Shown piece by piece: positions 1 to 44,885 of a stretch of DNA of 44,885 bases. The notes under the pieces are model-generated. The model saw only the letters and a list, made by a program, of their open reading frames with translations. It searched no databases and was not told the DNA's origin. Both the position numbers and the translations under genes were made by a program. The DNA comes from Gemmatimonadota bacterium. GTDB lineage: Bacteria > Gemmatimonadota > Gemmatimonadetes > Longimicrobiales > Gaopeijiaceae. The stretch is from assembly GCA_040882465.1 (NCBI GenBank), contig JBBEBG010000003.1, forward strand, positions 1 to 44,885, in the 5' to 3' direction. The stretch's first letter is position 1; each line of letters opens with the position of its first letter.

Positions 1-302
1 GACAGGTGGGTCCGCGCAAGGCGCGCCAGCCGCTCCAGCCGCGCCGCTTCCGCCCCCAGCGCTCGCCTGCCCTCCCCCGTCAACGCGTAGTACTTCCGCC
101 GGGGATCATCGCCGACGCCTCCGGGACTCGCCGTCTCTTCGATCAGCCCCGTCGACGTCAACTCCGACAGCGTGCCGTACAGCGTTGCCGGCCACAGCCG
201 CACCTCCCCCTCCGTCCGCGCCTCCACCTCCTGCCGGATCGCATATCCATGCATTGGCGCGGCCGCCAGAGAAACGAGGATCTGGAACGCCTTGGGGTCC
301 AT
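1..302 (-). CDS. PadR-family transcriptional regulator, left copy (3' end cut by contig end)
   Basis: A winged-helix repressor of the PadR family. The start is the ATG read from 302, opening with MDPKAFQILVSLAAAPMHGY, which is the usual PadR N-terminus including the conserved AxPMHGY-type helix. The segment ending in the RKYY-x-LTxxG wing motif follows. About 100 codons are present; PadR proteins are usually about 105-115 residues, so only the last few are missing beyond the window. It is nearly identical to the copy at the right end, but in opposite orientation. In Acidobacteria and Gemmatimonadota such short PadR genes are often multicopy and sit beside ABC permease genes; none is visible here because the contig stops. 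Effector unknown. Confidence 0.88.
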   Translation of the reverse strand, partial: MDPKAFQILVSLAAAPMHGYAIRQEVEARTEGEVRLWPATLYGTLSELTSTGLIEETASPGGVGDDPRRKYYALTGEGRRALGAEAARLERLARLARTHL

Positions 303-335
303 CGGGTCGGCTCCTCTGCTGGTCGGGTCAGGCTA

Positions 336-357
336 GATATGAAACAATATATATACC
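336..357 (-). promoter_or_regulatory. AT-rich promoter/operator of left padR
   Basis: A 22-bp AT-rich element about 35 bases upstream of the padR start. It has 5-base arms (GATAT and ATACC on the plus strand) around a TATATAT core. The equivalent site of the right copy (44529-44550) has perfect arms, GGTAT and ATACC. PadR proteins commonly repress themselves through such dyads; autoregulation here is inferred. Confidence 0.4.
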
Positions 358-394
358 CAAGGAGATACAGCGGGCAAGGAGAAGGCGACGCGGG

Positions 395-425
395 TGAAAA
401 AAGAACCCCACCGGTGAGGGTGGGG
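395..425 (-). terminator. Rho-independent terminator of the nar/moeA/porin operon
   Basis: Read on the minus strand, a 7-bp GC stem (CCCCACC/GGTGGGG, arms 406-412 and 419-425, 6-base loop) is followed by TTCTTTTTT. It lies about 130 bases downstream of the porin stop and before the left padR promoter, so it ends the long minus-strand nitrate operon. Confidence 0.75.
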
Positions 426-551
426 GCTTCCGCTCCTTCAGCCGCCCGATCCTCCGGGTCCGCCCGGGCTCCCCGATCCCCCGCCAGGGGAGTGAAGGGG
501 AGATGACGGTCCTCGCCTTTGCCTTCCGCGAGCTCCCGGCGGTGCCGCGCC

Positions 552-1832
552 CTAGAACCTCACATCCATCATGACGTATCCGAAGACTAGGTTGCCCTCC
601 AGGCGTCCGAGGTCTTCTAACGCAGTTCCACCGCGCACGATGGACATGCCGCCGGTGAACACAACCCCAGCTGGGCCGACGGCGCGTGCGGTCAGGTCTA
701 GTTCGTCACCGAGATGTCCGGGAGCGCCTGCAGCCTTCCCTGAAAGGTGGAAGGTGTGCAAGTCCGTGGTGAGGGAAAGACGGGGGCCCGCGGACAGGGT
801 CACCCGTGCCATGAGGTCCTGCAAACCGCCGGCCCCGGTATCTCTCGGGATATTGAGGAACAGGTCCGCCGCCCCGTAAAACTTGTGGTTCGTAGCATAG
901 AGCGTGTCGAACACCCTGAGCCGGCCCTCGCTCGGCGTGGCGTCTCCAGAAAGGTGGTCGTATCCGAGCTCGGCGAGGATCCGATTCCCGCTGATCGGGA
1001 GGCTCAGGCGAAGGGCGGCAAGGTAGGCGGAAACTTCTTCCCCGTCCCTCGTACCCGTTTGGAAGGCACCCTCGCCCCGAAGACGCCACCCGGCGACGGA
1101 ACCGACCCAACGGGCGCCCAACGTAGTCTGTCGAGTGCCACCGTCCCGCGCGTCGCGGTCGTGAAGAACGTAGGTCTCAAGCATGTCGCCGTCGGGCGGA
1201 CCCAAATCAAGTTGAGCTCCCAGGAAGTGGGCATCCCCGTCACTCTCCGCGACATCCTTCTCTCGAGTCAATAGTGCGAAGAGCTCGACGCGTCCCCAGC
1301 TCTGTTCCAGCCAGGCGCGTATCCCATCGAGGCTCTGCCCCTGCTGCGTCCAATCGACGGAGCCGAGGAGCCGCTCCTCACCCAGGACAATCTCCTGACG
1401 GCCCACTCTCGCGACTGCCTCCTCTTGCGTCCCCAACCTCAACTCCGCGTAAGCCTGATGGAGATCGAGGTGGTCCGCATCGAAGTCGCTGAGCGGGCTG
1501 AGTTCCTCTCCCCAGCGTCGCACATCCTGGAACTGCACAAACGCACTGAGCCCTTCCTCGCGGGCGACCGCCATATGGACGCGCGTGCGCATGGAAACGA
1601 ACGCCGCGCGGGATGCACCGCTCCCCGGTTCGAGACTTTCGTACCGGGTCCGGAGTTGCCCGCCGAGGGAGATGCCCTCCTGGCTGGTGGCCGTGAAGGG
1701 GAAGAACGCGAGGCCGGCGCCCAGGCATAACGCCGAGACTGCGCCCAGGGAATGGCGACCCTTCACACGCCGGGCGAGCGAAGGTCGACAGGCCGCAGTC
1801 GTGTTGGAAGGTTCAAATATTGGGACGCTCAT
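552..1832 (-). CDS. Outer-membrane beta-barrel, alginate-export (AlgE-like) family porin
   Basis: Predicted 426-residue outer-membrane channel. The chosen ATG at 1832 is preceded by GGAGGGGGCGACTC, a strong ribosome site; the open frame continues 44 codons upstream without a better start. An N-terminal basic stretch and hydrophobic run ending near TATSQ is a signal peptide. The mature protein alternates short amphipathic strands and ends in VMMDVRF, a C-terminal aromatic as in barrel proteins. Segments such as LGGQLRTRYES and VGRQEIVLGEERLLG match the alginate-export family (PF13372), whose members often sit in non-alginate clusters as general porins. Being the last gene of the nitrate operon, just downstream of moeA, it probably passes nitrate or nitrite through the outer membrane (inference). 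Substrate not readable from sequence. Confidence 0.75.
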   Translation of the reverse strand: MSVPIFEPSNTTAACRPSLARRVKGRHSLGAVSALCLGAGLAFFPFTATSQEGISLGGQLRTRYESLEPGSGASRAAFVSMRTRVHMAVAREEGLSAFVQFQDVRRWGEELSPLSDFDADHLDLHQAYAELRLGTQEEAVARVGRQEIVLGEERLLGSVDWTQQGQSLDGIRAWLEQSWGRVELFALLTREKDVAESDGDAHFLGAQLDLGPPDGDMLETYVLHDRDARDGGTRQTTLGARWVGSVAGWRLRGEGAFQTGTRDGEEVSAYLAALRLSLPISGNRILAELGYDHLSGDATPSEGRLRVFDTLYATNHKFYGAADLFLNIPRDTGAGGLQDLMARVTLSAGPRLSLTTDLHTFHLSGKAAGAPGHLGDELDLTARAVGPAGVVFTGGMSIVRGGTALEDLGRLEGNLVFGYVMMDVRF

Positions 1833-1875
1833 GAGTCGCCCCCTCCGGGAGGGCAACGAAGTGCCGGGAATCCCA

Positions 1876-3132
1876 TCATAAGTCACACTCCTGCAGTCCG
1901 TAGACTTCGACGCGCGTGCCCGAGGAAATGTGCTCGGCTTCCTCCGGGAGTGCGGCCCATGCATTCGCTTTCAGAAGCGAACTGATCCGAAAAGCCTCCT
2001 GCCCCGGCAGCACTCGGACGTGGACGCCCAAGCCGGAATCGCTCTCGACACGAGCTCTCTGGATGTACCTGAGTCCCGCACGTTTCCGTTCTTCTCCCAC
2101 CAAGGGCAACCACATCGGGGTCTCAGCCCGCCGCCCCAAGACTGCGCGGATGTACGGGTGGACGAAGAATCGGAACGCCACCGCCGTGGCGGCGGGGTTG
2201 CCAGGGAGCCCGAAGAAGATTCCTCCACCGGGAAGCTGGGCGACGAAGAGGGGCTTCCCCGGTCGCACGGAGACCCCGTGGAGAAGAGTGCGTGCCCCGA
2301 ATGAGTGGAGCGCCTCGGGAACGAAGTCGGTGCTTCCCTTGGAGACCGCTCCCGTGGACACGACGAAGTCTGCCTGTTCATCGATCGCGTGCTTCAACAA
2401 CTCGGTGAAGCACCGAGGATCGTCTGCCACGGTCCCAGAGGATACGATTTCTACGCCGAGAGATGCGAGCGCGCCCTCCAAATAGGGCAAGCTCGAGTTT
2501 CGAATGCGCCCCGGAAGCGCAGCTTCCGCCGAGCTCCGGGCGAGCTCCGAGCCCGTACAGATCACGCTCGCCCTGGGGACCCTCACGACTGCAACTCTCT
2601 CGACCCCCAAGGCCGTGATCGCCATCAACTGCGCGGGCCCAACTCGATCCCCTGCGGCCAGGATCGGTGCGCCGGCTCGGAAGTCGTCCCCCTCACGGCG
2701 GACATGCCTCTCAGGCCGAGCGGATACCGTCAGGCGGATCCTTGTGGCAAGGCCGCCTCCGCCCTCCACGATTTCGACCTCCTCCCATGGTACAACCGCA
2801 TCGAGGCCCCGGGGCAGGGGCGCGCCCGTGTTGATTTCCCACGTCCCCTCCTCCCCGGCGACAGAGGGCTCGTCCCCGCACCGTGCCCGGCCCACGACGC
2901 GCAGCAAAGTTCCCGGAGGAATCTCTTTTCCGTGCGTGGCCAGGGCGAAGCCGTCCATTGCGGAGCTGGCGAACCGGGGGTGGCAAGTCGGACTCGGAAG
3001 GGGTGCCGCCACCGTGCGACCGAGAGAGGCCGCCGGAGCCACCCATTCAACGTCCAGCGACTGCGCATGCCGAAGAATCCGACGACTTGCCTGGCGGTAG
3101 GACATCATCGGGGCCCCCACGGAATCAAGCAT
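1876..3132 (-). CDS. moeA: Molybdopterin molybdenumtransferase MoeA
   Basis: Inserts molybdate into adenylylated molybdopterin, the step that makes active molybdenum cofactor in the cytoplasm. At 418 residues it has normal family length. Visible landmarks are SSAMDGFAL near residue 57 (MoeA domain with the MDGFA signature), the INTGAPLP motif, SVICTGSEL, the STGAVSKGSTDF segment in place of the usual GGVSxGxxD, and GLPGNPAA. The C-terminal beta-barrel domain IV is present. The ATG at 3132 overlaps the mobA stop by 8 bases, so the two cofactor genes are co-translated. Presence inside the nar operon ties cofactor supply to NarG, which needs bis-MGD. Two later in-frame ATGs (3108 and 3105) are possible but less well placed. 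Confidence 0.92.
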   Translation of the reverse strand: MLDSVGAPMMSYRQASRRILRHAQSLDVEWVAPAASLGRTVAAPLPSPTCHPRFASSAMDGFALATHGKEIPPGTLLRVVGRARCGDEPSVAGEEGTWEINTGAPLPRGLDAVVPWEEVEIVEGGGGLATRIRLTVSARPERHVRREGDDFRAGAPILAAGDRVGPAQLMAITALGVERVAVVRVPRASVICTGSELARSSAEAALPGRIRNSSLPYLEGALASLGVEIVSSGTVADDPRCFTELLKHAIDEQADFVVSTGAVSKGSTDFVPEALHSFGARTLLHGVSVRPGKPLFVAQLPGGGIFFGLPGNPAATAVAFRFFVHPYIRAVLGRRAETPMWLPLVGEERKRAGLRYIQRARVESDSGLGVHVRVLPGQEAFRISSLLKANAWAALPEEAEHISSGTRVEVYGLQECDL

Positions 3133-3823
3133 GGGGACTCCCTTCTAGATCTCCCCTGCGCGCGCTTGGAGTCCTGACCCCGACCTCTGGGTTCGAGCCA
3201 GCGATCCGCTCGAGGTCGGCAAGCTCGGAACGGGTGTTCGCGCTTCGGAAGACCCGGGTCGGATCACAGACCGAATTCAGCTGGCGCGCGGGCACGCGAT
3301 GTGCATTCACGGCCTCGGCGAGTGCGATGACGGAAAGCTCCCCCCGAGCGATCCTTTTCTCGACAGGGTCAAGGCACTCGATCGCGTACCAGGCACACAG
3401 GGGCTCAATGCCGCGAGGACCCGTCACCGCGACTGCGGCTCGAGCCCCTGAAGCGCGACCCGCTTCAGCGATAAGCGAAATCAGCTCGGGGCCGACCAGG
3501 GGCATGTCACACGCGAGCACGAATACGCCGTCACTTCCAGTGCGATCCGCCAGGAGCAGCCCGGCATGGAGTCCTCCGAGAGGACCGGAGCCCGGGATCG
3601 TGTCGCCGACAGCCCGCAACCCAAGGGCCTCTCCAGCTCCGGCGAGGTTCGTCACGAGAACGACCTCTCCGCACACTGAACCCAGGGTCTGCGCGGCTCG
3701 GCGCGCCAGGGGCTCACCCATGAAGGGGAACAGCGCCTTGGGAGTCCCGAACCGGGAGCTCTGGCCTCCCCCCAAAACGGCTCCGAGCATCTGTTTCGGG
3801 CCGATCGGGTTCGCGGTGCTCAT
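3125..3823 (-). CDS. mobA: Molybdenum cofactor guanylyltransferase MobA
   Basis: Transfers GMP from GTP to Mo-molybdopterin to give the MGD form required by NarG. The start at 3823 gives MSTANPIGPKQMLGAVLGGG and about 232 residues. The nucleotide-binding loop GGGQSSRFGTPKAL is a variant of the family LAGGxSxRMGxDKAL signature, and the metal/GTP motif ACDMPLVG is intact. The open frame runs further upstream, but that part is a shadow of the histidine kinase. The ATG overlaps the kinase stop as ATGA (4 bases), indicating coupled translation. The C-terminal tail after about residue 190 is less conserved. Confidence 0.9.
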   Translation of the reverse strand: MSTANPIGPKQMLGAVLGGGQSSRFGTPKALFPFMGEPLARRAAQTLGSVCGEVVLVTNLAGAGEALGLRAVGDTIPGSGPLGGLHAGLLLADRTGSDGVFVLACDMPLVGPELISLIAEAGRASGARAAVAVTGPRGIEPLCAWYAIECLDPVEKRIARGELSVIALAEAVNAHRVPARQLNSVCDPTRVFRSANTRSELADLERIAGSNPEVGVRTPSARRGDLEGSPHA

Positions 3824-4941
3824 GGCCGGCTCGAAACCAAAACGGGCCCTGCCAGGACCTTGCTCTCGGTGGGGAGGAGAATCTCGACGCGCGTACCTCG
3901 GCTCACCCGACTGTCGATTTCCACCTGCGCACCGACATAACTCGCCCGCTCCTGCATCCCGAGGAGTCCGAGCCTCTCCCCTTTGGCGCCGGGCCCCCCC
4001 GTAGCCGTCACGTCGAAGCCACATCCGTCGTCCTCTACGGTGATGAGAACGAAGTCGGCCGCGCCCCGCATTACGACCCGCACCCCGGTTGCATCGGCAT
4101 GCCGCCGAGCATTCGTGATCGCCTCCTGCACGATGCGGTAGGCGGCAAGCTCAGCCTCCGGAGACAGCGCCATTTCCAGACCACGCCTGGTTACCTCCAC
4201 CCGAAAGCCGCACTCCTCTCGCATCTCCCGCGCATAGCCCTCGATCGCGGCCGCGAGCCCGAGATCGTCGAGGGCAGGAGGCCGGAGTCCACGTGCCGTT
4301 CTCTGCACACCCTCCGCCGCGTCCAGTAGCTCCGCTCGGATTCCAGTCAACTCATCCGCGAGCGGGCCCGAGCCGAGCCGTTTCTGAATGGCCGACAAGC
4401 GAAAGCCGACGGCTGTGATCCGCTGGGCCGTGTCGTCGTGTAGCTCACCCGCGACGCGCTCGCGCTCTGCTTCCTGCGCATGCAACGCCCGGGCGGCCAG
4501 TTCCCTCAATCGCTCGCGGTATTGGGTCAGGCTCTCCAGCATGGCGTTGAAGCCCCGGATCACGCGCTCCGCATCACGGTCGGCGAATATCGAAAGCGGT
4601 GCTCCCCCAACAGGTTTCCCTTCGGAAACCCTTCGAGCCGCCTGCTCGATTCCCCTCAATGGTGAGAGCGCGAGGCGCAACAAGACGGCGTTCGCGACGA
4701 TCGAAGCGATACCGACCGCGACCACAAGGGTCGTCCACTCCATCGTCGAGGGCCCCTGAGCCTGGACACGACCGCCGACCGCGACCAGCCTGGCCGTGCC
4801 AATCACCGCGCTCCCGACGATTCCGACGTTCGCTACGAGAAGCTTGTAGAACAGAGGGATCCGCAATCCGGCTCGCACCAGTCGCCGGACCGGACCGCCG
4901 ACCGCCGCCGAAAGTCCCTCCCTACCGGCGGTCGCGCTCAT
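3820..4941 (-). CDS. Membrane sensor histidine kinase (NarX/LiaS-type HisKA_3)
   Basis: A 373-residue membrane kinase. Order from the ATG at 4941: TM1 about 33-52, a very short outside loop of about 16 residues, TM2 about 69-90, HAMP about 91-145, HisKA_3 phosphoacceptor GELHDDTAQRITA with His near 168, then an HATPase_c domain with N-box (QEAITNARRHA) and G-box (DDGCGFD, GLLGMQERA). The domain class is that of NarX/NarQ, but those carry a larger periplasmic nitrate-binding region with a P-box, which is missing here, so the signal is unknown. No response regulator occurs in the window, making this an orphan. It overlaps the upstream small gene by 20 bases and mobA by 4 bases, so it is embedded in the nar operon and probably controls it (inference). 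Confidence 0.88.
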   Translation of the reverse strand: MSATAGREGLSAAVGGPVRRLVRAGLRIPLFYKLLVANVGIVGSAVIGTARLVAVGGRVQAQGPSTMEWTTLVVAVGIASIVANAVLLRLALSPLRGIEQAARRVSEGKPVGGAPLSIFADRDAERVIRGFNAMLESLTQYRERLRELAARALHAQEAERERVAGELHDDTAQRITAVGFRLSAIQKRLGSGPLADELTGIRAELLDAAEGVQRTARGLRPPALDDLGLAAAIEGYAREMREECGFRVEVTRRGLEMALSPEAELAAYRIVQEAITNARRHADATGVRVVMRGAADFVLITVEDDGCGFDVTATGGPGAKGERLGLLGMQERASYVGAQVEIDSRVSRGTRVEILLPTESKVLAGPVLVSSRP

Positions 4942-5239
4942 TGACCCAACTCCACACCGCCACGGTCGACGGCAGTCCCAATGTGCCGGCAGCGAGGGCG
5001 ACCACCTGATCGATTTCCTCCTGGGTAATTCCGATCGCCCGCGCCTTCCGGGCGCTCGAGTGCACGGCACCCTCCCGCATCGCACCCATGGCGACCCCCA
5101 GCTTCACCAGGCGAGCGGTCTTCTTGTCCAGCGGGCCATCGCCGCCCGCCTGGGCTATCTTCTCCCACGCCTCCGCCAGCTTGGGATATTGCGCGGCGAA
5201 CTCCTTGAACGTCTGCGGCGGCTCTGGTATTGAGCTCAT
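4922..5239 (-). CDS. Carboxymuconolactone decarboxylase/AhpD-like small protein
   Basis: A 105-residue all-helical protein starting MSSIPEPPQTFKEF, with AAGGACCCCCTG just upstream as ribosome site. The central REGAVHSSARKARAIGITQEEI and GLPSTVAVW segments match the carboxymuconolactone decarboxylase fold. AhpD-type peroxidases of this fold use a CxxC pair, but this protein has no cysteine at all, the expected place reading HSSA. A disulfide reductase role is therefore excluded on sequence, and a gamma-carboxymuconolactone decarboxylase role is unlikely in a nitrate operon. It overlaps the histidine kinase start by 20 bases. Function unknown. Confidence 0.82.
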   Translation of the reverse strand: MSSIPEPPQTFKEFAAQYPKLAEAWEKIAQAGGDGPLDKKTARLVKLGVAMGAMREGAVHSSARKARAIGITQEEIDQVVALAAGTLGLPSTVAVWSWVNERDRR

Positions 5240-5320
5240 CAGGGGGTCCTTCCATCGGGGGTCAGTCGCAGCGCCAGGGATTGGGCTGCGGGGAGCCACA
5301 GCTCGTGGCAATCTCATTCC

Positions 5321-6742
5321 TCAGCAGGGGCAGTCGGCCCTCCTCCGATTATAGAACCACCAATTGAGCCCGATATTCATGAGGTAAAAGACAGCGGCGC
5401 CGTAGAAGAAAGGTGCGGGGGAGCCCGTGGCGCTGATCACCCAACCGATCAGCGAGGCGAAGACAAACGGTCCATAGGCCGCCACAGCGGCAGTCCATCC
5501 GATCACCGATGCACCCTGCCGAGGGTTTTCGCAGAAGATGACGGGTATCTGCCGAAACGTTGACGCATTTCCGACCCCGGAGAAGAAGAAGATCCCGAGC
5601 ATCAGGGCCACGAACCACCCGAACTGGTCCACCGATGTGGGGTCGAGAAATGGAATCACCCCGAGGGCACAGATAACGAGTCCGACGCCGGAAACGGTCG
5701 TGAGGATCGCGCCTCCCCAGCGATCGCTGGGAGGGCCCGCGACGATGCGCATAAGGGAGCCCACGAGTGGCCCGAGATAGGCGAAATGCAGAGGATCCGG
5801 AGCGTCAGGGAAGCCTCCGTAGCTGGTCCGAATGAGAAGCGGAAAGGCCGCGGCGAATCCTGCGAACGAGCCGAAGGTCATGACATAGAGAGAGGTCATG
5901 ATCCAGGTGTGCTTGATTCGAAAGATGTCGAACTGCTCTCGAAATGATGCCCGGACCGGGACGCTTCGCAGAAAGATCCAACAGAGCACACCGATGGCGA
6001 CCAGAAAGGGCACGTAGATGAAGACGGCGTTCTGGAGCCAGACCTCCTCGATTTGCCCCCCCCGGTCCAACACCTGTGATGCTCCGACCAGGCCTCCAAT
6101 CGAAGCAACCCCGATGATCAAAGGGGTGAGGAACTGAACAACGCTCACGCCGAAGTTCCCAACACCGGCCTGGATCGCGAGCGCTGTGCCCTGGAGACGC
6201 TTTGGAAAGAAGAGGCTCGTGCTCGGCATGTACGATGAAAAGTCCCCTCCTCCGAAGCCCGCGGATAGAGCGAGGACGGCGAAGAGCCAGAACGGAGTGT
6301 CCGGATTCATCACGGCCAGCCCGATCCCGATGCAGGGAAGCAGCTTCAAGAAGGTTGCCACCGTAATGACGTGCCGACTGCCGAACATAGGTACCAGAAA
6401 GGTGTGCACGATGCGAAGCGTCCCGCCGGCCAGCCCCGGTAGGGCCGCGAGCCAGAAGAGCTGCATATCCGTGTAGGTGAAGCCGATTTCTGGGAGGCGC
6501 ACCACGATGGCGCTCATCGCGAACCAGGTCGCGAAGGAGAGCACGAGGCTGATGGTCGTGAGCGTCAGCGTGCGCCAGGCGATCCGCCGGCCCACGGAGG
6601 CCCAGAACTTTGGATCCTCCGGTTCCCAGTGGCTTAGCCAGGTCCCTGAATCCGGAGCAGCTTCTGGAATGACCTCCGTAACTTGGGTCACGTTCACTGC
6701 CTCCCGCAGAGGAATCCCCAGGTCGCCATCACCGATCGCCAA
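5321..6742 (-). CDS. narK: NarK-type nitrate/nitrite transporter (second of a pair)
   Basis: A major-facilitator protein of 473 residues and about 12 predicted membrane helices, moving nitrate in and/or nitrite out across the inner membrane. The NarK nitrate signature is clear: GFGGGDFSSYMPSTSLFFP and then GVGNFGVSVVQF, with a second glycine-rich stretch around SGVGNASTFRQIP. A roughly 55-residue soluble N-terminus precedes TM1. The start overlaps the end of the other narK by 14 bases, as in organisms where NarK1 and NarK2 are paired or fused. Which copy does symport and which antiport cannot be settled from sequence alone. Confidence 0.92.
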   Translation of the reverse strand: MAIGDGDLGIPLREAVNVTQVTEVIPEAAPDSGTWLSHWEPEDPKFWASVGRRIAWRTLTLTTISLVLSFATWFAMSAIVVRLPEIGFTYTDMQLFWLAALPGLAGGTLRIVHTFLVPMFGSRHVITVATFLKLLPCIGIGLAVMNPDTPFWLFAVLALSAGFGGGDFSSYMPSTSLFFPKRLQGTALAIQAGVGNFGVSVVQFLTPLIIGVASIGGLVGASQVLDRGGQIEEVWLQNAVFIYVPFLVAIGVLCWIFLRSVPVRASFREQFDIFRIKHTWIMTSLYVMTFGSFAGFAAAFPLLIRTSYGGFPDAPDPLHFAYLGPLVGSLMRIVAGPPSDRWGGAILTTVSGVGLVICALGVIPFLDPTSVDQFGWFVALMLGIFFFSGVGNASTFRQIPVIFCENPRQGASVIGWTAAVAAYGPFVFASLIGWVISATGSPAPFFYGAAVFYLMNIGLNWWFYNRRRADCPC

Positions 6743-8312
6743 CAGGGTCGGGGGACCAGGAACCGCTTGCGCCCCGGGACGACGGAGCGAGGTGTTGAGA
6801 CTCGGTGGTGCCGTGCCGTGCGCGCGAAGGGCGGTGCTCGATGTCCTCGAAGACCGCGGGGGCGCTGGCCTTGGTCAGAGCCCGCACGGTGAGATGCAAC
6901 CACAACAGGCATGCGGCCGAGAGGGCGAACAGGATGGCCCATGCGCTGGTCCACACACCGGTCCAATCCAGCGCATATCCGAAGGCGACGGGCAAGAAGA
7001 ATCCCCCGAGACCGCCCACCACCCCCACCATCCCTCCGACGGTGCCCACATCTTTGGGGAAATAGTCGGGGATATACTTGTAAACCGACGCCTTCCCGAT
7101 TCCGGTGAGCACACCAACGAGAAGGACAAGCGCCGTAAACACCGCCACATGCGCTTCGAAGTAGTAATGGGTCGTTCCGCGGGCGAGCACGGTATTCGGC
7201 CCTACCTGATCTCCAACGGAGACCGCCGGATCGTGCCAGGTCCGCCATACGGGGCCAATGCGTCCGCGAGGCAGCTCCGCCCCGCCGGTAGGGCCCATTC
7301 GCAGTGAGTACGTCTGACTGCCGACCACCACTGCTTCAGCGCTGACCGACGCCACCACTCCCGGCTCATTGGCCAGCACGCTCCTTCCGGGCATGCTGAT
7401 CTCCATGCGAGGCACGATCAAAAGGAGGAAACAAATCGTGCATCCACCCATGACCCAGTACGTCACGTTTCGCGCCCCGAAACGATCCGACAAAAAGCCC
7501 CCGAGCGCGCGAATTACCCCTCCAGGAAGGGAAAAAATGGAGGAGATGAGACCCGCCGTGACCAGGCTCATGGCGTAGACGCCGACGTAATAAGGAATGA
7601 GCCATTGGGAGAGTGCGACGTACCCCCCGAAGACGAGGGCATAGTAGAGCCCAAACCGCCACACTCGAACCTGTTTCAGGGGTTCGAGACGCTGGCCCAG
7701 GGTGCGCACCACCGGCTCATCCGGTCGACGGTTCTCGGTGACCAGCCAGAAGATGATCGCCGTGCCCGCGAGCGCGGCGGCGTAGATGCGCGGGAATCCA
7801 CGCCAGGCCTCGAGAACTGTGCCCCCCGCGGTCAGCTGGCCCAGGAGGGTCGGACCCACCATCGCCGTAAACGCGGCTCCGGCATTCCCAGCGCCGAAGA
7901 CGCCGAGCACAGTGCCTTGTCGCTTTCGCTCAAACCAGACCGAGGAGTAAGCCACGCCGACAGCGAAGCTGCTTCCGGCGATGCCGAAGCCAAAGCTGCC
8001 GAGAAGGAGACCGGTAAAATCGTTCGCGAAGCTGATCAGGAAGGTTGCCGCTGCCGATAGCAGCAGCACCGCCGTGAACACCGGCCGTCCTCCGTAACGG
8101 TCGGTGAGCAACCCCACCGGAAGGCGAAGAATGGCGCCGGTCAGGACGGGTGCGCCCAACAACCACCCGATCTGAGCGCTCGTCAGAGGAACGACTCCGT
8201 TCCGGTCGAGAAAGGTCGCCAGTACGCCGTTCATCATCCAGACGGCGAAGCACACCGCAAACGCGAATGTGTTCGCGGCGAGAACGATCAGAGAACGGCT
8301 TCGATGTTTCAT
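6729..8312 (-). CDS. narK: NarK-type transporter with an extra soluble insert (first of a pair)
   Basis: Major-facilitator nitrate transporter of 527 residues, longer than the usual 400-470. Helices and the conserved DRYGGRP loop between TM2 and TM3 and SDRFGARN in the second half are evident, as are the nitrate-signature glycines GVFGAGNAGAAF. Residues about 302-388 are an inserted hydrophilic segment between two helices, with VSVGDQV-x5-LARG resembling a biotinyl/lipoyl-like beta hammerhead. The soluble tail after about residue 480 is low-complexity. The ATG at 8312 follows narI by 32 bases. Pairing with the next narK suggests one imports nitrate with protons and one exchanges nitrate for nitrite (family knowledge). 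Confidence 0.9.
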   Translation of the reverse strand: MKHRSRSLIVLAANTFAFAVCFAVWMMNGVLATFLDRNGVVPLTSAQIGWLLGAPVLTGAILRLPVGLLTDRYGGRPVFTAVLLLSAAATFLISFANDFTGLLLGSFGFGIAGSSFAVGVAYSSVWFERKRQGTVLGVFGAGNAGAAFTAMVGPTLLGQLTAGGTVLEAWRGFPRIYAAALAGTAIIFWLVTENRRPDEPVVRTLGQRLEPLKQVRVWRFGLYYALVFGGYVALSQWLIPYYVGVYAMSLVTAGLISSIFSLPGGVIRALGGFLSDRFGARNVTYWVMGGCTICFLLLIVPRMEISMPGRSVLANEPGVVASVSAEAVVVGSQTYSLRMGPTGGAELPRGRIGPVWRTWHDPAVSVGDQVGPNTVLARGTTHYYFEAHVAVFTALVLLVGVLTGIGKASVYKYIPDYFPKDVGTVGGMVGVVGGLGGFFLPVAFGYALDWTGVWTSAWAILFALSAACLLWLHLTVRALTKASAPAVFEDIEHRPSRARHGTTESQHLAPSSRGASGSWSPDPVGDR

Positions 8313-8344
8313 GAGTGCCTCATCTCGCTGTCATCCCGAACCGC

Positions 8345-9088
8345 TCAAGACTGACCATGTGTTCCGGACTGTCCCGCGGCCTGAGCCCACCCGCCTTCCA
8401 CGGCCCGCACCTTCCGTCGATTCCAGTTCCAGATCACCTGCTGGTACGGCCGCACGAGGTAGTTGAGTGGCGCCACGATCATGTGAACCAGGCGGGTGAA
8501 GGGGATCATGAAGAGGATGGCGAAGGCTCCGATCACGTGGAGCTTGATCACCCATGACATCCCCGTGAGATCACTGATGTCCGGCGAAAAGGCGGCAAGC
8601 GACCAGAGGTAGGGCGTGAGCGTGGCCGCGAACCATGAGGAGCCCCATCGGAAGCCGACCGCGATCCATACGCCCAGGATCACCTGGCCGAGAAGGAGAA
8701 GCTCGATCGCCACGTCCATCTTCGTCGTGACGGCCCGGATCCTGGGGTTGGTGAGCCTGCGAACGACGAGTGCGGACAGCCCGATGAGCGTCGCAAGGCC
8801 GAACCCGAGGCCCGACACTTCGAGAATCAACATTCGCAGAGGCTGACCATTCCACGCGAGGACGGCGCGCGGGATGAGGAGCGCGATGAGATGCCCGAAG
8901 AAGAGAGCCAAGATTCCGAAGTGAAACGGAATCGAACCCCAGAAGAGGGTCCGTCCTTCGAGGAATTGCGAAGAGAGCGAAGAAACGGTGAAACCCTTCT
9001 TGCGATATCGCTGGAAAGTTCCGATCGCGAACACGAATACCGCCACATACGGAAAGGCGACCAGCGTGAAGGTGTCGAGTAGGCTCAT
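8345..9088 (-). CDS. narI: Respiratory nitrate reductase gamma subunit NarI (cytochrome b)
   Basis: The membrane dihaem b subunit that oxidises quinol and passes electrons to NarH. At 247 residues it is close to the E. coli 225. Five hydrophobic helices are visible. The two pairs of haem-ligand histidines are present: IPFHFGILALFFGH early, and KLHVIGAFAILFMIPFTRLVH near the C-terminus (matching E. coli His56/66 and His187/205). It starts 4 bases inside the narJ stop (ATGA overlap). The last 35 residues are a cytoplasmic tail. Confidence 0.95.
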   Translation of the reverse strand: MSLLDTFTLVAFPYVAVFVFAIGTFQRYRKKGFTVSSLSSQFLEGRTLFWGSIPFHFGILALFFGHLIALLIPRAVLAWNGQPLRMLILEVSGLGFGLATLIGLSALVVRRLTNPRIRAVTTKMDVAIELLLLGQVILGVWIAVGFRWGSSWFAATLTPYLWSLAAFSPDISDLTGMSWVIKLHVIGAFAILFMIPFTRLVHMIVAPLNYLVRPYQQVIWNWNRRKVRAVEGGWAQAAGQSGTHGQS

Positions 9089-9804
9089 GGCGCCTCTCCC
9101 AATGCGTAGCTTGGTTGGTCGGAGGGCTCGATCTCCAACTCCCGGGCGATTCCATTCAGGAAGTCGTGCGAAGGGGCGGGAGACGACGCATCCGAGGAAA
9201 CCTTGAAGTCCGTTTCCAGCACCGCCAGAACCGATTCGAGCGGGTGGCGGAACATGGTGCCCCGCTCCGTCGAAGTGACGATCAGCGTGCCGAAGTGCTT
9301 GCGGTACAGCTCGTCCCGCCCGGAGATGCGTCGTTGATCGAACTCCTCGATCATCTGCCTTAGCGCCGGATGGAAAACTTCCGTGACCAATTCCCCCGCC
9401 AGGTCACGGTCCTCCCACCGGGCCAGGAGCCGCAGGACGTTCGGGAGATGATCCGGGAGTTCGCTCCCGAAGTCGATCCCCAGGGCTCGCCCCTCTCGGT
9501 TCAGATTCGCGAGGAGCTCTCCCCGCTTGTAATCATCTCCGAATACGAGATAGCCGACGCTGAGCGTCGTGATCGGCTGAACATCGAAGGACCTTGTGAA
9601 GATCTCCTGGACCTCGTCGAGGGCCTCCGGCGTGAAGGGACCCCCTTCCGTCGGAAGGAGCTTGGCGAAGGCATCGAGATGGGCGGCCCCCACGACGTAC
9701 CGCCCGGCCAGCAGGTCGTAGGTCGCCTGGACCCAGGAGGGATAGTCGCGGCGAGGATAGTCGAAGAGGGTCGCCAGATGCTCGTAGTGCGTAAATGGGT
9801 GCAT
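9085..9804 (-). CDS. narJ: Nitrate reductase assembly chaperone NarJ
   Basis: Private chaperone that helps insert the molybdenum cofactor into NarG before membrane attachment; it is not part of the final enzyme. At 239 residues (E. coli 236) it has the helical NarJ/TorD fold with the typical YEHLATLFDYPR opening, the LSVGYLVFGDDYKRGELLANL segment (family: xxLFgxdxxRGxxLvxL) and DHLPNVLRLLA. It overlaps narI by 4 bases and follows narH with a 2-base gap. Confidence 0.93.
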   Translation of the reverse strand: MHPFTHYEHLATLFDYPRRDYPSWVQATYDLLAGRYVVGAAHLDAFAKLLPTEGGPFTPEALDEVQEIFTRSFDVQPITTLSVGYLVFGDDYKRGELLANLNREGRALGIDFGSELPDHLPNVLRLLARWEDRDLAGELVTEVFHPALRQMIEEFDQRRISGRDELYRKHFGTLIVTSTERGTMFRHPLESVLAVLETDFKVSSDASSPAPSHDFLNGIARELEIEPSDQPSYALGEAP

Positions 9805-9806
9805 GA

Positions 9807-11375
9807 TCAGAGCCCCCTCGAGGCGGAGCCGACCTTGAATCCGAAGCCGGTTTCGCCTTTGACACTGTTGACGTCCCCCGTGTCGTCCATCAGCTCGATG
9901 GCTTGCTCCCGGTGCGCTGCGGGAATCACGAAGCGATCGTCGAACTTGGCCAGTGAAGTCAGATAGTAGATCGCCTCGGCGAGCTCTGGGGTCAGTCGTG
10001 TGTCCGCCAGGGCAGAGCTGACCGTTGCTTCGTCGACGTCTCCCACGGTCGCCAGCCTACGATGCAACCGCACGGCCATGAGTTTCTTCAGACGATCGGC
10101 CACCGCCGCCGTATCCCCCGCGCTGAAGAGGTTGGCCATGTACTTGAGCGGGAATCGCGCGTCATCGATCGTTCCGAACAGCTCCCGCGTTGTCGTGTTG
10201 TAGAGCCAACCGTCGGACCAGTCCTTCGCGATCGGATTGATCTTCCCCGCCTGTTCGGAGTCCGCGGTCTTGGTAACTGCAGCCATCACCGGGAGGAGGG
10301 GGGGCACGTAGAAGAGCATCGGGAGCGTGCGAAATTCCGGATGGAGCGGGAGCGCCAAATTCCACACCTTCACGAACTTGTAGGTGGGGGACTTCTGGGC
10401 GGATTCGATCGTGGAATCGGCCACTCCATTGGCTTTCGCCGCCGCGATGACCTCTGGGTCGAAGGGATCCAGGATCATGTCCAACTGTCGGTCGACCAAC
10501 TCGAACTCGGGCGCCGATGCGACGGCCTCGATCCGGTCCGCATCGTAGAGCATGACGCCCAGGTATCGAATCCGGCCCACGCACGAGTGCATGCAGGCGG
10601 GCGCGAGGCCGGATTCGATACGGGGGTAGCACAGGATGCACTTCTCTGATTTTCCTGTGCTCCAGTTGAAGTACGCCTTCTTGTAAGGACAGGCGGTCAC
10701 GCACATCCGCCATCCCCTGCAAACGTCCTGATTGATCAAGACCACACCGTCTTCCCCCCGTTTGTAGATCGCTCCGGAGGGACAGGCCGCCACACAGGAT
10801 GCGTTCAGGCAATGATTGCAGATCCGCGGGAGATAGAAGAAGGCGAGTCGCTCCAACTCGAACATGGCCTCCTGCTCTTCCTGGGAGAGGTTCTGGAAAT
10901 TGGGATCCTTGCGGGCATGGTCGGGCGAGCCGCTTAGATCGTCGTCCCAGTTGGGACCCATCCGGATGTCCATCGGCTCGCCGGTGATCATCGAGATGGG
11001 CCGCGCTGTCGGCTGGACGTCCCCGGCCGGGGACTCGATCAGATCGCTGTACTTGAAGGTGAAGGGCTCATAGTAGTCATCGATCATCGGGAGATGGGGG
11101 TTGTGGAAGATGTTCGTGAGACTCTTCGGTTTCCCTGCTCCCTTCAGCCGAATCCCGGCTCCATCTTTCTCCCACCCGCCCTTGTAAGTGTCCTGATCCT
11201 CCCAGTTCGAGGGATAGCCGGTGCCGGGCTTCGTCTCGACGTTGTTCCACCACATGTATTCGGCGCCCTTTCGATCCGTCCAGAGGTTCTTGCAGGCGAT
11301 CGAGCAGGTGTGGCACCCGATGCACTTGTCCAGGTGAAACACCATCGAAATCTGTGAGCGCACATCCATCTTCAT
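9807..11375 (-). CDS. narH: Respiratory nitrate reductase beta subunit NarH
   Basis: Iron-sulfur electron-transfer subunit between NarI and NarG. At 522 residues (E. coli 512) all four cluster motifs are visible: Cys18/21/24/28 (CIGCHTCSIAC), CNHCLNASCVAACP, the third motif CRGWRMCVTACP with Trp in place of one Cys, as expected for the [3Fe-4S] centre, and CILCYPRIESGLAPAC with MHSC. The start MKMDVRSQISMVFHLDKC matches the family. The stop is 2 bases before narJ and the start 23 bases after narG. No signal peptide, so the catalytic side is cytoplasmic. Confidence 0.96.
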   Translation of the reverse strand: MKMDVRSQISMVFHLDKCIGCHTCSIACKNLWTDRKGAEYMWWNNVETKPGTGYPSNWEDQDTYKGGWEKDGAGIRLKGAGKPKSLTNIFHNPHLPMIDDYYEPFTFKYSDLIESPAGDVQPTARPISMITGEPMDIRMGPNWDDDLSGSPDHARKDPNFQNLSQEEQEAMFELERLAFFYLPRICNHCLNASCVAACPSGAIYKRGEDGVVLINQDVCRGWRMCVTACPYKKAYFNWSTGKSEKCILCYPRIESGLAPACMHSCVGRIRYLGVMLYDADRIEAVASAPEFELVDRQLDMILDPFDPEVIAAAKANGVADSTIESAQKSPTYKFVKVWNLALPLHPEFRTLPMLFYVPPLLPVMAAVTKTADSEQAGKINPIAKDWSDGWLYNTTTRELFGTIDDARFPLKYMANLFSAGDTAAVADRLKKLMAVRLHRRLATVGDVDEATVSSALADTRLTPELAEAIYYLTSLAKFDDRFVIPAAHREQAIELMDDTGDVNSVKGETGFGFKVGSASRGL

Positions 11376-11398
11376 TCTCCCTTAGCGTGGGGGCGGCC

Positions 11399-14300
11399 TC
11401 AGAATTCCACCCTGTCCATCTTCTTGATCACGACGTGCGTGTCCCGATTCGGAGCGATGGGCCCCCAATAGTTGAACCCGTAGCTGAACTGGCCGTATCC
11501 GCCCGCCAGGAAGTTCGGCTTGAGGTGGATGCGCGTGAGGCTGTTGTGCCCACCCGCTCGCTTGCCGTTTCTCACCTGCGACTTCGGAATACCGATGGTG
11601 CGCTCGGGGACGTGGTAAACGATGCAGACGCCCTTCGGGATCCGTGCGCTGACCGTGCAGCGTGCGGAGTAGACACCGTGGTCGTTGTGGACCTCGACCC
11701 AGTCGTTGTCGCGAATGTCCATCTCGGCGGCGTCCGGCTCACTCATCCACACGGGCTCGCACCCTCGACTGAGCGTCAGCATGCGGTGGTTGTCGCCGTA
11801 AGTGGAGTGGATATGCCACTTCCCGTGGGGTGTGAGGCAGTTGAGAACGCGCGCCTCTCCCCGTTTTAGGGTTTCCCGCAGGTCGCCGTAGGCTTCCGGT
11901 TTGGGAGAGGGCTTATACGTCGGAAGGTTCTCCCCGAAAGCCAGGTACATCTCGTGATCGAGATAGAAGTGCTGCCGGCCCGTGAGCGTCCGCCACGGGA
12001 GCAGCCTCTCGATGTTTACGGTATAGGCGGCGTAGGCCCTGCCACCGTTCATGTCACCCGACCAGAGGGGCGACGTGTTGTAGCGACGAGGCTGGGCCTG
12101 GAGGTCGGCGTAGGTGAGCTCGACGCTGTCCGTGTTAGTCGCGAGGTCGGTGAGTGGCACGCCAGCCCGCTCCTCGGCCCCCTCGTAAGCGCGACGGTTG
12201 AGCTTCCCATTCGTCATCGTGGAGAGCTTCAGGACCGCGTTAGCCGCGGACACGTCCTCCTTGAGCGACGGGTAGGTGCTCCCGTTCCGCCGTTCCGCGG
12301 GGAAGTGCCGGGACCCGACCATCTCGTCGTAGACGTCGGCACACTGGTATGAATTTCCGTGCGCTCCCAGGCCAGCAGTTCGCACGCGGTCACCGAGGGA
12401 AATGAATTTCTCGTAGATCTGCGCGTAATCGCGCTCCACCACGGAGAGCCCCTGGGTCGTGCTCCCCGGGACGGGCGCGCACTCCCCCAGATACCAGTCG
12501 CGCATGGTGGGCTGGGATACCTCCCCAGGGGAATCGTGCGCGATGGCCGTGGCGATCACATCCTTCTTGGCGCCTGGGAAGTACTTCTTCGCCACCGCAC
12601 TCGTGGCCTTCGCGAGGTCGCGGAAGATGGCCCAGTCCGTCTTCGACTCCCAGACCGGTGGGATGGCAGCCGAGAGCGGATGGATGAAGGAGTGGAGATC
12701 CGTGCTGTTCAAGTCGGCCTTCTCATACCACGATGCGGCCGGGAGCACGATATCGGAGTAAAGCGCCGAGGAATCCATGCGGAAGTTGAGGTCCACCACG
12801 AGGTCCATCTTCCCGACTGGAGCCACGTCGTGCCACACGACTTCCTTGGGGCGTTCTGGCGAGTCCTCCGCAATGACGTTGTCGTGGGTGCCGAGATAGT
12901 GCCTGAGGCAGTACTCGTGCCCCTTCATGCTCCCCATGATGGCGTTCCCTCGCCAGATGTACCACACGCGAGGAAAGTTCTCCTCGGCGTCGGGATCGCT
13001 CACCGAGTAACTGATCTCTCGATTTTTGAGCTTCTGTACGACGTACTTCTTGATCGCCTCGTCGTCCGCCGCTCCGCTCGCCGCCGCTTCCCGACATAGA
13101 TCCAGCGGATTCCGGTTGTATTGCGGGTAGTAAGGCATCCATCCCATCCGCACCGACTTGAAGATCAGGTCGGCCGTGTGTTGGCGGGTGAGATCGTTGT
13201 CCGGCACCGTGTTGTAGCCGGAGAACTGACCGTCGTACCGGTACTGGCAGGTATTCAGATAATGCCAGATCGGGGCCTGCTGGAGCCTGGCGGCGGGATA
13301 CCAGTCCTTCGCGAAGGCGATCGCGCCCCAGGAGTCTGCAGGGGCCAGCTTCTCCTGTCCTACGTAGTGGTTGAGTCCACCGCCATTCTTCCCTACGCAC
13401 CCCGTGAGCATCAGAGCCATCGCGCCAGCGCGATACATGAGATTGGAGTGGTACCAGTGGTTGATCCCCGCCCCCACGATGATCATGCACTTTCCGCCCG
13501 TGGCGTCGGCGGTGTTGGACCACTCGCGGGCAAATTGGAGGACCGTAGCTCCCGAGATCCCGGTGAAGATTTCCTGCCATCCCGGGGTGTAGGCGGAATC
13601 CTTGTCGTCGTAACTCGTTGGATAAGCGCCGGCGAGTCCGCGGCCTACGCCGAACTGAGCCATCATGAGGTCGTACGCCGTCGTGACGAGGACCGGGCCC
13701 TCGGTCGTCTCGACTTCGATCACGGGGACCCCCCGCGTCACGGTGCTGTCGAGTCCGAAGTCCGTGAAGGCCACCTGGGCGACCTTCTCGCTGCGATCGA
13801 GAAGAGTTAGGACCGGGTCGTAGGGGCGATCGTCCACATCGCTCTCGTACTTCAGGTTCCAGTTTCCCTTCTTCCCGTCCCAGCGACCACCCGCGCTCCC
13901 CTTGGGAACGACCAGGTCCCCGCTCGTTGCATCGAGGTTTAGAAACTTCCAGTCGCCCTTCTCGATGCTCCGATACGGCTCGACCTCGTTCGCGCGGAGC
14001 AGTCGGCCCGGCCGATAAACATCGCCCTCCTGCTCGAGCTTCACTAGGAAAGGACCGTCGCTGTATCGCTTCACATAATCGATGAAGGACGGCGTCTTCC
14101 TCTCATAATGAAATTCTTTCAGGATCACGTGGGTCACGGCCATCCAAAAGGCGCCGTCGCTTCCAGCATGGAGCGGAACCCACTGGTCCGCATACTTGCA
14201 GAGTTGGCTGAAGTCGGGACTAAACACGACTGTCTTCGTGCCATTGTGTCGTGATTCCGCGAAGAAGTGGCAGTCGGGGGTGCGTGTCATGTTCAAATTC

Positions 14301-15016
14301 GCACCCATATCCGCGATCATCTTCGCGTTGTACCAATCCGCGCTCTCGCAAACGTCCGTCTGCTCTCCCCAGATCTCGGGAAAGGCAGTGGGGAGGTCAC
14401 AGTACCAGTCATAGAAACTCAGATTGAACCCGCCGAAGAGCTGGAGAAAGCGGGAGCCGGCCGCGTAGCTGAGCATCGACATGGCCGGAATCGGGCTGAA
14501 GCCTGCCACCCGGTCGGGACCGTACTTCTCCGCCGTGCTGATGTTCGCAACGGCCATGATCTCCAGGACCTCGTCCCACGTAGCCCTCCTGAAGCCGCCC
14601 TTTCCCCGGGCCTGTTGGTACGCTTTGCGTGCGCTCTCGTCCGACTGCAGCGCTCTCCACGCCGCCATCGGGTCGCCGCCCGTCTCGCGCTTCTTGGCCC
14701 GCCAGGCGTCAAGCAACGCGCCACGGATGAGCGGGTACTTGATGCGAAGTGGGCTGTACAGATACCAGGAGAATGAGATTCCTCGCTGACACCCACGCGG
14801 TTCGTACGGTGGGAGGGAATCCTCGAGGAGGGGATAATCGAGCTGCTGGGTCTCCCAGGTGACGATTCCGTCTTTTACGTGGATCTGCCAGGAGCAGCCT
14901 CCCGTGCAGTTCACCCCGTGGGTGCTCCGCACGACCTTGTCGTGCTGGAAGCGGTTCCGGTAGAATTCCTCCCACTTCCGAGTCTCCGGGGAGATGATGT
15001 CCTTGATCCAGCCCAT
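11399..15016 (-). CDS. narG: Respiratory nitrate reductase alpha subunit NarG (bis-MGD molybdoenzyme)
   Basis: Catalytic subunit reducing nitrate to nitrite. The ATG at 15016 gives [20 protein letters not shown] and 1205 residues (E. coli 1247); the frame is open 72 codons further upstream but that part is unlike the family. The FS0 cluster ligands are H33-x3-C37-x3-C41-x34-C76, the NarG-specific His ligand form. The motif [18 protein letters not shown] contains the aspartate that binds molybdenum in E. coli (Asp222). No Tat signal is present, so this is the cytoplasm-facing type. A cytoplasmic-type nitrite oxidoreductase would look similar; the narJ-narI-narK-narK context favours nitrate reduction. 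Confidence 0.97.
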
Positions 15017-15113
15017 GACCGTGGCGCTCCAATGAAGGGATTCGTTCCGTCCGTCTTCCGCGAGTTCTGGTTCGATCGGACGGGAGCGACTCGCTATCGC
15101 GCCCGTGCCTGCC

Positions 15114-15971
15114 TCACCGGCTCTTGATCTGCCGCTCGAACATCTCTCGATAAACCGGACCCGTCCGTCTTCCACGCCAGGCAAGGGAGCTGATGCCGAT
15201 GAGGAGTGCGGTACCGAGCAGCGCCGCCCCAAAGAACCAAAATCCGACGTTGCGCGGAGACGCGGCGGCCGCCTGATCGGTGCCCGCTCCGATCATGAAA
15301 GCCGTCAGCGCAGCGACCTCAGGTTGTGTGGGCGGCCGGCCTTCATACGCGCCCCGCATCGCTGGAAATGGAGGACTGCTGAGGATCGCTTGGACTGCGG
15401 GGCCTCCGAGGCGCTCGTAAGCCCCGGTCAGATCCACCGCGAGGTTACCGCCCCACGAAACGCCGGCTCCCGTGAGGCCGTGGCACGAGGCGCAGCTCGG
15501 TCCCCGGCCGTCGAGCCGCGTCCTCCCCTCGAAGAGTGCGCGCCCCAGTAAGACATCAGCTTCGCGCGGCGGCGCAGTGAATACCGGGGGAGCGGCCGCC
15601 ACATCGACGGGTGCAGCCGTAAAGAGGTATGCGAGCAAGGATTCGGCCTGGTCTTCGGTGATGCCCATGTTCGGCATCGCCATACTGTGCTCGGCAGCGA
15701 GCCGTGTGCTGATCGTGTCACCGGAAGCCAATAGACGGTCCGGCCCCGTGATCTTGGAAATCAGCCAGCTCGTCTCCCGCCGATCGAGCACCCCCGCGAG
15801 CCCCGGACCGACGACGCGGTCGGACCCGACTGAGTGGCAGGCCGTGCAGGTGGATTGAAAAAGTGCCTCTCCCGCCGTCTGGGCTTCGAGAGATACGGCC
15901 GGGAGGGCTCCGATACCGGCCAACAGGATCAGGTGACGGATCCTTCTTCCGGGCGGCGATCGCATCGACAT
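15114..15971 (-). CDS. narC: Membrane-anchored dihaem cytochrome c, NarC-like
   Basis: Predicted 285-residue periplasmic electron carrier. Start chosen at 15971 because GGAG lies 8 bases upstream; two other ATGs flank it. Signal sequence about residues 11-31, first haem motif CTACH (42-46) with a candidate axial Met in the MAMPNMG segment near 98-102, second haem motif CASCH (160-164) with a candidate Met in FPAMRGAY, then a C-terminal helix about 243-264 and a basic tail. It sits directly before narG (97-base gap). In Thermus the nar operon likewise opens with a dihaem cytochrome narC ahead of narGHJI. That parallel is the basis for the name; the role in quinol oxidation or enzyme anchoring is inferred. 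Confidence 0.82.
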
Positions 15972-16059
15972 GAGAAAGCTCCAACCGTGTCGGGTCAGGC
16001 ACATGGGCAAGGATCGGGGCTAAGACATCCGGGTCCCGGAGCTCGCTCCCAGGAATGTG

Positions 16060-17349
16060 TCAACGAGAGCATAGGGTAGGCAGTCGGGAATTCCCGGAAC
16101 CAGGTGTGGGGAGTTCTCCGACGCGCGGCCGCGCTCCCCATCCTGGGATCCGCTGCCTGAAGTAGACGTCCACCTCTTGGGCCTCTCCTCGCCCCACCAT
16201 GCGCAGATACTGCGCCGGAACGTGAGCGCAGGAAGGATCGGCCTCGAGTGCATCGCCGGTGAGGGCCCAGGCGCGCGCCCGGCTTCCCCCACACACCGAT
16301 CGGTACTCGCAGATTCCGCATTTTCCCTTTAGGAGGTCCGGATTACGAAGGGCCCGGAACAGCTCGTGGTCTCGATAGACGGCGACGGGGTCGTCCGTCC
16401 GGATGTTCCCGGCAGAGACGGGCAGGAAGCCTGAAGGGAACAGATCCCCGCGGTGGCTTATGAACAGGAATCCATTTCCGTCGTTCACTCCGCGCGCCCG
16501 CCCTACGCCGTCCGCGAGGCTGAACCCGACGCCACCGGTCAAAGGAGAAGGAAGTTGGTTTCGCTCGCCTTGCCTGCGGGATGCCACCTGCCGTTCGAGC
16601 ACGACGCGCCTGTACTGAGGAGCTGCCGTACTCTTCACATCGAAGGGCGCATCGAGGGAGAGATCGTACATTCGATGAAAGACCCGCTCGAGCTCATCGG
16701 GGGATGGGAGATCCCCGGAACGACCACGTCCGATCGGGACCAGGAAGAAGACGGACCAGAGGGCGATCCCGAGCTTTCTCACGAGGGCCCCCATCGCATC
16801 GAAGTCGGAGAGCGTACCTCGACTTACGGTCGAGTTGACCTGGGTCGAGATCCCGAGATCCCGCGCCATCTCGAGCATCCCGATCGTCCAATCGTAAGAC
16901 CCCGCGACGCCTCTGAAGCGGTCATGACTCTCCGGAGTGGGGCCGTCCAGACTCACCGCCAACCGGGAGAGGCCGGCATCCCGCAACTCGCGAACCAACT
17001 CGGCCGTGACCAGTGGCGTGCCCGAGGGGGTGAGCCCCATCCGAAGGCCGAGCCGGGCTCCGTGCGCCACGAGATCGACGAGATCCGGACGCTTTGCGGG
17101 ATCCCCTCCCGTGAGGACAAAGAGGGGCCGTCCGAACCTCCGGATCCGGTTCATCATGTTCATGGCCTCGAGAGTCGAAAGTTCCCCACAGTCCCGGTAG
17201 GGACGCGCCCCGGCTCGACAGTGGATACAGGCCAGATCGCAGGCCTGGGTCGTCTCCCATATCACGAGGAAGGGGGCCCGATCAAAGTCGCTCGCGAGAA
17301 TGTCAGGACGACCTGATGTCGGGACCGCGAGATGGGACGATTCGCTCAT
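16060..17349 (-). CDS. Radical SAM/SPASM protein (NirJ/AhbD-like, TIGR04053-like)
   Basis: A 429-residue radical SAM enzyme. The ATG at 17349 is preceded by GGAGGAGGAAC. The [4Fe-4S]/SAM motif is C37-x3-C41-x2-C44 (CDLACIHC), followed by LTGGDP and LAVSLDGP strands of the partial TIM barrel. A SPASM segment near the C-terminus reads CGICEYRSVCGGSRARAWA, with a further Cys in DPSCAHVP. This arrangement matches haem-modifying (NirJ, AhbC/D) and peptide-modifying enzymes. As first gene after the promoter and directly before the dihaem cytochrome, it may serve haem or protein maturation for nitrate respiration (inference). The last 40 residues are low-complexity and Pro/Gly-rich. Confidence 0.82.
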   Translation of the reverse strand: MSESSHLAVPTSGRPDILASDFDRAPFLVIWETTQACDLACIHCRAGARPYRDCGELSTLEAMNMMNRIRRFGRPLFVLTGGDPAKRPDLVDLVAHGARLGLRMGLTPSGTPLVTAELVRELRDAGLSRLAVSLDGPTPESHDRFRGVAGSYDWTIGMLEMARDLGISTQVNSTVSRGTLSDFDAMGALVRKLGIALWSVFFLVPIGRGRSGDLPSPDELERVFHRMYDLSLDAPFDVKSTAAPQYRRVVLERQVASRRQGERNQLPSPLTGGVGFSLADGVGRARGVNDGNGFLFISHRGDLFPSGFLPVSAGNIRTDDPVAVYRDHELFRALRNPDLLKGKCGICEYRSVCGGSRARAWALTGDALEADPSCAHVPAQYLRMVGRGEAQEVDVYFRQRIPGWGARPRVGELPTPGSGNSRLPTLCSR

Positions 17350-17426
17350 AGTTCCTCCTCCTCCAGGCCGCGAGGGCGCCCTCGCCAACGGCCAAAAAGC
17401 ACTTGCGATCGAGGGACCTCGCCAAA

Positions 17427-17455
17427 AGTATAATTTCTCATATACAAATCCACAA
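17427..17455 (-). promoter_or_regulatory. Sigma70-like promoter of the nar operon with a dyad
   Basis: On the minus strand TTGTGG (17450-17455) and TATACT (17427-17432) are separated by exactly 17 bases, about 80 bases before the radical SAM start. Overlapping the spacer and -10 is a dyad with arms GTATA and TATAC 8 bases apart. This is one of the few AT-rich spots in the region. No FNR/NnrR-type TTGAT-N4-ATCAA site is seen. Confidence 0.6.
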
Positions 17456-17504
17456 TTGGGACCGTCCTTGGCGGGTCATGGCTCCATGGAAGACGCGGTC
17501 CCCC

Positions 17505-18002
17505 CTACCCTCCGCGGCTGAGTCGGACGGCCCAGTAGACGAGGAAGACCCCGATGCCAGCGTTCAGCCGCGCGACGATGGCCGACCATCGTCGCGCCCG
17601 CTCCCGTCCGTCCGTCCCCTCGGGGAGCCGCCCGGCCAATGGCCCCAGGAAGAAGTCATGCACCGCGCTCGCTCCCACCATGACTCCAACTGCCACGAGC
17701 TTCCATGCGAGGGCATGCCCGAACGGAGCATTCCAGAAGGTGGCCTCGCCCCGCGTCGCGAGGGACAGGACGCCCCGAAAGTGGAGGTTCGTCACTCCGG
17801 TCACCAAGAGGACTCCGATGCAAACCCACCCGACCCGCCGGGCACCTTCGCCTAGTTCCCGGAAGAGCCGGGCACGGAGACTCGGCGATTCCAACTTTCG
17901 GAGCACGGGAGCGCCGACGAGGGCGAGGAAGAACATCCCGCCGAGCCAGACCATGGCAGCGAGCACGTGGAAGGTGACGGACAGCTGGCGGAGGATGGGC
18001 AC
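17505..18002 (-). CDS. CopD-like four-helix membrane protein
   Basis: Predicted 165-residue inner-membrane protein with about four helices (roughly 8-30, 58-78, 92-112 and 142-160). The opening VTFHVLAAMVWLGGMFFLALV resembles the CopD/putative copper-resistance membrane family, where the early His and the WxGG turn recur. The start is GTG at 18002. It is upstream of the nar promoter on the same strand and may be transcribed into it. The CopD family name does not prove copper transport. Confidence 0.6.
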   Translation of the reverse strand: MPILRQLSVTFHVLAAMVWLGGMFFLALVGAPVLRKLESPSLRARLFRELGEGARRVGWVCIGVLLVTGVTNLHFRGVLSLATRGEATFWNAPFGHALAWKLVAVGVMVGASAVHDFFLGPLAGRLPEGTDGRERARRWSAIVARLNAGIGVFLVYWAVRLSRGG

Positions 18003-18290
18003 CGACGGGGTTCCGGGCGGGAGTGCGGAGATTCTATCAGGCTAGACGCCTCGGCGACGGGCGCTCCGAAGTCAAGAAGTCCGGCCTCGCAAGCAACCCT
18101 GACGAGAACGGTGCAGGCCCATCCTACTCCTGGAGCCCACAGTCGGCAATCCGGGGGAGAGTGGAGCTACTTCGGGGCGAGGGTTCCCGTCTTCCGCCTG
18201 GCTGAGTTGGCCACGGATCTTCCCTTGGTCAGCCCTGGGGTCAGCGCCCCGATCTCACCAAGCCGTTGCCACGATCCGGGGAAGAGGGTA

Positions 18291-20256
18291 ATGGAAGCAG
18301 CTCCCAAGGGGGCTGACCAAGCGCGGCCGGTGTCCACGAGGCCCGCTCCGTCCAACCAGCCTCCAGGAAGCCCGGATTCGTCGGGGGGCCGCGTTCGTGC
18401 GTGCCGCCCTCTGGTGGCGCGCATGGGCCCACCCAACTCAGGTAAGTCCACTCTCTTCAACGCACCTACCGGGCTGCGACAGAAGTTCGCAAACTATCCG
18501 GGGGTCACGGTCGAGAAGAAAGTCGGACGCATCCGGTTAGACGGGGGCCGGGAGATCGATCTCGTCGACCTCCCCGGCATTCACGGATCCTCGGGACGCA
18601 CTCCGGACGAGCGGATCACTCGCGACGTTTTGGAGGGACGCGGGACCGACATGGGCGTGCCGGACGCACTGATCCTGATCGTGGACCTGAAGCGCTTCGA
18701 GCAGCATACGATGCTCTGTGAGCCGCTTCTGCAGCGGGGCATCCCGGTTCAGCTCGTCCTGAACATGACGGACGAGCTGGAAAGGCGCGGTGGCACCATC
18801 GAGCACCAACGCGTCGCGGACCAGCTGGGAGTCAGCGTCGTGCGGGCCTCGATTCGGTCGGGCCAGGGCCTCTCCGAAGTCCGCGACTTTCTCAGCGAGC
18901 TCGTTGATCGCGACTCCTTCCCAGAGCGCACCCTTCGCGCGGTACACGGTACCGCACACTACCCATGGTGGACCTCTTCACCGAGCGACGACGGCGTGTC
19001 CACGAGCTGGCACTCCGCGCGGGGTAGCGTCCGCCCGGCCCCTCGAGATTGCAGGAGCGATCAGATGCGCTCTTCCTCCACAGGTTTCTGGGGCCGCTCG
19101 GGTTCCTCGGGGTCGTGCTCTTGGTGTTCCAGGCAATGTTTACCTGGGCCACCCCTCTCATCGACGGCGTTGAGTGGATGGTGGCGACTTTGGGCATGTG
19201 GATCGGTGCGCAGCTCCCGGACTCGTGGTTTCGCTCGCTCCTGATCGATGGGATCTGGGCAGGAGTCGGGTCCGTGATTGTCTTTCTCCCGCAGATTCTA
19301 ATTCTCTTCCTCTTCATCGGTGTTCTTGAGGATTCGGGGTACCTGGCCCGAGCCGCCGTGATCGCGGACCGAATGATGTACCGCGTCGGGCTGCAGGGCC
19401 GCGCCTTTCTCCCCTTACTTTCCGCTTATGCTTGTGCCGTACCGGCGATTCTCGCGGCACGCACGGTGGAGGACGAGCGCGATCGCCTCACGACGATCTT
19501 CGTGACGCCGTTCATGACGTGCTCTGCGTGGCTTCTCGTATACGCGCTACTCATCGCGGCGTTCATCCCCGAGCGCCCCCTGCTCGGCCCGCTTGTTGGG
19601 ACACGATGCGCGACACTCCTCGGACTCTATGCCTTGGGCATTGTTGCCGCGGTCGGGACCGCTTTGCTGCTCCGGCGGACGATTCTTCGAGGCCCGCCCT
19701 CGACCTTCGTCATGGAGTTGCCGTCGTACCGCGTTCCCTCCCTCCGCTCTCTCGGTCTCCGGCTGCTCGACAGGCGCAAGGTCTTCCTGCGAAGGGCCGG
19801 ACGGGTCATCCTCGCCGTCACCGTCGCACTCTGGTTCCTCACGCAGATTCCCCGCGTCGACGGATCTCGCCCTCCGATCGCGGAAAGCGCACTCGGCCGG
19901 GCGGGGCAGATGATCGAGCTGGTCATTCGCCCCCTCGGGTTCAACTGGAAGGTGGGATTGGGGATCGTCTCTTCACTCGCGGCTCGCGAGGTCATCGTCG
20001 GGACGCTCGGCACGATCCACGGAATTGAGGACGCGCGCGCGAGGTCCCTCGAGCTCCAAGACGCGCTCAAGGCGGATCTCGACCTTGGTGGGGCCGTGGG
20101 GCTCTACTCGTCTTCTTTGCTTTCGCGCTCCAGTGCATGTCCACGGTCGCCGTGATGCGCCGGGAGATTGCGGGCTGGCGGTGGCCCGCTCTGCAGTTTG
20201 GGTACATGCTGGCCCCCGCTTACATGGGAGCATTCGTGGCAAACTGGCTCATCTGA
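18291..20256 (+). pseudogene. feoB: Ferrous iron transporter FeoB, broken by two frameshifts and a stop
   Basis: The G domain is recognisable in frame 3: GPPNSGKSTLFN (G1), GVTVEKK (G2), DLPGIHGSS (G3, normally DLPGTYSL) and NMTD (G4). The frame then shifts near 18925-18960 into frame 2 (RYRTLPMVDLFTERRRRVHE), which meets TAG at 19025-19027. It continues through the membrane core (FLGPLGFLGVVLLVFQAMF, EDSGYLARAAVIADRMM, LAAREVIVGTLGT), and a second shift near 20095-20115 moves the conserved end (FALQCMSTVAVMRRE, QFGYMLAPAYMGAF) into frame 1, ending TGA at 20254-20256. Intact FeoB would be a GTP-gated Fe(II) permease. No feoA is recognisable. GAGGG precedes the ATG at 18291. Confidence 0.88.
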
Positions 20257-20284
20257 GCCGACGGCTTGCTTCACAGGACTTGCT

Positions 20285-20308
20285 AAGTAAGTAAACGGTT
20301 ACTTACTT
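20285..20308 (+). promoter_or_regulatory. Perfect TetR-type operator palindrome
   Basis: Two perfect 10-base arms, AAGTAAGTAA and TTACTTACTT, flank ACGG, giving a 24-bp dyad that ends 6 bases before the tetR start. Position and symmetry fit a self-repressing TetR operator controlling tetR and the downstream ric gene. Confidence 0.82.
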
Positions 20309-20314
20309 TAGGCC

Positions 20315-20983
20315 ATGAGCCCAGGAACTCGGAAGTCAACGGCGGTGCGCCGAGAGGAGATCGCGAGGGCGGCACTGAAGATCATCGGGATCGAGGGCTT
20401 CAAATCGTTGAGCACGAACCGTCTGGCGCGAGAGGTAGGCCTCACGCCTGGCGCCCTCTTCAGGCACTTCGAATCCCTCGATGCAATTCTGCTGGAGGCG
20501 GTGCGCCACGCCATCAGGCGCGTGGAGTCAACCTTCCCGAGTCGATCCGAGCCAGCCGGTCACCGGCTCTTCAGGTTGGCCGCGGATCGAGTCGATCTGC
20601 TTCGCTCCGATCCCGGCCTCGCCTGGCTTCTTCGCTCGGACCAAGCCCATCTGAGTCTACCGACCCAGGCCGTTGAGGAGCTTCGGGAGGTGATCGGGCG
20701 GTCGAAGCGATATCTGCAGGAAGCCATCCGGGACGGCATCTCCGAGCGAAGCCTTCGCGGCGACCTCGACCCCGACGCCCTCCTCCTCATCGTCATGGGC
20801 ACCATCCATGCCCTCGTGCGCTTGCCCGGCGCCCATGGCGCTGCAGGCGCCAAAGTAAGGACCGGACCAACGGACGTGCTCGCTACGTTGAAGATGATGT
20901 TCGCTCCCGCCACGCCGCATGTGGCAACTCAATCCCGACGACCCCGCGGGAAGCCCGCGATCCGCCGTCCCAACCCGAGGTAA
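20315..20983 (+). CDS. TetR/AcrR-family transcriptional regulator
   Basis: Repressor of 222 residues. The N-terminal helix-turn-helix is about residues 12-58 (REEIARAALKIIGIEGF, then STNRLAREVGLTPGALFRHF), the standard TetR DNA-binding domain. The remainder is a helical ligand-binding domain with no recognisable effector site, and the last 25 residues are basic and Pro-rich. It lies directly behind a 24-bp palindrome and 9 bases before ric, so it most likely represses itself and ric. Many TetR proteins answer hydrophobic ligands; a nitrosative-stress signal is suggested only by the neighbour. Confidence 0.9.
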   Translation: MSPGTRKSTAVRREEIARAALKIIGIEGFKSLSTNRLAREVGLTPGALFRHFESLDAILLEAVRHAIRRVESTFPSRSEPAGHRLFRLAADRVDLLRSDPGLAWLLRSDQAHLSLPTQAVEELREVIGRSKRYLQEAIRDGISERSLRGDLDPDALLLIVMGTIHALVRLPGAHGAAGAKVRTGPTDVLATLKMMFAPATPHVATQSRRPRGKPAIRRPNPR

Positions 20984-20992
20984 TGAAGGACA

Positions 20993-21676
20993 ATGGACAC
21001 TGACACCAATAATCTCGCTGAGGCCAGAGTAGGCCAGCTCGCCGCCGAGTATCCCGCGACAACCCGAGTCTTCGCTCGGTACGGCATCGATTACTGTTGC
21101 GGCGGGGGACGACCCCTTGGGGAGGTTTGTAAGAAGAAGGGGCTCGACCTCGACCAGGTGATTGACGAGGTCCACGCGGAGATTCGGGAGCCCCGCGATC
21201 CGGGTGTGAACTGGGGCGACGCGCCGCTGGTCGATCTCATCGGGCACATCATCCAGACTTACCATGATCCTCTTACCGAGGAGCTTGGGCGCCTGGAGAC
21301 CATGGCGCGCAAAGTCCACAAGGTCCACGGTGAAAGAGACCCGGAGCGGCTCGCCGAGTTGGTGTCCATCGTCCTGAAACTGCGGGCCGAGCTCGAGGAT
21401 CACATGTCGAAGGAAGAGACCGTGCTCTTTCCCATGATCGCGAATGGAGCAGGAGGCGTTGCAGCTTCCCCCATCTCCGTCATGGAGCACGAACACGACG
21501 ATGTAGCCTCGGCGCTTCGCCGCCTCCGTGCGCTTACGGATGATTATGAGGCCCCGGAGGGCGCATGCACGACGTGGCGTGCGCTGTGGCACGGGCTCGC
21601 ATCCCTCGAGAAATCCATGCAGGAGCACATCCACCTCGAGAACAACATTCTCTTTCCGAGGGCCCTGGCCAGCTGA
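20993..21676 (+). CDS. ric: Di-iron iron-sulfur cluster repair protein RIC (ScdA/YtfE)
   Basis: A 227-residue protein that restores iron-sulfur clusters damaged by NO or oxidants. The N-terminal ScdA_N (DUF542) domain has RYGIDYCCGGG with Cys35-Cys36, the family hallmark. The hemerythrin-like domain supplies the di-iron ligands in IGHIIQTYHDPL, LEDHMSKEETVLFPM, MEHEHDD and MQEHIHLENNILFP, all intact. It is the second gene of a tetR-ric pair under a perfect operator. In this window it fits with nitrate respiration and a former nirK, both sources of NO. Confidence 0.95.
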   Translation: MDTDTNNLAEARVGQLAAEYPATTRVFARYGIDYCCGGGRPLGEVCKKKGLDLDQVIDEVHAEIREPRDPGVNWGDAPLVDLIGHIIQTYHDPLTEELGRLETMARKVHKVHGERDPERLAELVSIVLKLRAELEDHMSKEETVLFPMIANGAGGVAASPISVMEHEHDDVASALRRLRALTDDYEAPEGACTTWRALWHGLASLEKSMQEHIHLENNILFPRALAS

Positions 21677-21950
21677 GGAGTTTTCAGGCCGGCGCGATCG
21701 CGGGGAAGAAGTCCCGGTTCGAGTTCGTCGTGGCCTTCCGCCAGGCCCCGAAGCGCCTTTCGGGGTTGACCTCACAGGAAGTGGCACAGGGACGGCCGAT
21801 TCGTGGTGCTGGCCATATTGTGTAGTTCATGGTAAACTTCCATTATATTATGCGCGGAGTACCGCTCCACCGCGATTACGACTGAAGTCCAGCGGTTGAG
21901 GAGACTCTCGACGGGGAAGCCCCATCCGCCGCGGAAAGACGAGGAAATCG
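21677..21950 (+). other. Intergenic region between ric and thiO remnant
   Basis: No gene is evident. An AT-rich patch at about 21820-21855 contains TATATTATG on the plus strand and TATAAT on the minus strand, with an ATGG/CCAT dyad nearby, so a promoter for the thiO remnant is plausible. I searched by eye for a TPP riboswitch core, often found before thi genes, and saw none. Confidence 0.3.
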
Positions 21951-22879
21951 ATGGGACATGCCCCCGGAGTGCGTGGGCGTTCGTTCCGGGCGCGAGTTGT
22001 CGTAGTCGGTGGTGGTCTGGTAGGGTGTTCGATCGCAATCGAGCTCTCTGCGCGAGGCTTCCGAGCGGCCATCGTGGAGGCTACGGGCATGGGGACACGT
22101 GCCAGTGGCGCGGCCGCGGGGATGCTGTCAGCGGGGCACACGCTGGACCCCGATCCCGAGGTTGTGGGATTTGGTCTCCGGAGCGAGGAAATCGTCGAGG
22201 GTTTTGCCCGGCGAATGGAGCGGCTTTCGGGAATGTCGGTCGGATTCCGACGCGATGGGATGCTGATTGCCGACCTGACCCCGTCGACCGCGGAGAGATC
22301 TCCCCGTCTCACTGACGTTTATGCCCGCTGCGGGATCCGGGCGGCGGTCCTGGACTTTCACGAAGCGGTGAAGGTGCATCATGGCCTTTCCCCCGCAGTG
22401 CCGTTCTGGCTTTGGTTTCCGGACGAAGCCCAGGTAGACGCGCAACTCCTTGCTCGATCGCTGAATCCAGCCCTGAGGTCGTCGGGCGTCGAGCTCGTGA
22501 ACGGGCGCCGCGTGACGAGGATTATCCACACCGGTGGACGATTGGAGGGCGTTCGCCTAGAGGACGGCGGAAAGATCCGCGCCGAAGCGATCGTGCTGGC
22601 GCCTGGCGCATGGATCGGAGCGATCGCCGGCCTCCCCCGGGCAATCCCGGTTCGTCCAGTGAAGGGTCAAATCCTAAGACTGGTTTTTCCGGGGCGCCTT
22701 TGCCGACCATCGGTCCCGATCCGGAGCTCGAGGGTCTGTTTTACGCGACCGGCCACGGGCGCAGTGGGATCGTTCTCGCACCGCTCACGGCACACCTCGT
22801 GGCGGACCTCATGGCAGAAGGGATATCCCCCATCCCGTGGGCGCCCTTCAAGATCGATCGCTTTGCATCGGTCGCCTGA
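21951..22879 (+). pseudogene. thiO: Glycine oxidase ThiO remnant (internal deletion and frameshift)
   Basis: The first about 240 codons form the FAD-binding part of a D-amino-acid/glycine oxidase: VVVVGGGLVGCSIAIELSA (dinucleotide fold), SGAAAGMLSAG, and VRPVKGQILRL. Just after this the frame is lost (about 22680-22695). The family C-terminus reappears in another frame as LPTIGPDPELEGLFYATGHG and RSGIVLAPLTA-HLVADL, ending at TGA 22877-22879. The substrate-domain stretch that should lie between them, about 60-70 residues, is missing, so a deletion and not only a sequencing slip is implied. Intact ThiO makes iminoglycine for thiamine thiazole synthesis. No other thi gene is nearby. Confidence 0.8.
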
Positions 22880-23047
22880 GGTGGAAGGAGGTCTTCCCAA
22901 GTCCGGTGCCGTGCAGGCGAATATCGCAGAGGCCGACCCGCCGGTCGGCCAGCTTGCGGTCGGGCATGCACTCCGGCCGATACTGGATGGGCACCTATGC
23001 CACCCCCGCGATGGATCCCATTCCGTGCACTCCCTTAAGCATAGGTT

Positions 23048-24562
23048 ATGAACGCTCTCCTTCTCTCCCCCAAGTTTCCCATCACATTCTGGGGCTTCCA
23101 ACATGCCCTTTCATTCGTGCGGAAACGAGCGGCCTTGCCGCCGCTGGGGCTCCTTACGGTTGCTTCCCTCCTTCCTCACACGTGGGAGAAGCGTCTCGTG
23201 GACCTGAATGTCGAGGACCTGACGCCGGAGGACCTGGAGTGGGCAGACTACGCCTTCCTCGGGGGGATGGCGGTTCAGAGGAAGTCTGCCCTCGACCTCG
23301 TGGCGCGCTGCAGAGCAGCCGGAGTGCCGGTGGTCGCGGGCGGACCCCTTTTCACAAGCGATCCCGGCGATGTCCCGGAGGTGGAACACCTCCTCCTCAA
23401 CGAGGCGGAGCTGACCCTTCCGCGTTTCTTATCCGATCTCGCCAAGGGAACTCCCGCGCGCCTCTATGAGGCATCCGGCTTCGCCGACCTTACGGAAAGT
23501 CCGGTGCCCATGTGGTCACTCGCGAGGCTCGACCGCTACCAGTCCATGAGCGTGCAGTACTCAAGGGGCTGCCCTTACGACTGCGAGTTCTGCAATGTGA
23601 CCGCCCTCTTCGGTCACCGGCCCCGCATCAAGCCCGCGGAACAGGTCGTTGGAGAACTAGACGCATTGCTCGCCGAGGGGTGGCGAGGGCCTGTGTTCTT
23701 CGCGGACGACAACATCATCGGTCACCGGAAAAGCGTTAAGACGGAGCTCCTTCCCGCCCTGATTCGCTGGCAGCGTCTCCGAGGACCGATTCGGTTCTAC
23801 ACACAGGCTTCCGTGAATCTGGCCGATGACGACGGGTTGTTGGAAATGATGGTTGCCGCCGGCTTCGAGTCCGTCTTCGTAGGGATTGAAACCCCGGACG
23901 AAAGGGGGCTTATGGAATCCAACAAGAAGCACAATCTTAACCGAGATCTGATTGGGGACGTGAAGCGAATACATAGGGCCGGGATCCAGGTACAGGGCGG
24001 ATTCATCGTGGGATTCGACAGCGATGATGCCTCCATCTTCGATCGGCAGATCCGGTTCATCCAGGAGAGCGGAATCGTGACTGCCATGGTGGGACTTCTC
24101 CAGGCGCCGCCAGGCACGAGACTCTTCGAGCGACTGAAGCGCGAGGGCCGGCTGCTCGGCCGCATCACCGGGGATAACTCGGATGGAACGTCCAATATTC
24201 TGCCGCTGATGGATGGGCGAACTCTGTGCCAAGGATACCGTCGCATTCTGGAGCACATCTATGCCCCTCAACACTTCTATGAACGCGTCCGGACGTTCTT
24301 ACGGGAGTATCGGCAGCCACCGCTCCGGAAAGCCGGTGGGCAGCCGCGCCTCCTTCCCTTCCTCAGGTCGATCTATCGCTTGGGGATTCGAGGAGAGGAG
24401 AGAGTTCAGTATTGGTTCCTGCTGTTCTCGACGCTCTTCAGCCGACCGCGCCTGCTTCCTACCGCAGTCACGCTCGCCATCTATGGACACCACTTTCGCA
24501 GGGTATCCGAGAGTCTCCTGGGCGAGGCGGCGGTGGCCTCCGCGATGCCCACCGATCGGTAG
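23048..24562 (+). CDS. B12-binding-domain radical SAM protein (DUF4070-type)
   Basis: A 504-residue class B-like radical SAM enzyme. The N-terminal about 140 residues form a Rossmann-like B12-binding domain (PPLGLLTVASLLP, VVAGGPLFTS) without the His of base-off cobalamin proteins. The radical SAM core has C175-x3-C179-x2-C182 (GCPYDCEFCNVTALFG), FFADDNIIG and VFVGIETPDE. The C-terminus resembles DUF4070, shared with hopanoid C-methylases of the HpnP type and many uncharacterised relatives. It stands alone on the plus strand after the thiO remnant; no hopanoid gene is in the window. The ribosome site is weak. Substrate cannot be assigned. Confidence 0.85.
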   Translation: MNALLLSPKFPITFWGFQHALSFVRKRAALPPLGLLTVASLLPHTWEKRLVDLNVEDLTPEDLEWADYAFLGGMAVQRKSALDLVARCRAAGVPVVAGGPLFTSDPGDVPEVEHLLLNEAELTLPRFLSDLAKGTPARLYEASGFADLTESPVPMWSLARLDRYQSMSVQYSRGCPYDCEFCNVTALFGHRPRIKPAEQVVGELDALLAEGWRGPVFFADDNIIGHRKSVKTELLPALIRWQRLRGPIRFYTQASVNLADDDGLLEMMVAAGFESVFVGIETPDERGLMESNKKHNLNRDLIGDVKRIHRAGIQVQGGFIVGFDSDDASIFDRQIRFIQESGIVTAMVGLLQAPPGTRLFERLKREGRLLGRITGDNSDGTSNILPLMDGRTLCQGYRRILEHIYAPQHFYERVRTFLREYRQPPLRKAGGQPRLLPFLRSIYRLGIRGEERVQYWFLLFSTLFSRPRLLPTAVTLAIYGHHFRRVSESLLGEAAVASAMPTDR

Positions 24563-24723
24563 ATCTGTCAGCCGCTGTGGCCCGAAGGGCACTCCTGATT
24601 CGAGGGAATTCCCCCAAGTCCCCCTGGAGGGCAAATCCCACCTTTGTATTGACCTCTTTCGGCCTCCTGGGCAGGTTAAGGAACAGGTTCTAGATATGAT
24701 CATGAGAAAACCGGATAGGTGAG

Positions 24724-25185
24724 ATGGTTTATTCCTCAGCGTGTGAGTACGCCATCCGGGCCGCCACGCACCTGGCTCTCCATAAGGACGAGGATTGGGT
24801 GAGGTTGCGAGACATCTCGCGAGAAGAAGACATTCCGGCACCGTTCCTCTCTTCCATCCTGCAACGACTCGTCATGAGCGGTCTTCTTCGATCCGCCCGC
24901 GGGCCCACGGGCGGTTACTCCCTGGCGCGTCCTCCCGAAGGAATCAGTCTGCACGACATCAAGGCCGCCATCGACGGAACTGCGGAACTCGATGAGTGTG
25001 GCGTGGGACTCGGCAAGTGTTCGGACGATATGCCCTGCCCACTGCACGAGACATGGAAACCAATCCGAGCACAAATCAAGGAGTACCTCCGCCGGACGAC
25101 ACTCCAGGACATGGCCGTGGCCCTCACTGCCAAGCGAGAGATGCTCGCTCGCTCTGGACAACGTCCGGTGGTTCGCAGGCGTTAG
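24724..25185 (+). CDS. Rrf2-family [2Fe-2S]/[4Fe-4S] regulator (NsrR/IscR-like)
   Basis: A 153-residue winged-helix regulator. The opening MVYSSACEYAIRAATHLALH and the wing segment RGPTGGYSLARPPEGISLHDI are typical of Rrf2. Three cysteines in ECGVGLGKCSDDMPCPLH (C-x6-C-x5-C) match the cluster-binding loop of IscR and NsrR, which sense cluster status or NO. The start is close behind AGGTGAG, an unusually short ribosome-site spacing. A possible -10 TATGAT lies about 30 bases upstream. Location between ric and a nitronate monooxygenase gene makes an NO-sensing role likely but unproven. Confidence 0.88.
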   Translation: MVYSSACEYAIRAATHLALHKDEDWVRLRDISREEDIPAPFLSSILQRLVMSGLLRSARGPTGGYSLARPPEGISLHDIKAAIDGTAELDECGVGLGKCSDDMPCPLHETWKPIRAQIKEYLRRTTLQDMAVALTAKREMLARSGQRPVVRRR

Positions 25186-25472
25186 ACAAGTTTTACCCAG
25201 GCCGCGGATCGGGGGACACCCGATTCGGAGGCCGCCGCCCTACATTCGTGGGACTCGAGCCTTTGTCGGAGCCCCGGCTTCGCTTGACCACGAGGAGTGC
25301 TTGTCTTCCCTCCGGTCGAGGACGCGCGGCCCCTCGGACAACCAATCCTTACCTCAGACTCGTGGCCCGGCCGGTTGCCGCGTTTTAAAGAGTAGTTTAT
25401 GATCGTTAATTCGCCTTCATTCCGGTGCCGAGGCCGAGCCTCCTCGGTGTTTCCATGACTGAGGGGCTGTTC
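25186..25472 (+). promoter_or_regulatory. Intergenic region upstream of the nitronate monooxygenase gene
   Basis: No gene seen. Around 25385-25412 the sequence becomes AT-rich with TTTTAAAGAG and TTTATGATCGTTAA. The string TATGATC is shared with the region just upstream of the rrf2 start, so a common Rrf2 site is conceivable. Evidence is only this 7-base match. Confidence 0.25.
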
Positions 25473-27011
25473 ATGGTCGAAGTGATGCCGGTTCCCAGAA
25501 TCATTCAGGGAGGGATGGGCGTTGGAGTCTCCGGGTGGAAGCTGGCGCGGGCAGTTTCGCAGACCGGCCAACTCGGAGTCGTATCCGGAACCCTGATCGA
25601 TACGGTGATGGTGCGGCGACTTCAGGACGGGGATCCGGGGGGCCATGTTCGTCGGGCAATGGCGCGATTCCCTTTCGCAGACGTCGCGGCGGAGGTCTTG
25701 AGGAAATACTTCCGCAGCAAAGGTCGCAGCCCGGGAGAGGGGTATGCGCTCCTCCCGATGTGGACCTACCGGTCTGGCAAGGCCCGAAAGGCGATCAACA
25801 TGCTGGCGGCCTTCGTGGAGGTCTCCCTTTCGAAAGAGGGTCACTGCGGCCAGGTGGGCATGAACCTCCTGACCAAGGTCCAGCTTCCGAACTTGTCGGC
25901 CCTTTACGGCGCGATGCTGGCCGGCGTCGACGTCATTCTGATGGGCGCGGGCATCCCCCGAGAGATCCCGGGGGCGTTGGACCGCCTCGCGGCGCATGAG
26001 CGCGCGTCATTGCGGTTCGATTCGGAGGGAGTCCGATCCCCGGAGACAGCGACACTGGACCTCGACCCCGCCGAGTATTGGAGCGGGCCCCCGCCATTCG
26101 TCGATCGTCCTCGTTTCCTGGCCATCGTAGCGAGCGACACGCTGGCCACCGCCCTCGCGCGAAAGGCGACAGGCCGCGTGGATGGCTTCATCGTCGAACG
26201 CCATGTCTCGGGGGGACACAATGCCCCGCCGCGAAACAAGGGATGGGCCGAGCTTAGCGGTGAGCTGATTTATGATGCCCGCGACGAGGCGGATCTCGAG
26301 AAGCTGGCCGCGCTCGGCTTGCCCTTCTGGCTGGCGGGAGGGATGGGTCGACCCGGATCGCTTTCTCTAGCAGAGCGCCTGGGAGCCGTCGGTATCCAGG
26401 TCGGGACTCTGTTCGCGTACTGCGAGGAGTCCGGGATGGACGAGACGCTCAAGCGCTGCGTGTTGGCCGCGGTGGCACGCGGGGAAGTGGCGGTCCGCAC
26501 CGACTCGAGGGCCTCTCCGACAGGATTCCCCTTCAAGATCGTCGAGTGGCCTGGAGACGGGGTGGCGTCGGGCACACGGGAACGAAGAAAGTGCGACCTG
26601 GGCTACCTGCGCACTCCGTTCCGGAGCGAGGACGGACGGATACAGTACAGATGTCCAGCCGAACCCGTGAATACCTTTGCCAGGAAGGGGGGGCTGGAGG
26701 AAGACACGAAGGGGCGTCGCTGTCTCTGCAATAGCCTGCTGTCTACGATCGGGCTCGCTCAGCTCCACGGCGGTATCCTGGAGCCCCCGCTCGTAACCAG
26801 TGGAGATCAGCTGGAGGAGCTCGGTGTCTTTCTCAACGGCCGAGCGCGTTTCACGGCGGCTCAGGCGGTCGACTACCTGCTATCGTCGAATCCCGCCCGC
26901 ACGCAAGACTCCGAGCATCGGGATGCACAGTTGGAAGGGAGATGGCCGAACGCGACACGATTTCTCCTTTCGGGACCTGGGAATAGCGTATCCGGATTTC
27001 GGGAGGGGTAG
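25473..27011 (+). CDS. Nitronate monooxygenase / 2-nitropropane dioxygenase family flavoprotein
   Basis: FMN-dependent TIM-barrel oxidoreductase, about 512 residues from the ATG at 25473, which has GAGGGG just upstream; an ATG at 25455 is also possible. PRIIQGGMGVGVSGWKLARAV is the family N-terminus, followed by GHCGQVGMNLLTKVQ, DVILMGAGIP, VERHVSGGHNAPP (catalytic-base His region) and FWLAGGMGRPG with GIQVGTLFAYCEESG for phosphate binding. The C-terminal 130 residues hold several Cys (KCDLGYLR, YRCPAEP, CLCNSLL) and belong to the longer subfamily of about 470-500 residues. It would oxidise alkyl nitronates or act as a related flavin oxidoreductase; the nearby nitrogen-oxide genes make nitro-compound detoxification attractive. 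Confidence 0.85.
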   Translation: MVEVMPVPRIIQGGMGVGVSGWKLARAVSQTGQLGVVSGTLIDTVMVRRLQDGDPGGHVRRAMARFPFADVAAEVLRKYFRSKGRSPGEGYALLPMWTYRSGKARKAINMLAAFVEVSLSKEGHCGQVGMNLLTKVQLPNLSALYGAMLAGVDVILMGAGIPREIPGALDRLAAHERASLRFDSEGVRSPETATLDLDPAEYWSGPPPFVDRPRFLAIVASDTLATALARKATGRVDGFIVERHVSGGHNAPPRNKGWAELSGELIYDARDEADLEKLAALGLPFWLAGGMGRPGSLSLAERLGAVGIQVGTLFAYCEESGMDETLKRCVLAAVARGEVAVRTDSRASPTGFPFKIVEWPGDGVASGTRERRKCDLGYLRTPFRSEDGRIQYRCPAEPVNTFARKGGLEEDTKGRRCLCNSLLSTIGLAQLHGGILEPPLVTSGDQLEELGVFLNGRARFTAAQAVDYLLSSNPARTQDSEHRDAQLEGRWPNATRFLLSGPGNSVSGFREG

Positions 27012-27455
27012 ATGGAGCCCGAACGCTTCGAATCGACCTCTCGAACGTCCCGTCCGAGGTCCGGCCCCGTCGGTGAGGCCGAGCTCCCTCAGGGGTAGGG
27101 CCCAGACACCGCGAGTCGCTTGGCGCATTGAGAGGTGTGGGATGGTTCCGGCCGTCGATGCCGATCCCCGCAACCAATCATGGCCATGTACGGGCCCCGA
27201 TAGCCGTTCCAGAAACACCGACCCGACTGGCGAGGGGGCCGGATCTAAAGGTCGCCCCGCGCACCCACCGTGGAGCTCGACTCAACGCGAACGATCCGTC
27301 GAACGAAGGTATTGCATAGTTGTTAGTCTTAAATTACTTTTTGTTAGACCTCGGGAGCATCCGACTGGTTTTGGAGACCCGGCGAGCTTTCGAGGTCCAT
27401 AGCTCGCCCGAAGGGTAGGCTGGCTTTCACTCGGATGGGAGAGGAGGGACATGCC
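27012..27455 (+). promoter_or_regulatory. Intergenic region with a paired direct repeat in an AT-rich promoter
   Basis: About 440 bases without a convincing gene. At 27320-27328 and 27341-27349 the 9-mers TTGTTAGTC and TTGTTAGAC recur with a 21-base period (two helical turns) inside an AT-rich stretch about 110-135 bases before the next start. This could be a regulator site or a -35/-10 pair. GTCT and AGAC also form a small dyad. Confidence 0.35.
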
Positions 27456-28010
27456 ATGAGACACTCAATCGAAGTCGCTCGACCGACCGCCCTGGTCACC
27501 GGGGCCCTGCTAAGTTTGGCGGCGATCCTTCCGAGTGGTGTCGAGGCCCAGCAGCCGGGCCCGGAAGCGTCGGAGTTGGAGCTGAATCGAATGCATGACG
27601 AGTCGATCGCGGTCGTGGGAAGCACGGGCCGGTTTTTTGACGAATTGATCGTGGCCGCCGCCCAGCATGGCGCGGTAGCCGACCTCCGAACCGAAAGCGA
27701 TCCCATGACGTTCGCATGCCTTTCGACGCAGGCGGCGCTGCTCGAGGGAATCGGAGATCTCGAAGGGGCTGTGGAGTACTCGATCCGAGCAGCGAATCAT
27801 GCCCGCATTACGGGGGACGCCCTCAGTGCAGCCAATGGCTACATCGACGCGGCGGTCCTCTTGGCCCAGGCGCCCGAACGCAATGCTCAAGCGGTGAACC
27901 TGATTGATGTGGCACGCATGATGGCGCGGTCGCCGTCGTTGAACGCCGAGGAACGGGCGACGGTTCTAAGTAGGATCGGAGGCCCCGAAAGAGTGGCGGC
28001 CGCCTGGTAA
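27456..28010 (+). CDS. Secreted helical-repeat hypothetical protein, copy A
   Basis: A 184-residue protein; the ATG at 27456 follows GGAGGGACATGCC, so the earlier in-frame ATG at 27435 is not used. A signal peptide (hydrophobic run TALVTGALLSLAAILPSGVEA then QQ) predicts export. The mature part is helical and Ala-rich, with TPR-like spacing (CLSTQAALLEGIGDLEGAVEY, ANGYIDAAVLLAQ). It aligns along about 100 residues with the minus-strand gene at 30219-30728: DPMTFACLSTQAALLEGIGD versus DPRHAECTEFQASLLFLIGD, and AERxAxxxxV-type ends. Function unknown. Confidence 0.72.
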   Translation: MRHSIEVARPTALVTGALLSLAAILPSGVEAQQPGPEASELELNRMHDESIAVVGSTGRFFDELIVAAAQHGAVADLRTESDPMTFACLSTQAALLEGIGDLEGAVEYSIRAANHARITGDALSAANGYIDAAVLLAQAPERNAQAVNLIDVARMMARSPSLNAEERATVLSRIGGPERVAAAW

Positions 28011-28014
28011 GGCG

Positions 28015-28036
28015 AAAGGGGCAGAATTTTCCCCTT
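28015..28036 (+). terminator. Hairpin after secreted protein A
   Basis: AAGGGG and CCCCTT arms around a 7-10 base AT-rich loop lie 5 bases after the stop of the secreted protein gene. There is no clear T-run, so termination is uncertain. Confidence 0.35.
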
Positions 28037-28690
28037 GATGCGCTCCCCGTCACCTGGTCCCCTCCCCCGCCGCCTTGCGGCAGCACTGGGAAGGATCAGG
28101 GGAAATCTGGGACCGACAGTCCGGGAGAGCGCATCATGGGGTTCCCGGTCTCCTCTCGGCCCGGCTCGAACTCCGCCGGGCACACCAGACCCAGAACAAG
28201 GGCACCGCGGTGAGCTCCAGAGGGCGGTGCCGTTCGCCCTACGAGGAAGTAGTGAGTTCTCCACCCCCGTCGGTCCCAAGAAGGGACGGCTGTGTACCTC
28301 TCGACATGGTTCCGGCATCGGGTGGAGAACGTTTGCACGGATTCCACCTCGGGCTGAGTTCTCCCTCGACCAATCCCTGCCGGATTGCTGGGAAACCTAA
28401 CCCGCCCCCGTTCGCATCCGTCCGGCTCCGGCCGCCATGGCGCTTGGGCCCACCCTCGTCCCGACCCACGGCAACCACATCCATGGCGACCAGCGTCCGT
28501 TGTTTCTGACGCCTCGATCGGCATTTCTGGGCAGGGGCTTGGGGGCTCGATCGTCGCTCTCCGGCCAACGTCGGCCAGAGTACAGATCCCGGTGCAGCCG
28601 GCGCGTTCTCCCGAGGTGAGGGGGAGCCATCCTTCTATCGGGAAGCTCTGAGGCCCATTGCTTCGTTCGGCTCTCCAAGGAGGGCATAGC
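28037..28690. other. Non-coding stretch with no recognisable feature
   Basis: About 650 bases in which no frame on either strand gives a protein I recognise; open frames are Arg/Pro/Gly-rich and look like GC-driven noise. It may include old insertion-sequence flank or eroded gene sequence between the secreted protein gene and IS110. Confidence 0.4.
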
Positions 28691-29880
28691 TTATCCCGGG
28701 GGACTCGGACCCGGAGGCCCGGACCGGAATTCCAATGGAGGCGCTCCCCTGAACCGTTCGGCGATCCGAAGCGATCGATCGCAGGCCGTCATCCTCCCTC
28801 GCCACCTCACCGATCGAGGACCGCTCTTCGAGGCGCTCTCGAGTCTCTTCGAGTCGTACACCTCCTTCGTTCGCCACACCGCCAGCACGGCGGAAGCGAT
28901 CTGCCGGGCGATCGTGAGCTTCGCCAGGTTCGGTTTCGTGCCCCCATCCAGGAGCCCCAGGCAGTGCCGGTAGATCGGCTCGTCCTCGGCCCGACCGATC
29001 ACCGGCGTCGCCGCTTCCTTGAAGATTGCCTTCAGCGTGTGGTTGAGGTTCCGGGTCAGGCCCCTGGTCCGCTTCACTTCGGCCTTCACCCACTCGTCCG
29101 TCCGGGTTCTCACCCAGTCCGACGAACTCCTGGTCACGATCCCCAGTCCACAGTACGACCAGAACCCGCGCTTGCTCTGGAACCGATACGGGGTCACCAC
29201 GATGGGAAGCAGCTCGGCCGTGCGCACCGGACCCAGGCCGGGACAGCTCTTGACCAGACGGAACTCCAGATGCCGCTGCGCCTCGGCCAGCATCGCCTTC
29301 TTGGCCTGGCTCTTCAGTGCCTCCAAGGCGTCCAGCTCTTCGTACAGGAGCTCGGCCAGAGGTTTTGCCGGCCTCGGAAGTCGACCCAGGAACTTCCCCC
29401 GCTTCGACGCCGCGTACACCGATGGTCCGGCCACCGGCACTCCCCGCGAGCGGTACAGGCTCTTCAGTCGGTCCTTCACCCGCACCACATCGCCACTCGC
29501 CCATCGGTACCCCTTCGCCCGGTAGCCGAGGGCCCCGAACCCGCCCCGCTCCTTGTACACCTTCCGCTTGATCACCCCCAGCCGGAGGCCCTCCGCCAAC
29601 CCGAAGGCATCGCGCCGGTTGTCCTTCGGCCCCCAGCTCTCTCGCACCGCCGCCACCACCACGTTCTGGGCGTGGGGCGACAGCATCTCGTACCGCCACT
29701 CCGATAGCGTCCCTTCCTCCAAGGCAGATGTTCCGGGGCTTCGGGATCTGCCGCACCGCCTCGATCAGGCACCCCGCGTTGGTCTCCACCATCTGCGTTC
29801 CGACCTGTTTTTCCGCTCGGGCTCAGGACCGCCAACGTGCAGCTCGACGCATGCGCGTCCAGCCCGATATACCTGTCCAT
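28691..29880 (-). pseudogene. IS110 DEDD transposase, two frameshifts
   Basis: The start MDRYIGLDAHASSCTLAVLS (ATG at 29880, with AGGAGA upstream) is the IS110 N-terminus with the first catalytic Asp. A frameshift after SPSGK moves to the frame reading MVETNAGCLIEAVRQIPK and PRNICL. A second shift then leads to EEGTLSEWRYEML (catalytic Glu) and KDNRRDAFGLAE (D-x3-D), and on through the C-terminal Transposase_20 domain (CPGLGPVRTAELLPIV, YRFQSKRGFWSYCGLG). The reconstructed protein is about 395 residues. All pieces are present in order, so the breaks are recent or assembly errors. Confidence 0.85.
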
Positions 29881-30150
29881 GCGCGTTCTCCTGTTGGGGT
29901 GTGACCTCCTGGACACTCGCAAATCCCAGATTGTCCCGCCCCTCGGGAGAACGCCACCTCTGTTCCCGGGCCAGCCGTCCCATCGCACCGCCTCCGCTTA
30001 CGGACGCGCTGCCCCTATGATGCCTTTCCGTTGAGTGAAACCTGTTGCAGCCCGGGCATCCTTGCGTTCTCCGGTCTCGAGCACCACTGGCGCTGACCGC
30101 ACCCGGGAGGGCCGCAGGCACCGACCCGCGCTAAGCGGAGTCCCCCGCTC
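29881..30150 (-). ncRNA. Candidate bridge-RNA region of the IS110 element
   Basis: IS110-group elements encode a structured guide (bridge) RNA in the non-coding DNA upstream of the transposase. This 270-base GC-rich interval is in that position and strand and has several short inverted repeats, with no credible gene. No loop sequences could be matched to target and donor because the element ends are unknown, so this is a positional prediction. Confidence 0.3.
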
Positions 30151-30159
30151 CTAAGACAG

Positions 30160-30187
30160 GCCCCGCGCTCCGAGTGGAACGCGGGGC
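30160..30187 (-). terminator. Strong GC hairpin after secreted protein B
   Basis: GCCCCGCG and CGCGGGGC form a perfect 8-bp stem with a 12-base loop, 31 bases downstream of the secreted protein B stop on the minus strand, followed by CTGTCTT. Likely terminator of that gene. Confidence 0.6.
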
Positions 30188-30218
30188 TTCACCGTCGCGA
30201 CTACGACCACCCCACAGA

Positions 30219-30728
30219 TCAGTTCACCAGCGTGTAGATGGCCGCCCGGTCCTCCGGCGTCAACCGATGCGCCTCCGGGATCCGCGCCACCTGCTTAGCG
30301 AGTCTCACGGTCTCCTCGGGCCGACCCTGGACCTGCGCCGCCTCGGCCGCGGCGACGTAATCGACCGCCGCCTCCACGTACTCCTCCTCGGAGATCCGTA
30401 GCCATGCCGCCCACTCCATGAGACCCTGGGCCTGCTCGTAGTCTCCGATCAGGAAGAGGAGGCTGGCCTGAAACTCGGTGCACTCCGCGTGGCGAGGATC
30501 GCCCGACTGCCGCAAGGCCAAAGCTTCACCGTGTAGCCGAGCGACCGCCGGAAGTGCCTTGCCGATGTCCGCGGAGGCAGCATTGGCCAGGGCTTCGGCC
30601 TGAGCGTGCAGGCGATTGGCCTCCACCGCCGCCTGTGCAGGAGACTGAGCGTATGCCACCGCAGGCAGGATGGACAGAGCGAAGCCGAACATCGCCGCGA
30701 TGATCCGAGACCTTCCGTAAGTGGACAT
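30219..30728 (-). CDS. Secreted helical-repeat hypothetical protein, copy B
   Basis: A 169-residue exported protein. The ATG at 30728 follows GGAGGCGACG; upstream in-frame ATGs are less well placed. Signal peptide: IIAAMFGFALSILPAVAYA then QS. The mature part is Ala-rich helix pairs with TPR-like character (ECTEFQASLLFLIGDYEQAQ, AAVDYVAAAEAAQVQG). It ends with RLTPEDRAAIYTLVN, matching the SLNAEERATVLSRIG end of copy A. The pair points inward toward the IS110. It has its own promoter and terminator. Function unknown. Confidence 0.75.
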   Translation of the reverse strand: MSTYGRSRIIAAMFGFALSILPAVAYAQSPAQAAVEANRLHAQAEALANAASADIGKALPAVARLHGEALALRQSGDPRHAECTEFQASLLFLIGDYEQAQGLMEWAAWLRISEEEYVEAAVDYVAAAEAAQVQGRPEETVRLAKQVARIPEAHRLTPEDRAAIYTLVN

Positions 30729-30793
30729 CGTCGCCTCCATGAAACGTAGGTGAATTGAGCCCAACTACACCAAACGAGATGGGCCGTAGTGGT

Positions 30794-30822
30794 AGTTTAA
30801 TAATTGTAGATCCAAAATACAA
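30794..30822 (-). promoter_or_regulatory. Promoter of secreted protein B with a TTGTA/TACAA dyad
   Basis: On the minus strand TTGTAT (30817-30822) and TAAACT (30794-30799) are 17 bases apart, about 65 bases before the start of secreted protein B. The plus strand carries arms TTGTA (30804-30808) and TACAA (30818-30822), a 19-bp dyad between the two divergent genes, which could serve the nirK remnant as well. Confidence 0.5.
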
Positions 30823-30963
30823 GTATATCATCCGCGGCGGCGGCGGGCCGGGGCTCGCGCGACCCGAAAGACCTCGGGGTCTGCCTGACGCTCCGCTATG
30901 CAAGGGCACAGTCTGCGCTAGCTTTCCCCCAGTTGGTCCATCCCCGCAGCGGGAGGTTCTGCC

Positions 30964-31960
30964 GATGATCCCCTCGTGTCCACCGCCCAAGGCAACTCAC
31001 GGGGCACCCGGAACCGCCGTTGTCCTCCTCCTCGGCCTCGCGCTGGCGGCCTGCGAGTCGACGGGGAGCGCTCCAACGACCGAGATGGAGCGGGAGACGG
31101 CGCTCTTGCTTCCGCCACCGACGGTCCCACCAACGCTCACGAGGGACCAGCCGGCAAGGATCGTGGTGGAACTTGAGACCAATGAGCAGACTTGGGCGGT
31201 GACCGAGGGAGTGGACTACACGTTCTGAACCCTCGGCGGAAGCGTTCCCGGACCCCTCCTCAGGGTCGGCGAGAGAGACCTGGTAGAGTTCCACCTCAGC
31301 CACCATCCGTCCAGCCAGAATCCGCACAACATGGACCTCCACGCCGTCAACGGCCCGGGCGGGGGAGTGCATTCATCCGTCGTGGCACCGGGCCAGACGG
31401 CCACCTTCAAGTTCACGGCCTTGAACCCCGGCCTCTACGTGTACCATTGCGCGACCGCTCCAGTGGGGACCCCCACGTGGCGAACGGGATGTACGGACTG
31501 ATCCTCGTGGAGCCCGCGGGCGGCCTTCCGGCCGTGGATCATTAGTATTACGTGATGCAGGGAGAGGCCTACACGGCCGGCGAATACGGTCAGCCGGGAC
31601 ATCAACCCTTCGACATGCGGAGGGCGCTGGCCGAAGATCCTACGTACGTGGTCTTCAACGGATCCGTGGGATCCCTCATGAGTGCGGCGGCGATGACCGC
31701 CGAAACGGGCGATGTGGTTCGCCTCTTCGTGGGGAACGGCGGACCCAACTTCGTTTCGTCCTTCCACGTGATCGGAGAGATCTTCGACCGCGTCTGGCAC
31801 CAAGGCGGTGCCATGGTCAACCAGAACGTCTAGATTACGATGGTCCCGGCCGGCGGAGCAGCAATGGTCGAGATCCGAACCGCTCTCTGAGTCGCTGAGC
31901 CGGGCGAGGTGCGCATGGCCGATCCAGCCATGGCATGGCGCGCGGTGGTCCCGCGGGTTG
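30964..31960 (+). pseudogene. nirK: Copper nitrite reductase NirK, inactivated
   Basis: Lipoprotein-type N-terminus (ATG 30964, GGGAGG upstream, lipobox ALAAC) leads into a two-cupredoxin NirK. Copper ligands are recognisable: [29 protein letters not shown], and the catalytic FHVIGEIFD. Damage: TGA at 31226-31228 where homologues have Trp (YTx-W-TxGG), a frameshift near 31466-31485, TAG at 31543-31545 in place of the Glu before YYVMQGE, TAG at 31831-31833 in place of Gln, and a degraded end where the last His ligand region reads DPA. Intact NirK reduces nitrite to NO in the periplasm. The many independent lesions make this a true pseudogene. Confidence 0.92.
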
Positions 31961-31964
31961 AGAG

Positions 31965-32270
31965 ATGGCCGGGCTCATCCCACCCCCTTCGCGCACCACC
32001 CGCCGCTGGGCCCCCGCGGCCGTCGCGCCGGGAAATCGTGCCGCCGGTGCCGTCTACCGCCCGAGGCGCCCGACCGCCACGCCACTCTTCCCCGTGGTCC
32101 AGCATCACCTCGAGACGTTCCTCGCCGGCGCCGAAGAGGCGGATCCCACGGGATGGGGCGCTCCGGCGTGCGTCGAGGAGGACTTCCGCCGGTACCTGCG
32201 GATGCCCGCGCTCTTCGGTCTCCCGATGCGCACGACGGCGAAGCCACGATGATGCTGGATACCTCGTGAC
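31965..32270 (+). pseudogene. IS91-type transposase N-terminal stub
   Basis: VYRPRRPTATPLFPVVQHHLETF followed about 15 residues later by CVEEDFRRYLR matches the zinc-binding N-terminus of IS91/ISCR-like rolling-circle transposases (usually RPRRP-x-ASPLY...FVEEEFRxFLxCG). The frame is lost just where the CGxLxxGFxRxxC zinc motif should follow, with degenerate Cys codons in another frame. The catalytic Tyr domain is absent. It abuts the degraded end of nirK, suggesting insertion or one-ended transposition there. Confidence 0.6.
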
Positions 32271-32372
32271 TTCACGATCGCTGAGGCGTCGCGGCTCGAG
32301 TCGCCCTTCACGTACAGCACCCTGCGGCGCAACGCTGTTGACCGGATGACAGGCCGCGGCGAGGTTCGTGGC

Positions 32373-32768
32373 ATGACTACGCGATCATTCCGCAGAGTCG
32401 CCGGACTCCTTTCGCTCGTAGCGATGTCCGCCTCCATGACCGAGAGGCTCTGGGCGGCCACATGTGCGCCCATGGAGGAAGACGGCGCCGCCATGGCTGC
32501 TCACGCCCCAGCCACCGCGATGAATTCGCCAGCAGAGATGGGGATGGGGTACGGTCGGCACGATCAGGCACACGCCGACGCGGAGGATCGCGCCCCGTGT
32601 CCCTTCGCGGCGAGCGCCTCCTTTGGAGGCTGCGTATCCGTTGCGACGATCGCGCCCTTGCCCCCCACGATTCCGATCCCGCCTAAGCCGACGCAGCTCG
32701 TCACGGCGACGGTCGCCTCGCACGACCTCCTTCTGGAAGCCTCGCTCTTCCGCCCTCCCCGCGCATAG
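32373..32768 (+). CDS. Secreted small protein beside copper efflux operon
   Basis: A 131-residue protein; the ATG at 32373 follows GAGG at 8-base spacing. The N-terminal basic and hydrophobic stretch (RRVAGLLSLVAMSASM) is a signal peptide. The mature chain has a Met/His-rich segment (MNSPAEMGMGYGRHDQAHAD) and a CPF-x8-CV pair, which could bind copper. A second hydrophobic Pro-rich stretch follows. It resembles the small DUF2946-like proteins often placed next to cus genes, but I cannot confirm that family. Own terminator downstream. Confidence 0.6.
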   Translation: MTTRSFRRVAGLLSLVAMSASMTERLWAATCAPMEEDGAAMAAHAPATAMNSPAEMGMGYGRHDQAHADAEDRAPCPFAASASFGGCVSVATIAPLPPTIPIPPKPTQLVTATVASHDLLLEASLFRPPRA

Positions 32769-32776
32769 TCCGTTGG

Positions 32777-32801
32777 GGGCCCGGGTTTTCCGGGTCCTTT
32801 T
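32777..32801 (+). terminator. Rho-independent terminator before the cus operon
   Basis: Stem GGGCCCGG with CCGGGTCC (one G-T pair) around a GTTTT loop, then TTTTCTCTC. It starts about 9 bases after the stop of the small secreted protein and separates it from cusC. Confidence 0.65.
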
Positions 32802-32942
32802 CTCTCGAACAGCTGAATTGACTCAGGCTCGCGGACGCCCATGGCGTTCGGGAGAGCCCGGCGTCCCGACGTTCCATCATCCGCCCCTTCGCGAAGGAAG
32901 CGGGACGGGTCGCCGCAAAGGACTCAACGGAGAGCGTTCATC

Positions 32943-34292
32943 ATGCGCAACCACCTTTCTCTGGGACTTGCGACTTTCCTCTCCCTGGCTGCTTCGGCAG
33001 CGCTTCAGGCCCAGGAGCCGATTTCTGACCTCACGGCGCTTCTGGCCGAGGCCGTAGCGAACAACCCCGAGATCCGAGCCGCCGAGCGAGCGGCGGAGGC
33101 TGTCAGGGCGCGCGTTCCCCAGGCGGGAGCGCTTCCCGATCCCATGGTCGGCGTGGGGTTCATGAACGTCCCGATCACGGATCCGAGCCTCGGCCGTGAG
33201 ATGATGACCATGACCCGCCTCCAGCTCGAGGGGCAGTTTCCGTGGCCCGGAAAGCTGGGGCTCCAGGAGGAGGTCGCCCGCCTCCGGGCCGAGGCGGCGC
33301 AGTGGGAGGTCGCGCGGGTGCGAGACGAGGTCGTCGCCGAGGTGAAATCCGCTTACTTCGAGGTCTACTTTGTGGACCGGGCCATCGAGGTCACCTCCAG
33401 GAACGAGGGACTGATTGCCGCCTTCGCCCAACTCACGTCCGCGCAGTACGGAGTGGGCACAGGCTCCCAGTCCGACGTGCTCAAGGCTCAGGTGGAACGG
33501 ACACGGCTCGCTAACCAGGTGGTAGCCCTCCACGAACGCCGCCGAAGCACGGTGGCTCGCTTGAATGCCTTGCTCGCCAGGCCGACCGACACGCCGCTTC
33601 TCGCAGGCGACATCCCAGAGAACGTCGGAGCTGCAGCCGTCTTGGGCGGCGGTGAGGAGGCGCGATTTGTGTCGTCCGCGCTGTCCGGCCTGTCCCAAGG
33701 CGGGGGACCGGAGCAGGACCCGACGATCCCTTCCGCGGCCGATCTCCAGCGCCTGGCCCTCGAGCACAACCCGATGATCCAGGCGCACGTACAGCGAGTG
33801 GCCGCGCAGGAACAAGCCGTTTCGCTGGCCAGGAAGGCTGAGCTTCCCGACTTCCAGGTCTCAATCGCATACAGTCGGCGTCCCGATTTCGGAGATTTCG
33901 TGGACCTCATGGTCTCGGCGCCGCTCCCCCTCTTCGCGGGACGGAAGCAGGACCAGGGGGTCGCTGAGGAAGCCGCCGTCCTCGCGGAGGAGGAGGCCCG
34001 GCACCATGCGATGGTGAACGACCTGAACGCCGAAATCGAATCCCTCGTGGCCGGACTCGTGCGTGGGCGTGAACAGATCCTCCTCCTGAACGAAGGCATC
34101 CTTCCGCAGGCAAGGGCGTCGCTCCCTTCCGCGACGGCCGCCTACCGGGTGGGGAGGGTGGACTTCCTCACGCTGCTGGATGCCCAAGTCACGCTCTACC
34201 AACACGAACTCGACTACCACCGGCTTCTGGCCGACTTCGCCCGCGACGTGGCAAGGCTCGAGCGGGCCGTGGGCACGGAGGTGCTCCGATGA
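32943..34292 (+). CDS. cusC: TolC-family outer-membrane factor of Cu/Ag efflux (CusC-like)
   Basis: Outer-membrane channel of a tripartite pump, 449 residues from the ATG at 32943. Signal peptide LGLATFLSLAASAALQAQ. Two outer-membrane-efflux repeats are seen: NPEIRAAERAAEAVRARVPQ with the QLEGQFPWPGKL loop, and HNPMIQAHVQRVAAQEQAVSLA with PLFAGRK. The helix end SLPSATAAYRVGRVDFLTLLDAQ is typical of TolC proteins. The stop overlaps the cusB start by 4 bases. No lipobox Cys is seen, unlike E. coli CusC. Confidence 0.9.
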   Translation: MRNHLSLGLATFLSLAASAALQAQEPISDLTALLAEAVANNPEIRAAERAAEAVRARVPQAGALPDPMVGVGFMNVPITDPSLGREMMTMTRLQLEGQFPWPGKLGLQEEVARLRAEAAQWEVARVRDEVVAEVKSAYFEVYFVDRAIEVTSRNEGLIAAFAQLTSAQYGVGTGSQSDVLKAQVERTRLANQVVALHERRRSTVARLNALLARPTDTPLLAGDIPENVGAAAVLGGGEEARFVSSALSGLSQGGGPEQDPTIPSAADLQRLALEHNPMIQAHVQRVAAQEQAVSLARKAELPDFQVSIAYSRRPDFGDFVDLMVSAPLPLFAGRKQDQGVAEEAAVLAEEEARHHAMVNDLNAEIESLVAGLVRGREQILLLNEGILPQARASLPSATAAYRVGRVDFLTLLDAQVTLYQHELDYHRLLADFARDVARLERAVGTEVLR

Positions 34293-35608
34293 ACGGGAAC
34301 AGAAAGACGATCGTCATGGCCTCGGGAGCGGCAGCCCTGGCTGTCGTGGTCGCGGCAGCCGCGTTTTGGGCGGGTGCGGCGTCGCGGGCGGTGGGAATTG
34401 CAGGCCAGGAATCGGCGGCGCCGGGAGCGGGTGCCGCGGAGATGAGCGGGATGGAAACGGGGGGGATGGGTACAAGCGGTGCGGGAATTGAGGGCATGGC
34501 CCCCGATGGGTCGGTATTTCTCACCCCCGGAGAGATATCCAGCTTCGGCATCACCTTCGATCGCGCCGAGGTCCGGCTCCTCTCGAGGACCACCCGGACC
34601 GTGGGGATCGTCGCCTTCGACGAGACTCGCGTAGCTTATCTGGCCCCGAAGTTCGGCGGCTGGGTGGAACGGTTGCACGTGAACTTCACGGGGCAGCCGG
34701 TCCGGCAGGGTCAGCCGCTCCTCGACGTGTACTCGCCGGAGCTCGTCACCGCGCAGGAAGAGCTGCTTCTCGCCACTCGGATGGCCGAGTCCATTGGACG
34801 GAGTCCGGTAGCGGCCGTCGCCGATGGAGCCCGGGAACTCGTGGAGTCGGCGCGGAGGCGGCTCACTTACTGGGACATCTCAGAGGACCAGATCGAAGCT
34901 GTCCTGGAATCCGGCGAGCCTCGGCGGACGCTGACGATCCACGCGCCCGTTTCCGGAGTCGTTTTGGAGAAGGACGTCCTCGAGGGCCAGGCTTTCCAGC
35001 CGGGAACGAACCTCTACATGATCGCCGACCTCTCCGTGGTTTGGGTGAACGCGGAGGTGCGCGAGCCGAACGGTGGCGGCGTTGCCGAGGGATCGGAGGC
35101 CGTCGTGGAGTTGTCCGCGTTCCCGAGTCGGCCCATCCGGGGCCGCATCGAGTACGTCTATCCCACGCTCCAGGAGGACGCGCGTACGCTCAGGGCCCGC
35201 GTGGCCGTTCCGAACCCCGACGGGCGGCTCAAGCCGGGCATGTACGCGACCGTAAGTCTCAGCACACCTACGCGCACGGCCCTTTCCGTTCCAACGTCGG
35301 CAGTGATCGACACCGGCGAACGGCAACTCGTGTTCATCGAGATGGGGGGCGGCAGGCTCATTCCGCAGGAGGTCGAGGTCGGCCTGACGGCGGGGGATCT
35401 CACGGAGGTCCTCGCCGGGCTCGAACCCGGTCAGCGAGTAGTCACCTCCGCGCAGTACCTCCTCGACTCCGAGAGTAACATGGCCCAGGTGATGAGGTCC
35501 ATGATCGGGATGATCGGCGCGGGAGACATGGGAAACTTGGACATGGGGGGCATGGACATGTCCGACGACTCCATGGACGGGATGCCCATGCCCCCTAACA
35601 GGGAGTGA
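34289..35608 (+). CDS. cusB: Periplasmic adaptor (membrane fusion protein) CusB-like
   Basis: A 439-residue adaptor linking CusA to the outer channel. An N-terminal anchor or signal helix about 10-30 is followed by a Met-rich tract (MSGMETGGMG, MAPDG) like the metal-binding N-terminus of CusB. The barrel-sandwich halves are YLAPKFGGWVERLHVNFTG and ILxAPVSGVVLEKDVLEGQ-type, with a helical hairpin between them (SPELVTAQEELLLATRMAES). RND-adaptor beta-barrel motifs follow (LSVVWVNAEVREPN, VSLSTPTRTALSVP). The C-terminus again is Met/Asp-rich (MDMSDDSMDGMPMP). It overlaps cusC by 4 bases and ends 6 bases before cusA. Confidence 0.92.
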   Translation: MNGNRKTIVMASGAAALAVVVAAAAFWAGAASRAVGIAGQESAAPGAGAAEMSGMETGGMGTSGAGIEGMAPDGSVFLTPGEISSFGITFDRAEVRLLSRTTRTVGIVAFDETRVAYLAPKFGGWVERLHVNFTGQPVRQGQPLLDVYSPELVTAQEELLLATRMAESIGRSPVAAVADGARELVESARRRLTYWDISEDQIEAVLESGEPRRTLTIHAPVSGVVLEKDVLEGQAFQPGTNLYMIADLSVVWVNAEVREPNGGGVAEGSEAVVELSAFPSRPIRGRIEYVYPTLQEDARTLRARVAVPNPDGRLKPGMYATVSLSTPTRTALSVPTSAVIDTGERQLVFIEMGGGRLIPQEVEVGLTAGDLTEVLAGLEPGQRVVTSAQYLLDSESNMAQVMRSMIGMIGAGDMGNLDMGGMDMSDDSMDGMPMPPNRE

Positions 35609-35614
35609 CGGACG

Positions 35615-38600
35615 ATGCTGAAGCGAATCATCGACTGGTCCATCCGTCAGAGATTCCTCGTCCTGCTGGGCGCCGCCGCGGCGACCGTAGCCGGAGTCTG
35701 GGCCATGCTCCAGACTCCCGTCGATGCCATTCCCGACCTCTCGGACGTGCAGGTGATCGTCATGACCGAATGGCCGGGGCAGGCACCCGAATTGGTCGAG
35801 GACCAGGTCACCTACCCGCTGTCCACGGAGATGCTGAAGGTCCCCGGCACCCGGTTCGTCCGCGGGATGAGCCAGTTCGGGAGATCGGCCGTTTATGTCG
35901 TCTTCGAAGACAATGTGGAGCTGTACTGGGCGCGCTCCCGGGTTCTCGAGTACTTGAATGGCGTAAGAGACCGGCTCCCCGAGGGGGCAATGACCATCCT
36001 CGGCCCCGACGCTACCGGCGTCGGCTGGGTGATGCAGTACATCCTCACGGATACCACGGGCCGGCTGAACCTGGCCGAGCTTCGCAGTCTGCAGGACTGG
36101 ACCGTGAGGCCCGGGCTGACTTCCGTCCAGGGCGTGGCCGAGATCGCCAGCTTAGGCGGTTTCGAGAAGCAGTACCAGATCGAGGTCGATCCGTCTCGAC
36201 TTCTCGCCTTCAACCTCCCGATGGCCAAGGTGATCCAGGCGGTGCGCGAGTCGAACGCCGACGTGGGCGGGCGGGTGCTGGAGCTGGGCGGCAGCGAATA
36301 CGTGGTCCGGGGAAGGGGACGGTTTGACTCTCTCGAAGACATCCGATCGGTGTCGCTCGGCGCCGGACCGGGGGGAGTGCCGATCACGGTAGGTGACGTG
36401 GCCCGCGTCCAGCTCGGCCCCGAGATCCGCCGCGGGATCGCCGACCTCAACGGGCAGGGTGAGATCGTCACCGGATTCGTGGTGATGCGCTTCGGCGAGA
36501 ACCCGCTCGACGTGATTGCCGGGGTGAAGGAGAAGATGGCCGAGCTGGAATCGGCCCTTCCCGCGGGAGTAAGGTTCGTGGTTGGGTACGATCGCTCGGG
36601 ACTAATCGGACGCGCCATCCAGACCCTGCGCGAAAAGCTGATCGAAGAGTCGCTGATCGTGGCGCTGGTCACGGTCATTTTCTTGCTCCACGCGCGCAGT
36701 GCGCTAGTGGCGATCGTGACGCTGCCGCTCGGGATCCTGATCGCATTCGTCGCCATGCGCTTCCTGGGGATCGGCGCCAACATCATGAGCCTCGGAGGGA
36801 TCGCCATTGCGATCGGCGCTATGATCGACGCGGCGATCGTGATGGTGGAGAACCTTCACAAGCACATGGAACGGAATCGGCGCGAAGGCGGCCGCAGGAC
36901 GCACTGGCAGATGGTGGCCGACTCGTCCAAAGAGGTCGGCCCGGCGCTCTTCACCTCTCTTCTGATCATCACCGTCTCCTTCATCCCGGTCTTTGCCCTG
37001 GAGGCACAAGAGGGTCGGCTCTTCAAGCCGCTCGCGTGGACGAAAACGCTCTCCATGGCGGCGGCGGCGCTCCTCTCGATCACTCTGGTCCCGGTCCTGA
37101 TGGGGCTCTTCATTCGGGGTGGAGTCAGGTCGGAGCGGAGAAACCCGGTCAGCCGCTTGCTCATCGGCGCCTACCGGCCGGTCATCCACTTTGTCTTGCG
37201 GCATCGCTGGCCGGTCATCGGCGCGGCGCTGGCGGTCCTGGGGATCACCATCCTCCCCTGGAAGAAGCTCGGCAGTGAATTCATGCCGCCCCTGAACGAG
37301 GGGAGCATCATGGACATGCCCTCGATGTTCCCAGGAACCGGGACGGCGCAGGCCAGGCAGATCCTCCAGCAGCGGGATGCCGCGATGGCCAGGATCCCCG
37401 AGGTGGAGATGGTGCTGGGAAAGATCGGGCGGGCCGAGAGCGCGACCGATATGGCACCTCTGTCGATGATCGAGTCCGTCGCCATCCTCAGGCCCGAGGA
37501 GCAGTGGCGCCCGGGGGTCACCTTCGATTCGATCCAGGCGGAGATGAATGCCACGGTAACGACCCCCGGAGTCGCGAACATGTGGTCGATGCCGATTAAG
37601 AACCGACTCGACATGCTCGCGACGGGCATCAAGACTCCGGTCGGGATCAAGCTCTTCGGGCCGGACCTCGCCACCCTCGACCGGATCGGCCAGCAGATCG
37701 AGGGCCTCCTGCCGCAGGTCGAAGGGACCAATTCGGTGTTCGCGGAGCGCGCGCTGGGGGGACGGTACCTGGACATTGAAGTCGATCGTCACGCGACTGC
37801 CCGGTATGGGATGACTGTCGCCGAGGTACAGATGGGGATGATGGCTGCCGTTGGCGGAATGTACGCGGGTGAGGTGATCGAGGGTCGCGAGCGTTACTCC
37901 GTGCTGGTCCGCTATCCACGCGAGCTCCGCGACGACCCGCAGAGGATCGCGTCCACGCTGGTGGCGACGCCCGCGGGCGCGCAGGTGACGCTCGGTGAGT
38001 TGGCGAACCTGCGCGTGGTGCAGGGCCCACCGCTCATCAAGTCTGAGAACGCCTACCTGAATAACGTCGTCTATGTGGACGTTCGGGGACGCGACATCGG
38101 CGGCTATGTGGAGGAGGCACGGGAGCTCCTTCAGCAACGGCTCGACCTTCCCGTGGGCTACCGGTTGGAGTGGTCGGGACAATTCGAGGCCATGGAGCGC
38201 GCCAATCGAAAGCTCCGCTACGTCGTTCCGATCACGCTCGCCATCATATTCCTGCTCCTCTTCTTCCAGTTCGGGAGCGTGGCCGAGAGCGCGTTGGTGA
38301 TGCTCTCACTCCCGTTCGCGCTGGTCGGAGGCGTGTGGCTCATGTGGTTGATGGACTTCAACTTGAGCGTGGCCACGGCCATCGGATTCATCGCCCTGGC
38401 GGGGGTGGCCGCCGAAACGGGTGTAGTCATGCTGATCTACCTGGACCATGCGTACCGTGAACGGCGTGAGACGGGCGCGCTCAGGGGCCGCGGGGACGTG
38501 GACGCCGCGGTGGAGTACGGCGCGGTCGAGCGGGTTCGTCCAAAGATGATGACCGTGACCGCGATCATCGCGGGTCTCCTTCCGATCCTCTGGGGACACG

Positions 38601-38803
38601 GGGCCGGGGCGGACGTCATGAAGCGGATCGCCGCTCCGATGGTGGGCGGGATGGTATCGTCGACGATCCTGACGCTCGTGGTGATTCCCGCAATTTACTC
38701 GCTCTGGAAGGAGTGGGAGGTCAAGCGAAACGGCCGTCGCTCGGACGCTCTCCTCGATCAGATGCCAGTGCTCACGGAGGTGCGAGTCGGCGGTGCAGAC
38801 TGA
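35615..38803 (+). CDS. cusA: Heavy-metal RND efflux pump CusA (Cu(I)/Ag(I) type)
   Basis: Inner-membrane proton-driven pump of 1062 residues with 12 helices and two large periplasmic loops. The three methionines of the E. coli CusA metal site (573, 623, 672) align to Met568 (MDMPSMFPG), Met618 (APLSMIES) and Met667 (RLDMLATG), with identical spacing of 50 and 49. This identifies Cu(I)/Ag(I) rather than Co/Zn/Cd substrates. The proton-relay helix GAMIDAAIVMVENLHKH and the second-half counterpart FIALAGVAAETGVVMLIYL are intact. Last of the three pump genes; it overlaps the frame of the following gene region but that gene starts later. Confidence 0.96.
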   Translation: MLKRIIDWSIRQRFLVLLGAAAATVAGVWAMLQTPVDAIPDLSDVQVIVMTEWPGQAPELVEDQVTYPLSTEMLKVPGTRFVRGMSQFGRSAVYVVFEDNVELYWARSRVLEYLNGVRDRLPEGAMTILGPDATGVGWVMQYILTDTTGRLNLAELRSLQDWTVRPGLTSVQGVAEIASLGGFEKQYQIEVDPSRLLAFNLPMAKVIQAVRESNADVGGRVLELGGSEYVVRGRGRFDSLEDIRSVSLGAGPGGVPITVGDVARVQLGPEIRRGIADLNGQGEIVTGFVVMRFGENPLDVIAGVKEKMAELESALPAGVRFVVGYDRSGLIGRAIQTLREKLIEESLIVALVTVIFLLHARSALVAIVTLPLGILIAFVAMRFLGIGANIMSLGGIAIAIGAMIDAAIVMVENLHKHMERNRREGGRRTHWQMVADSSKEVGPALFTSLLIITVSFIPVFALEAQEGRLFKPLAWTKTLSMAAAALLSITLVPVLMGLFIRGGVRSERRNPVSRLLIGAYRPVIHFVLRHRWPVIGAALAVLGITILPWKKLGSEFMPPLNEGSIMDMPSMFPGTGTAQARQILQQRDAAMARIPEVEMVLGKIGRAESATDMAPLSMIESVAILRPEEQWRPGVTFDSIQAEMNATVTTPGVANMWSMPIKNRLDMLATGIKTPVGIKLFGPDLATLDRIGQQIEGLLPQVEGTNSVFAERALGGRYLDIEVDRHATARYGMTVAEVQMGMMAAVGGMYAGEVIEGRERYSVLVRYPRELRDDPQRIASTLVATPAGAQVTLGELANLRVVQGPPLIKSENAYLNNVVYVDVRGRDIGGYVEEARELLQQRLDLPVGYRLEWSGQFEAMERANRKLRYVVPITLAIIFLLLFFQFGSVAESALVMLSLPFALVGGVWLMWLMDFNLSVATAIGFIALAGVAAETGVVMLIYLDHAYRERRETGALRGRGDVDAAVEYGAVERVRPKMMTVTAIIAGLLPILWGHGAGADVMKRIAAPMVGGMVSSTILTLVVIPAIYSLWKEWEVKRNGRRSDALLDQMPVLTEVRVGGAD

Positions 38804-38870
38804 ACGCGAAGGCGCCCCGGTACGGGCGTGCGCGGAGTGTCGCCTTCGCCGCGAAACGGAGGGACTTCAG

Positions 38871-39341
38871 ATGGTTTCGATGAAGCAAATGACAGCCTTC
38901 TCCTTGGTGATGGTCGCGATGGCAGCGTGTGCCCCAGAGCAGCCGGATCCAGAAAGAGAAGGGGCCGCGACGCAGCCGACGGATGGAATGCCGGGAATGC
39001 CGGGAATGGGCGGGACGCAGATGAGCGGTCAGATGATGGAGGAGATGGAGGCCCACTTGCGGCAGGTGGAGGGCGCCAGTGGTGAGCAGATGATGGCCGT
39101 AATGTCCCAGCATCGCCAAATGGTCGCCAACCTGATCTCGCAGTTCAACCGCGAGATGCGGGAAATGAACATGGCGACCGATCAGGAGTGGAACGCGACC
39201 GTGGAAGCGCTCCGCGCGGACCTCGTCCGAATGCCCGAGATGAGTCCCCAGGAACTTCTCGCCCTCATGCCCGAACACCGTCAGCGGGTCATGCGCCTCA
39301 TGGAGATGCACCGCGGGATGATGGGACGCATGGGAATGTAG
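38871..39341 (+). CDS. Met-rich periplasmic lipoprotein, probable copper-binding accessory
   Basis: A 156-residue protein. The ATG at 38871 follows GGAGGG at 8-base spacing; the frame is open upstream into cusA but lacks a signal there. The lipobox MVAMAAC predicts lipidation. The mature part holds a Met/Gly stretch (DGMPGMPGMGGTQMSGQMM) and then amphipathic helices rich in Met, His and Gln (EQMMAVMSQHRQMVANL, MRLMEMHRGMMGRMGM). Methionine clusters of this type bind Cu(I) or Ag(I) outside the cytoplasm. Placement 67 bases after cusA suggests a metal-handing or buffering role (inference); no named family recognised. Confidence 0.75.
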   Translation: MVSMKQMTAFSLVMVAMAACAPEQPDPEREGAATQPTDGMPGMPGMGGTQMSGQMMEEMEAHLRQVEGASGEQMMAVMSQHRQMVANLISQFNREMREMNMATDQEWNATVEALRADLVRMPEMSPQELLALMPEHRQRVMRLMEMHRGMMGRMGM

Positions 39342-39348
39342 CAGGAGC

Positions 39349-39363
39349 CTCCGAGCGTCGGAG
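39349..39363 (+). terminator. Short hairpin after the cus operon
   Basis: CTCCGA and TCGGAG form a perfect 6-bp stem around GCG, 8 bases after the Met-rich lipoprotein stop. No T-run, so weak evidence for termination. Confidence 0.35.
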
Positions 39364-39424
39364 TTCCACAGTCAGTTCCAGACCCGTGGCCGTCAAGACT
39401 TCATCCGGGCGAGGCGAAGGGAAT

Positions 39425-39598
39425 TGGCGGTTACCCCGAGGGACTCTTCTGGGGACCCTGGAGGGAAGTTGGCGGCTTGGGGACCGATGGAGGCTGGAGC
39501 TCGTCGGTCGGATCTTCAGCTCGAATGACGACGGCGATCCCCTGTACCGGTTTCGGAAGGACGACTATCTCCAGACCAGCGTACGCTTCTACTTCTGA
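39425..39598 (+). pseudogene. C-terminal fragment of an outer-membrane barrel protein
   Basis: The final about 55 codons before TGA read as two or three beta strands (LLGTLEGSWRLGDRWRLELVG and DPLYRFRKDDYLQTSVRFYF), ending in aromatic YF as barrel proteins do. No upstream part of such a protein exists in any frame, since the Met-rich lipoprotein gene occupies it. It is a leftover of a deleted porin gene. Family not determinable. Confidence 0.5.
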
Positions 39599-39642
39599 GA
39601 GTGGGGAGCCGGCCCCATAGGACAAGATTTTCATGTTCCATG

Positions 39643-39930
39643 TCATGAGGCCGCGCTTGCCACAGCTGCGGGTCCGGTGTTGCTCGCGAAGTGCGTGCGC
39701 GCCGCGTGCATGCACGGGAGAGGGCGAACGCCGAGCGGAGGTAACGCCGGCACGGGATCGGCGAGCGTGGGATCGAATGCGGGAGTCTGACTGAAGGAGA
39801 GCTGGGCGCCTCGGGAGAGGCGCGCCGGAGCGAGGAGGGTGGCGTTATTCGACTGTTCATCCTCGACGTAGATCGGGTTGCATGCCGGCAGGACGGCCAG
39901 AGCCGGCAGGACGAAGAGCGGCCCCCCGGC
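39643..39930 (-). pseudogene. Possible start-less lipoprotein remnant
   Basis: On the minus strand one frame reads LFVLPALAVLPACNPIYVED then QSNNATLLAPARLSRGAQLS, i.e. a signal peptide with lipobox (LPAC, Cys codon at 39880-39882) and a plausible mature start, running to TGA at 39643-39645. No ATG, GTG or TTG precedes it in frame, and the last third (after ALPPL) is not protein-like. It may be an eroded gene; coincidence is possible. Confidence 0.3.
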
Positions 39931-40006
39931 GGATCGCCGGAGGGCCGGTTCCGTTGCCGTGCGCCTCGGGGTCGTGCGGCTCGGTTCGCCTCCTCGGAAG
40001 TCCGGC

Positions 40007-40792
40007 TCAGGCCGGCTTCACCCCCGTGATCACGATCGCATGGGCGTTGAAGCCCGACGCGACCTTCTTCGTCTCGTCACTGGGGCTCGCCGAGAAGTAG
40101 TCCACGCGCTGCAGGATCTCCAGATCTTCGAACCCGGCCTTCGCCAGCGTCTCGAGATACTGGTCCTTCGTCACGGCGCCGACGATGCACTCGGCCCAGA
40201 GCTCCGGCTTCGCGCGGCACGCCTCCGACGGCGGAATCTCCACTACGATGTCGGAGATCTGGATCTTCCCGCCCGGACGGAGTACCCGGTAGATCTCGCG
40301 GATCGCGGACTCCTTGTCCGGGACGAGATTCAGCACGCCGTTGCTCGTGACGACGTCCACGGAAGTGTCGGGGAGGGGGATCTCTTCCGCGTTTCCGTCG
40401 AGGGTTCGGACGTTCGTCGCGCCCATCTCCCTCGCATTCCTCTCCAGCTTCTCGCGCATCGCGGAGGTCATGTCGAGCCCGATCACCTCACCCTCCAATC
40501 CGACGATCCGGCTCGCGATGAGCGCGTCGGTGCCCGAGCCCGAGCCTACGTCGAGGACGGTCTGGCCGGGGCGGATCACATCGGCGATGAAGGGGTGGGC
40601 GACTCCGGCGAAGGACTCGAGGGCGCCCGGCGGGATCGGGTCGAGCTCGTCGGCGGAGTAGCCGACGTACTCGCAGGCGAAGCGCCCGGTCGCGAAGTGG
40701 AATTCGTCCTGTGGCTGCCGCGCGAGGTGCGAATACATGCCCCGCACGGCGTCGATGATGACGTCCCGGTTCTCGGAGGTGATGACGACCAT
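40007..40792 (-). CDS. SAM-dependent methyltransferase, ArsM-like fold
   Basis: A class I methyltransferase of 261 residues. SAM motif I is VLDVGSGSGTDA; also visible are GLDMTSAM, DGNAEEIPLPD and EIYRVLRPGGKIQISD. The sequence follows arsenite methyltransferases closely in the VDVVTSNGVLNLVPDK and WAECIVGAVTKDQYLE regions. The arsenic-binding Cys of the SNC motif is replaced by Gly (SNG), and the N-terminal Cys is also absent; only the CxxGA-type Cys remains. Arsenite methylation is therefore doubtful. It is the last gene of the osmC-sigma-anti-sigma cassette, 79 bases after the anti-sigma gene. Confidence 0.85.
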   Translation of the reverse strand: MVVITSENRDVIIDAVRGMYSHLARQPQDEFHFATGRFACEYVGYSADELDPIPPGALESFAGVAHPFIADVIRPGQTVLDVGSGSGTDALIASRIVGLEGEVIGLDMTSAMREKLERNAREMGATNVRTLDGNAEEIPLPDTSVDVVTSNGVLNLVPDKESAIREIYRVLRPGGKIQISDIVVEIPPSEACRAKPELWAECIVGAVTKDQYLETLAKAGFEDLEILQRVDYFSASPSDETKKVASGFNAHAIVITGVKPA

Positions 40793-40871
40793 GGTTCACT
40801 GGCTCCCTGTCTCGGTGAATCGTGGAACGTGCGACTATTCGATGCGTGATCCTGGCGCCGGCGCCGATCTA

Positions 40872-41126
40872 CTACTCGCCGGTTTCCTTCTCGAATCGTG
40901 CGACCAGGGCACGGATGCGGTCATGGAATTCATGCCGCACCGGGGCGTGGCCGAGGGCGGAGACGCGGTCTCGTAGTCCCTTCTCGAACTCGTGCCGCGA
41001 CTTGCAGCTCCGGCAGGCTTCGAGATGGTCCTCGAGCGCGCCGCTCCTGTTCCGGTCCAGCTCCTCGTCCAGATATTCGACGAGCATCCGGATCGCTTCC
41101 TTGCAGGTCAGAATTTCCTTTGTCAT
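40872..41126 (-). CDS. Zinc-binding anti-sigma factor (zf-HC2 type)
   Basis: An 84-residue cytoplasmic protein starting MTKEILTCKEAIRMLVEYLD. The zinc anti-sigma ligands are C8, H34, C38 and C41 (H-x3-C-x2-C in DHLEACRSC). The C-terminal half is a charged helix without a membrane segment, so it is the soluble type, which may react to oxidants through the zinc cysteines. It overlaps the sigma gene by 4 bases, which fits stoichiometric co-translation. Confidence 0.9.
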   Translation of the reverse strand: MTKEILTCKEAIRMLVEYLDEELDRNRSGALEDHLEACRSCKSRHEFEKGLRDRVSALGHAPVRHEFHDRIRALVARFEKETGE

Positions 41127-41842
41127 GACTCGGCCTCCTCCTCGGGAGCCCGGTTGCGCGGGGTTCTCAGGCCCATGTCGATGGCTTGGTCCCACAGCGA
41201 CTTCTGAAGCAGGGACCGTCCCCGCGCGAGGCGGGAGCGAATGGTACCCACGGGAACGTCCAGGGCGTCCGCGGCTTCCTGATACGAAAGCCCCTGAATC
41301 TCGACCAGCACGACGGCGACCCGGAAGGCCTCCGGGAGCGTGTCCACGGCGCACGCGACGTCCTCCTGGAGGAGGCGATTCAGAAAGTCCCGCTCCGGAT
41401 TGGCCTGCCAGAGGAGGAAGGGCTGGTGCAGCCGTTCGAAGATCGAGAAAGTCTCGTCGCTGCCGTCCGTCTCTTCGTACTCCTGCGTCTCCGCCTTCGC
41501 CGCGGCACTCCGCTTCTGGCTGAGGAAGGTGTTCGTGAGGATCCGGCACATCCATCCGCGGAAGGACGACCGATCGCGGAGCGACTCCAGCGACCCGAGC
41601 GCCTTCACCATCGCTTCAGCCACAAGATCCTCGGCGTCCGCGTCGTTCCTCGTGAGCCGCCGCGCGGTGGCGAGGAGTCCCGGAAGAAGCGCCGTGATCT
41701 CGCCTTCGAACCAGGCATTGCCAACCTCCCCGACGGATCCCGCTTCCTTCGCGGCCCCGGTCTTTCCGACCGGCCCGGCCTCTTCCACCTGTGCGGCCTC
41801 TTCGGTCATCTCGGCTCTCTCGATCGTCGCGGCTGCCGACAT
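41123..41842 (-). CDS. ECF-type sigma factor
   Basis: A 239-residue alternative sigma factor. The first about 45 residues are a low-complexity Glu/Ala/Gly tract; translation could instead begin at the ATG 11 codons later. Region 2 is about 50-112 (DADAEDLVAEAMVKAL, SSFRGWMCRILTNTFLSQKR) and region 4 about 160-212 (LPEAFRVAVVLVEIQGLSYQ, ALDVPVGTIRSRLARGRSLL). Its own upstream region carries a GGAAC-N17-CGTC promoter identical in layout to the one before osmC, so it should activate itself. Confidence 0.93.
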   Translation of the reverse strand: MSAAATIERAEMTEEAAQVEEAGPVGKTGAAKEAGSVGEVGNAWFEGEITALLPGLLATARRLTRNDADAEDLVAEAMVKALGSLESLRDRSSFRGWMCRILTNTFLSQKRSAAAKAETQEYEETDGSDETFSIFERLHQPFLLWQANPERDFLNRLLQEDVACAVDTLPEAFRVAVVLVEIQGLSYQEAADALDVPVGTIRSRLARGRSLLQKSLWDQAIDMGLRTPRNRAPEEEAES

Positions 41843-41893
41843 CTCTCTCGTCTCCCTCGTCCCGCGTCCTCTCGGCGATCCATTCACCGGGGG

Positions 41894-41919
41894 GACGCAG
41901 CGGGTTCCGAAATAGTTCC
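41894..41919 (-). promoter_or_regulatory. ECF sigma-dependent promoter before the sigma gene
   Basis: On the minus strand GGAAC (41915-41919) and CGTC (41894-41897) are 17 bases apart, the classical ECF -35/-10 pair. The core GGGAACTATTTCGG is shared exactly with the promoter before osmC, and CTGCGTC recurs at the -10. The CGTC ends about 52 bases before the sigma start. Confidence 0.8.
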
Positions 41920-41928
41920 CGGACTTGC

Positions 41929-42495
41929 TCAGGCCGCCAGCCCGATGGTCACCGGGACGGGGTTCCTGAGGATGTCGAGGAGCGGAGACGTACGCAGAAC
42001 ATGTGTCCAGAGCTCGGCGAGCGCCTCTTCGGAAGCGTCGGTCTCCAGGTGGACCCGGAGCTGGATTTCCTCGAATCCGGGGCGCACCATGTCGGAGAGC
42101 CCGAGGAATCCCCGGAGGTCGAGGGCACCCACGACCTCGAAGGCGATGGCGTGTACCGTGATCCCGCGCGCCGCGGCGTTGTATACGAGGCCCACCGTGA
42201 GGCAGGAGGTGAGCGCATGGAGCACGACCTCCACCGCGTTCGGGCCCTCGTTCGTGCCGAGAAGGACCGGCGGCTCGTCGCCGACGAGCACGAAGGACTC
42301 GGGCCTGGAGGAGTCCTCGCCTCCCGCTCCATAGAATCCCCGGATGCGGGTTTCCGACTTTCCGCCCGTGATCCACCGCGACCGGGCGCGAAACTGGAAT
42401 TGGGCGAGCTCGGGCTGCGCTTGAATGGCTTCGACCGTCTGCACGAGCTGCTCGACGTTGACTCCGTTGGGGTGCTGCTGCGTCGCGACCGACAT
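41929..42495 (-). CDS. OsmC-like protein
   Basis: A 188-residue OsmC/Ohr-fold protein: NEGPNAVEVVLHALTSCLTV is the conserved helix with the reactive Cys98, and RPGFEEIQLRVHLETDASEE matches the second half. OsmC and Ohr hydroperoxidases use two cysteines; this protein contains only one, so it resembles the YhfA-like branch with uncertain peroxidase activity. It heads the cassette behind an ECF promoter, 86 bases before the sigma start. Stress response to oxidants or electrophiles is likely (inference). Confidence 0.88.
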   Translation of the reverse strand: MSVATQQHPNGVNVEQLVQTVEAIQAQPELAQFQFRARSRWITGGKSETRIRGFYGAGGEDSSRPESFVLVGDEPPVLLGTNEGPNAVEVVLHALTSCLTVGLVYNAAARGITVHAIAFEVVGALDLRGFLGLSDMVRPGFEEIQLRVHLETDASEEALAELWTHVLRTSPLLDILRNPVPVTIGLAA

Positions 42496-42564
42496 GATGG
42501 CCTCCTCGATCTTCAGGGTTCCGGTCCGCTTCCCGGAGCGGACTCATCGTGCGTTCGAGGGGGC

Positions 42565-42590
42565 GACGCAGTGAGGGCCGAAATAGTTCC
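42565..42590 (-). promoter_or_regulatory. ECF sigma-dependent promoter before osmC
   Basis: Minus-strand GGAAC (42586-42590) and CGTC (42565-42568) with 17-base spacing, preceded and followed by the same GGGAACTATTTCGG and CTGCGTC strings as the promoter before the sigma gene. It lies 70 bases upstream of the OsmC start. Confidence 0.82.
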
Positions 42591-42657
42591 CGGGGGGCCC
42601 GATTCTCCTTCTCGCGCAGCACTGCACGGGGGCGCACGCCGAGCGACGAGTGCTTCA

Positions 42658-42805
42658 AGCGGTCGCGGAGAATGTGGTCGACGGCGGTGATTCCGTTGTC
42701 CCGTGCCTTCGCGGATTCGTAGTTCCGGCTCGTGCCGATGACCTGCTTGTTTTTGGCCCTCAGGCTGAAGCGGAACGTCTCATTCTTCGCGTCGACCTTG
42801 TCGAA
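42658..42805 (-). pseudogene. DUF1508 (YegP-like) domain remnant
   Basis: One minus-strand frame reads FDKVDAKNETFRFSLRAKNK and then QVIGTSRNYESAKARDNGIT, the pattern of the YegP/DUF1508 repeat (RFxLKAxNGxxIxxSexYxSKxxAxxGI). No start codon lies upstream in frame and the C-terminal side runs into the ECF promoter without a stop, so this is a fragment and not a working gene. The 300 bases between osmC and the DinB-like gene hold nothing else. Confidence 0.5.
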
Positions 42806-42901
42806 CGCCGCCGCATCGCCCCCCGTTCTACTGCACCAGCGCCGCCGGGGTCGGAAAGACTCGTTCCGGCATCGGCGTGCATCATCGGGGTCCCGCCCGG
42901 G

Positions 42902-43453
42902 TTACGCCCTTTCCTTAGGCGCATGAGCGATCTCGGGGCCGAGCCGTTCCTCTCTCTGCCGCGTCAGACGCGGCACGATTCCGAGCATCCGCTGAATCGG
43001 CATGAGCCGGCCGCGGTGGTGCATCTCGTGCTCCTTCACCCCCATCAGCATCTCCAGGCGGCTTTTTGTGGGAGACGGGTCGCCGGGAGTCATCACCCGC
43101 TGGTCCAGAAACTCGTCGCTCAGGCCGTCGAGAAAGGAGCCGAAGCGCTCGCCCTCCTCTCTCAAGAGTGCGAGCACCTCGGCCTTTGTGCGCGGCACCA
43201 GCTCGAGCTCGATGATCTCCCGAAGCAGCGCCGGCACATCCACCTTCGAGAAATCTCTGATCTCATGCCGATGAATGTGCTCCTGCATGCGAGGGGCTAC
43301 TGCGTTGTGCGCCAGGTGCCGCGCGATACTTCGGGACTCGGGGGTCGGTTGGAAGGAGTACTCCTCCCCGGGAATTTCCTCGGCCACTCGAATCGTATTC
43401 CCCCGGACACGTTTGAAAGCCTTCGCGAGCTCACCGCTGGTGTAGGATGCCAA
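42902..43453 (-). CDS. DinB-family metal-dependent protein
   Basis: A 183-residue four-helix-bundle protein. The only suitable start is TTG at 43453 (MASYTSGELAKAFKRV). The likely metal histidines are in SIARHLAHNAV, and near KEHEMHHRGRLMPIQRMLG, the usual third-helix motif of DinB/YfiT-like proteins, with HIHRH in between. DinB-like proteins are often thiol-S-transferases (bacillithiol, mycothiol) or uncharacterised; no substrate evidence here. Separated from the hydrolase by 35 bases, same strand. Confidence 0.8.
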   Translation of the reverse strand: MASYTSGELAKAFKRVRGNTIRVAEEIPGEEYSFQPTPESRSIARHLAHNAVAPRMQEHIHRHEIRDFSKVDVPALLREIIELELVPRTKAEVLALLREEGERFGSFLDGLSDEFLDQRVMTPGDPSPTKSRLEMLMGVKEHEMHHRGRLMPIQRMLGIVPRLTRQREERLGPEIAHAPKERA

Positions 43454-43488
43454 CCCTTTCTCCCCTGAGATTCACTTTCTTAGATCCC

Positions 43489-44367
43489 CTACCCCTCGTC
43501 GTGGCTGTCGATGAACGTCTGGAGCCCGTTCAGATACCAGTCGTGGATCACCCTGGGATAATACGAATCGAGGTGTCCGCGCTGCGGGAGCATGATGCTC
43601 TGGAACTTGGGGACTTCCCTCCAAAGGCGATGCGTCCGGGAATAGAAGCCGTCGTACTCACCCACGATCGCGAGGACCGGGAACTCGATAGTCTTGAGAT
43701 CGAGGTCCCGGCGTTCGGGGCCGGGGCGTGCGGGCTCCGTCCAGGTTCCGGCCTCCATCGCCGCGAGACGCCGGCTCTCGGCCTCCGTGGGTTGCGTCTC
43801 CTCACGGGACTCGAGGCGCTCGCGGTAGATCCGGCTCGCCTCCGCCGCGACGGGGCTCGTTCCCTCGGCGTCCGCCGGCACGCGGTCGGCCCACTCCTCC
43901 GTCTCGCGAACTCCGGACCCTCCAAAGGACGCGGTGATCAACCGATCCGGAACTCGGGCCATCAGCTGGGCCACGATGCTCCCGCCCATCGAGAACCCGT
44001 GGACGTGCGCGCGCTCGATGTCCAGGTAGTCCATGAGCTCGATCACGTCGAGCGGCATGTCGCCCTCGCGGGGATTTTCGCTCCGGCCATGGCCGCGCAT
44101 GTCGGGGACGATGACCCGATGGTTTTCCGCGAGCCGGTGCGCGACGCCGTTCTCGAGCCAGGTCGCGGCCGCCCCTCCGGATCCATGGATCAGGAAGACC
44201 GGGGAGCCGGAGTCGCCCATCGTCGCATAGTGGAGCGTCCAATCGTCCGTCGTCGCGAAGGTGTGGTGTTCGGCATCGGCGGCGGATTGGGCCTGACCGG
44301 CCTCCGCAACCGCCAGGCCGACCAACGGCACCATGATGGCCGCGAGGAGAGGGGATGGCATTCGCAT
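43489..44367 (-). CDS. Secreted alpha/beta hydrolase
   Basis: A 292-residue serine hydrolase. The ATG at 44367 follows AGGAGG at 7-base spacing. Signal peptide: LLAAIMVPLVGLAVAEAGQA. The oxyanion HGSGG (61-65), nucleophile elbow GFSMGGS with Ser126, acid Asp239 in VGEYDGFY and His265 in QRGHLDSYY complete the catalytic triad. Closest in form to the general Abhydrolase_6 family (esterases, haloperoxidase-like); the natural substrate cannot be read. It is followed by the DinB-like gene on the same strand. Confidence 0.88.
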   Translation of the reverse strand: MRMPSPLLAAIMVPLVGLAVAEAGQAQSAADAEHHTFATTDDWTLHYATMGDSGSPVFLIHGSGGAAATWLENGVAHRLAENHRVIVPDMRGHGRSENPREGDMPLDVIELMDYLDIERAHVHGFSMGGSIVAQLMARVPDRLITASFGGSGVRETEEWADRVPADAEGTSPVAAEASRIYRERLESREETQPTEAESRRLAAMEAGTWTEPARPGPERRDLDLKTIEFPVLAIVGEYDGFYSRTHRLWREVPKFQSIMLPQRGHLDSYYPRVIHDWYLNGLQTFIDSHDEG

Positions 44368-44528
44368 CCTGGTGCCTCCTGATCGGGGGGAGCCTTGCCC
44401 CTGCGGTTAGGAAAAAGAAGCGCCCTTTGACCCTAGAGCGAAGGTGGGGGAGCCGATTTCGCGGGGGCAAGGAATCGGGGCTGGGGCGGGGGAGGCGTGG
44501 CGTTCCCCTTGCTCGCTGTATCTCCGTG

Positions 44529-44550
44529 GGTATATATATCTCTTAATACC
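44529..44550 (+). promoter_or_regulatory. Promoter/operator dyad of right padR
   Basis: Perfect 5-base arms GGTAT and ATACC, 12 bases apart, with a TATATAT core, 33 bases before the padR start. The left copy keeps the layout but has one mismatch in an arm. Confidence 0.45.
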
Positions 44551-44583
44551 TAGCCTGACCCGACCAGCAACGGAGCCGACCCG

Positions 44584-44885
44584 ATGGACCCCAAGGCGTT
44601 CCAGATCCTCGTTTCTCTGGCGGCCGCGCCAATGCATGGATATGCGATCCGGCAGGAGGTGGAGGCGCGGACGGAGGGGGAGCTGCGGCTGTGGCCGGCG
44701 ACGCTGTACGGCACGCTGTCGGAGTTGACGTCCACGGGGCTGATCGAGGAGACGGCGAGTCCCGGAGGCGTCGGCGATGATCCCCGGCGGAAATACTACG
44801 CGCTGACGGGGGAGGGTCGGCGGGTGCTGTGGGCGGAAGCGGCGCGGCTGGAGCGGCTGGCGCGCCTTGCGCGGACCCACCTGTC
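44584..44885 (+). CDS. PadR-family transcriptional regulator, right copy (3' end cut by contig end)
   Basis: Winged-helix PadR repressor identical in the first about 30 codons to the left copy and differing by about a dozen bases in the rest. Recognition features: MDPKAFQILVSLAAAPMHGY, the LYGTLSELTSTGLI recognition-helix region, and RKYYALTGEGRRVL for the wing. About 100 codons present, the final few lost at the window end. It points outward, and the target genes probably lie beyond the contig. Confidence 0.9.
   Translation, partial: MDPKAFQILVSLAAAPMHGYAIRQEVEARTEGELRLWPATLYGTLSELTSTGLIEETASPGGVGDDPRRKYYALTGEGRRVLWAEAARLERLARLARTHL

Follow-up and report, generated by a model that had tools for sequence, protein, structure and literature searches.

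Results

A sigma factor cassette with two predicted promoters

We analysed a 44,885-nt stretch of Gemmatimonadota DNA (the window) whose minus strand carries, in this order, a predicted ECF promoter (P1), an osmC gene, a second predicted ECF promoter (P2), and genes for an ECF sigma factor, a zinc anti-sigma factor and a SAM methyltransferase. P1 (42565–42591) has the −35 element GGGAAC and the −10 element CGTC, with a 17-nt gap after GGAAC; the feature thus ends at 42591, against 42590 in the original prediction. It precedes osmC (41929–42495), which encodes a 188-aa OsmC-family protein with a single cysteine (Pfam OsmC, 5.6e-16). P2 (41894–41920), whose −35 element lies 8 nt beyond the osmC stop, precedes the gene for a SigH/SigR-like ECF sigma factor of 239 aa (41123–41842; Sigma70_r2 and r4_2). 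The stop of the sigma gene overlaps the start of the next gene by 4 bp (ATGA); this gene (40872–41126) encodes an RsrA-like zinc anti-sigma factor of 84 aa with a C8-H34-C38-C41 set (zf-HC2, 4.4e-8). The last gene (40007–40792) encodes an ArsM-like SAM methyltransferase of 261 aa, in which SNG replaces the SNC motif of ArsM. Domain matches bear out all the gene calls originally made from the sequence, namely OsmC, ECF sigma, zf-HC2 anti-sigma and SAM methyltransferase. No RNA family was found in the window by Rfam. Beyond the far end of the cassette lies a plus-strand ORF of 1062 aa (35615–38803), whose translation, judged by eye, resembles a CusA-type RND metal efflux pump.

The sigma factor matches Sigma70_r2 at 50–114 and Sigma70_r4_2 at 160–211, with no region 3 match, and with sigma-70 regions 2 and 4 only it is an ECF factor. 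Both its best NCBIfam profile (TIGR02947, SigH_actino; 5.7e-34) and its best PDB match (SigH of Mycobacterium tuberculosis) place it nearest to actinobacterial SigH/SigR. It is related to this family but, at 117.5 bits against a curated cut-off of 251.55, not classed as a member. The sigma factor also has an acidic stretch of about 40 aa at its N-terminus (window 41719–41842), beyond the part that aligns with its homologues; in Streptomyces, SigR' carries an unstable N-terminal extension. The genome holds further ECF factors, with one relative at C40:35943.

The anti-sigma factor contains both the HxxxCxxC motif and the N-terminal zinc-ligand cysteine expected in zinc anti-sigma (ZAS) proteins, and its C8, H34, C38 and C41 are invariant across 13 aligned anti-sigma proteins. 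These residues correspond to Cys11, His37, Cys41 and Cys44, the redox residues of RsrA (PMC4960319). By its score against the RsrA equivalog TIGR03988 (2.8e-10, 40.1 bits, under the curated cut-off of 62.5) the protein is RsrA-like and is not filed under that family. Its predicted structure has four helices, at low confidence (pLDDT 65.7) and with no significant structural match.

Among solved structures, the methyltransferase is best matched by arsenite methyltransferases. ArsM binds arsenic through Cys72, Cys174 and Cys224 (numbering of the algal enzyme), which correspond to V, G and C in the window enzyme. It scores 208.6 against the NCBIfam ArsM profile, under the cut-off of 263. The SNG motif is found in 14/14 aligned cassette methyltransferases, all of which also keep one cysteine in a W-x-x-C motif. 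The enzyme, correctly called a methyltransferase at the outset, is therefore not a canonical ArsM, since it lacks two of the cysteines that bind arsenic. The OsmC protein belongs to its family by domain score (59.2 bits, gathering cut-off 27.5), and its closest solved structure is 2opl (E 1e-43). A second cysteine (LCxYV), present in 8/8 aligned cassette homologues, is absent from the window OsmC.

The two promoter sites in the genome

The original prediction described twin GGAAC-N17-CGTC sites sharing a 14-base core, and both are indeed present on the minus strand, before osmC (P1, 42591–42565, GGGAACTATTTCGGCCCTCACTGCGTC) and before the sigma gene (P2, 41920–41894, GGGAACTATTTCGGAACCCGCTGCGTC). 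They share the core GGGAACTATTTCGG, with the full form GGGAACTATTTCGG-N9-CGTC, and the sequence CTGCGTC at the −10 element. The exact 14-mer occurs twice in the 3.53-Mb genome, with one more site at one mismatch, and GGAACNNTTTN12CGTC matches with zero mismatches at P1 and P2 only. The loose motif GGAAC-N17-CGTC is by itself weak evidence: the window holds three copies versus 0.96 expected, a number reached in 10/100 shuffles. Genome-wide, GGGAAC-N17-CGTC has 30 sites versus 5 for the reversed control. As the loose motif is not rare, the promoter claim is carried by comparative evidence, and its significance derives from the shared core together with conservation in relatives.

The two sites are identical at 23/27 positions of the core, and at 18/60 upstream and 23/60 downstream. 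A recent extended duplication of the promoter region was considered and rejected, because the flanks are dissimilar and identity is restricted to the promoter core.

A genome scan had been suggested as a means of defining the regulon. The strict form singled out P1 and P2, and a wider regulon was not evident: among the other one-mismatch sites inspected in the genome we found neither a clear extended regulon nor a stress gene with a convincing site. The other near match in the genome (L043, G000:C13:13257–13282, GGAACTTTTTTTGGGTGGATTCTGTC) overlaps a CTGTCCGTCTGGACAG dyad, which looks like the site of another regulator. A sigma-70 scan found no basal promoter. We found no intrinsic terminator-like site between P1 and P2, and transcripts from the osmC promoter may therefore also reach the sigma gene.

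Related cassettes in three distant groups

Within a sample of 395 genomes drawn from the window's phylum, its own included, sigma homologues with 44–57% identity were found in 6 other genomes. The gene order is sigma-ZAS-methyltransferase-OsmC at one locus (L031) and sigma-ZAS-methyltransferase at two (L032, L037), and at two more (L033, L034) the sigma-ZAS pair has different neighbours. Two of the more distant homologues, at L034 (around 9640–10505) and L038 (around 5270–5893), come without a methyltransferase and without the promoter, and may for that reason be paralogues with other roles.

When the sigma protein was used as a direct query of genome contigs no match was obtained; OsmC as the query led to a Chloroflexi genome with a related locus. 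The sigma gene is present in 7/177 genomes of that Chloroflexota class, and in 7/7 of these loci osmC is divergent from sigma-ZAS-methyltransferase. Three of the seven (L061, L065, L066) have a second methyltransferase gene, and of the two products it is the second that resembles the window enzyme more closely. The 16S sequences of these Chloroflexota genomes are about 74–75% identical to that of the window's genome, consistent with different phyla. In an unrooted sigma tree the Gemmatimonadota and the Chloroflexota cassette sigmas each form one well-supported clade.

The third group is the Alphaproteobacteria, represented by a plasmid of Chelatococcus sp. CO-6 (L093; NZ_CP012399.1, 3973–6645) with the order cupin, methyltransferase fragment, sigma, zf-HC2, methyltransferase. 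The cupin and the methyltransferase fragment stand where OsmC would be. This named strain offers a relative fit for experiments.

The promoter recurs with the cassette

We searched relatives for GGAA(C/T)-N16-18-C(G/A)TC within 250 nt upstream of genes and took the expectation from shuffles. The promoter precedes 12/14 sigma genes, the window's included, versus 0.22 expected, as is characteristic of autoregulated ECF operons; it was not found before the sigma genes of L034 and L038. The sigma-proximal copy is conserved even at loci that have no osmC. Before osmC the promoter is found in 8/9 genes versus 0.21 expected, including 7/7 Chloroflexota cassettes, and the sole gene before which it was not found is the osmC of L031, which is the last gene of its sigma operon. 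In the seven Chloroflexota genomes the gap between osmC and sigma contains two promoter copies facing apart. A third copy stands ahead of the second methyltransferase gene in 3/3 cases (L061:7753, L065:3143, L066:7806), whereas no locus tested had a copy before its first methyltransferase gene, whose place is inside the operon, after the anti-sigma gene. The Chelatococcus plasmid operon is headed by GGGAACTTTATGCGCCGCGATCGCGTC, ahead of the cupin gene. A simple rule fits these arrangements in relatives: each transcription unit of the cassette has its own promoter copy.

The strict form GGGAATA-N15-17-CGTC has 18 matches in the seven Chloroflexota genomes, 15 of them in the cassette, with one match for the reversed-pattern control; none of the remaining 3/18, when inspected, pointed to regulation of a stress gene. 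Strict matches being nearly confined to the cassette, the regulon appears to be private and largely limited to it, at the level of stringency at which degenerate promoters would escape detection.

Discussion

These comparisons make it highly likely that the locus works as a self-contained ECF sigma cassette under positive autoregulation, in the manner of SigR-RsrA and SigH-RshA. The positive feedback unit originally envisaged is strongly supported by the comparative data, with the promoter before 12/14 sigma and 8/9 osmC genes and its strict forms nearly confined to the cassette. In the mechanism that we propose, the zinc anti-sigma, translationally coupled to the sigma factor, would hold it inactive, and oxidation or alkylation of the C-H-C-C zinc site would release it. 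Free sigma would then bring RNA polymerase to P1, for osmC, and to P2, for sigma, anti-sigma and methyltransferase, and so would amplify itself together with two presumably protective enzymes, as the conserved promoters suggest. Anti-sigma newly made with sigma would close the loop once the stress ends. We infer that the sigma factor uses these promoters, that the anti-sigma responds to electrophiles or to the oxidation of thiols, and that the enzymes repair or detoxify.

The original prediction also saw in the second promoter a means for sigma to rise apart from OsmC. That the sigma gene has its own promoter stands; separate control of sigma through P2 is possible, and the data argue for it weakly, no terminator having been found between osmC and sigma. 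P2 would rather be an instance of one promoter per transcription unit, with the sigma gene probably reached also by read-through from the osmC promoter. A stronger version of this doubt, in which P2, a chance copy or the remnant of a local duplication, does nothing by itself and the osmC promoter alone drives one long operon, could appeal to the co-directional osmC and sigma genes with no terminator found between them, and to L031 and the plasmid locus, where a single promoter heads the whole operon. We regard it as highly improbable, given that the similarity of P1 and P2 stops at the promoter core, with unlike flanks, and that 12/14 loci keep the sigma-proximal copy, those without osmC among them.

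Might the two promoters serve another ECF sigma encoded elsewhere, the local one having a different target? AAC and CGT boxes are typical of many ECFs (PMC8103513), and the genome does encode further ECF factors, including the relative noted above. However, in three distant groups the motif accompanies this sigma gene, and the remainder of those genomes contains hardly any copies, which makes such an arrangement very unlikely. The nature of the inducer is a separate matter. The same autoregulated cassette might respond to a metalloid or metal, for example arsenite, acting on the anti-sigma thiols, with the methyltransferase as the detoxifying enzyme; arsenite methyltransferases are its best matches among solved structures, and the zinc-thiol site could conceivably bind metalloids. 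The enzyme lacks counterparts of ArsM Cys72 and Cys174, however, SNG is found throughout the aligned cassette methyltransferases, and the cassette includes no arsenic transporter or ArsR, so that we consider a metalloid signal unlikely.

Returning to the proposed redox-responsive, autoregulated cassette, we tentatively suggest, at somewhat less than even confidence, that it is a portable minimal redox-alarm module. Its SigR-like sigma and anti-sigma factors would govern a private regulon made up only of OsmC and one or more non-ArsM methyltransferases, the latter acting on a thiol-reactive or soft-nucleophile compound; with a promoter copy per transcription unit, the module would have been kept, or put together more than once, in three or more distant groups of bacteria. 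The switch itself is very probably real and of a broadly familiar type, and the autoregulated sigma/anti-sigma logic is already known. Our literature searches gave no account of a cassette uniting sigma, OsmC and methyltransferase, and in the literature searched, the 2021 ECF classification aside, we found no description of the cross-phylum cassette, nor of the private regulon, the non-canonical methyltransferase or the recurrence in three distant groups. A pattern seen in a single sequence has thus become a defined pairing of sigma factor and promoter, illustrated by more than twenty promoters from comparison, in bacteria in which few sigma factors have been studied so far. A locus-restricted ECF switch is easily testable, and this one points to an uncharacterised group of ArsM-like enzymes tied to thiol stress.

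Comparison with known systems

The methyltransferase domain aligns with ArsM over most of its length and keeps one conserved cysteine (WAEC), whereas two of the arsenic-binding cysteines of ArsM are missing from the window enzyme. Likewise the OsmC protein shares with OsmC/Ohr peroxiredoxins the family domain and the conserved SC cysteine, but this is its single cysteine.

The sigma/anti-sigma pair is most readily compared with the actinobacterial systems. The consensus of M. tuberculosis SigH, derived from mapped transcript starts, is GGAAYR-N17-18-GTT (PMC4803200). The cassette motif is close to it, with near-identical spacing, although its −10 element ends in GTC and not in the GTT of SigH and SigR; SigH is also the closest sigma factor with a solved structure. 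The direct SigH regulon, in contrast, comprises at least 25 genes, with a gene content other than that of the cassette. In SigR-RsrA of Streptomyces coelicolor, as here, an RsrA-type zinc anti-sigma bearing the C-H-C-C set is encoded after the sigma factor. Most ECF operons activate themselves through a promoter that their own sigma factor recognises (PMC8103513), and for sigR such autoregulation, from sigRp2, has been established (PMC5472188). The cassette resembles SigR-RsrA in its predicted autoregulatory promoter with a GGAAT-type −35 element, which is exact in the Chloroflexota copies. It differs in that OsmC and an ArsM-like methyltransferase lie within the window unit and in scores that fall under the curated cut-offs. 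It differs also in reach: the SigR regulon exceeds 100 genes and operons (PMC5472188), while strict promoter matches of the cassette are nearly limited to the cassette itself.
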